The notes below the pieces were generated by a model. The model had not been told where the DNA came from. It did not search any database and was given only the letters and a program-made list of their open reading frames with translations. Positions 1-36,852 of a stretch of 36,852 nt of DNA are shown here, piece after piece (position 1 is the first letter of the stretch; the number at the start of each line of letters is the position of its first letter). Position numbers and translations under genes: made by a program. Origin of the DNA: Shackletoniella antarctica (GTDB taxonomy: Bacteria; Cyanobacteriota; Cyanobacteriia; Phormidesmidales; Phormidesmidaceae); NCBI GenBank assembly GCA_003241845.1, contig QBMN01000023.1, positions 1 through 36,852 on the forward strand. Direction: 5' to 3'.

Positions 1-4
1 CCCC

Positions 5-492
5 ATGGCCCACCCGCTCCCCCCTGAAATCGAAGCCCTCAAATCCTCTTTGGAGGCCAAGGGAGTCAAGTACGCCCTGGCCAGCTATGTGGATATCCAC
101 GGCATGGGCAAGGCCAAAATGGTGCCGGTGGCCCACCTGGGCCAGATGATGGCGGGTTCAGAGCTGTTTACCGGCGCGGCCCTCGACGGCGTGCCCCAGG
201 CGATCAGCGATGAGGAAGTGGCGGCAATGCCCGATCCGGCCTCGGCCCCGGTGATCCCCACACCGAAAACATGTACGACTATTCCCTAGCCGACCTCAAG
301 ACCAGGCACATCGACATGCTGCCCCGCACCCTGCAAGAGGCGATCGACGCCTTTGAGGCTGACCCGCTCAGCCGGTTGGTGATGGGGCCGCTGATGTACC
401 AGACCTACATCGACTTTCGCCGTCAAGAATGGGAGGAATACCACAACCACATTTCCGACTGGGAAATTAAACGCTATCTGAAGTTCTTTTAG
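5..492 (+). pseudogene. Type III glutamine synthetase (GlnT-like), internally deleted
   Basis: Two reading frames each match one end of a type III glutamine synthetase/gamma-glutamylamide synthetase. The first (from position 5) gives about 82 N-terminal residues including YVDIHGMGKAKMVP. The second, in another frame, starts at GDPHTENMYDYSLADL and runs about 80 residues to the C-terminal SDWEIKRYLKFF and a stop at 490-492. The family is normally about 430-450 residues, so roughly 280 central residues, which carry most of the metal and ATP site, are missing. The junction lies at 250-259 (GGTGATCCCC). This decamer could encode both the N-side VIP and the C-side GDP, so deletion between two such copies would give exactly this out-of-frame join. 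Both arms are otherwise intact, which suggests a recent event or an assembly error. The neighbouring ABC transporter and Rieske oxygenase suggest a former role in amine assimilation. Confidence 0.85.
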
Positions 493-594
493 CGATCGCC
501 CGTTGATCGCCCAGACGCCCAAACTTCTCCCTAGCGCTATCCAGATTTCTCCCTCAGCTTTCTCTGTAGTTTTTTGAGACTCATAACCACCGCT

Positions 595-1650
595 ATGAAA
601 CGACGTACCTTTTTACCCACTCTGTTTGCCTTCTTTTGCACGCTGTTGATCACCGTCAGCTGTGCCCAGAGCACCCCCCAGGCCGATGCCCCAGCGGAGG
701 GCACCGCCGACGCGCCCGTGACCGCTACAACTGGAGAACCTGTGAAGCTGGGCTATAGCAGCTGGGCGGGCTGGTGGCCCTGGGCGATCGCCGAAGAAGA
801 AGGGCTATTCGAGAAAAATGGGGCCAACGTCGAGCTGATCTGGTTTGACGGCTACCTAGAGTCGATGCAGGCCCTGGCCGCCGGGCAGCTTGACGCCAAC
901 AGCCAAACCCTCAACGACACGATTTCCTTTGCTGGCGACGCGGTCAACGGCATGGTGGCGGTGCTGGTCAACGACAACTCCGCTGGCAACGACAAGGTGA
1001 TTGGGGCCGAGGGCATCAACACCGTCGCCGATCTGGCGGGCAAAAGCATTGCCCTAGAAGAAGGCGTCGTGGGCGACTTTTTGCTCAGCCTGGCCCTAGA
1101 AGATGCGGGTCTAAGCCGCGCCGATGTAGAGATTAAAAACCTGGAAACCGGGGCTGCGGCCACGGCCTTTGCTGCTGGGCAGGTAGACGGTTTTGCGGGC
1201 TGGGTGCCCTTCTGGGAAACCGCCCTGTCTCGCGAGGGCAGCCAAGAGCTGGTGACGTCTGAAGAGTATCCCGGCGCAATTCCCGACCTGCTGGTGGTAA
1301 GCCAAAAGCTGATCGACAGCCGCCCCGACCAGGTGCAGGCCCTGGTAAACACTTGGTTCGACATTTTGGCCTTTATTGAAACCAACCCCGACCAGGCGAA
1401 CGCCATTATGGCGAAGCGAGCCAGCGTTAGCGACACCGAGTTTGGCAAATACACCAAGGGCACCAAAATCTTCACCCTAGAAGAAAACCTAGAAGCCTTT
1501 AGCGCTGGCGGCGACGACATGAAGTACATGCCCTACGCCTCCCAAAAAATGGCCGAATTTATGGTGGGAGTTGGGTTTATCCCCGAGGCCCCGGACTTGG
1601 AAGCCATTCTTGATGATCAGTTTGTCAAGGCCTACGCCGCCGAGAAGTAG
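595..1650 (+). CDS. NitT/TauT-family ABC transporter substrate-binding lipoprotein
   Basis: This is a periplasmic solute-binding protein of the NMT1/THI5-like (nitrate/sulfonate/taurine) type. The ATG at 595 is preferred over an upstream TTG at 574 because it opens directly on a signal peptide. That peptide has KRRTFL, close to the twin-arginine RRxFL pattern, then a hydrophobic stretch and Cys23 in a lipobox-like ITVSC, so a lipid anchor is likely. The mature part begins VKLGYSSWAGWWPWAIAEE, typical of the family's first strand and aromatic ligand pocket, and continues with LAAGQLDANS, DLAGKSIALEEG and AAGQVDGFAGW. Length is about 351 residues. It is the first intact gene of an importer set with the permease and ATPase downstream. 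The ligand cannot be read from sequence; the family takes up sulfonates, nitrate, pyrimidine precursors and similar molecules. Confidence 0.87.
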   Translation: MKRRTFLPTLFAFFCTLLITVSCAQSTPQADAPAEGTADAPVTATTGEPVKLGYSSWAGWWPWAIAEEEGLFEKNGANVELIWFDGYLESMQALAAGQLDANSQTLNDTISFAGDAVNGMVAVLVNDNSAGNDKVIGAEGINTVADLAGKSIALEEGVVGDFLLSLALEDAGLSRADVEIKNLETGAAATAFAAGQVDGFAGWVPFWETALSREGSQELVTSEEYPGAIPDLLVVSQKLIDSRPDQVQALVNTWFDILAFIETNPDQANAIMAKRASVSDTEFGKYTKGTKIFTLEENLEAFSAGGDDMKYMPYASQKMAEFMVGVGFIPEAPDLEAILDDQFVKAYAAEK

Positions 1651-1734
1651 CCGTTGATGCCAGCCCCGATCGCCATTTTGTGGATGATGGGGGCCAATGC
1701 TTGGCAGGTTTGTCGTGATTTCGGAATAACCCCT

Positions 1735-2574
1735 GTGACTCCCGCTTCCCCTTCCTTTTCGACTGCGCCCGCCCCCCAGGGCATGAAGCCCAGCGTGTTT
1801 TGGCGACTGGCAGACGACATTCCTAAGCCCTTGAGCACGGTGCTGATGGTGCTCTCCATCGCGGTACCCTTTGCGCTCTGGTGGCTGGTGGCCAGCCTTG
1901 ACCTGGTGAATGACAAGTTTTTGCCGTCGCCGATTCAGGTGGCTCAGGCCCTGGGGCGGCTCTGGACAGGGGGCTTTTTAGTCGGCGATACCGCCGCCAG
2001 CATCATGCGGGTGTCGGTGGGCTTTGGGCTGGCGGCCCTGGTGTCGGTGCCCATTGGCATTGCTATGGGGGCTTTTGCCAGCGTGCGATCGCTGCTCGAA
2101 CCCATCGTTGGCGTGGTGCGCTACATGCCCGCTCCGGCCTTTATTCCCCTGTTGCTAATCTACCTGGGTCTGGGAGAAGCGCCTAAAATCGCCCTGATCT
2201 TTATCGGCACCGTATTTTTCAACATCTTGATGATTATGGATGCGGTGAAGTTTGTACCCAAGGATCTGCTCGAAACCACCTACACCCTCGGTGGCAAGCG
2301 GCGGCAGGCGCTGTTTCAGGTGATCACGCCCTACGTATTGCCCAACATCATCGACACCTTTCGCATCAACATTGCCACCTCCTGGAACCTGGTGGTGGTA
2401 GCGGAGCTGGTGGCGGCAGAAAATGGCCTGGGCAAGCGCATTGTGCAGGCCCAAAAGTTTTTTAACACCGACGAAATCTTTGCCTGCCTGCTGATTCTCG
2501 GCGTGATTGGCTTTGCCCTAGATTTATCGCTGCGCTACCTGATGAAAGCCACCTGCAAATGGGCGGTGGATTAG
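1735..2574 (+). CDS. NitT/TauT-family ABC transporter permease
   Basis: This is an inner-membrane permease of the binding-protein-dependent type with about six predicted membrane segments, beginning near PLSTVLMVLSIAVPFALWW. The cytoplasmic EAA loop that docks the ATPase is recognisable in LLETTYTLGGKRRQALFQVI followed by TPYVLPNI. The start is uncertain. The frame is open from a TTG at 1654, an ATG at 1657, a GTG at 1735 (chosen; about 279 residues) and an ATG at 1783 (263 residues, opening MKPSVFWRLADDIPKP). The two later starts give the usual family length; the earliest would leave only a few bases after the upstream stop. It forms the transporter with the upstream binding protein and, across a repeat-filled gap, the ATPase at 2913. 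Confidence 0.87.
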   Translation: MTPASPSFSTAPAPQGMKPSVFWRLADDIPKPLSTVLMVLSIAVPFALWWLVASLDLVNDKFLPSPIQVAQALGRLWTGGFLVGDTAASIMRVSVGFGLAALVSVPIGIAMGAFASVRSLLEPIVGVVRYMPAPAFIPLLLIYLGLGEAPKIALIFIGTVFFNILMIMDAVKFVPKDLLETTYTLGGKRRQALFQVITPYVLPNIIDTFRINIATSWNLVVVAELVAAENGLGKRIVQAQKFFNTDEIFACLLILGVIGFALDLSLRYLMKATCKWAVD

Positions 2575-2652
2575 GCCGTCCATCGGTCTGTAGCGCCGAT
2601 CTGGGCTGGGGGGCCAAACTATGCTCGGAATGCCCATAGGCTGGGGCGCTTC

Positions 2653-2836
2653 GGCCACGACCACCAGGGAGTGAACTCCCTGGCTCACAGCAGAAGTCTG
2701 CCAAAGCAGACTGAAGAACTCGGCTCCCAATCCTCTTCAGAGGATTTTGGCTTTGAGCCTGGGACTTCTAGTCCTAGGCTAGGCTCAGCGGCCAATCAAA
2801 GGTGATCGTCCCCTAAACCAACTCCACCTCGACAGG
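2653..2836. repeat. Multi-hairpin repeat element, copy 1
   Basis: This element of about 180 bp holds four successive short inverted repeats. They are CCAGGGAGT/ACTCCCTGG (about 2663-2682), AGTCTGC/GCAGACT (about 2695-2712), AATCCTCT/AGAGGATT (about 2729-2746) and a longer one at 2755-2786 around GGACTTCTAGTCC. A second copy lies at 4856-5040, and the two together flank the ATPase and Rieske genes. Compared with that copy, the last hairpin has paired changes on both arms, so base pairing is conserved. No open reading frame, matching terminal inverted repeats or target duplication were found. It fills most of the 338-base gene-free stretch 2575-2912. The rest of that gap is a pyrimidine-rich leader containing CCATCCACCCC before the next gene. 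A non-autonomous element related to IS200/IS605-type ends is possible but unproven. Confidence 0.8.
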
Positions 2837-2912
2837 GCGGGCAGCGCCTAATCTACAGGCAATCCATCCACCCCCTACCCGTCTCCATCCACCCCTTACC
2901 CCTCACTCCACC

Positions 2913-3686
2913 ATGCATTTAGAAATCAACCATCTCAGCAAACAGTTCGACAGTCGCCAGGGGCCGGTGCTGGCCCTAGACGACATCAACATGCATGTTG
3001 AAACGGGCGAATTTGTCTGCGCGGTGGGGGCCTCAGGCTCCGGCAAATCGACCCTGCTGCGGCTGGTGGCGGGTCTCGATATGCCCACGGCGGGAGAAAT
3101 CACGGTGGATGGCCAGGTGGTGACCGGGCCAGGATCCGATCGCGGCATGGTCTTCCAGAGCTACACTCTGTACCCGTGGATGTCGGTGCAGAAGAATGTG
3201 GAATTTGGCCTCAAGCTCCAGGGCGTGGGGGCGCGGGAGCGGCGAGAAATAGCCTCCTACTATTTAGAGGTGGTGGGGCTGACCCAGTTTGCCCGATCGC
3301 TGCCCAAGCAGCTCTCTGGGGGCATGAAGCAGCGGGTGGCGATCGCCCGCACCCTGGCCACCCGGCCCAAAATCATGCTGATGGATGAGCCTTTTGGGGC
3401 GCTAGACGTGCAGACCAAGGAAACCATGCAGCAGTTTATGCTCGACCTGTGGAACCGCACCGGGGTGAGCATTTTGATGATTACCCACGATGTCGATGAG
3501 GCGGTGTTTTTATCTCAGCGGATCTACGTGCTGACGGCGCACCCCGGCACCATTCAGCGGGAGGTGTTGGTGAATCTGCCCGGCGATCGCACCTACACCA
3601 TTCGCCGCGATCGCGCCTTTCAAGACTACCGCGAAGGCATCATGGATCTGCTGCGGGGAAAGACGGCTCCGGCCTTAGTGAGCTGA
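2913..3686 (+). CDS. NitT/TauT-family ABC transporter ATP-binding protein
   Basis: This is the ATPase subunit that powers the importer encoded just upstream. All nucleotide-binding motifs are present: Walker A GASGSGKST (residues 39-47), a Q-loop in VFQSYTLYPW (about 80-89), signature LSGGMKQR (134-141), Walker B IMLMDEP (154-160), D-loop GALD and the switch histidine in MITHDVDEA (His192). At 257 residues it has the normal length for TauB/SsuB/NrtD-like subunits. It starts at the ATG at 2913, after a CCATCC-rich pyrimidine leader with no clear Shine-Dalgarno sequence. It is separated from the permease by repeat copy 1, so it may be transcribed with the Rieske gene 16 bases downstream rather than with the permease. 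Confidence 0.93.
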   Translation: MHLEINHLSKQFDSRQGPVLALDDINMHVETGEFVCAVGASGSGKSTLLRLVAGLDMPTAGEITVDGQVVTGPGSDRGMVFQSYTLYPWMSVQKNVEFGLKLQGVGARERREIASYYLEVVGLTQFARSLPKQLSGGMKQRVAIARTLATRPKIMLMDEPFGALDVQTKETMQQFMLDLWNRTGVSILMITHDVDEAVFLSQRIYVLTAHPGTIQREVLVNLPGDRTYTIRRDRAFQDYREGIMDLLRGKTAPALVS

Positions 3687-3702
3687 TGGAGAGTAGCTAG
3701 CC

Positions 3703-4854
3703 ATGATTTCTAGTCTGCCGCTGCAATGGTCAGAGACCGACCCCACAGGGTCATCGCCAGTTCCTCCCGCTGCCCACGGGCTGCCGGAGCGGTTTTTGCT
3801 GACCGCCGATCACTACACCAATCCTCGCTGGATGCCCATTGAGCAGCGGGCGATCTTTCGCCGCACCTGGCTCTACGTGGGCGACGGTGAACGGCTTCAG
3901 CCGGGGATGGTGTGGGCTAAGTCGGTGGCGGGCACCCCGCTGCTGATCGTGCGCGACGAGGACGGCGAGCTGCGGGCCTTTTACAACCTCTGCCCCCACC
4001 GGGCGGCGATTTTGTCGCCCCAGGCAGGCATTCACCCCTGCCAAAAGCTGGTGTGCCCCTACCACGCCTGGGTCTACAACCTAGCTGGAGATTTGGTCGG
4101 CGTTCCGGCGCAGGGCCAGTTTTCGTCGTTGTTTCAAAAAGCAGATTTTGCGCTGCGATCGCTGCGGCTAGAGACCTGGGCGGGCTTTATGTTTGTCTGT
4201 TTTGACGACAGTGCGCCGCCCCTGATCGAGTTTCTCGGCAGCATCCCCGACTACCTGGGGCAGCACCGCACCGCCGCCACTCAGCCCCTGGTGGCCAAGC
4301 AATACACCGTCGCCTGCAACTGGAAGAACTACCACGACAACACCCTCTGCGACTACCATGTGGCGATCGCCCACCGCACTACCCTGCACCAGGTTCAGGG
4401 GCCAATTCGTCGCTACCAGCACCAGCTAGAGCCGTTTGTAAACCTGCTCTACACCCCCACCACCGCCGCCTGGCAGGCCGAAAACCCTATCCTATCCACC
4501 CTTCAGGGCCGCAGCCGCGAGGGATTTTTTACCTACGGCATCTACCCCAATCTGCACCTGCTGGGGCTGCCCAACGGCCTGCTGGCCTGGCTGCACATCG
4601 AGCCGCTCACCGTCGAGTCTTGCCGAGTTTCCCTCGATATCTACGGCGACCCTGAGCTTTGCCCACCTAGCGAGGCACTGCTGGCCGACTTTGAAGCCTT
4701 TATGCAAGAAGACATGGTGCTCACCGAAAGCGTGCAGCAGGGCTACGCCAGCGGTGGCTACACCCCCGGCCCGGTAAACGGTCTAGAAACCCGCATCATC
4801 CAGCAGCAGCAGCTGATTTGGGACGCGCTTGCAGCCGTTGGGATGTCTGATTAA
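3703..4854 (+). CDS. Rieske-type aromatic ring-hydroxylating/demethylating oxygenase, alpha subunit
   Basis: This is a two-domain Rieske non-heme iron oxygenase of 383 residues. The [2Fe-2S] ligands are Cys97-x-His99 (NLCPHRA) and Cys118-x2-His121 (LVCPYHAW). The mononuclear iron site is seen in NWKNYHDNTLCDYHVAIAH with His219 and His224, and an acidic third ligand probably in QEDMVL near residue 329. Asp212 and Asp217 stand where many relatives have the bridging carboxylate. Such enzymes hydroxylate or N/O-demethylate small aromatic or methylated compounds, using electrons from a separate reductase; none is encoded nearby. It begins 16 bases after the ATPase gene, so the two are probably one transcript, and the substrate is probably what the transporter imports. 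The substrate itself cannot be inferred. Confidence 0.88.
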   Translation: MISSLPLQWSETDPTGSSPVPPAAHGLPERFLLTADHYTNPRWMPIEQRAIFRRTWLYVGDGERLQPGMVWAKSVAGTPLLIVRDEDGELRAFYNLCPHRAAILSPQAGIHPCQKLVCPYHAWVYNLAGDLVGVPAQGQFSSLFQKADFALRSLRLETWAGFMFVCFDDSAPPLIEFLGSIPDYLGQHRTAATQPLVAKQYTVACNWKNYHDNTLCDYHVAIAHRTTLHQVQGPIRRYQHQLEPFVNLLYTPTTAAWQAENPILSTLQGRSREGFFTYGIYPNLHLLGLPNGLLAWLHIEPLTVESCRVSLDIYGDPELCPPSEALLADFEAFMQEDMVLTESVQQGYASGGYTPGPVNGLETRIIQQQQLIWDALAAVGMSD

Positions 4855-4855
4855 T

Positions 4856-5040
4856 GGCCACAACCACCAGGGAGTAAACTCCCTGGCTCACAGCAAAAGT
4901 CTGCAAAGGCAGACTAGGGAACTCAGCGCCCAATCCTCTTCAGAGGATTTCGGCTTTGAGCGTAGGACTTCTAGTCCTACGCTACGCTCAGCGGCCAACC
5001 TAAGGGATCACCCCCAAAAATCCGCTCCACCTTAACAGAG
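4856..5040. repeat. Multi-hairpin repeat element, copy 2
   Basis: This is the second copy of the element at 2653-2836, in the same orientation, lying between the Rieske gene and the next gene. The same four hairpins are present in order, with the last one at 4958-4989. In that hairpin the copy 1 pairs C-G become G-C pairs (AGCCT/AGGCT in copy 1, AGCGT/ACGCT here), so both arms changed together. The AGTCTGC/GCAGACT hairpin keeps its stem while its loop changes from CAAA to AAAG. Similarity continues past GGCCAA into a region ending near CTCCACCT. The rest of the gap to 5089 is another CCATCC-rich pyrimidine leader. Confidence 0.8.
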
Positions 5041-5089
5041 GCCTCACTGCCTTTGCCCATCCGCCCACCTGCCCATCCACCTACCCACC

Positions 5090-5812
5090 ATGCCTCCCAA
5101 CCCCTTTCTCGGCGTCTGGCAACGCCACTCCATCCAGTTCGATCAAGGCCCCATCGACACCAGCCAAGCCGTTCTGTGGATGCAGGCCGAGACCCACTTT
5201 GCCGACGTGCGCAGCGCTCCCTTTGCCGGGCGGCTGACCCCAGAGCGTTACCGGGCGATGGACTGGCGATCGCGCTTTGCCGCCGACCTGCTGGGCTTTG
5301 CCGGCACCTTTAGCTGGTCTGAGCAACCGCCCACCTGCACCTGGCACCACCGCCTGGCGCTGACTCCCCGCCAGCGCCCCGACACCAGCCGCTATCAATG
5401 GCTAGATGCCGACAATTTTCTAGAACAGGGCACCTGTGACGATGACGAGGGCAATGATCACGGATTTGTGGAGCACTGGCATCGCCGCCACCCTGGGCCG
5501 GTGCAGGTGTGGCGGCTAGATCGCTCAGAACATCAGGGTCAGGCTCTTCGGGCGGGCGGCTGGGCTGTTTTGGTGCACCAGTGGCGTGATCCCCCAACGG
5601 CTGACCTCTTGGCAGATGGCGAGATTTTTGGCGCGTTTTCTGCCACCGCCTGGCAGCATCGGGAGGGCACCTGGCGGGCGCTGTTTGGCACTGAGGCCAG
5701 CCTGGGCACCCCCCCGCAGTGGACGCCGCTAGATTTAGATGCTCCGGCAGGGGTGTGGCAGCTTGAGCAATCAGCTTCGCCGAACCTTAGCCAGAGCTTA
5801 ACTAAGTATTGA
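5090..5812 (+). CDS. Hypothetical protein of the transporter-oxygenase cluster
   Basis: This 240-residue soluble protein was not assigned to a family. It is rich in Trp and His, with motifs such as NPFLGVWQRHSIQFD near the N terminus, VLWMQAETHFADVR at about 27-41, and several short strands (TFSWSEQPPTCTWHHRLAL, GPVQVWRLDR). The alternation of short hydrophobic and polar strands suggests an all-beta fold such as a lipocalin-like barrel, but this is inference. No signal peptide or membrane segment is visible. The ATG at 5090 follows a pyrimidine-rich leader like that of the ATPase gene, which hints at shared control and supports membership of the same cluster. A role in handling the imported compound is a guess. 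Confidence 0.75.
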   Translation: MPPNPFLGVWQRHSIQFDQGPIDTSQAVLWMQAETHFADVRSAPFAGRLTPERYRAMDWRSRFAADLLGFAGTFSWSEQPPTCTWHHRLALTPRQRPDTSRYQWLDADNFLEQGTCDDDEGNDHGFVEHWHRRHPGPVQVWRLDRSEHQGQALRAGGWAVLVHQWRDPPTADLLADGEIFGAFSATAWQHREGTWRALFGTEASLGTPPQWTPLDLDAPAGVWQLEQSASPNLSQSLTKY

Positions 5813-5890
5813 GCTGAGGTAGCTGGCAAGCTCTCGGTGATAAGGTGAAGCCTTAGGTTCTGTAGAAGCGTTTGAACGTTTCTAGGGGAA

Positions 5891-8035
5891 ATGTCTCAAC
5901 CAGCTGGGCTACAGCTACAAATCAACAGCAGAGATATTCTCAGCACTCAGCACCCAGGTCGCGCGATGAGTCCAAAAGTTCTGCCTGGCCAAAGCTACCC
6001 GTTGGGGGCCACCGTCTACGCCGTCGGGGTCAATTTTTGCCTCTATTCTAAACACGCTACGGGAATAGATCTGCTGCTGTTTGAGGCCGACGACCTCACC
6101 GAACCCAGCCGGGTGATTACCTTAGACCCGCTGTGGAACCGCACCTTTTACTACTGGCACCTGTTTGTGCCGGGGCTAAGAACCGGGCAGGTCTACGCTT
6201 ACCGGGTTCACGGCCCCTTTGACCCGGCCCGTGGCCACCGCTTTGACGCCACCAAGGTGCTGCTCGACCCCTACGCCCGCGCTGTGGTCGGCGACGATAC
6301 CTACGATCGCAGCCGCGCCATTGGCCCCGGCGACAACTGCGCCACCGCCCTCAAGGGGGTAGTTGTTGATACCCGCAACTACGACTGGGGGGGCGATCGC
6401 CCTCTGCACATTCCCTACTCCAGCAGCGTCATCTACGAGATGCACGTGGGCGGCTTTACCCGCCACCCTTCCTCGGGTCTGCCCGACGAGCAGCGGGGCA
6501 CCTACGCCGGGCTGATCGAAAAAATCCCCTACCTGCAAGCGCTGGGCATTACCGCCGTCGAGCTGCTGCCGATTCACCAGTTCGACGCCCACGACGCCAT
6601 GCCCGGCCTAGAGAACTACTGGGGATACAGCACCCTGGGCTTTTTTGCCCCCCACCGGGCCTACAGCTCGCGCAAAGATCCCCTGGGGCCAGTCAACGAG
6701 TTTCGTGACCTGGTCAAGGCCCTGCACAAAGCGGGTATCGAGGTGATTCTCGACGTGGTGTTTAACCACTCCGCCGAAGGCAACCACGAAGGCCCCACCC
6801 TGAGCTTTAAGGGCATCGACAACGAAACCTACTACATGCTCGAAGACAACCCGATCTACTACTCCAACTACAGCGGCTGCGGCAATACCCTCTCGCCCAA
6901 CCACTCCGTTGTGGGGCGGATGATTCTCGACAGCCTGCGCTACTGGGTGTCGGAGATGCATGTGGATGGCTTTCGTTTTGACCTGGCCTCGGTGATGTCG
7001 CGGGATATGATGGGCAACCCCATCGAAGACCCTCCCGTTCTCTGGAATATTGAGTCGGAGCCGATTTTGGCGGGTACTAAGATCATCGCTGAGGCCTGGG
7101 ATGCGGCGGGGCTATACCAGGTGGGCAGCTTTATCGGCGATCGCTTTGCCGAATGGAATGGCCCCTACCGCGACCACGTGCGCCAGTTTATCAAGGGCGA
7201 CGAGGGAGGGGTGCCCGACCTGGCCTCCCGCATTTTGGGCAGCCCCGACATTTACCAAAAGCCCAACCGCGAGCCCAACCGCAGCATTCACTTTGTCACC
7301 TGCCATGACGGCTTTACCCTCAACGACCTGGTGTCGTACAACCAAAAGTACAACCAGGCCAACGGCGAGCACAGCCGCGACGGCACCGACGCCAACTACA
7401 GCTGGAACTGCGGCGTTGAGGGCCTTTCGGCCCCGCCGGAGGTCGAACAGCTGCGCCAGCGGCAGATCAAAAACTTTCTCACCCTGCTGTTTATGGCCCA
7501 GGGCACCCCCATGCTGCTGATGGGCGACGAGGTGCGCCGCACCCAGCGGGGCAACAACAATGCCTACTGCCAAGATAATGAAGTCAGCTGGTTGAATTGG
7601 GATGCTGTGGAGAAAGAACAGCCGCTGCTGCGCTTTACCCAGGGGTTGATTCACTTCATTCAAAACCTGAAGGTGTTTCGCCTAGAGCACATGCTGCGGG
7701 TGACCAGCACCTGGCACTACGAGCCGCACATTGTCTGGCACGGCACTAATCTGAACCAGCCCGACTGGTCTGAGCAGTCTCGCACCCTGGCTTTTACCCT
7801 GCGCTACCCTGACGCCAAGGAAGAGATTCACGTCATGCTCAATGCCTACTGGGAGCCGCTGATGTTTGAGCTGCCGGGGCTGGGGCTGCGCGATCGCTGG
7901 CACCGCATTGTCGATACGTCGGTGGCACCGCCTAGAGACTTTTGCTACCCCGACGAGGCCCCGGTGTTTGAGAGCGATCGCTACCCGGTAGGGGCGCGAT
8001 CGTCCGTAGTGCTGATGAGTCGAGCGCAGGGGTAG
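5891..8035 (+). CDS. glgX: Glycogen debranching enzyme GlgX (isoamylase-type)
   Basis: This GH13 isoamylase-type enzyme hydrolyses alpha-1,6 branches of glycogen in the cytoplasm. An N-terminal CBM48-like module (GQSYPLGATVYAVGVNFCLY, then WHLFVPGLRTGQVYAYRVHG) precedes the catalytic barrel. Conserved region I is DVVFNHSAEG (from Asp288), the nucleophile is Asp364 in GFRFDLAS, the acid/base is Glu401 in IIAEAWD, and the third acid is Asp473 in VTCHDGFT. At 714 residues it is full length. The ATG at 5891 sits directly against AGGGGAA, with almost no spacing; an alternative ATG at 5966 would remove 25 poorly conserved residues. It follows the transporter cluster by 78 bases but looks functionally separate. 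Confidence 0.95.
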   Translation: MSQPAGLQLQINSRDILSTQHPGRAMSPKVLPGQSYPLGATVYAVGVNFCLYSKHATGIDLLLFEADDLTEPSRVITLDPLWNRTFYYWHLFVPGLRTGQVYAYRVHGPFDPARGHRFDATKVLLDPYARAVVGDDTYDRSRAIGPGDNCATALKGVVVDTRNYDWGGDRPLHIPYSSSVIYEMHVGGFTRHPSSGLPDEQRGTYAGLIEKIPYLQALGITAVELLPIHQFDAHDAMPGLENYWGYSTLGFFAPHRAYSSRKDPLGPVNEFRDLVKALHKAGIEVILDVVFNHSAEGNHEGPTLSFKGIDNETYYMLEDNPIYYSNYSGCGNTLSPNHSVVGRMILDSLRYWVSEMHVDGFRFDLASVMSRDMMGNPIEDPPVLWNIESEPILAGTKIIAEAWDAAGLYQVGSFIGDRFAEWNGPYRDHVRQFIKGDEGGVPDLASRILGSPDIYQKPNREPNRSIHFVTCHDGFTLNDLVSYNQKYNQANGEHSRDGTDANYSWNCGVEGLSAPPEVEQLRQRQIKNFLTLLFMAQGTPMLLMGDEVRRTQRGNNNAYCQDNEVSWLNWDAVEKEQPLLRFTQGLIHFIQNLKVFRLEHMLRVTSTWHYEPHIVWHGTNLNQPDWSEQSRTLAFTLRYPDAKEEIHVMLNAYWEPLMFELPGLGLRDRWHRIVDTSVAPPRDFCYPDEAPVFESDRYPVGARSSVVLMSRAQG

Positions 8036-8105
8036 GGCCTTCGAATGGAAGCTACCCGCTCACTTATACCAGGATGACTGGCTCTAAAATAGTAGTGCGA
8101 TCACT

Positions 8106-9566
8106 CTATACTTTGGATGCAGAATCTTTCTTTGTTGCATCGATTATAAAAATATTTTCCGCATTCTCCTGATCGATACTCTTCAGAATTCTTTTAACTT
8201 TTGTTATTTCTGCCTTTGCATAACAAAGAATGACCTTTATGTCACTTATGGATCTAGACGCTTTCTTGTATATTTCAGTTTGATTAAGTAAATTCTTTTT
8301 GAGAGACGAGGATTTTCCTAACTTAAACTCGACGATAGTGGAATCTCTGTCGCCGTATGAAATCTTGTAATCGGCTGAACCGCGACCGTTGTTAACCTCC
8401 GAGTTCACGTCCAAAGGCGATGCAAACCATGTCAAACGAAAGATTCTTTGGATCGTATCTTCTGATGATATTGGCTGACCATCCTTATAAAATATTCTAT
8501 AACCATCATTGTCTTCTATCACCTGCTTTAAATATTGAACACGCTGCAAGGCTGACTGATAGCTATTTGGCGATACCTTGTAAAAGTTGCTATATTCATT
8601 GATGTGTTTACAGAGTTCACCTAGCGTCGAAATTAGCTCTGTACAGAGTTTGTTAACCTTTTCAGCAGATAACGTTGCTGCCTTGTTTCGATTTTCTTCT
8701 TGATGATGTATGTAGTAGTCAAGAATCTCTGGATATCTTTGAACTGTCGCATCAATAGCCTGTCCAACTTCCGTTCTCTTAGGTTTAGCTGGAAGCTTAT
8801 CTTCAAAGTAACGGTTTATTGCATCTCTAAGAGCTGAGTTTTCCAATGCATCTGTTATTTGCCTAAACTTACTTGTAAAATCATTGTGACAGATGAAAGC
8901 ATCATCCTTAGTCAAGATATCTATAGGAGTAAGAATCAGAAAATCTCCATCATTATCTCCCTTATAGAAGTATGGTAGATCGAAAGTCTTGGGTTTCCAA
9001 ATTATTAGACTAGAATCAAAAGAGCAGCGAATAGAAAACTTTTTTCTCTTATTCTCTTGCAAATGCAATCTTGCAAACTCCTGCGTGTATTCCAGCAAAT
9101 GCTCTAACATTAGATTAGTCGTGAAATCGCTAATGAAATCTCTGCCAATTCCTGAACCCACCAGCGTGAGCTTTTCTATATGTGATGAAGCCGTAATGAC
9201 TTCGTTCCCAAAGTTGGTATAAAATCCATTGAATGCTGCAATAAGGTTGCGAGCAAACTGTGATCCCAATCCTTTTCCATTGTTGCCCCATTTACATAGT
9301 CCCAGCCAATTCTGTTTGACTTCCGGGAATTGAAAAATATGCAAGTCAGATTGAGGGTTATTTATAGCGATTTGTTTGAGATTGATTAAATGTTCAACTA
9401 TCTCGTCGTGCAGAGTCTGATATGCTGCTTTATCTGATGCAAAGAGTAGAAAAGGGTCAATAAACAACGGCAAATCAGCCTCAATACATATGTTCAACGC
9501 ACCGTATTTGTCCAGGACAGACACGTCGACTTCAAAATAATCTGAGAAGAGTAACTGACTATTCAT
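8106..9566 (-). CDS. Uncharacterised protein with C-terminal PD-(D/E)XK nuclease-like domain
   Basis: This 486-residue protein sits in visibly AT-rich DNA with no HIP1 octamer, unlike both flanks, so it was probably acquired. The N-terminal part (YFEVDVSVLDKYGALNICI, DLPLFIDPFLLFAS) resembles an uncharacterised bacterial family but gives no known fold by eye. Near the C terminus the pattern of a PD-(D/E)XK nuclease core is visible: Asp399 in SADYKIS, Glu413-x-Lys415 in IVEFKLGKS after a predicted strand, and Gln429-x3-Tyr433 in NQTEIYKKA, like the QxxxY motif of RecB-type nucleases. A long helical stretch (about 260-340) separates the halves. The ATG at 9564-9566 has no strong Shine-Dalgarno sequence. 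A single-gene restriction or anti-phage role is plausible but inferred; a repair nuclease is an alternative. Confidence 0.75.
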   Translation of the reverse strand: MNSQLLFSDYFEVDVSVLDKYGALNICIEADLPLFIDPFLLFASDKAAYQTLHDEIVEHLINLKQIAINNPQSDLHIFQFPEVKQNWLGLCKWGNNGKGLGSQFARNLIAAFNGFYTNFGNEVITASSHIEKLTLVGSGIGRDFISDFTTNLMLEHLLEYTQEFARLHLQENKRKKFSIRCSFDSSLIIWKPKTFDLPYFYKGDNDGDFLILTPIDILTKDDAFICHNDFTSKFRQITDALENSALRDAINRYFEDKLPAKPKRTEVGQAIDATVQRYPEILDYYIHHQEENRNKAATLSAEKVNKLCTELISTLGELCKHINEYSNFYKVSPNSYQSALQRVQYLKQVIEDNDGYRIFYKDGQPISSEDTIQRIFRLTWFASPLDVNSEVNNGRGSADYKISYGDRDSTIVEFKLGKSSSLKKNLLNQTEIYKKASRSISDIKVILCYAKAEITKVKRILKSIDQENAENIFIIDATKKDSASKV

Positions 9567-9876
9567 GAGGCTGAGCTATCTGTTAGGTTTGTAAAAATCT
9601 AATTTTTGATCAACATTAAGCTTATCTCACAAGCTTAGTATCCTTCTCTTTGAAGGTGCAAAACCTTTTGGATGGCTAACGTTTAAGCTGTGCGACGCGA
9701 CGTAAAGAGCGTCCGGACGAGAGCATCTTTAGATTGCGCTCTTAGGATATATTTCTAATATTGTTTGTTTTATATTGGCAGCCTCCCTTGTGATTGGTTC
9801 AATCACCAATTCCTGATTGCCTGAAACTGGTGGCATAAATAGTAATCGTAGGGTGGGCACTGCCCACCATTCACTT
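9567..9876. other. AT-rich intergenic stretch with a GGTGGGCA palindrome
   Basis: This 310-base gap separates the nuclease-like gene from the HicB-like gene, both on the minus strand. At about 9849-9869 it contains GTAGGGTGGGCACTGCCCACC, whose last 17 bases form an imperfect palindrome (GGTGGGCA/TGCCCACC). A near-identical sequence lies inside the repeat at 17990-18097. A short minus-strand open frame here shows no family resemblance and is not called. The upstream half should hold the promoter of the nuclease-like gene, but no clear -10/-35 pair stands out. Confidence 0.5.
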
Positions 9877-10083
9877 TCAGGCAGCAGAAGGTTTGGACTC
9901 AGGCAGGGGCAACCCATCTTCCTCTAGCAAAAGCTGTAAAACCTCTTGACCATTTCGGGCCGCCTCTTCGTAGCTGCTGCCGTGGGTGCGATAGGTCTGC
10001 TCAGAAAAATCGGGAAAATGTACCAGAAAGCAATCGTCCTGTTCTGACCAGACAATCGCCATTTCATGACGAAGCGTGCCCAT
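9877..10083 (-). CDS. HicB-family antitoxin-like protein
   Basis: This 68-residue protein has the HicB partial RNase H-like fold pattern: AIVWSEQDDCFLVHFPDF, then a conserved gap and SSYEEAARNGQEVLQLLLE. HicB proteins neutralise the HicA mRNA interferase and often repress their own operon. No HicA-like reading frame lies next to it; the minus strand just upstream holds only an eroded frame. It may therefore be an orphan antitoxin, or belong to the many stand-alone HicB-like proteins of cyanobacteria. The C-terminal DNA-binding segment of longer HicB proteins is absent. The ATG at 10081-10083 is set by a strong Shine-Dalgarno sequence at 10092-10099. Confidence 0.8.
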   Translation of the reverse strand: MGTLRHEMAIVWSEQDDCFLVHFPDFSEQTYRTHGSSYEEAARNGQEVLQLLLEEDGLPLPESKPSAA

Positions 10084-10091
10084 TACCTTTA

Positions 10092-10099
10092 TCCTCCTT
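10092..10099 (-). promoter_or_regulatory. Ribosome binding site of the HicB-like gene
   Basis: On the minus strand the sequence reads AAGGAGGA, eight bases before the ATG at 10083. This is an unusually complete Shine-Dalgarno sequence for this window, where most genes have weak ones. It fixes the start of the HicB-like gene and suggests efficient or coupled translation after the eroded upstream frame, which ends at 10101. Confidence 0.75.
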
Positions 10100-10100
10100 A

Positions 10101-10373
10101 TTACTTCACTATATTCTGCTGGGCGGGCAATGCTGCCATCTTCATAGATCCTTCCATTGGCTGTCCAATTGCTTCTTTAGCCTCGGTTAACCACTTATCC
10201 AGCGTTGCGATCGCCCCTATCAGCCCCCCGGTACAACCATCGCCATCCTTGGTAGCCTCATCAGCCGCCGTGGATGGTTCTTGCAGTCACCGCGATCGCT
10301 CATCCAGGCTCAAATATCCTTTGATTGCCAGCAGAGGTCTTTCATCCCGCTCAAACGGTATGGGCGGCTTAGG
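10101..10373 (-). pseudogene. Eroded gene upstream of the HicB-like gene
   Basis: The minus strand between 10373 and the stop at 10101-10103 translates as two protein-like segments in a single frame, broken by one TGA at 10287-10289. The first reads PPIPFERDERPLLAIKGYLS followed by LDERSR, and the second includes TGGLIGAIATLDKWLTEAKE and AALPAQQNIVK. A TAA at 10374-10376 ends the readable part upstream, after the frame fragment RYLVGTTELP. No family is recognised. The segment ends 18 bases before the HicB-like ATG, so it may once have been the first gene of that operon. It does not resemble a HicA toxin. Confidence 0.4.
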
Positions 10374-10488
10374 TTAGGGCAGCTCGGTGGTGCCCACCAG
10401 GTAGCGATCGCACCCTCACTCCGCCCCAGGCTGCCAGGGCGGCGGTGTTAGACTGCAAAAGATCAAGAACGCAAAAACGCGCGTCTCC

Positions 10489-11586
10489 ATGACCGTCCAA
10501 ACCAGTATTTTGAAAGGGCAACTCCAGGCCCCCAGCGCTATCGAGGTGCCCATCAGCATTGCGCCCATGATGGATCGCACCGATCGCCACTACCGCTATT
10601 TCATGCGGCAGATTACCCAGCGCACCCTGCTATATACCGAAATGGTGACGGCCCAGGCGATTTTGCACGGCGATCGCGATCATCTGATCGGGTTTACGCC
10701 CCTCGAAAGCCCGCTAGTGCTCCAGGTGGGGGGCGACGACCCGGCAATGCTGGCCACCAGCGCCCGCGCCGCCGCCGACTTTGGCTACGACGCCATCAAT
10801 CTCAACGTGGGCTGCCCCAGCGATCGCGTCCGCAGCGGCAACTTTGGGGCCTGCCTGATGGCCCAGCCCGAGCGCGTCGCCGAGGCCGTGGCGGCGATGA
10901 TGGCCGCCAGCCCCCTGCCCGTCAGCGTCAAGCACCGCATCGGCATTGACGAGCTAGACCGCTACGAAGACATGGTGCACTTTGTCAGCACCGTGGCCCA
11001 GACTGGCTGCCGCCACTTCACGGTGCATGCCCGCAAAGCCTGGCTCCAGGGGTTAAGCCCTAAAGACAATCGCACCGTTCCCCCCCTGCGCTACGGCGAG
11101 GTGCACCGCCTCAAGCAAGACTTCCCCCACCTGTGGATTGAGATCAACGGTGGCTTCACTCGCCTAGAGCAGGCGACCGAACAGCTCAACCAAGTGGATG
11201 CGGTGATGATTGGTCGCGCCGCCTACGACCATCCCTACCTGTTTGCCGGCGTAGACCAGCGCTTTTGGGGCGCGAGCGGCGAAGCGTCTAGGCTCCCCCA
11301 GGCTGCCCTCCACCAGCCCGATCGCCATCAGGTGGCCGAGGCCATGCTGCCCTACATTGACCACTGGGTGCGCCAGGGCACCAGGCTCAACAAAATTACC
11401 CGCCACATGCTAATGCTGTTTGCGGGGCAGCCCGGCAGCCGCCTGTGGAAGCAGATTTTGACCGAAAGGTCTTGCCAACCGGGGGCGGGGGCTGAGGTGG
11501 TGCAGCAGGCCCTAGCGGCGGTGGTGCACCAGGGCGAGATTCAGGTCGAACTAAGGGCCGCTCAGCCCCTGGGTGCCCGTAGCTAG
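10489..11586 (+). CDS. dusA: tRNA-dihydrouridine synthase DusA
   Basis: This FMN-dependent enzyme reduces uridine to dihydrouridine in the tRNA D-loop (positions 20/20a for DusA). The TIM-barrel family signatures are complete: ISIAPMMDRTDRHYRYFMRQ at the N terminus, NLNVGCPSDRV with the catalytic Cys109, FGACLM, SVKHRIGIDE, the DusA-specific HARKAWLQGLSPKDNR, EINGGF and MIGRAAYDHPYLF. At 365 residues it is slightly longer than E. coli DusA. The ATG at 10489 leaves about 20 extra N-terminal residues, which is common in this family. Its 3' end overlaps the 3' end of the convergent propeller gene by 36 bases. Confidence 0.95.
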   Translation: MTVQTSILKGQLQAPSAIEVPISIAPMMDRTDRHYRYFMRQITQRTLLYTEMVTAQAILHGDRDHLIGFTPLESPLVLQVGGDDPAMLATSARAAADFGYDAINLNVGCPSDRVRSGNFGACLMAQPERVAEAVAAMMAASPLPVSVKHRIGIDELDRYEDMVHFVSTVAQTGCRHFTVHARKAWLQGLSPKDNRTVPPLRYGEVHRLKQDFPHLWIEINGGFTRLEQATEQLNQVDAVMIGRAAYDHPYLFAGVDQRFWGASGEASRLPQAALHQPDRHQVAEAMLPYIDHWVRQGTRLNKITRHMLMLFAGQPGSRLWKQILTERSCQPGAGAEVVQQALAAVVHQGEIQVELRAAQPLGARS

Positions 11587-12783
11587 GGGCGCAGGTATCC
11601 AGACAAAGGGGTAGACGTATTCGTCGGTGCCGGTCAGGGGGGTTAGCTGGGTGCCATCGGGGCGCACGCAATGCAGCACCTGGGTGTCTGGGGCGGCGTT
11701 CGGTGGCGTGGCGGTAAAGGCAATCCAGGTGGCGTCGGGTGCCCACTGGCTATTGAGCAGGTTTTGCAGGGGCTCGGTGGTGAGGGCGGTAAACGCTTGG
11801 TCAACTAGATCGAGGCGAAAGAGCGCCTGCCGCCCGGCCTGGGCACCAACCGCCATCACCAGCTGCTGGCTGTTGGGTGCCCAGCTCAGCGCGTCGTAGA
11901 AGCCGGGCCGGGTGAGAGCCTGGGTCTCGCCGGTATTGACATTGACCAGGGCAACCACCTCCTGGTTGCTGAAGGGCGGGTTGTGGGGCCGATAGAAGGC
12001 AATGTACCGCCCGTCGGGCGACCAGAGCAGGCGGCTGCGGTAGATCTGAAAGTCGGCGGCGGGGGTGAGCAAGCGGCGATCGCTCCCGTCCGCCGCGACG
12101 ACGTTGAGGCGCTGAAAGGGGTAGCTGCCGTCGTAAAAGGCCAGGCGGGTGCCGTCGGGTGACCAGGCCAGGGGGCTACCCGCAGCCCCGTAAATGCCCG
12201 GAGTTTGGGTCAGGCGGCGGGGACGACCGCCCCCTAGGTCGACCACAAAAATGTGCTGGTTGGCCACGTAGGCAATGCGGCGGCCGTCCGGGGCCAAAAA
12301 TATAGCTGACTCTAGAGCCTCGGGCAATAGTTCGAAGCGGGCCAGCTCCCCTGGGGCGCTGCTGAGCCAGAGGGTTTGCTGACCCGCCGCTCCAGCGATG
12401 GGGGCCGGGCAGCGCTCGCTAATCACTAAGGTGTCGCCATCGGTTTGCCAGACCAAATCAATGGTGGGGGGCCGCTGACAGGTGCTAGAAAACACCAGCT
12501 CTGGCACTTCTGCCCCAGGGTCAACCCGGTAGACGTCGCCGTAGTTTTGCACCACCGCTAGCCGCTGGCCGTCGGTAGACCAGGCCAGGGTGTCGTAGCT
12601 GCGATCGCCCCCCGGCAGCAGGTCAGTGCGATCGCGGCTCTCTGGCTCGATGCGAAACAGGCCATCGGGGGTGGCAAAGGATAGATCGGCTGCCTGCCCT
12701 GCCGCCGCCAGAGACAAAGCCATCAGCACTGCCATGGGAACCGCCATGGGAATTGGGCCACGAAACCTTGCCGGGGGCGACAT
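11551..12783 (-). CDS. Secreted TolB-like (PD40) beta-propeller protein
   Basis: This is an exported protein of about 410 residues made of WD40-like/PD40 repeats. Repeat cores are LAWSTDGQRLAVVQ, FLAPDGRRIAYVA, LAWSPDGTRLAFYDG, LLWSPDGRYIAFYRP, LSWAPNSQQLVMAV and SQWAPDATWIAFTA, so about six blades. The ATG at 12783 is chosen because it leads straight into a signal peptide (MAVPMAVLMALSLAAAGQAA, cleavage near QAA-DLSF); the frame is open further upstream but that part looks non-coding. TolB-like propellers usually mediate protein binding in the periplasm, or accompany proteases and transporters; nothing nearby identifies a partner. The gene converges on dusA with a 36-base overlap. Confidence 0.82.
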   Translation of the reverse strand: MSPPARFRGPIPMAVPMAVLMALSLAAAGQAADLSFATPDGLFRIEPESRDRTDLLPGGDRSYDTLAWSTDGQRLAVVQNYGDVYRVDPGAEVPELVFSSTCQRPPTIDLVWQTDGDTLVISERCPAPIAGAAGQQTLWLSSAPGELARFELLPEALESAIFLAPDGRRIAYVANQHIFVVDLGGGRPRRLTQTPGIYGAAGSPLAWSPDGTRLAFYDGSYPFQRLNVVAADGSDRRLLTPAADFQIYRSRLLWSPDGRYIAFYRPHNPPFSNQEVVALVNVNTGETQALTRPGFYDALSWAPNSQQLVMAVGAQAGRQALFRLDLVDQAFTALTTEPLQNLLNSQWAPDATWIAFTATPPNAAPDTQVLHCVRPDGTQLTPLTGTDEYVYPFVWIPAPLATGTQGLSGP

Positions 12784-12950
12784 CGGGGGTTGAATCACAG
12801 GTTCACGTCCTTGAGCATTCCATTCGTCATCATAGCCAGGGCTTGAGTGGCTTGGGGTATGGTTTTGGGGCCAGGTTTTAGCCACCGAGACTGCGATCGC
12901 CCCTCGGTTTCTGAGCTGCTAGGAGCAGACTGCGGCGAGAGATCAGGTTG

Positions 12951-13058
12951 GGGCGCACTGCCGTGCGCCCGTAGGTGGGTGGGTAGGGGCGCACTGCCGT
13001 GCGCCCGTAGGTGGGTGAGTAGGGGCGCACTGCCGTGCGCCCGTAGGTGGGTGGGTGA
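12951..13058. repeat. Three tandem 36-bp repeats with internal palindrome
   Basis: Three head-to-tail units of 36 bp begin at 12951, 12987 and 13023. Each contains GGGCGCAC-TGCC-GTGCGCCC, a perfect 8-bp inverted repeat around a 4-base loop, followed by GTAGGTGGGTGGGTAG with one or two differences between units. The units are almost identical and there are no unique spacers, so this is a tandem array and not a CRISPR. It occupies the 306-base gap between the propeller and glycosyltransferase genes, both on the minus strand, and therefore lies in the propeller gene's upstream region. Confidence 0.88.
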
Positions 13059-13089
13059 GAGATTGGGTTGGATTGAATAGGCGGTGGGT

Positions 13090-14175
13090 TTAGATGGGAG
13101 CAGATAGGTAATCAACGATCGCCTTGGCGATGTGGTGGTTGCCGTCTTTGGCGATCGCCTTGGTGGTGCGGGGCGGCTGTAGGGGCTGGTGCAAAAAATC
13201 CCATTTGCCCTGAAAGAATTCCTCTGGGGTCAGCACCCGGTGCCAGCTGTGGTCTTGCAGGCCGTTGACCAAAATGGGGCCTTCAGCAAAGTCGCTGCGG
13301 GGAATGGTGATAACTGGCAGGTCTAGACGGCAGGCTTCAGAAAAGGTGCTAAACCCCGGCTTGGACACCAATCGGCTGCACAGAGGCATGACATCGACGG
13401 GGCGAAATCCCTGCCTGGGCAGCTTAAACAGATTGGGCAGATCAGGGGCGTTTTGGTCAAAGGTGAGAAACTGCCAGTCAGGGAACCGCGCCAGACCGTC
13501 GTAGGGAATCAACCGAAGCCCCAGACCGCCAAAGGTGAGCAGCACGGTTTGGGCCTGGGGGGCGTGGAGGCTGAACTGCTGGCGCAGGTCGTCTGGGGCA
13601 TAGCGCGGGGTGCCCCCCGTTAGCCCGGCGGCCTCGACCACGGGGAAGGCGGTCATGGGTTCGTGAAAGGGCAGGCGAAACAGGCGATCGCACTGGCCAA
13701 AGCAATCTGCGATCCAGTCGGCAACGTCGGCAAACTCGGGGCCAAAGGCTCGGTAGATAAAGTCCCAGCCAAAGTTGCTGACCATCCAGCAGGGGAGATT
13801 AGCCGCGTGGGCGATCGCCGTTGCCAGCGGCGGAATATCCGCCAGCACCAGATTCACCCCCCTCTGCCTGAGATAGGCCGCCTCAGCCGCCACAGTCTCT
13901 TGCCGATGGGCCTGAATAGCTTGCAGCTGGGCTAGGGTAGCGGGCAAATCCATCGCCAAGCTATCGGGCTGAATCACCCCAATGTCGAAGGCCACCGGGC
14001 GATATTCATAATCTCCCGGCAGATATTCGTCTAGCAGCCACCGGGGAGCTGTGGTAGCCAGCACCACATCGACCTCAGGCTGCATGGCCTTGACCGTCGC
14101 GGCGATAGAAGCCGCGCGGGTAGCGTGGCCAAAGCCGTGGTTGGTGATGGCGACATAGAGGGTGGGGCGGGGCAT
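13090..14175 (-). CDS. GT-B glycosyltransferase-like protein (MurG/GT28-like)
   Basis: This cytoplasmic protein of 361 residues has the two-domain layout of GT-B glycosyltransferases. The N-terminal domain opens with a glycine/histidine-rich loop (LYVAITNHGFGHATRA) after the first strand, as in MurG-like and UDP-glycosyltransferase-like proteins, and contains LVLADIPPLATAIAHAANLP. The C-terminal nucleotide-sugar side has VLLTFGGLGLRL, then SRLVSKPGFSTFSEACRLDL with the typical Gly-Ser/Thr-x-Glu region, and LPVITIPRSDFAEGPILVN. Relatives in cyanobacteria are also similar to the N-terminal half of plant arabinokinases. The ATG at 14175 is preferred to a TTG two codons upstream. The acceptor sugar or lipid is not predictable. 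Confidence 0.75.
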   Translation of the reverse strand: MPRPTLYVAITNHGFGHATRAASIAATVKAMQPEVDVVLATTAPRWLLDEYLPGDYEYRPVAFDIGVIQPDSLAMDLPATLAQLQAIQAHRQETVAAEAAYLRQRGVNLVLADIPPLATAIAHAANLPCWMVSNFGWDFIYRAFGPEFADVADWIADCFGQCDRLFRLPFHEPMTAFPVVEAAGLTGGTPRYAPDDLRQQFSLHAPQAQTVLLTFGGLGLRLIPYDGLARFPDWQFLTFDQNAPDLPNLFKLPRQGFRPVDVMPLCSRLVSKPGFSTFSEACRLDLPVITIPRSDFAEGPILVNGLQDHSWHRVLTPEEFFQGKWDFLHQPLQPPRTTKAIAKDGNHHIAKAIVDYLSAPI

Positions 14176-14188
14176 AGGCAAGGTTGAG

Positions 14189-14293
14189 TAAGGAGGCCTC
14201 CAGGAAAGAAAATACCACCAGGTAGGGGCGCAGAGCCTGCGTCCTTAGGAGGCAGCAAAATCCTTGGGTATTTTCGTTGCCAGAATTGTCCTA
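14189..14293 (+). repeat. MITE-like repeat, copy A (full length)
   Basis: This is a 105-bp element with imperfect terminal inverted repeats. The left end reads TAAGGAGGCCTCCAGGAAAG followed by AAAATACC. The right end, on the other strand, reads TTAGGACAATTCTGGCAACG followed by AAAATACCC. The interior GGTAGGGGCGCAGAGCCTGC followed by GTCCTTAGG is shared with copies at 21492 and 22760. It encodes no transposase and shows no clear target duplication. It lies between the glycosyltransferase gene and the coiled-coil membrane protein gene, upstream of the former. Confidence 0.8.
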
Positions 14294-14321
14294 AAGCCGT
14301 TCTCAATGGCCCTATGCCCAG

Positions 14322-14981
14322 CTAGTCTTCATAGGGCCTGACGTCGTACTGCATAAAGGACTGATGCTGCACGGGTGGCGGCAGGGGTTGCCGTTCGTAG
14401 TAGTAGGGGCTGGGCGGCATGCGCATGGGATATATCATCGGCGGCGGCTGTTGGGTGCGCCGCTGAATGTGCATTAGCCACAGGGCGATGATGGCAAAGG
14501 CGGTGCCGCCCCCCAGCATCAGCATCATAAACAGCCCCAAAATCCCCCAGAGAATCATGGTCTGGTTTTCGTTGTTCTGAGGAATCGACTCAATCAGCCG
14601 CACCTGTTGAGAGGTCATCGACTCCACCGCCTCCTGGTAGGTGTCGAGCTGCTCAAGCACCTTGTCGGTTTCGGTCTGCTGCCGTTCGAGCTGGGTTTTG
14701 AGGCTATCGGCCAGGTCTTTTTGAGCACTGAGTTCGTCTTGCAAACTGGTAACGAGGTCTTGCTGACGGGTCAGATCTCGCTCCATGCGGTCTTGCAAAA
14801 TTTCTTGGCCCACACCGGGGTGCGGCGGCACCGGCACGGTTTGAATATTGAGGCTCTCGGCGCTGGGGGGCGGCGGCGGCAGCGTGGGAGTGTTGCCCGT
14901 GCCCGATCGCACCAGCAGCGTGAGCATAACCAATGCCCCACCAGCGGCACAGCAGGTGATTAAGACGGGCTTTTCCTTCAT
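14322..14981 (-). CDS. Membrane protein with central coiled coil, unknown function
   Basis: This is a 219-residue protein of unknown function. An N-terminal hydrophobic segment (about residues 5-24, VLITCCAAGGALVMLTLLV) is followed by a proline-rich linker. Next comes a strongly charged heptad region from about 65 to 140 (ILQDRMERDLTRQQDLVTSL, LKTQLERQQTETDKVLEQL), then a second membrane segment (about 143-172, ILWGILGLFMMLMLGGG), and a Pro/Tyr-rich tail. Two membrane spans bracketing a coiled coil suggest an envelope scaffold or spacer, but no family was recognised. The ATG at 14981 has AGGGA seven bases upstream and is preferred to a TTG at 14993. Confidence 0.72.
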   Translation of the reverse strand: MKEKPVLITCCAAGGALVMLTLLVRSGTGNTPTLPPPPPSAESLNIQTVPVPPHPGVGQEILQDRMERDLTRQQDLVTSLQDELSAQKDLADSLKTQLERQQTETDKVLEQLDTYQEAVESMTSQQVRLIESIPQNNENQTMILWGILGLFMMLMLGGGTAFAIIALWLMHIQRRTQQPPPMIYPMRMPPSPYYYERQPLPPPVQHQSFMQYDVRPYED

Positions 14982-15324
14982 CAATCCCTGCAAAATCTAA
15001 GTCCTTCGTGGTGGTGGTGGCTGATCAGACTTTCAGGAACCATCGGGAGCGAGGTAGATGTGACAGCCGGAGGTAAAAACTACCGCAGACACATCCCCGC
15101 AAATGGGATTTGAAGACGATTTAGGTTTCAGGTGCTCTAGCCCAGGGATGCCCGAGTCGAAGCAATGGTAGAAACGATTTTTGGAAAACCCACATTTTGC
15201 CAGGGTTTCTTACCAAATTATTATACATTGGCTCAGAATTGGCACAACAAATCTACAGTTAGCCTTGCGATTAAGGCCCTGTTGCTTAAATCGAACGGTG
15301 CTAAACCAAACGGCACCAGTATGG
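14982..15324. other. Intergenic region with an imperfect hairpin
   Basis: This 343-base gap lies upstream of the coiled-coil gene and downstream of the VOC gene. An imperfect two-part inverted repeat runs 15057-15095: GATGTG/CACATC outside and GGTA/TACC inside, with an asymmetric bulge. It could form part of the 5' leader of the coiled-coil gene (minus strand). No tRNA, terminator with a T-run or open reading frame of good quality was seen. Confidence 0.35.
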
Positions 15325-15819
15325 TCAGCCTCGGCTGGGGCACCCCTGCGTTTCCTCAACCGGATCGCAGCGAATTTCGACCATAAAGCCGTCAGGGTCA
15401 TAGAAGTACACGCCGCGCCCGGTGGGGCGGGTGACTGGGCCGTGGGCGATCGCCACCCCATGGGCCGCCAGTACCGCCAGCGCCTGGTCAAACTGAGCCG
15501 GGTCAATGTCAAAGGCCAGGTGGTAAGCGCGGGTAAAAGACTTATCGGGGTCGGGGTCGGGCGGCCCCAGGTCTGGAGCACCAAACAGGTCAAGAATCAG
15601 TCCGTCGGGCAGCACAAAGTTAGCCACTTTGCCCGTAGCGACCAGATCCTTGAGGGTGTCGTCTACCTCGTCACCCGTTAACTCCCTTAGCCCCAGCAGC
15701 CCGCCGTAAAACTGGCGCGAGGCATCCATATTCTTCACGTTCAACGCCAGGTGATGAATGCGGCGCAGCTGACCGGGGGCCAGGGTCGCCAACATTGAGA
15801 GTGCAGGGCTAGGGTTCAT
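15325..15819 (-). CDS. VOC-family (glyoxalase/dioxygenase-like) protein
   Basis: This 164-residue protein has a vicinal-oxygen-chelate fold. Paired beta-alpha-beta-beta-beta modules are visible: IHHLALNVKNMDASRQFYGG with a metal-ligand-type histidine, then ANFVLPDGLILDLFG, a second module starting AYHLAFDIDPAQFDQALAVL, and the final RGVYFYDPDGFMVEIRC with the conserved glutamate. The family includes glyoxalase I, ring-cleavage dioxygenases and antibiotic-resistance proteins, so the reaction is not defined. The ATG at 15817-15819 lies 33 bases from the ATG of the divergent pseudouridine synthase gene, so the two promoters must overlap. Confidence 0.85.
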   Translation of the reverse strand: MNPSPALSMLATLAPGQLRRIHHLALNVKNMDASRQFYGGLLGLRELTGDEVDDTLKDLVATGKVANFVLPDGLILDLFGAPDLGPPDPDPDKSFTRAYHLAFDIDPAQFDQALAVLAAHGVAIAHGPVTRPTGRGVYFYDPDGFMVEIRCDPVEETQGCPSRG

Positions 15820-15852
15820 GGGCGTGGCATCGTCTCAGGACAGGAGCGAACT

Positions 15853-16830
15853 ATGATTGATTATAGAAACCCTACCGCGCTCAACCTCCAAGCCATCGCC
15901 GACCAAACCCTCTCCTTCACTGTCACCATTCCTGACCCAGAGCGGCTCGATCGCTGGCTCACCGCCAACGTCAAAGAGCTTTCCCGCAACCGGGTGCAAA
16001 AGCTGATCGACTGGGAATACGTGCAGATCAACGGGCACCTCTGCACCAATAAAAAAGCAGCGGTGCAGGTGGGCGATCGCATTCAGCTCACCATCCCCGA
16101 ACCCCGCCCCCTAGAGCTGACGCCAGAGGATATTCCCCTCGACATTCTCTACGAAGACGAGCACCTGATCATTATCAACAAGCCCGCTGGCTTAGTCGTA
16201 CACCCCGCCCCCGGCAACATGAGCGGCACCCTGGTCAACGCGGTGCTGGCCCACTGCGGCGACCAGCTCCTCGGCATTGGCGGCGTGCAGCGCCCCGGCA
16301 TTGTGCACCGGCTCGACAAAGACACCACCGGGGCAATTGTCGTCGCCAAAACCGACCTGGCCCACAGCGGCCTCCAGGCCCAGATGAAGGCCAAAACCGC
16401 CCGCCGAGAATACCTAGGCGTGGTCTACGGCGCACCCAAGGCCGACTCAGGCACCATCGATGCCCCCCTGGGTCGCCACCCCATAGACCGCAAAAAAAAC
16501 GCCGTGGTGCCCCTAGAGAAAGGCCGCACCGCCGTCACCCACTGGCAGGTAGAAGAGCGACTGGGCAACTTCTCTCTGCTGCGCTTTCGCCTAGAGACGG
16601 GGCGCACCCACCAGATCCGCGTCCACAGCACCCACGTGGGCCACCCGCTGGTGGGCGATCTCACCTACGGCTCGGGGCGCGACGTGGGGGTTAATTTGCC
16701 CGGTCAGGCGCTCCACGCCGAGCGGCTCGAGCTACGCCACCCGGCCACCGGGGAGATGGTGGTGGCGATCGCCCCTCTGCCCGCGCACTTTATTAAGCTG
16801 CTGGCGGTGCTGCGGAGCCGATCAGCGTAG
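15853..16830 (+). CDS. RluA/RluD-family 23S rRNA/tRNA pseudouridine synthase
   Basis: This RNA pseudouridine synthase has an N-terminal S4 RNA-binding domain (about residues 28-85, RLDRWLTANVKELSRNRVQK) and the RluA-type catalytic domain. The catalytic aspartate is Asp155 in VHRLDKDTTG. Other family motifs are IIINKPAGLVVHPAPGN, TARREYLGVVYG and LETGRTHQIRVHSTHVGHPL. At 325 residues it matches RluD-like enzymes, which modify the 23S rRNA helix 69 region in E. coli. The exact target here is unknown. The gene is transcribed divergently from the VOC gene. Confidence 0.93.
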   Translation: MIDYRNPTALNLQAIADQTLSFTVTIPDPERLDRWLTANVKELSRNRVQKLIDWEYVQINGHLCTNKKAAVQVGDRIQLTIPEPRPLELTPEDIPLDILYEDEHLIIINKPAGLVVHPAPGNMSGTLVNAVLAHCGDQLLGIGGVQRPGIVHRLDKDTTGAIVVAKTDLAHSGLQAQMKAKTARREYLGVVYGAPKADSGTIDAPLGRHPIDRKKNAVVPLEKGRTAVTHWQVEERLGNFSLLRFRLETGRTHQIRVHSTHVGHPLVGDLTYGSGRDVGVNLPGQALHAERLELRHPATGEMVVAIAPLPAHFIKLLAVLRSRSA

Positions 16831-17017
16831 GGTTGTCGGTAAAAATGAATATTAAGTACGGGTCAAGAAGTATGAGTTAAGCAGATCAACGCTGGCGGCG
16901 AGGGCATACTAATTAAGTCACTCACCCAACCGTCAGATAGTCTGGTCGGGCTGCATCCAAAGGGCGATCGCCACCGTACCGACTCCATAGATCTTCGCGT
17001 CAGTTAACTCAGTTGTC

Positions 17018-17950
17018 ATGGCTAAACCAAACTCCCGCCCACAGACACTATGTCCATCGTTTTGGGCCTCATCGTCTCGGGTTTGGGTCAAACGCTGCCA
17101 GGGCACTGCCATTGCCGTCGGGTTACTGACCATCGCAGCTCTCCCGGCTGTCGCCTCCATCCCCAAGGTTCAGCTCCACGCTGCCGCCGTCGACCTCAAT
17201 GCCAAGCAAGATGGCTCAGATCCCTCCCTGCCCCCGCGCCCCAGCGTTATTCCTGAGGCCATCATTCCAGACGAAACGGGCATTGTCGGGCTTTCTCCCA
17301 CTCTCAGCGACGATGTCGGCGTCGGTCAGCTGCGGCCAGCGGCGGCGATTCTGCCTGGCTCCGGCAATACCCTGCAAAAAGCCAATTGGCTGCGGGGTGT
17401 CGCCCTGCCCATTTACCCCAGCCCCGAGAGTGCTCACTGGGGTTGGCTGATCAACGGCTGGCTGGTTCCCAACGACAGCGATCCTCTGGCCATTGGCCGC
17501 GATGCCGCCTTTTCCATGGTGCAAACCGAGCAGCAGATCTATGCTTTCCCGGTGTTAGAAATTCGCCCCGATGGCTGGTTTCGGTTTCAGTACACCCCGG
17601 CGGGGGCGGCCTGGGCGCACACCTCCCACCTCAATCTAGGCACCGTGCCTCTGACCATCGAGACCTGGGATATCTCCCTGGAAGACGCCGCGCGGGTAGA
17701 GTTTCGTCGCCCTGGGCTGGCACAACCCATGCGCCTAGCCCCCAGCACCAATGCCCCGCTGCAAGCGCTGGTGGGGCCAAACAGCATTATTCAACCCCTA
17801 GATCTCGAGGGCGACTGGCTGCGGGTGCGCGTGACCCAGCCCGCCCAGGGCTGCACACCGCTGCCGGGGTCTAGCAACCTAGAGGGCTGGGTGCGCTGGC
17901 GGAGCGATGCCGATGTGCCCCTGGTGTGGTTTCCAGCCAGCGGCTGCTAA
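17018..17950 (+). CDS. Exported hypothetical protein, SH3-like C-terminal region
   Basis: This protein of 310 residues has a hydrophobic segment at about 30-46 (AIAVGLLTIAALPAVAS) after a long basic N-terminal region, consistent with a signal peptide cleaved near VASI. The mature part has a low-complexity acidic/proline-rich segment, then a globular region with many Trp and Gly residues (YPSPESAHWGWLINGWLVP, PDGWFRFQYTP). It ends with a beta-rich module around VGPNSIIQPLDLEGDWLRVR that resembles SH3-like surface domains. No enzymatic motif is visible. The gene-free 187 bases upstream hold nothing recognisable. Confidence 0.7.
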   Translation: MAKPNSRPQTLCPSFWASSSRVWVKRCQGTAIAVGLLTIAALPAVASIPKVQLHAAAVDLNAKQDGSDPSLPPRPSVIPEAIIPDETGIVGLSPTLSDDVGVGQLRPAAAILPGSGNTLQKANWLRGVALPIYPSPESAHWGWLINGWLVPNDSDPLAIGRDAAFSMVQTEQQIYAFPVLEIRPDGWFRFQYTPAGAAWAHTSHLNLGTVPLTIETWDISLEDAARVEFRRPGLAQPMRLAPSTNAPLQALVGPNSIIQPLDLEGDWLRVRVTQPAQGCTPLPGSSNLEGWVRWRSDADVPLVWFPASGC

Positions 17951-17989
17951 CCTCCATTCACAAGATTTGCCCAGACAGAACTAGCCTCG

Positions 17990-18097
17990 CCAAGAAGATT
18001 TCCAGGAAAGAAAATACCAGCTTTGATCCAGCGACTATAGCCGTTGTAGGGTAGGCACTGCCCACCCTTGGGAAACTATTTTCCAGAAGTCGCCTAA
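17990..18097 (-). repeat. MITE-like repeat, copy D (variant interior)
   Basis: This element shares the ends of the MITE-like family but has a different middle. The left end contains TTTCCAGGAAAGAAAATACC. The right end on the minus strand reads TTAGGCGACTTCTGGAAAAT and then CCCAAGG, close to the right end of copy A. The interior holds GTAGGGTAGGCACTGCCCACC, matching the palindromic sequence at 9849-9869. Its terminal TTAGG supplies the TAG stop codon (18094-18096) of the minus-strand gene that follows. Confidence 0.65.
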
Positions 18098-18627
18098 GCT
18101 GGCAGACGAGCTAAAAACCTCTGAAGGCGAATTTTAGCCAGCACATAGACCGGCAGCTGGTAATGTTCGGCCATCAGCCAGCCCACCATGGTGCCGTGGG
18201 CAGCCAGCGTCCCGATAGCCCAAGCAACCGACCAGTTTATGCCTGCATTTTCTACCCCCACATTTTGTGCCAAGGGGGGAAACATATACCCACCCAAGGC
18301 AACCAGCCCTGCGGGAAAAATCACGAGCACCCCCCCCACGAGCCAAAGAGTGAGGGTCACCTCGCTACCGCCCTGGTGAATTGGCTGCCAGCGGCGACCC
18401 TGCCAGCGCCAGCCCATGGGCTGTAGGCCATCCACCACATGCACCGTTTGTCCAGCCAGGTTCAGGTCAAAAATGTGGCGACAAAAACTACAGGCGTAGG
18501 CATCCATCAGCGCCATTTGCTGAATCTGCCCGTGACGACACATTGGGCACTCGTAGGAGTCAGCTGCCTCAAAACCCAGCAGGCGCTGGCCGACCTGGTC
18601 ATTAGAAAATGTTTTGCCGCTGCCCAT
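18094..18627 (-). CDS. Membrane protein with N-terminal zinc-ribbon-like motif
   Basis: This is a 177-residue protein with two CxxC knuckles near the N terminus (Cys27/Cys30 in YECPMCRH and Cys46/Cys49 in YACSFCRH). They are 16 residues apart, as in rubredoxin-like zinc ribbons. Two hydrophobic segments follow, at about 93-113 (LTLWLVGGVLVIFPAGLVAL) and about 125-150 (INWSVAWAIGTLAAHGTMVG), with a basic C-terminal tail. The function is unknown; the layout suggests a cyanobacterial membrane protein with a cytoplasmic metal-binding head. The stop codon lies in the end of repeat copy D, so the native C terminus may have been altered by the insertion. Confidence 0.75.
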   Translation of the reverse strand: MGSGKTFSNDQVGQRLLGFEAADSYECPMCRHGQIQQMALMDAYACSFCRHIFDLNLAGQTVHVVDGLQPMGWRWQGRRWQPIHQGGSEVTLTLWLVGGVLVIFPAGLVALGGYMFPPLAQNVGVENAGINWSVAWAIGTLAAHGTMVGWLMAEHYQLPVYVLAKIRLQRFLARLPA

Positions 18628-18784
18628 AGGCTGCCTCAGCCTAAATTCTCTGACGTCTTGAGCGTCAGGCTAACCCCCGAGGGTCGTAACCGTTTTCCTG
18701 ACCGCTTTCTTACCAATCATAACGACTTAATCTGCCCCAGGGCAGCAGAGCATCACCTTGGCAGGTAGACATAGGGGCAAAAGC

Positions 18785-19648
18785 CTAGAGGACACCCACC
18801 AGGGGAGCACCCACGGTGCGGGTATAGTCTCGACCATCGTAGGTCAAGATCACCATGGGTTCTTGGCCAGACATATCGACCGACTTCACCCGAACGCGTC
18901 CACCGGCCAGCATGTCGCCCTGGGAGACGCGGCGGCTAACGGTGCTGCCAGGCTCGGTAACAATCACGCTAACGCCGCTGCCAACCTGCACCACGCCGCT
19001 GACCACAATCTGATCAATCAGGCTTTGAAATGCGGGGCTACCCGTGGGAGCCACGGCAATATCTGTGGGGCTGGGCGGAACGCCACCGGGCATAAAGGGC
19101 GCAGGCAGGCTAGGCAGGGTGACGGGCTGCACTAACACCTGAGGCAGCGGTGGCAGGCCCTGGGTGGCGACTACGGGCATCGCAGGTAATCTTTGACCGG
19201 CGATCGCAGGCGGTGCCGGTGTCAGCAGCGCCACTGCCGGGTCGGGCCGGGGCACCCGAGGACCTGGCAATACCACAGAGGCAAAGGGGTCAGGCCGACC
19301 AGCGGCCACAGCCTCTACCCGCGCCTGGGGAGAAGTAGAGCGCAGCAGGCTGGGGTCGGCAAGGCGTAGGGGAGTCGGTGCCGTGAAGAAAGGCTCTGAC
19401 TGAAACGGCGTAGCCGCTTCTTGAGTAGCCGGAATCAGCACCCCCTCGCCCTTGGGATCAACAGCGCCGCCGTCGGCATTGACGTCGGCCACCGGAGCCG
19501 TGCTAGGGCCACCCGTCGTGAGTTTGAGCGCCGCACCAGCGACCACCGCCAGCAGCAGACAGCCTGCGATCGCAGAATATAGCTTTCGATTGGCCAGACC
19601 TTGAAGCTTGGTTTGGCCAGCTTGCTCGAGCTTAACAGAGTAGGTCAT
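18785..19648 (-). CDS. Membrane-anchored protein with possible PilP/GspC-like C-terminal domain
   Basis: This 287-residue protein has a short cytoplasmic start, one membrane segment at about 23-42 (LYSAIAGCLLLAVVAGAALK), and a long proline/alanine-rich periplasmic linker. A compact beta-rich C-terminal domain of about 75 residues follows: VVSGVVQVGSGVSVIVTEPG, VSQGDMLAGGRVRVKSVDM and VILTYDGRDYTRTVG. That layout and the G-D-x-L-x-G-G-x-V-x-V pattern resemble the HR domains of PilP/GspC proteins that connect pilus or secretion machinery to the secretin. This is inference from pattern only. The ATG at 19648 is chosen over an upstream alternative at 19672. Confidence 0.72.
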   Translation of the reverse strand: MTYSVKLEQAGQTKLQGLANRKLYSAIAGCLLLAVVAGAALKLTTGGPSTAPVADVNADGGAVDPKGEGVLIPATQEAATPFQSEPFFTAPTPLRLADPSLLRSTSPQARVEAVAAGRPDPFASVVLPGPRVPRPDPAVALLTPAPPAIAGQRLPAMPVVATQGLPPLPQVLVQPVTLPSLPAPFMPGGVPPSPTDIAVAPTGSPAFQSLIDQIVVSGVVQVGSGVSVIVTEPGSTVSRRVSQGDMLAGGRVRVKSVDMSGQEPMVILTYDGRDYTRTVGAPLVGVL

Positions 19649-19788
19649 CGCAGCATCTCCCCGCAGATCCACACTACCTTAGCGAATTCCTTAGAAAGTG
19701 GAGCACTTTCCTCGTCATAGGCCAGCTACTGTCGTGGCGCAGAGTTGTGGCGAAGACTGGGGCGCAGACGGGAAACATGGCCCCCCAG

Positions 19789-20067
19789 CTAGCCCAGCCG
19801 CCGTTGGTGCATGGTCTGAAGCTGAAGCAACAGAGCCTCTGCCTCCACTTGCAGGTGTAGCAGCTCGACCTGCTGATCAGGAGGGTAGGGAGACTGGCGC
19901 ACCTGAATCCAGCAAATTTTGTCGTCAGCGGCAGGCTCGCCCAGCCCAGGGGTGATCTCTGCGAGTAACACAGCTGACTCTGCTGCTTTTGAGTTCGCGA
20001 TTTGTTTTGGTGCACCATCTGACCAGGCAGTCACCTGAACGTTAGCGCGATCAACGGGGGCATTCAT
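19789..20067 (-). CDS. Small hypothetical protein
   Basis: This 92-residue reading frame has a balanced, protein-like composition (AESAVLLAEITPGLGEPAAD, KICWIQVRQSPYPPDQQVEL) ending in a leucine-rich amphipathic helix. An overlapping frame at 19674-20018 is Ser/Cys/Arg-rich and looks like a shadow. No family is recognised and there is no signal peptide. It is on the same strand as the possible PilP/GspC-like gene, 140 bases upstream, and might share its transcript. Confidence 0.5.
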   Translation of the reverse strand: MNAPVDRANVQVTAWSDGAPKQIANSKAAESAVLLAEITPGLGEPAADDKICWIQVRQSPYPPDQQVELLHLQVEAEALLLQLQTMHQRRLG

Positions 20068-20361
20068 GGGGCAATCTTATAGAGAATTGTACTCACCCAG
20101 AAAGTTAAGGCATTTTCACCATCCTGTCTAGAGATCAATCTTAAACCGCACCGTCGTCGGCAGCGGAGCAACACTGGAGCAGTTTGAGAATTGGATATCG
20201 CGCTCAGTCCGTCGCCCAAAAAACAGACCTGACGATCTCTTGGGGTCAAGGCGCACGGTAAACTAGGAGACATAAAACGCTGACACCAGGCAGGCTGCTG
20301 CCCGCCACATTCCTCAGATCTTTAATCTTCCTCAGACTCTTTATCACCCCGCTGACCTACC

Positions 20362-21495
20362 GTGACCCTAAGCGTAACTCCCGCCACCGCTAGTTCTACC
20401 GCTAGTTCTACCGCTGCCCCTCGACGATCAGCCGCCGGGCTACAGCCCTGGCCCGGTCTAATCGAGGCTTATAGAGCCTATTTGCCCGTTTCAGAGCAAA
20501 CTCCGGTGGTCACCTTGTGTGAGGGCAACACGCCGCTGATTCCGATGCCAGCCCTGGCCCAGCACGTCGGTAAAGACGTCAAGGTGTGGGTCAAGTACGA
20601 CGGCCTCAACCCCACCGGCAGCTTTAAAGACCGGGGCATGACCATGGCTATTTCTAAGGCCAAGGAGGCCGGGGCCGAGGCGGTCATCTGCGCCAGCACG
20701 GGCAATACGTCTGCTGCTGCCGCCGCCTACGCGCGCCGGGGCGGTATGCGGGCCTTTGTGCTGATTCCAGAGGGCTATGTGGCCCTGGGCAAGCTGGCCC
20801 AGGCGCTGCTCTACGGGGCCGAGGTGCTAGCCATCAACGGCAATTTTGACGACGCCCTAGCCATGGTGCGCGAGCTGGCCAATGATTACCCCATCACCCT
20901 GGTCAACTCGGTCAACCCCTATCGCCTAGAGGGGCAAAAAACCGGTGCTTTTGAGGTGGTCGATGCCCTCGGCGACGCTCCCGACTGGCTCTGCATTCCG
21001 GTAGGTAACGCGGGCAACGTCACCGCCTACTGGATGGGATTTTGCGAGTATCACCAGCAGCGCAAGTGCAGCCAGCTGCCTCGCATGATGGGTTTCCAAG
21101 CGGCGGGGGCCGCGCCTCTCGTCAGCGGCCACAGGGTGCACGATCCTCAGACCCTGGCTACGGCCATTCGCATTGGCAACCCCGCCAGCTGGACCAAGGC
21201 CGAAGCCGTGCGCGACGCCAGCCAGGGCGAGTTTAACGCCGTCACCGACGAAGAGATTTTGGCGGCCTACCGCCTGCTGGCCCTAGAGGGAGTGTTCTGC
21301 GAACCCGCCAGCGCGGCATCTGTGGCCGGGTTGCTGAAGGTTAAAGATCAGGTGCCCGCTGGAGCCAAGATTGTCTGCGTGCTGACCGGCAACGGCCTCA
21401 AAGATCCTGACACGGCGATCGCTCACAGCAACAACCAGGTGAAGGGCAACCTCAACCCTGACCCCGTCACCGTAGCTAAGGCGATGGGTTTTTAG
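20362..21495 (+). CDS. thrC: Threonine synthase
   Basis: This PLP-dependent enzyme converts O-phosphohomoserine to threonine. PLP-binding Lys89 lies in [13 protein letters not shown], the substrate loop in [10 protein letters not shown], the serine/asparagine region in [16 protein letters not shown], the phosphate-binding glycine loop in [13 protein letters not shown], and the C-terminal [12 protein letters not shown] is intact. At 377 residues it is a typical short-form bacterial threonine synthase. The start is a GTG at 20362; the first 25 residues are Ser/Thr/Ala-rich and may be partly untranslated. The TAG stop (21493-21495) coincides with the first bases of repeat copy B. Confidence 0.95.
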
Positions 21496-21556
21496 GAGGT
21501 CTCCAGGAAAGAAAATACCACCAGGTAGGGGCGCAGAGCCTGCGTCCTTAGGAGAC
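21492..21556 (+). repeat. MITE-like repeat, copy B (right half missing)
   Basis: This copy matches the first 60 or so bases of copy A (14189) almost perfectly, through GCAGAGCCTGCGTCCTTAGG, and then diverges. The right-hand inverted repeat was not found downstream. It begins TTTAGGAGGTCTCCAGG, and the TAG in this terminus is the stop codon of thrC. Confidence 0.75.
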
Positions 21557-21709
21557 AGCTCTGCCCGTAACCTTTCTGTCCGTAATCTTAACTGCTGCCG
21601 CTGTAGCCATTGCTGGAGAGTATGAACGTCCCTCCAAAACAACAACGATCCCTTGCCCCGGCCCAGCGCTGGGGTATTTTTTTGAGATCTAGCCGCGACG
21701 GCACAGTCA

Positions 21710-22660
21710 TCAGCTATCTTCCCCCGGCAGGCGGCTGTCACTGCGGGGCTGGCCCGATTGAGCCTGGGGCCAAATCGCCTTGAGCCGTTCTAAAAAGGCG
21801 TATACCGGCGGCGACAGCAGGGCATCGCCCAGCACGATCATGCCAATGATCCGCTCTAGGGGCTGGGGCAGCTCAGCCACCCGCAGCCCAGCCGGAATCG
21901 GCTCTGCCGCCAATGAGGCCATAATTGTCGCCCCCAGACCTCGCTCTACCATGCTGAGGATGGTGGAATCTTCGCGCACCACGTAGGCGGGCTGCACCTG
22001 CTGCCCCCAGCGGTGCAGCAGGCGGTCGATGTACTGGCGATCGCCGTCGTCAGGCGGCGGCAAAATCAGCGGGTAGGCCGCTAGGTCGGCCCAGGTTAGC
22101 GGCTGGGGTGGCGACGGCGAACCCGGAGGCAGCAGGGCAATGTAGCGATCGCGCAGCAGTTCCCACTGCTCAAACTCCTCGTGGGTAGGCAGGTAGGTAA
22201 ACCCCACGTCGGCCCGCCCCTGGCGCAGATCTTTCTCCACCATTTCGTAGTGAGATTTTTCATCAATGGCAATGGCCACCCCAGGGTACTGCTGGCGAAA
22301 CTGGCGAATCACCTCCGGCAGTATGTGGGTGGCTACGCTGCGAAAGGCCGCAATGCGCACCTCCCCGGTTTGCAACCCCTTAGCCTGGTCGGCTTCATGG
22401 CAGAGGTTGTAGAGCGATCGCAGCACCTGCCGCGCCTCCTCAGTAATGCGCTCGCCCACCGGGGTAAGCACCGCCCCCTGACGACCTCGATTCAACAACA
22501 ATACTCCTAGCTCTTCTTCTAGGGTGGCGATGGCGTGGCTTACCGCCGACTGCGACAGTTCTAGGTGCAGAGCCGCATCGCTAAAGGAACCCTGATCGGC
22601 AATGGCCACCAGCGCCCGCAGTTGCGAGAGTTTGAGGCGGTGGGGGTCAGCTTTGGCCAT
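21710..22660 (-). CDS. LysR-family transcriptional regulator
   Basis: This is a 316-residue regulator with an N-terminal winged helix-turn-helix (about residues 10-68: LSQLRALVAIADQGSFSDAA, LSQSAVSHAIATLEEELGV) and a periplasmic-binding-protein-like effector domain (from about 95: VRIAAFRSVATHILPEVIRQ). LysR proteins usually bind near their own promoter and activate a divergent gene in response to a small metabolite. Here the divergent region (22661-23269) contains a repeat and leads to a PEP-CTERM gene 600 bases away, so the target is unclear. The C-terminal tail (PQAQSGQPRSDSRLPGEDS) is low complexity. Confidence 0.93.
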   Translation of the reverse strand: MAKADPHRLKLSQLRALVAIADQGSFSDAALHLELSQSAVSHAIATLEEELGVLLLNRGRQGAVLTPVGERITEEARQVLRSLYNLCHEADQAKGLQTGEVRIAAFRSVATHILPEVIRQFRQQYPGVAIAIDEKSHYEMVEKDLRQGRADVGFTYLPTHEEFEQWELLRDRYIALLPPGSPSPPQPLTWADLAAYPLILPPPDDGDRQYIDRLLHRWGQQVQPAYVVREDSTILSMVERGLGATIMASLAAEPIPAGLRVAELPQPLERIIGMIVLGDALLSPPVYAFLERLKAIWPQAQSGQPRSDSRLPGEDS

Positions 22661-23269
22661 TGCGCCATCCTAAATTAGATCATAGATACGCTAGACACTA
22701 ACCCGTGGCTGCCCTTCGATGAAAGCCATGCCTCGACATTTTCGGTGCTTTTTTAGAGCTAAGGACAATTTTGGCAACAAAAATACCCAAGAATTTTGCT
22801 GCCTTCAAAGGACGCAAGCTCTGCGCCCCTGCTGGGGGTATCTTCTTTCCTGGAGACATCCTAATCAGCCCACGGTTAAAAAAAGACCTCAGACAGTGCA
22901 GTCAGATAAAATAAACCCTAAGGCCAGAAGCAGACGTCTGCCTGGGGAAAAACTACAGATCCCGAGCCGGACTTGGCATGGGAGGTCAAGGTATACTGAT
23001 ATGGCATCCGTATTTTTAGCAATATTTCTAACCAGATACCACAAAAAACACTGAGACTTCACACGGCGACTGTGGCATACACTCAGGCTCTCAAGCCAGG
23101 GTTCGACTAAAGTGGACAAAAGCCTTTTCAGTCCTGCTGACAAAGGCTTTAACCAGGCTGAAGTGGCACAGGTTGTCCCCTTGGGAACATTGTAAACCTA
23201 CTCAGCCCGACCCTCCCTTAGAAGAGGTGTCTAATATGACTACCCTTAACTACTAACCAGGTACCAGAG
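22661..23269. other. Long intergenic region with MITE copy C and a hairpin
   Basis: This 609-base gene-free region separates divergent genes. It contains repeat copy C (22760-22864) and a stem-loop at 23118-23150, where AAAGCCTTT-TCAG pairs with CTGA-C-AAAGGCTTT around TCCTG with one bulged base. The stem-loop has no T-run and lies about 120 bases before the PEP-CTERM start, so it may be a leader structure or operator. Open frames here lack coding character. Confidence 0.5.
22760..22864 (-). repeat. MITE-like repeat, copy C (full length, inverted)
   Basis: This is the same 105-bp element as copy A but in the opposite orientation. It begins TAAGGACAATTTTGGCAACA and ends GGAGACATCCTAA. It carries both imperfect inverted termini and the interior GGGGCGCAGAG/GCGTCC segment read on the minus strand. 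Several substitutions separate it from copy A, so it is an older or independently diverged copy. Confidence 0.8.
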
Positions 23270-24079
23270 ATGTTTATCAACCGTTACCTTTTAGGCGCAG
23301 GACTTGCTGCCGCTGTTGCGGTGTCTGCCACCGTTGTGGCAACGGCCCCGGCCCAGGCCCAGCTGCCCGCCGCTAGCCTCTCCCCAGATGGGTTTGCCAC
23401 CGACCTGGGGTTTGACAACCTCAAGGATCTCAATCTGCTCAAGGAGTCTGAAAGCCTAAGCGAACTCAAGAAGCTGATTAACAATGAAGCCAGTGCTCTA
23501 TCTAAGAGCTTTCTAGACCAATATCAGCTTGACACCAGCAAGCTGTTTTGGAATGGGGTAGACCCCGTTGAGGTCTACTTTATTAACGAAGGGGCTGGCT
23601 ACCGCAATCAGCTGTTCTTTACCGCCAACGACCTCGACGGCAACCAGACCGGCGGCGGCAAGATCTTTGACGACGTGTCTTCTCCCTTTAGTAAGCTGCC
23701 TAACTCAAATGGCCCTCTGGTGCTCGGCCAGGGCGTTAGCCTGGGCGGGTTCACTGGCCCCACTCAGCTCGACTTCCTGATCAAGTCTAACGGCAAGAAT
23801 GGCGGCACCACCATGCTGGGCACCAACGCCGCCGCTAACCCCAAGGGTCTACAGCACGTGGTGGCCTTCGAGCAGAGCGGCTGGACTATCCTTGGCTTTG
23901 AGGATATTGTCGGCGGCGGCGACCTCGACTACAACGACGTGATCTTCGCCGTGCGCGGCATTCAGGCCGGGGCACCCCCCGCTGAAGATGTGCCCGAGCC
24001 CTCTGCTCTGTTGGGTATGTTGGTGCTGGGCGTGGGCGGGTTTACCACCCTGCGCCGCCGCAAATTGGCAGAGGTGTAA
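23270..24079 (+). CDS. PEP-CTERM sorting-domain protein with DUF4114-like domain
   Basis: This is an exported protein of 269 residues. It has a signal peptide (LGAGLAAAVAVSATVVATAP, cleavage near AQAQ) and a C-terminal PEP-CTERM signal: VPEPSALLG, a hydrophobic helix, then RRRK. The region before the tail has the DUF4114-like pattern LGFEDIVGGGDLDYNDVIF, an acidic, probably calcium-binding loop. PEP-CTERM proteins are processed by an exosortase and often end in the extracellular matrix; the exosortase gene is not in this window. A strong terminator follows at 24122. Confidence 0.88.
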   Translation: MFINRYLLGAGLAAAVAVSATVVATAPAQAQLPAASLSPDGFATDLGFDNLKDLNLLKESESLSELKKLINNEASALSKSFLDQYQLDTSKLFWNGVDPVEVYFINEGAGYRNQLFFTANDLDGNQTGGGKIFDDVSSPFSKLPNSNGPLVLGQGVSLGGFTGPTQLDFLIKSNGKNGGTTMLGTNAAANPKGLQHVVAFEQSGWTILGFEDIVGGGDLDYNDVIFAVRGIQAGAPPAEDVPEPSALLGMLVLGVGGFTTLRRRKLAEV

Positions 24080-24121
24080 GCCCCTGCCAATCAATCTGTT
24101 CGTTCTACCCTAATGAACTCT

Positions 24122-24154
24122 TGGGAGGTGAGATGATTCACCTCCCATTTTTTT
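24122..24154 (+). terminator. Rho-independent terminator of the PEP-CTERM gene
   Basis: A perfect 10-bp stem (TGGGAGGTGA/TCACCTCCCA) with a 6-base loop is followed by seven T residues on the plus strand. There is no T-run on the minus side, so it acts on the PEP-CTERM gene. The 3' end and stop codon (24138-24140) of the convergent HAD gene lie inside the hairpin. Confidence 0.9.
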
Positions 24155-24980
24155 GGCCCAGTAATCCCTCAAGATAGGCAGCGGTTAGATCGGTAACGCG
24201 ACTGATCACCCGATTAGCCCCAGCTTTTGTAAGGGCGTCGCTGTAGGTCTGTCGGTAGGTGTCTTCTCCGGCGACCACGTGGGGCGGCAGTACGCCTACG
24301 CCCAGCCAGCGCTCTTGGGCACTGCCCTTTTGCCTGGCCTTTTGCCTGGCTTGCACAATGGTCTGCATATCGGCCACGGTGTCTCCAGCGTAGATCACAG
24401 GGAGGTTGGGGGGCAGATCATGGTGCTTGGTCAGGGTCTCGACTACCGTGAATAGCCCTGTGGGGTCGGGTTTGCCGGGGGCGTCTTCCATGGCCACCAG
24501 CACTGGGTTGCTCAGCCCCAGACGGCGTTCTAGGACAAAGCGAGCCGAGCCTTGGGTGGCACCGCTGAAAAACCCCCAGACGATGCGATCGCGCGTCAGC
24601 CCCTCAAAATACTCTGCATCGACCAGCAGCGGCTCTTGGGTAATGTAGCCCGTCCAATGGTCGGGGTCGGCGGGGTTTGGCCCCCGGTAGCGCCTCTGAA
24701 AAAACCCCACGATCTGGTCGTAGTCGAGGGCGATCGCCCCTCGGCTCTGGCCCTGGCTCTCAAAATAGCGGTACACCAGCTCCTGGGAGCCTTCCCAGTC
24801 GTTGTTCCATCGCCCTGCGCCCTTGAGTTGGTCAATCTCCTCTGGGGACGGACGATAGCTGCCGCCGGTAAAGGCTTCCACGGTGTCGGCCAGGGCGCGG
24901 CGGTAGGAATTGCCCACATCTCTCAATACGCCGTCAATATCAAACACTGCGATCGCCAGCGGATTAGCCAAAGAAGTCAT
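24138..24980 (-). CDS. HAD-superfamily hydrolase, subfamily IA
   Basis: This haloacid-dehalogenase-type phosphatase-like protein has 280 residues. The nucleophile motif is AVFDIDGVLRDVG (Asp14 and Asp16), the second motif is GFFSGATQGSARF, and the metal-binding acids lie in VIYAGDTVADMQTIV, with the lysine in APGKPDP. It resembles a HAD subgroup found in cyanobacteria that is annotated only as hypothetical. The ATG at 24980 is preferred to a GTG three codons upstream. The substrate is unknown. The last codons run into the terminator of the convergent PEP-CTERM gene. Confidence 0.85.
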   Translation of the reverse strand: MTSLANPLAIAVFDIDGVLRDVGNSYRRALADTVEAFTGGSYRPSPEEIDQLKGAGRWNNDWEGSQELVYRYFESQGQSRGAIALDYDQIVGFFQRRYRGPNPADPDHWTGYITQEPLLVDAEYFEGLTRDRIVWGFFSGATQGSARFVLERRLGLSNPVLVAMEDAPGKPDPTGLFTVVETLTKHHDLPPNLPVIYAGDTVADMQTIVQARQKARQKGSAQERWLGVGVLPPHVVAGEDTYRQTYSDALTKAGANRVISRVTDLTAAYLEGLLGQKNGR

Positions 24981-25057
24981 TGAATGCACACTTAGGGGTA
25001 GAAGGTCGGTAGCTAAGGTGATAGGATTATAGACTGTAGTATTTTTTGAATTGCAGC

Positions 25058-25062
25058 GGAGG
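25058..25062 (+). promoter_or_regulatory. Ribosome binding site supporting a TTG start
   Basis: GGAGG lies five bases before the TTG at 25068. No ATG or GTG in frame upstream or nearby gives the conserved N terminus [12 protein letters not shown], so this site supports TTG as the real initiator of the PSRP-3 gene. Confidence 0.75.
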
Positions 25063-25067
25063 TCTAC

Positions 25068-25367
25068 TTGTCCAGATTCATCTTAAAAGTACTCTGGCTC
25101 GAAAAAGACGTTGCGCTGGCGGTTGATCAGGTGGTGGGCAAGGGTACTAGCCCGCTTACCTCCTATTTCTTCTGGCCCCGTAACGATGCCTGGGAACAAA
25201 TGAAAACCGAGCTTGAAAGCAAGCCTTGGATTGAAGAAGAGGAGCGGGTTGAAGTTCTCAATCAGGCCACCGAAATCATCAACTATTGGCAAGAAGAAGG
25301 CAAGGGCAAGCCTCTCACCGAGGCTCAAGATCGCTTTCCCGAAATCACCTTTACCGGTAGTTCGTGA
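25068..25367 (+). CDS. ycf65: 30S ribosomal protein PSRP-3 (Ycf65)
   Basis: This 99-residue protein matches PSRP-3/Ycf65, a small-subunit ribosomal protein found in cyanobacteria and plastids. Nearly the whole protein is the conserved domain: [40 protein letters not shown] and [20 protein letters not shown]. It begins at a TTG with a good GGAGG five bases upstream. A 50-bp perfect palindrome that acts as a terminator follows 25 bases after the stop codon. Confidence 0.93.
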
Positions 25368-25392
25368 TCGCTAGACCCGGTTTTATTAAACC

Positions 25393-25442
25393 AGGTCAAT
25401 TAAAAAGCCCATCAGCTAGCTGATGGGCTTTTTAATTGACCT
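25393..25442. terminator. Bidirectional terminator, perfect 50-bp palindrome
   Basis: Two 25-base arms, each the exact reverse complement of the other, meet at 25417/25418 (AAAAAGCCCATCAGCT and AGCTGATGGGCTTTTT at the core). Each strand therefore has a GC-rich stem followed by TTTTT, which suits termination from both sides. It lies between the convergent PSRP-3 and ATP synthase epsilon genes. Confidence 0.92.
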
Positions 25443-25456
25443 ATTGATCCGGCGCG

Positions 25457-25864
25457 CTACTTAATGCCTCCAGCCGCCTGGAGCTTAGCCCTAGCTCGCT
25501 TGAGAGCCTGCTTAGCTTGAATATTGGCCTGTTTATCTTCAGCTTCGACCTGGCCCAGGCGGGTTTCAGCCTCTTGATAGGCGGCTTGAGCCTTGGCAAC
25601 ATCAATGGTGTCGCCGCGCTCGGCACCGTTAACCAAGATAATCAATTCGTTGTCGTCGATTTCGGCAAAGCCACCCATGAGCGCGATCGGCACCCACTCT
25701 TTGCCGGCCCTGACCCGCATCACTCCCACATCTAAGGCGGTCAGCAGCGGAGCGTGGCCAGCCAAGATGCCGAGCTGACCGGTGGTGCTGGGCAGGATGA
25801 CTTCCTCGGCCTCAGCGTCCCAGACCGTCTTATCTGGGGCAATTACACGAACAGTTAGTGCCAT
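25457..25864 (-). CDS. atpC: F-type ATP synthase epsilon subunit
   Basis: This is the epsilon subunit of F1 (also called atpE in cyanobacterial naming), part of the central stalk and an inhibitor of ATP hydrolysis. It has the N-terminal beta-sandwich ([40 protein letters not shown]) and two C-terminal helices ([35 protein letters not shown]). At 135 residues it matches other cyanobacterial subunits. It is the second gene of the beta-epsilon operon, 68 bases after the beta gene, with a stem-loop between them. Confidence 0.96.
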
Positions 25865-25894
25865 AGCAAAGATGAAATAGGAACTATTACAGCA

Positions 25895-25926
25895 TGTCTA
25901 GGGCAAGACATTGCTTGCCCTAGACA
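25895..25926 (-). promoter_or_regulatory. Intercistronic stem-loop between ATP synthase beta and epsilon genes
   Basis: A perfect 13-bp stem (TGTCTAGGGCAAG/CTTGCCCTAGACA) with a 6-base loop fills half of the 68-base gap. On the minus strand it lacks a T-run, so it is more likely an mRNA processing or stability element, or a partial attenuator setting the ratio of beta to epsilon, than a full terminator. Confidence 0.65.
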
Positions 25927-25932
25927 ACGGGT

Positions 25933-27730
<1,798 letters not shown>

Positions 27731-29905
27731 ATGACTAGAGCTGACCTGGCTGAGCAAAGCGTTAACTTGAACGACCCTCAGTACTATATCAACCGCGAGG
27801 TGAGCTGGCTGGGGTTTAATGAGCGCGTGCTTCACGAAGCGCTTGACCCGCGCACGCCCCTGCTGGAGCGGCTCAAGTTTCTGGCCATCTACAGCTCTAA
27901 TCTCGATGAGTTTTTTATGGTGCGCATCTCTGGGGTCATGGAGCAGGCCGAAGCTGGGATACACCCTGAAACCCCCGATCAGCTGACGCCCGTTAAGCAG
28001 CTTGAGATCATGCGATCGCACCTCATCGAGAAGGTGCGGCTCCAGCACCACACCTTTGAGCAAGAGCTACGCCCGGCCCTGGTTGAGCATGGGGTATATC
28101 TGCAAAACTACCGCGATCTAACCAAGGAGCAGAAGTTTTACCTCAAAGACTACTTTGAGAAGCGCATCTTTCCGGTGCTGACGCCCCTGAGCGTAGACCC
28201 GTCGCACCCGTTTCCGCGCATGTCTAACCTGAGCCTGAACCTAGCGGTGCGGGTAGTGGATCCCGAAACTGGGGTTGAGCGCTTTGCCCGGGTCAAGGTG
28301 CCCAGCAGCCTGCCCCGCTTTGTGGGCATGCCGGAACAGCTGCGCACCCATCAGGGTGAACCCTGCGTGTGGATTGGGGTGCCCCTGGAGCAGGTGATTG
28401 CCGAGAACCTGGGCTATCTGTTTCCCGGTATGACCACCGCTGGGCACAATCTGTTCAGAATTACCCGCGATGCTGACTTTCCGGTACTGGAAGATGAAGC
28501 TGACGACCTGCTCATTGCCATCGAAAAAGAAATCAGCAAGCGGCGGCTAGAGGGCTTTGTGTGTCGTCTAGAAATCGAGAGCACCATGCCCGATGACCTC
28601 CAAGAAGGGCTGATGCGAGAGCTGAAGGTAAGCCCCGACCGAGTGTATGAAATCAACGGACTGCTGAACCTGGCAGATTTGTTCTTCTTTCTTTCGATAC
28701 CGTTGCCCGAGCTAAAAGATAAGCCCTGGACGGCGCTGGTGCCCCCCCGACTCAAGCTGGTGCTTGAACTGGAGGATGACGGTAGCAGGAGCTACTCTGA
28801 GCACGCCCCCAATATATTCACCATCCTGCGGGGCGGGGACATATTGGTGCACCACCCCTATGAATCGTTTAAGGCATCGGTGCAGGAGTTTATCACCCAG
28901 GCCGCCAATGACCCCAAGGTGCTGGCCATTAAAATCACCCTCTATCGCACCTCTGGTGACTCACCCATCGTGAAGGCGCTGATTGCGGCGGCAGCCAACC
29001 GCAAGCAGGTGGTGGCCCTAGTCGAACTCAAGGCCCGCTTTGACGAGGCCAACAACATTGAGTGGGCCAAAAAATTAGAAGATGCCGGGGTGCACGTGGT
29101 CTACGGCATTTCGGGGCTAAAGACCCACACCAAGACCACCCTGATAGTACGGGAAGAGGGCGACGAAATCCGCCGCTACGTGCACATTGGCACCGGCAAC
29201 TACAACCCCAAAACCTCAAAACTCTACACCGACCTGAGCCTGTTTAGCGGTCGCGAAGACCTGGGGGCCGATCTGACCGATTTATTTAACTTTCTAACCG
29301 GCTACTCGCGTCAAAAAGCCTACCGCAAGCTGCTGGTGGCACCGTTTACCCTGCGCGATCGCATGGTAGCCCTGATTCGCCGCGAGATTGACCACGCTCA
29401 AAACATTGGAAAGAGCGGTGTCCGGGGCAAAATCATCGCCAAAATGAACTCCTTAGTCGATGCCTCTATGATCAGGCTGCTCTACGAGGCTTCCCAGGCT
29501 GGTGTCGAAATTGACCTGATTGTGCGCGGCATTTGCTGCCTGCGCCCCGGCATACCTGGGGTCAGCGACAACATTCGCGTGATTAGCGTTATCGGCAAGT
29601 TTTTAGAGCACTCCCGCATTTTCTGCTTCCACAACAGCGGCCAGCCCGAGTACTACATCGGCAGCGCCGACTGGATGACCCGCAACCTAGACCGGCGGGT
29701 GGAGGCGGTGGTGCCCATTGAAGACCCTAGCCTAGTCAAAGAGCTGCAAACTATTCTCGATATCATGCTGGCCGACAACCGCCAGGCGTGGGACATGGAC
29801 TCTGACGGCACCTTTACCCAGCGTCGCCCGCTGGCAGACGACGAAGCCCAGGGCACCCAAACGGTGTTGAAGGCCCATACCCTAAAACGTGACAGCGTGT
29901 TGTAA
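27731..29905 (+). CDS. ppk1: Polyphosphate kinase 1
   Basis: This enzyme reversibly transfers the terminal phosphate of ATP to inorganic polyphosphate. The N-terminal domain starts YYINREVSWLGFNERVLHEA, and LAIYSSNLDEFFMVRISGVM is typical. The phospho-enzyme histidine region is KTHTK (His466), and the second conserved histidine is His485 in YVHIGTGNYNPKTSKLYTDL. Their spacing of 19 equals that of E. coli His435 and His454. The C-terminal EHSRIFCFHNSG and YIGSADWMTRNLDRRVE are intact. At 724 residues it is full length. It diverges from the ATP synthase operon and ends before a long inverted repeat at 29918. Confidence 0.97.
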   Translation: MTRADLAEQSVNLNDPQYYINREVSWLGFNERVLHEALDPRTPLLERLKFLAIYSSNLDEFFMVRISGVMEQAEAGIHPETPDQLTPVKQLEIMRSHLIEKVRLQHHTFEQELRPALVEHGVYLQNYRDLTKEQKFYLKDYFEKRIFPVLTPLSVDPSHPFPRMSNLSLNLAVRVVDPETGVERFARVKVPSSLPRFVGMPEQLRTHQGEPCVWIGVPLEQVIAENLGYLFPGMTTAGHNLFRITRDADFPVLEDEADDLLIAIEKEISKRRLEGFVCRLEIESTMPDDLQEGLMRELKVSPDRVYEINGLLNLADLFFFLSIPLPELKDKPWTALVPPRLKLVLELEDDGSRSYSEHAPNIFTILRGGDILVHHPYESFKASVQEFITQAANDPKVLAIKITLYRTSGDSPIVKALIAAAANRKQVVALVELKARFDEANNIEWAKKLEDAGVHVVYGISGLKTHTKTTLIVREEGDEIRRYVHIGTGNYNPKTSKLYTDLSLFSGREDLGADLTDLFNFLTGYSRQKAYRKLLVAPFTLRDRMVALIRREIDHAQNIGKSGVRGKIIAKMNSLVDASMIRLLYEASQAGVEIDLIVRGICCLRPGIPGVSDNIRVISVIGKFLEHSRIFCFHNSGQPEYYIGSADWMTRNLDRRVEAVVPIEDPSLVKELQTILDIMLADNRQAWDMDSDGTFTQRRPLADDEAQGTQTVLKAHTLKRDSVL

Positions 29906-29917
29906 ACGTTGTGGACA

Positions 29918-29966
29918 AACCCTAAACATCCCCGCCTTGCTCAGCAAGGCGGGGATGTTTAGGGTT
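29918..29966. terminator. Long inverted repeat between ppk1 and the helicase gene
   Basis: Two 24-base arms flank a single central base (AACCCTAAACATCCCCGCC on the left, GGCGGGGATGTTTAGGGTT on the right), giving a very stable GC-rich hairpin. It lies between convergent genes, 12 bases after the ppk1 stop. Neither side has a T-run, so it may terminate through stem stability or act as a 3' end stabiliser, or as a barrier between opposing transcripts. Confidence 0.65.
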
Positions 29967-30010
29967 AATCTGATACGCCCTGGAAATAGGCCCATTTCCA
30001 GGCCAGATGC

Positions 30011-31267
30011 TTAGCCTCTGGCGCTGGCGCCAGAACGGCGGGGGGCGCTGGTGCTGCCACCGCTGCGACGGGGGCGCTGGCGGCGGGGCTTGCCAGGGGC
30101 AGCTGCCGATTTGACCGCAGAGGTATCGGACGAAAATGACGGCTCGTAGCCAGCCACCACATCTTGGGTGAGGGGCTGCTTGAGCATGCGCTCAATACTC
30201 ACCAGCAGGGGCATCTCGTCATCGCTGATCAGCGAGATAGCGCGGCCTTCGTTACCGGCGCGGCCGGTGCGGCCAATGCGATGCACATAGTCTTCGGGCA
30301 CGTTGGGCAGCTCAAAGTTGACCACGTAGGGCAGCTGATCGATGTCGATGCCGCGAGAGGCGACGTCGGTGGCCACCAGCACGCGTACCCGGCCCTGCTT
30401 GAAGTCTTTGAGGGCGCGGGCGCGAGCCGCTTGGGTCTTGTTGCCGTGGATGGCGGCGGTTTTGAGGCCGTCTTTGGCCAGCTGCTCGGCCAGGCGGTTG
30501 GCACCGTGCTTGGTGCGGGTAAACACCAGCACCTGCTGCCAGTTGTGAAAGCCAATGATGTGGGAAAGCAACTCCCGCTTGCGGTGGCGATCTACGGGAT
30601 GCACCACCTGCTCGACCCGATCGGCGGTGATGTTGCGGGGGGCGACGTCGATCTGCACGGGCGACTTCAGCAGGGTGTGGGCCAGTTGCTGAATGGGCTT
30701 AGAGAAGGTGGCCGAAAACATCAGGGTCTGGCGCTCGTCGGGCAGACGACCCATGATTTTGCGAATGTCGTGGATGAAGCCCATGTCGAGCATGCGATCA
30801 CACTCGTCCAGCACCAAAATCTCCACGGCGCTGAGGTCGACGGTGCCCTGGCTAACGTGGTCGAGCAGACGACCCGGCGTCGCGATGAGGATGTCGATTC
30901 CCTGGCGCAGCTGGCGGGCTTGGCCACCAAAGCTGACACCGCCGTAGACCATGGCGATCTTAAAGGGCATGTGCTTGCCGTAGGTGATCACGCTCTCGCC
31001 CACCTGAGCCGCTAGCTCGCGGGTGGGGGTGAGCACCAGGGCGCGAGGGATGCGCTTGCCCGAGGTCTTATTCTCAGCCAGTCGTTGTAGAAGAGGCAGG
31101 GTAAAACCTGCGGTTTTGCCAGTGCCCGTCTGGGCGCTAGCCAAAATGTCTTGACCCTGTAGAATCGCGGGGATCGCTTTCTGCTGAATGGGCGTTGGCT
31201 CAGTGTAGCCCTGGTCAGAAACAGCGCGAAGTAGACCGGCCTCAAGACCGAGTTGTTCAAACGTCAT
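30011..31267 (-). CDS. DEAD-box RNA helicase (RhlE-like) with a DECD motif
   Basis: This is an ATP-dependent RNA helicase of 418 residues. Motifs in order: Q-motif [10 protein letters not shown], motif I AQTGTGKT (45-52), Ia PTRELAAQ, motif II DECD (154-157) where DEAD is normal, motif III SAT (185-187), motif [17 protein letters not shown], motif [13 protein letters not shown] and motif [12 protein letters not shown]. The C-terminal tail is basic and Ser/Arg/Gly-rich ([16 protein letters not shown]), as in RhlE-type and cold-induced cyanobacterial helicases. The ATG at 31267 ([10 protein letters not shown]) is chosen over an upstream start at 31306 because it gives the family N terminus. Roles in ribosome assembly or mRNA decay are likely. 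Confidence 0.95.
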
Positions 31268-31731
31268 AAAGTTGTAGCTCCGAGTGGTGCCCCTACCCCA
31301 AATCAAGTACCTGGGCCCAGTCTAAGAGCAGTGAATTTAATCAAAAGAACGGCTTGTAGGCAAATTCTGTTGGTCAGCACAGACCGGATGGCTGACGAAG
31401 CTACATTCTAGCAGATAAACCAGAGAAGTTTGGGTTCTAGCCAGCAGACGAGCTGTAACCAAGGTTTTGCACGAGCTATTTGCCGTGAACTACCTATATG
31501 GGCCAGCCTGTGCAAAGGCTAGATGAGGTTGTCGTGGGTACGATCGCACCCCGCTTTTCACCCAATTTCGTCTTCTGAGAGAATTACTTTCCGTATCTGG
31601 CCACAACTGCATTCCGCTTGACCTTAAAGCCTCGGTAAATCCCCTTAGATCTGCCGCCGCTTACCACTACTGTGAATAAGCTGGGGATAGGTGTGCCTAG
31701 TTTGCTTCTCAATGTTCCTTAGGGGGCTGCA
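31268..31731. other. Divergent intergenic region upstream of the helicase gene
   Basis: This 464-base region contains the 5' regions of the helicase (minus) and a small hypothetical gene (plus). There is an AGGGGG Shine-Dalgarno-like sequence seven bases before the ATG at 31732. Apart from a weak AGCCT/AGGCT pairing near 31510 nothing structured stands out. No gene was seen. A long helicase leader would fit cold-regulated RNA helicases, but this is inference. Confidence 0.35.
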
Positions 31732-32100
31732 ATGACCAGCCTCTCCACCGGGTATTCAACGTTTTTATTGCCTGAGTCGTCACCGCAGACCTATGTTGAA
31801 CCCCTTATTTTTTACCCAGCTATGCCTAAAACTTTTTTGTATGCCGGTGCGGAAGATGAGTCGATGCCCTCTACCGGGGGCGATCGCCCTAACCAGGCGG
31901 CCTTTGACCATCGCGACAAAGTCCGCATTCTCGTCATTGGTCGCCCCTCGGCGGTCAATCGGGTGATCACAGAGATGAGCCACGTGGGCTTTTCTGACTC
32001 GGTGGAGTGGAGCAAACCCATTCCCACCGATCGCCAGAAAGATGATCGCCAGAAAGAGTCTATGCGGATACTCACCCGCTACGTGTTTGGCAATTCGTAG
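31732..32100 (+). CDS. Small hypothetical protein
   Basis: This 122-residue protein of unknown function has a basic central region VRILVIGRPSAVNRVITEMS that resembles a conserved cyanobacterial hypothetical family, then FSDSVEWSKPIPTDRQ and the end MRILTRYVFGNS. The first 30 residues are variable, so an internal ATG at 31822 (MPKTFLYAG) is an alternative start. Translation from 31732 is supported by AGGGGG upstream. Near the end, DRQKDDRQKE reflects a 15-base tandem duplication (gatcgccagaaa repeated). Confidence 0.7.
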   Translation: MTSLSTGYSTFLLPESSPQTYVEPLIFYPAMPKTFLYAGAEDESMPSTGGDRPNQAAFDHRDKVRILVIGRPSAVNRVITEMSHVGFSDSVEWSKPIPTDRQKDDRQKESMRILTRYVFGNS

Positions 32101-32131
32101 TTAATCGCCCCATGTTAATCGCCCCACAGAC

Positions 32132-32186
32132 CTAGCATTTGGCCCTGAGATTGCCCCCTGAGGGGAGCCTCAGGGCTAAATGCTAG
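32132..32186. terminator. Stem-loop between the small hypothetical gene and the DUF29 gene
   Basis: CTAGCATTTGGCCCTGAG pairs with CTCAGGGCTAAATGCTAG, 18 bp with one G-U pair. The loop itself contains CCCC/GGGG. It has no T-run downstream. It may terminate or stabilise the upstream transcript. It overlaps the longest possible start of the DUF29 gene, supporting the later ATG at 32222. Confidence 0.6.
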
Positions 32187-32221
32187 ACTGCTTTCTAGCA
32201 ATATGTCCCTGGCGATCGCCC

Positions 32222-32674
32222 ATGACCTCAGCCCGGCCCGGCCCGGCGATTTCTCTATACGAAGCCGACTACCTCGGTTGGATCGAGGCGACCGCCGCCG
32301 CCCTCAAGCGCCAAGACTATGGGGCGATCGATTGGGAAAATGTGGTTGAAGAAATTGAAGACATGGGGCGACGGGAGCGGCAAAGCCTAAAAAGTAACCT
32401 AGTAATTTTGCTCCTGCATTTGCTGAAATGGCAGTTTCAGTCTGACAAACAAAGCCATAGCTGCAATGCAAGTATCGTTGAACATCGCCAGCGACTTGAG
32501 GATAGCGTGGAAGCATCTCCTAGCCTGAAGCCTTACTTAGAGACCCTGCTCACCAAAGCCTACGGCAACGCAGTAGAACGGGCGGCGGCAGAGACTGGCT
32601 TGTCTGAAGCTGCCTTCCCTCAAGACTGCCCCTATACCGCTGGCCAAATTATGTCCAAAGGTTTCTTGCCCTGA
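32222..32674 (+). CDS. DUF29-family protein
   Basis: This is a 150-residue member of the DUF29 family, which is common in cyanobacteria and some proteobacteria and has no established function. The pattern YEADYLGWIEATAAALKRQD, WENVVEEIEDMGRRERQSLK and NLVILLLHLLKWQFQ is characteristic, with a second helical half (SPSLKPYLETLLTKAYGNAV). Some relatives occur near toxin or restriction loci, but nothing here supports that. The ATG at 32222 gives the usual length; an upstream start would cross a stem-loop. Confidence 0.87.
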   Translation: MTSARPGPAISLYEADYLGWIEATAAALKRQDYGAIDWENVVEEIEDMGRRERQSLKSNLVILLLHLLKWQFQSDKQSHSCNASIVEHRQRLEDSVEASPSLKPYLETLLTKAYGNAVERAAAETGLSEAAFPQDCPYTAGQIMSKGFLP

Positions 32675-32723
32675 GCCTTGATCGGGGTGAGCACCTGCTC
32701 GCCCACTGATCTATGCACCGCCC

Positions 32724-33173
32724 TCACCACTGCCTGCGGTAGTGGTGCTCAACGTAGCGCTTAATCTGCCGGGCCATGCGGCGAATGCCTTCTTTTTCGT
32801 CGCGGCGAATGAAGGGGAGAAACATCTTGGAAAGCAGGCCAGAGATGCGTTCCTGGTGGATATATTTAGTGCGGTTGGGGCCGACGTCTTCTAGCTCAAA
32901 CACATGCTCGCTCTTGAAGCCAGGGCCTTTGGAAATCCACCGCAGGCAGTGGTTGGGCTGCACCAGCAGAATCCGGGGCTGAAACTCGGTTTCGTCCTCG
33001 CCTTCGAGGCGGCGCAGAGAGAGAAAGATTTCGCCCCCCGGTTTAATCAGCAGGTTGGGGTCGCAGTCGTAGAGAAAGGTATTCCAGCGGTGCCATTCTT
33101 CTTTGCGCACCAGGGCATCCCACACGGCAAAGCGGGGGGCGTTGATGGTGACTTCGCTGTAGAAACTGGGCAT
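32724..33173 (-). CDS. SRPBCC/START-like domain protein
   Basis: This 149-residue protein has the helix-grip fold of SRPBCC proteins (polyketide cyclase/dehydrase and lipid-transport superfamily). It shows a first strand SEVTINAPRFAVWDALV, the typical EEWHRWNTFLYDCDP, and a beta-sheet with RWISKGPGFKSEHVFELEDV and TKYIHQERISGLLSKMF. These proteins bind lipids or hydrophobic molecules; the ligand is unknown. The ATG at 33173 is chosen because residues upstream lack conservation and coding character. The last codons form a CACCACT/AGTGGTG hairpin at 32725-32747. Confidence 0.85.
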   Translation of the reverse strand: MPSFYSEVTINAPRFAVWDALVRKEEWHRWNTFLYDCDPNLLIKPGGEIFLSLRRLEGEDETEFQPRILLVQPNHCLRWISKGPGFKSEHVFELEDVGPNRTKYIHQERISGLLSKMFLPFIRRDEKEGIRRMARQIKRYVEHHYRRQW

Positions 33174-33361
33174 GGCGGTGAGGGGTAGCCAGGAACCGGG
33201 TGCTAGAACCGTGTGTAGGTAACAGACACTACTGCTATCTTCACACACACTGGAGAGACTCAATCGGGGAGACTTAGCCGCCTAAAGTAAGGGGGTTTAG
33301 TCTTAATATTCCCTCAAGACGGCATTTTTGTTTCGCTGGCGCGATCGCCCAAAGGTTTTCC

Positions 33362-34753
33362 ATGGCAACTCTCACCCCCAACCCCAGTTATAGTCTCAGT
33401 CTGCGGCTTAAAATTCCCAATAAAACCGGCATGTTGGCGCGGGTTACCCAGGCCATTGCCGAGGCCGGGGGCAACCTGGGCGATTTTTCACTAATCAGCC
33501 GCACCCGCTATGACATGGTGCGGGTGCTCCATGTCGATGCCTCCAGCGAGGCCCACGTAGAAGACATCATCGCGGCGGTCAAAACCGTGGAAGAGATCGA
33601 GATTCTAGAGATCTGCGATCGCACCTTTCAGATCCACGAGGGCGGCAAGATCAGCGTCGAGAGCAAGCTGGAGCTGCACAACCAGGATGACCTGGCCATG
33701 GCCTACACCCCTGGCGTGGGGAGGGTCTGTGTCGAAATTGCCGAGCACCCCGATCGCGTGTATGACCTCACCATCAAGGGCAATACCGTGGCGATTGTCA
33801 CCGACGGCAGCGCCGTGCTGGGGCTGGGCAATCTCGGCCCCGCCGCCGCCCTGCCGGTGATGGAGGGCAAGGCGCTGCTGTTTAAGAAATTTGCCGGGTT
33901 AGACGCCTTCCCGATCTGCCTCGATACCCAGGACACCGACGAGATTATCAAGGCGGTGAAACAGCTGGCGCCCGTCTTTGGCGGCGTCAACCTGGAAGAT
34001 ATCAGCGCCCCCCGCTGCTTTGAGATCGAGTCTCGCCTGCGTCAGGAGCTAGATATTCCGGTCTTTCACGATGACCAGCACGGCACCGCCATTGTCACCC
34101 TGGCGGCGCTGGTCAACGCGCTCAAGCTGGTGAACAAATCGCTCACCCAGGTGAAGGTGGTGATCAACGGGGCCGGGGCGGCGGGGGTGGCGATCGCCAA
34201 GCTGCTGCAAAAGGCCGGGGCAACCGCCATTGTGCTGTGCGACTCGAAGGGCATTATTTCCACCAGACGCGACGACCTGAACGCCCAGAAACAGGAGTTT
34301 GCGGTAGAAGCATCGGGCACCCTGGCCGATGCCATGGTGGGGGCCGATATTTTCCTGGGCGTCAGCGCGCCGGGGGTGGTCAGCGTCGAGATGGTGGCAT
34401 CGATGGCGACTGACCCAATTGTGTTTGCCATGGCCAACCCGATCCCCGAGATTCAGCCTGAGCTGGTGGCGGACAAGGTGGCGGTAATGGCCACGGGCCG
34501 CAGCGACTATCCCAACCAGATCAACAACGTGCTGGCCTTCCCCGGCATGCTGCGCGGTGCCCTCGACTGCCGCGCCCAGGAGATTACGCCCTCGATGTAT
34601 CTGGAGGCGGCCTATGCGATCGCGGCCCTGGTCAACCCCCACGAACTCACCCGCGAGCACATCATTCCTTCAGTGTTTGACGAGCGGGTGTCTACCGCTG
34701 TGGCCTCGGCGGTCAAACACGCCGCTAGGGTCGATGGAGTGGCAAGAAAGTAG
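33362..34753 (+). CDS. Malic enzyme with N-terminal ACT domain
   Basis: This enzyme oxidatively decarboxylates malate to pyruvate and CO2. An ACT domain of about 75 residues ([40 protein letters not shown]) comes first and probably makes it sensitive to an amino acid. The malic enzyme core follows: [40 protein letters not shown] with the NAD-site glycines, [37 protein letters not shown], and [15 protein letters not shown] as the second nucleotide fold. At 463 residues it fits the NAD(P)-dependent prokaryotic form. Cofactor choice cannot be settled from sequence alone. Confidence 0.93.
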
Positions 34754-35137
34754 GGGGATGAGAACGTTGAAACCTTGGAAGCCTGAGTTCGGGGTAATGG
34801 CCCCCTCCTCGGAGGGGGATCCGGAGGGCGGGATGATTCAAAACTCATGCAGAATACAAGTCTCTGAATACGGTTAATTGCTTTCCTGGGTTCAATTGAC
34901 CCACTCCTACCCCTCCCGGTCGGGGACAGGGGAGCTGTTTCTGCACTACTAAGGCATTTTGGCTATTGGTCAGCCAAGCAGGCGGGCTTTTGACTGCCTG
35001 TCGCCACTAAAGCGGCGACCAAGGTGAAAATAGTACAAGGAAATGTTTTTTTACTCCATTGCTTAGGTGTGTTGATTAAAATACACTTGCTTTGTCATGT
35101 TCTCAGTTAGTGCTAAATCTTTACCAAGAGAAAGACT
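34754..35137. other. Intergenic boundary between GC-rich DNA and an AT-rich island
   Basis: This 384-base gap holds a CCCCCTCC/GGAGGGGG hairpin at 34801-34818, a GC-rich CCCCTCCC/AGGGGAG-like repeat fragment at about 34908-34933, and a GTCGCC/GGCGAC hairpin at 35000-35019. From about 35020 the base composition turns AT-rich and stays so to the end of the next two genes. A promoter for the island genes probably lies at about 35035-35120, but no convincing -35/-10 pair was fixed. Confidence 0.45.
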
Positions 35138-35917
35138 ATGTTATCAGTGACTCACGATTCAATCACAAAGCACTTTGAATCAATTGAATCGCATAAAGCT
35201 ATTATACATCCCCTCTTTGAGTGGTTAAACGAGCAAAGCATTGATCGTTTTTCTGACGCAATTCTTTTCGATATATATCGAACCAATTATTTTACGCGCA
35301 CTCAAGGAATCACATCTGCCATATCTGAAATACTGAAAGCAGCAATTGAAGAATCAGACTCCCTAACGATAGCTCTCGTTGGCATGAATATTTTCGAGGA
35401 AACGGGAGAAGGCGATTCTAAAAATACTCATTTGATGATGCTTCAGGATTCTCATAATCAACATGGAGAGTTTATCTTCAATCTAGCTCCAATCCCCATT
35501 AAATTAGCTAGGCATAATGATCATACACTTAATCATACACTTAAATCTTTTCGTAATTTTCCTGAAAATCGAATGCACCTGTACTCAAATACCTCATACC
35601 TTTTCAAGTTAGGCGTCATGCTGGCAGACGAGACTGCTGCCGTCCCTATGATAGAAGGCTTCTACAAAGCCTTTTTTAAGCCCTATGAGAAACTATATAC
35701 AAAGAAGGATTTTCAAAGCATGTCTCAATACTTTTCTTCTCACTTGTCTGGTGTTGAGCAGCGGCATGGTAGTGATATATTACAGGCCGTTGATAATAAT
35801 TTTAAATCGATATCAGATCTTGATGAAGTCATGTATGGAATAGAATCCTTTTTTAGGATTCAATCTGATATTTGGGATGACTTATTACTTGCGTTATTAA
35901 CAGCCAAGAGAGGCTAG
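35138..35917 (+). CDS. Heme-oxygenase-like putative di-iron oxidase/oxygenase
   Basis: This is a mostly helical protein of 259 residues with the pattern of the iron-containing heme-oxygenase-like enzymes (TenA/PqqC fold; relatives include UndA, CADD and SznF-type N-oxygenases). Candidate metal ligands are Glu87/Glu88 and His98 in NIFEETGEGDSKNTHLMML, Glu165 in GVMLADETAAVPMIEGFYKA, and His202, Glu207 and His210 in YFSSHLSGVEQRHGSD. The last motif is H-x4-E-x2-H, where H-x3-(D/E)-x2-H is usual. The gene is AT-rich, lacks HIP1 sites and is followed after 31 bases by an AraC regulator gene, so the pair looks horizontally acquired. Products of such enzymes include alkenes, p-aminobenzoate and N-oxides; which applies here is unknown. 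Confidence 0.65.
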   Translation: MLSVTHDSITKHFESIESHKAIIHPLFEWLNEQSIDRFSDAILFDIYRTNYFTRTQGITSAISEILKAAIEESDSLTIALVGMNIFEETGEGDSKNTHLMMLQDSHNQHGEFIFNLAPIPIKLARHNDHTLNHTLKSFRNFPENRMHLYSNTSYLFKLGVMLADETAAVPMIEGFYKAFFKPYEKLYTKKDFQSMSQYFSSHLSGVEQRHGSDILQAVDNNFKSISDLDEVMYGIESFFRIQSDIWDDLLLALLTAKRG

Positions 35918-35948
35918 AAATGAAAACACTCAGGAAAGCAGAGAAGAT

Positions 35949-36779
35949 ATGAGTGATATACCCTCCCATGAAATGGTTCCAGGTCGTCAATTTCACATTT
36001 TTCCATTGGAAGGTTACTCTGGCAATACCTTTCCTCATAAACATAATTTCTACGAAATTATATGGCCTTGGCAAGGAGATGGAATCCATTTAATTGATTT
36101 TCAAGAGCATTCACTAGATAGCCATGCTGTTTTCCTTCTTAAGCCAGACCAAGTAAATAAATTTGCCTCCAAGAATTTAGCAGGCTACATAATAGAGTTT
36201 AGTGAGCCTTTTTTATGCCACGAACCTCAAGACAGAGTTGTGCTTGAGAAACTATGCCAATCAAATCATTTTCAGTTGAATTCTAGCGTGGAATCAGCAG
36301 TTAGAAAACTATTAGCCCTCCTTTATCAGGAGTACTTGTCAGAAGACAGCAGATCTGACCTGATAAGAACTTATTTGAAGGCAATTATTATCAATCTTTC
36401 AAAAGTACTGAAAAGCGCTGATTTAGCCATATACGATGGAGATACAGAAAGAATTGCTCACATAAATAAACTTTTAAGGGAAAATTTCAAGACACATAAG
36501 AATGTAAAATTCTATGCTAATTCTTTATCTTTAACCCCAAAGCGATTGAACGAAATTCTGAAGCTTAAGACTGGTAAAACCATGACAGAGCTAATTCATA
36601 ATCGTTTGGAGATGGAAGCACGCAGAGAATTAATATTTGGTCAACTTAGTGTGAAAGATATTGCCTTAAAGTTAGGGTTTGATGATCCATCCTACTTCAG
36701 TCGGTTTTTCTTGCGAACGGCTGGCATGTATCCACAGGATTATAGAAAAAATAACCACTTTAGTGTGACTAATCAATAA
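35949..36779 (+). CDS. AraC-family transcriptional regulator
   Basis: This 276-residue regulator has an N-terminal cupin-like sensor half (GNTFPHKHNFYEIIWPWQGD, FLLKPDQVNKFAS) and a C-terminal AraC DNA-binding domain with two helix-turn-helix motifs. The first lies around VKFYANSLSLTPKRLNEILK and the second around SVKDIALKLGFDDPSYFSRF, followed by FFLRTAGMYPQDYRKN. It starts at the ATG at 35949, 31 bases after the heme-oxygenase-like gene, with a weak AGAGAAG upstream. Co-transcription is likely, and it probably controls that gene and perhaps genes beyond the window. Like its neighbour it is AT-rich. Confidence 0.92.
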   Translation: MSDIPSHEMVPGRQFHIFPLEGYSGNTFPHKHNFYEIIWPWQGDGIHLIDFQEHSLDSHAVFLLKPDQVNKFASKNLAGYIIEFSEPFLCHEPQDRVVLEKLCQSNHFQLNSSVESAVRKLLALLYQEYLSEDSRSDLIRTYLKAIIINLSKVLKSADLAIYDGDTERIAHINKLLRENFKTHKNVKFYANSLSLTPKRLNEILKLKTGKTMTELIHNRLEMEARRELIFGQLSVKDIALKLGFDDPSYFSRFFLRTAGMYPQDYRKNNHFSVTNQ

Positions 36780-36831
36780 AAATTTCATTAGTTTTCTGCA
36801 ATTTCTCAATCACCGCTGGTAAAGACAGGCC
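36769..36831 (-). pseudogene. Possible C-terminal remnant of a minus-strand gene
   Basis: The minus strand at the edge of the window reads GLSLPAVIEKLQKTNEIFID to a stop at 36769-36771, which has a coherent, protein-like composition. Immediately upstream an in-frame TAG (36832-36834) interrupts LRNP. The segment overlaps the end of the AraC gene by about 11 bases. It may be the tail of a broken gene that continues past the window; the evidence is thin. Confidence 0.25.
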
Positions 36832-36852
36832 CTAGGGATTGCGCAAAGAGGC

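Follow-up and report, generated by a model that had tools for sequence, protein, structure and literature searches.

The end of a contig of the cyanobacterium Shackletoniella antarctica carries an acquired, self-contained gene block encoding a probable heme-oxygenase-like dimetal oxidase (HDO). The superfamily is known, and in the open-access literature we found no paper on an HDO in an RhtA-type or aminotransferase/exporter context, or on a horizontally acquired, AraC-linked HDO of cyanobacteria. The window, i.e., the whole stretch of DNA that was analysed (36,852 nt), is the entire contig C155 of a genome assembled in 287 contigs. We explain the block best as an acquired cassette in which a single enzyme, accompanied by one regulator and one exporter, acts on an amino-acid-like molecule, a reading that we give an even chance of being correct. 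Within the window the block comprises the following features:

34754..35137 (strand not applicable): left end of the inserted block, including the HDO leader
35138..35917 (plus strand): gene of a probable HDO-type dimetal oxidase, 259 aa (open reading frame, Pfam PF14518, ligand candidates, fold of a relative)
35949..36779 (plus strand): gene of an AraC-family regulator, 276 aa, with an N-terminal AraC_binding (cupin-type) domain (open reading frame, Pfam)
36790..36797 (strand not applicable): 8-bp target duplication AGTTTTCT, left of an insertion element; a second copy follows the right end of the element on contig C227
36798..36852 (strand not applicable; last 55 bases): left end of the IS66-type element, a multi-copy end sequence in which the contig stops

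The preliminary description of this DNA, made from the letters of the window, had presented the HDO and AraC genes as an acquired, AT-rich two-gene island free of HIP1, and this picture was confirmed. Both open reading frames are intact, lie on the plus strand and are separated by 31 bp. GC content is 0.37 at 35001-36500, as compared to 0.51-0.66 over most of the remaining window. HIP1 (GCGATCGC) occurs 46 times in the window with its last copy at 34616, and is thus missing from the island; since the density is just 1.25 per kb and the DNA is AT-rich, this absence is only weakly surprising. HIP1 density and gene content point to a cyanobacterial host. Third-position GC is 0.34 for the HDO gene, 0.33 for the AraC gene and 0.34 for the exporter gene described below, versus 0.79 (malic enzyme) and 0.68 for the two host flanks. 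No tRNA gene was found in the window. The malic enzyme gene is located directly upstream of the HDO gene on the same contig (stop codon at 34751-34753), so contamination does not explain the HDO-AraC pair. Homology in relatives ends at this stop codon, and because GC falls from 0.58 to 0.34 across 34754-35137, the exact left boundary of the block is approximate.

The contig stops within a repeated sequence: the element end at 36798-36852 recurs at six other sites of the genome, five of which are contig starts (C60, C108, C199, C264 and C275; the sixth copy is at C276:4084-4138). A homologous full-length copy in another genome (G386) has 1794 bp and encodes an IS66-family transposase (PF03050, 73.2 bits), with CTTTCTCA adjoining each of its ends. 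For the assignment to IS66 the transposase comes from the G386 copy, and the copy studied here contributes the 8-bp duplication. The right end of the element joined to AGTTTTCT (18 bases) has one exact match in the genome, at C227:38070-38087 on the minus strand, 142 bases from the end of this 38219-base contig. Four further matches carry 2 or 3 mismatches, and a reversed control pattern gave 1 match per strand of the same genome within the same mismatch limit. To test the join, we used stretches from twelve of the related genomes; a malic-enzyme match was present in 35 of the 38 genomes searched. In 10 of the twelve, the malic enzyme gene is followed by the same acetyltransferase gene after a gap of 26-101 bp from the aligned end, and in the other two (L112, L113) the fetched stretch does not contain the acetyltransferase. 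Because the host flanks are so close to each other in these relatives, the join of C155 and C227 is confirmed independently and the intervening block is an insertion. The inserted DNA between malic enzyme and acetyltransferase comprises some 2.0 kb of the window and roughly 1.4 kb of C227, with the IS in between. The same element type breaks the assembly at several contigs, and pairing of element ends by their target duplications can be used to join contigs.

Beyond the window, the join adds two features:

C227 about 38078-38199 (outside the window): right end of the IS66-type element
C227:36812-37681 (minus strand; L066:18616-19482 without the stop codon): RhtA-like exporter gene, 289 aa (NCBIfam, Pfam)

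The AT-rich exporter gene is the first on C227 when moving away from the element, and is followed by genes of host composition, which we take to be the acetyltransferase and then a MacB-like permease. Its product scores 80.1 bits with the EamA/DMT carrier family PF00892 (cut-off 28.2). It aligns with the RhtA threonine/homoserine exporter over 269 residues, but with 215.8 bits it remains below the equivalog cut-off of 354 of NCBIfam RhtA (NF007823). Between the HDO gene and the host genes, the IS interior aside, we saw no enzyme for acyl-CoA, amino acids or peptides. The preliminary description had noticed no other biosynthetic gene and had left two options, a cluster continuing past 36852 or a one-enzyme pathway. 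Extension past this position gave the exporter and then host genes: the island does continue, by one gene beyond the IS, and no second biosynthetic enzyme was found.

Since their third-position GC is equal, the three genes look like one foreign block, and our confidence in this block is good. That HDO and exporter also share a function we only infer, because carriers of the RhtA/EamA type are common and about 400 bp separate the insertion point from the exporter start. The HDO-AraC pair and the RhtA-like gene may have arrived together for different ends, or may have come separately; we regard such unlinked cargo as rather unlikely. The equal third-position GC and the location of all three genes within one insertion, bounded by the same pair of host genes, argue against it, whereas it would agree with the roughly 400 bp on the C227 side ahead of the exporter, which hold no open reading frame of at least 100 aa, with the IS that separates the exporter from HDO-AraC, with the absence of this grouping from the 15 loci of relatives described below, and with an overall GC content of 0.40-0.48 on the side of the exporter, slightly above the 0.37 of HDO-AraC.

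We consider the window protein a probable HDO and hold this class with high confidence, on the strength of an alignment and of a modelled relative; the class is better supported via the relatives than via the Pfam score of the window protein itself. Pfam PF14518 (Iron-containing redox enzyme) matches the protein with an E value of 1.9e-5 and 25 bits, below the curated cut-off of 28.9. We took this family as a weak marker of the HDO superfamily and not as its defining feature, because BesC-type and other HDOs have models of their own. In an alignment of the window HDO with twelve relatives from genomes, all 13 members match PF14518 at E <= 0.01 (best 1.1e-10), and there is no variation at E87, E88, H98, E165, H202, E207 and H210, nor at R48, N50, R54, T55 and D74. 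By alignment, the candidate set of three histidines and three carboxylates that is described for HDOs in a review (PMC13108848) is thus present as E88 (or E87), H98, E165, H202, E207 and H210. The codons of these candidate metal ligands, each invariant in 13 of 13 sequences, are:

35399..35401 (plus strand): E88, whose neighbour E87 is also invariant; E88-H98 spacing 10
35429..35431 (plus strand): H98
35630..35632 (plus strand): E165, in an ADET motif that aligns with the ADET of BesC
35741..35743 (plus strand): H202, forming H-x4-E-x2-H with E207 and H210
35756..35758 (plus strand): E207
35765..35767 (plus strand): H210

The spacing of E88 and H98 is that of E215 and H225 in SznF, according to the description of that enzyme in PMC11705231. 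In core helix 3, the canonical spacing is H-x3-D/E-x2-H (reference SznF H311, D315, H318); the window protein has H202-x4-E207-x2-H210, and its relatives have x5 or x6 in place of x3. MboA, a proven HDO, departs from the canonical spacing in another way, with H172, D176 and H181 as given in PMC13185094.

A direct search of the window HDO sequence against solved structures gave no significant match. Its predicted model was of low confidence (pLDDT 49.8, pTM 0.39); Foldseek with this model returned no PDB match at E <= 0.001, with PqqC and heme oxygenases among the first rows. From the same 13 sequences, with the relative L039 (30% identical to the window HDO) as query, a model with pLDDT 94 and pTM 0.90 was obtained. 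Foldseek with the L039 model resulted in 11 matches at E <= 0.001, including HrmI, BesC and a CADD-like protein of Nostoc, and HDOs head the list. VIA-align gave Z values of 24.4 for HrmI, 23.1 for the CADD-like protein, 22.9 for BesC, 22.4 for CtCADD, 21.9 for FlcD, 20.6 for UndA and 20.4 for PolF. Metal-free PqqC also reached 20.1, and TenA and heme oxygenase were likewise among the Foldseek matches. Because these proteins match too, the assignment to the HDO class is based on fold and ligand set together, not on the fold alone. Structure prediction was thus favourable to the earlier idea of a TenA/PqqC-like fold for the relative, the model of the window protein itself being of low confidence. 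The HDO-type enzyme of the preliminary description is upheld by the invariant ligand candidates and by the HDO fold modelled for the relative, with iron binding as a prediction.

A 2026 review (PMC13108848) counts over 10,000 HDO sequences with about a dozen validated, and HDO chemistry is hard to predict from sequence. As described there, fatty acids and amino acids are the main substrates of the characterised members, and HrmI, BesC and PolF use free amino acids. UndA, HrmI, AetD, SktA and PolF are described as working alone (PMC13108848; PMC12614342). The best fold match of the L039 model is HrmI, a lysine N-oxygenase (PDB 9nh9, 9n1x; rmsd 2.6, 222 residues aligned), at 14% identity. Judged by length (259 versus 336-343 residues), the window HDO is missing the extra N-terminal part of HrmI. 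BesC, the 4-chloro-allylglycine synthase (PDB 7twa), was the sole known HDO enzyme found by sequence, with a profile E value of 0.0017 for the whole sequence and 0.058 for its best stretch, and it shares the ADET motif. The single-sequence match to BesC (E 0.38) lacked significance and ranked after an unrelated proline-tRNA ligase (E 0.27), and the window HDO scored 16.5 bits with the BesC equivalog model NF042919 of NCBIfam (cut-off 500). The azetidine synthase PolF (10% identity) belongs to the polyoxin pathway; it is described as forming, on its own, a new amino acid from free Ile or Val (PMC12614342).

Relatives of the window HDO were found in 3 plasmid records and at 12 genome loci (L002, L003, L004 and L039-L050, around position 10001), and are 26-33% identical over most of the length. 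These 15 loci are not independent: most are from Streptomyces, three represent one Pseudoalteromonas species, and twelve were found by patterns seeded from the first three. At all 15 loci the HDO gene is directly followed by a class I/II aminotransferase gene. A flavoprotein (FAD/NAD(P)-binding) is encoded at 11 (one partial), a cupin at 10, an O-methyltransferase at 9, a TauE carrier at 8 and a YczE-like membrane protein at 5 of them. None of the 15 loci has a protein match to the window AraC or to the exporter. This HDO-aminotransferase operon of Streptomyces, Nocardia, Vibrio, Pseudoalteromonas and Acinetobacter shares the ligand candidates and R48, N50, R54, T55 and D74 with the window HDO, in which the gap between H202 and E207 is 1 to 2 residues shorter. 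In contrast to the operon, the window gene is followed by the AraC gene, with the exporter and then host genes on C227, and has no aminotransferase neighbour. Among the NCBIfam models, the aminotransferase of the operon comes closest to guanitoxin GntC, with 166.6 bits against a cut-off of 415. The operon seems to encode an uncharacterised pathway shared across phyla, and we found no paper on it in the open-access literature.

Closer relatives were searched in several genome sets, and none was found in these samples. Among 386 genomes of the host phylum the window HDO had a match in one, namely the host genome itself. Among 57 kin genomes a match was present in two, the host genome and G416, the latter with a distant PF14518 protein; in the phylum of G430, G430 itself was the only match in 398 genomes. 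A peptide-pattern scan of genome contigs yielded 24 stretches with no HDO relative among them, phages gave no HDO match, and the 28 stretches from viral contigs contained no relative. Since the genome samples are incomplete and the pattern scans respond only to identical short peptides, there may be closer relatives. The PF14518 protein of G416, which belongs to the family of the host, is encoded at L032 1012-1809 (E 1e-17) beside a probable methyltransferase gene.

The aminotransferase that adjoins the HDO gene in 15 of 15 relative loci raises the question whether the block is the remnant of a longer pathway, whose ancestor had more enzymes and whose partner enzyme is now elsewhere in the genome. 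The host genome does contain two matches to the Vibrio aminotransferase, at C210 (33% identity, E 1e-34) and C276 (25%, E 2e-10). Neither is part of the island or located on C155 or C227, an ordinary aminotransferase could presumably also reach 33% identity, and no enzyme remnant was seen in the block between the host flanks. A remnant therefore appears unlikely to us.

The regulator beside the enzyme proved to be as first described: HTH_18 was matched with 71.8 bits (cut-off 33.6) and AraC_binding with 29.2 bits (cut-off 21.1). A link of AraC to HDO genes at other places was sought and rejected, as there was no HDO neighbour at the best matches of the cyanobacterial sample (L006, L007) or at two plasmid loci (Vibrio campbellii and Polaromonas, 2 of the 513 plasmid records). 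A possible HDO near AraC in the Vibrio plasmid locus, a 42-residue stretch with an E value of 0.027, lay within an unrelated open reading frame. A promoter scan revealed no promoter-like site on the coding strand of the HDO leader, and the count across the region was at chance level (6 versus 5.7 expected); a terminator scan of the region found no terminator. A 9-base word (TGTTGATTA) shared in opposite orientation by the leaders of the HDO and exporter genes was discarded as operator, as by our estimate chance alone should yield about 0.5 matches of this kind.

Returning to the acquired cassette, we propose that the three genes HDO, AraC and RhtA-like exporter were horizontally acquired together, and that the IS66-type element later split AraC from the exporter. 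Alignment and the model of the relative suggest that E88, H98, E165, H202, E207 and H210 of the HDO would coordinate two metal ions, probably iron. From what is known of these families, and from the type of exporter, we would expect the enzyme to activate O2 as a peroxo-dimetal species and to oxidise, on its own, one small amino-acid-like substrate; our confidence in this substrate class is moderate. AraC, probably on the same transcript as the HDO, may switch on the block in response to a ligand recognised by its N-terminal domain, and the carrier may export the product or shield the cell from it. Because no other enzyme was seen and there is a regulator of ligand-sensing type and a carrier of amino-acid type, the block can be read as a pathway in which a single enzyme converts a free amino acid, or an analogue of one, to a product that is then exported; HDO, AraC and exporter may act jointly. 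What counts against this cassette is that its grouping occurs in none of the 15 relative loci, that the window HDO scores under the PF14518 cut-off and has a model of low confidence, that PqqC shares the fold, and that the coding strand of the HDO leader shows no promoter-like site.

A regulator of ligand-sensing type and an exporter would fit resistance as well as production. The HDO might then degrade a toxic amino acid analogue, which AraC senses and the carrier expels, but in the review functionally validated HDOs are presented as biosynthetic (PMC13108848), and we assign a low probability to such a detoxification. Less probable still is a self-sacrificing p-aminobenzoate synthase of the CADD/PabS type, for which Tyr27 and Lys152 are given as the sacrificed residues of CADD (PMC13108848), or a fatty acid decarboxylase of the UndA type: both are fold neighbours of L039, but neither role would be expected to come with a dedicated regulator or an amino-acid-type exporter.

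More specifically, and tentatively, the acquired cassette may represent a new HDO lineage, with altered spacing in core helix 3 and no close relative found, that alone converts a host amino acid into a non-standard one not known before, is switched on by AraC and has its product exported by a dedicated RhtA-type carrier. If true, this would be the smallest HDO pathway that is both self-contained and mobile. With a single enzyme, regulator and exporter between host genes on either side, the question narrows sharply to one protein and one substrate, and the product may be sought in the medium. If the three genes cooperate, the ligand of the regulator and the cargo of the exporter offer independent routes to this product.

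The GC scan of the window showed a second AT-rich stretch near 7500-10500, the exception to the range of 0.51-0.66. A 486-aa open reading frame at 8106-9566 on the minus strand (GC 0.38-0.42) has no Pfam family match and matches the PADLOC candidate defence family PDC-M36A with an E value of 4e-17.
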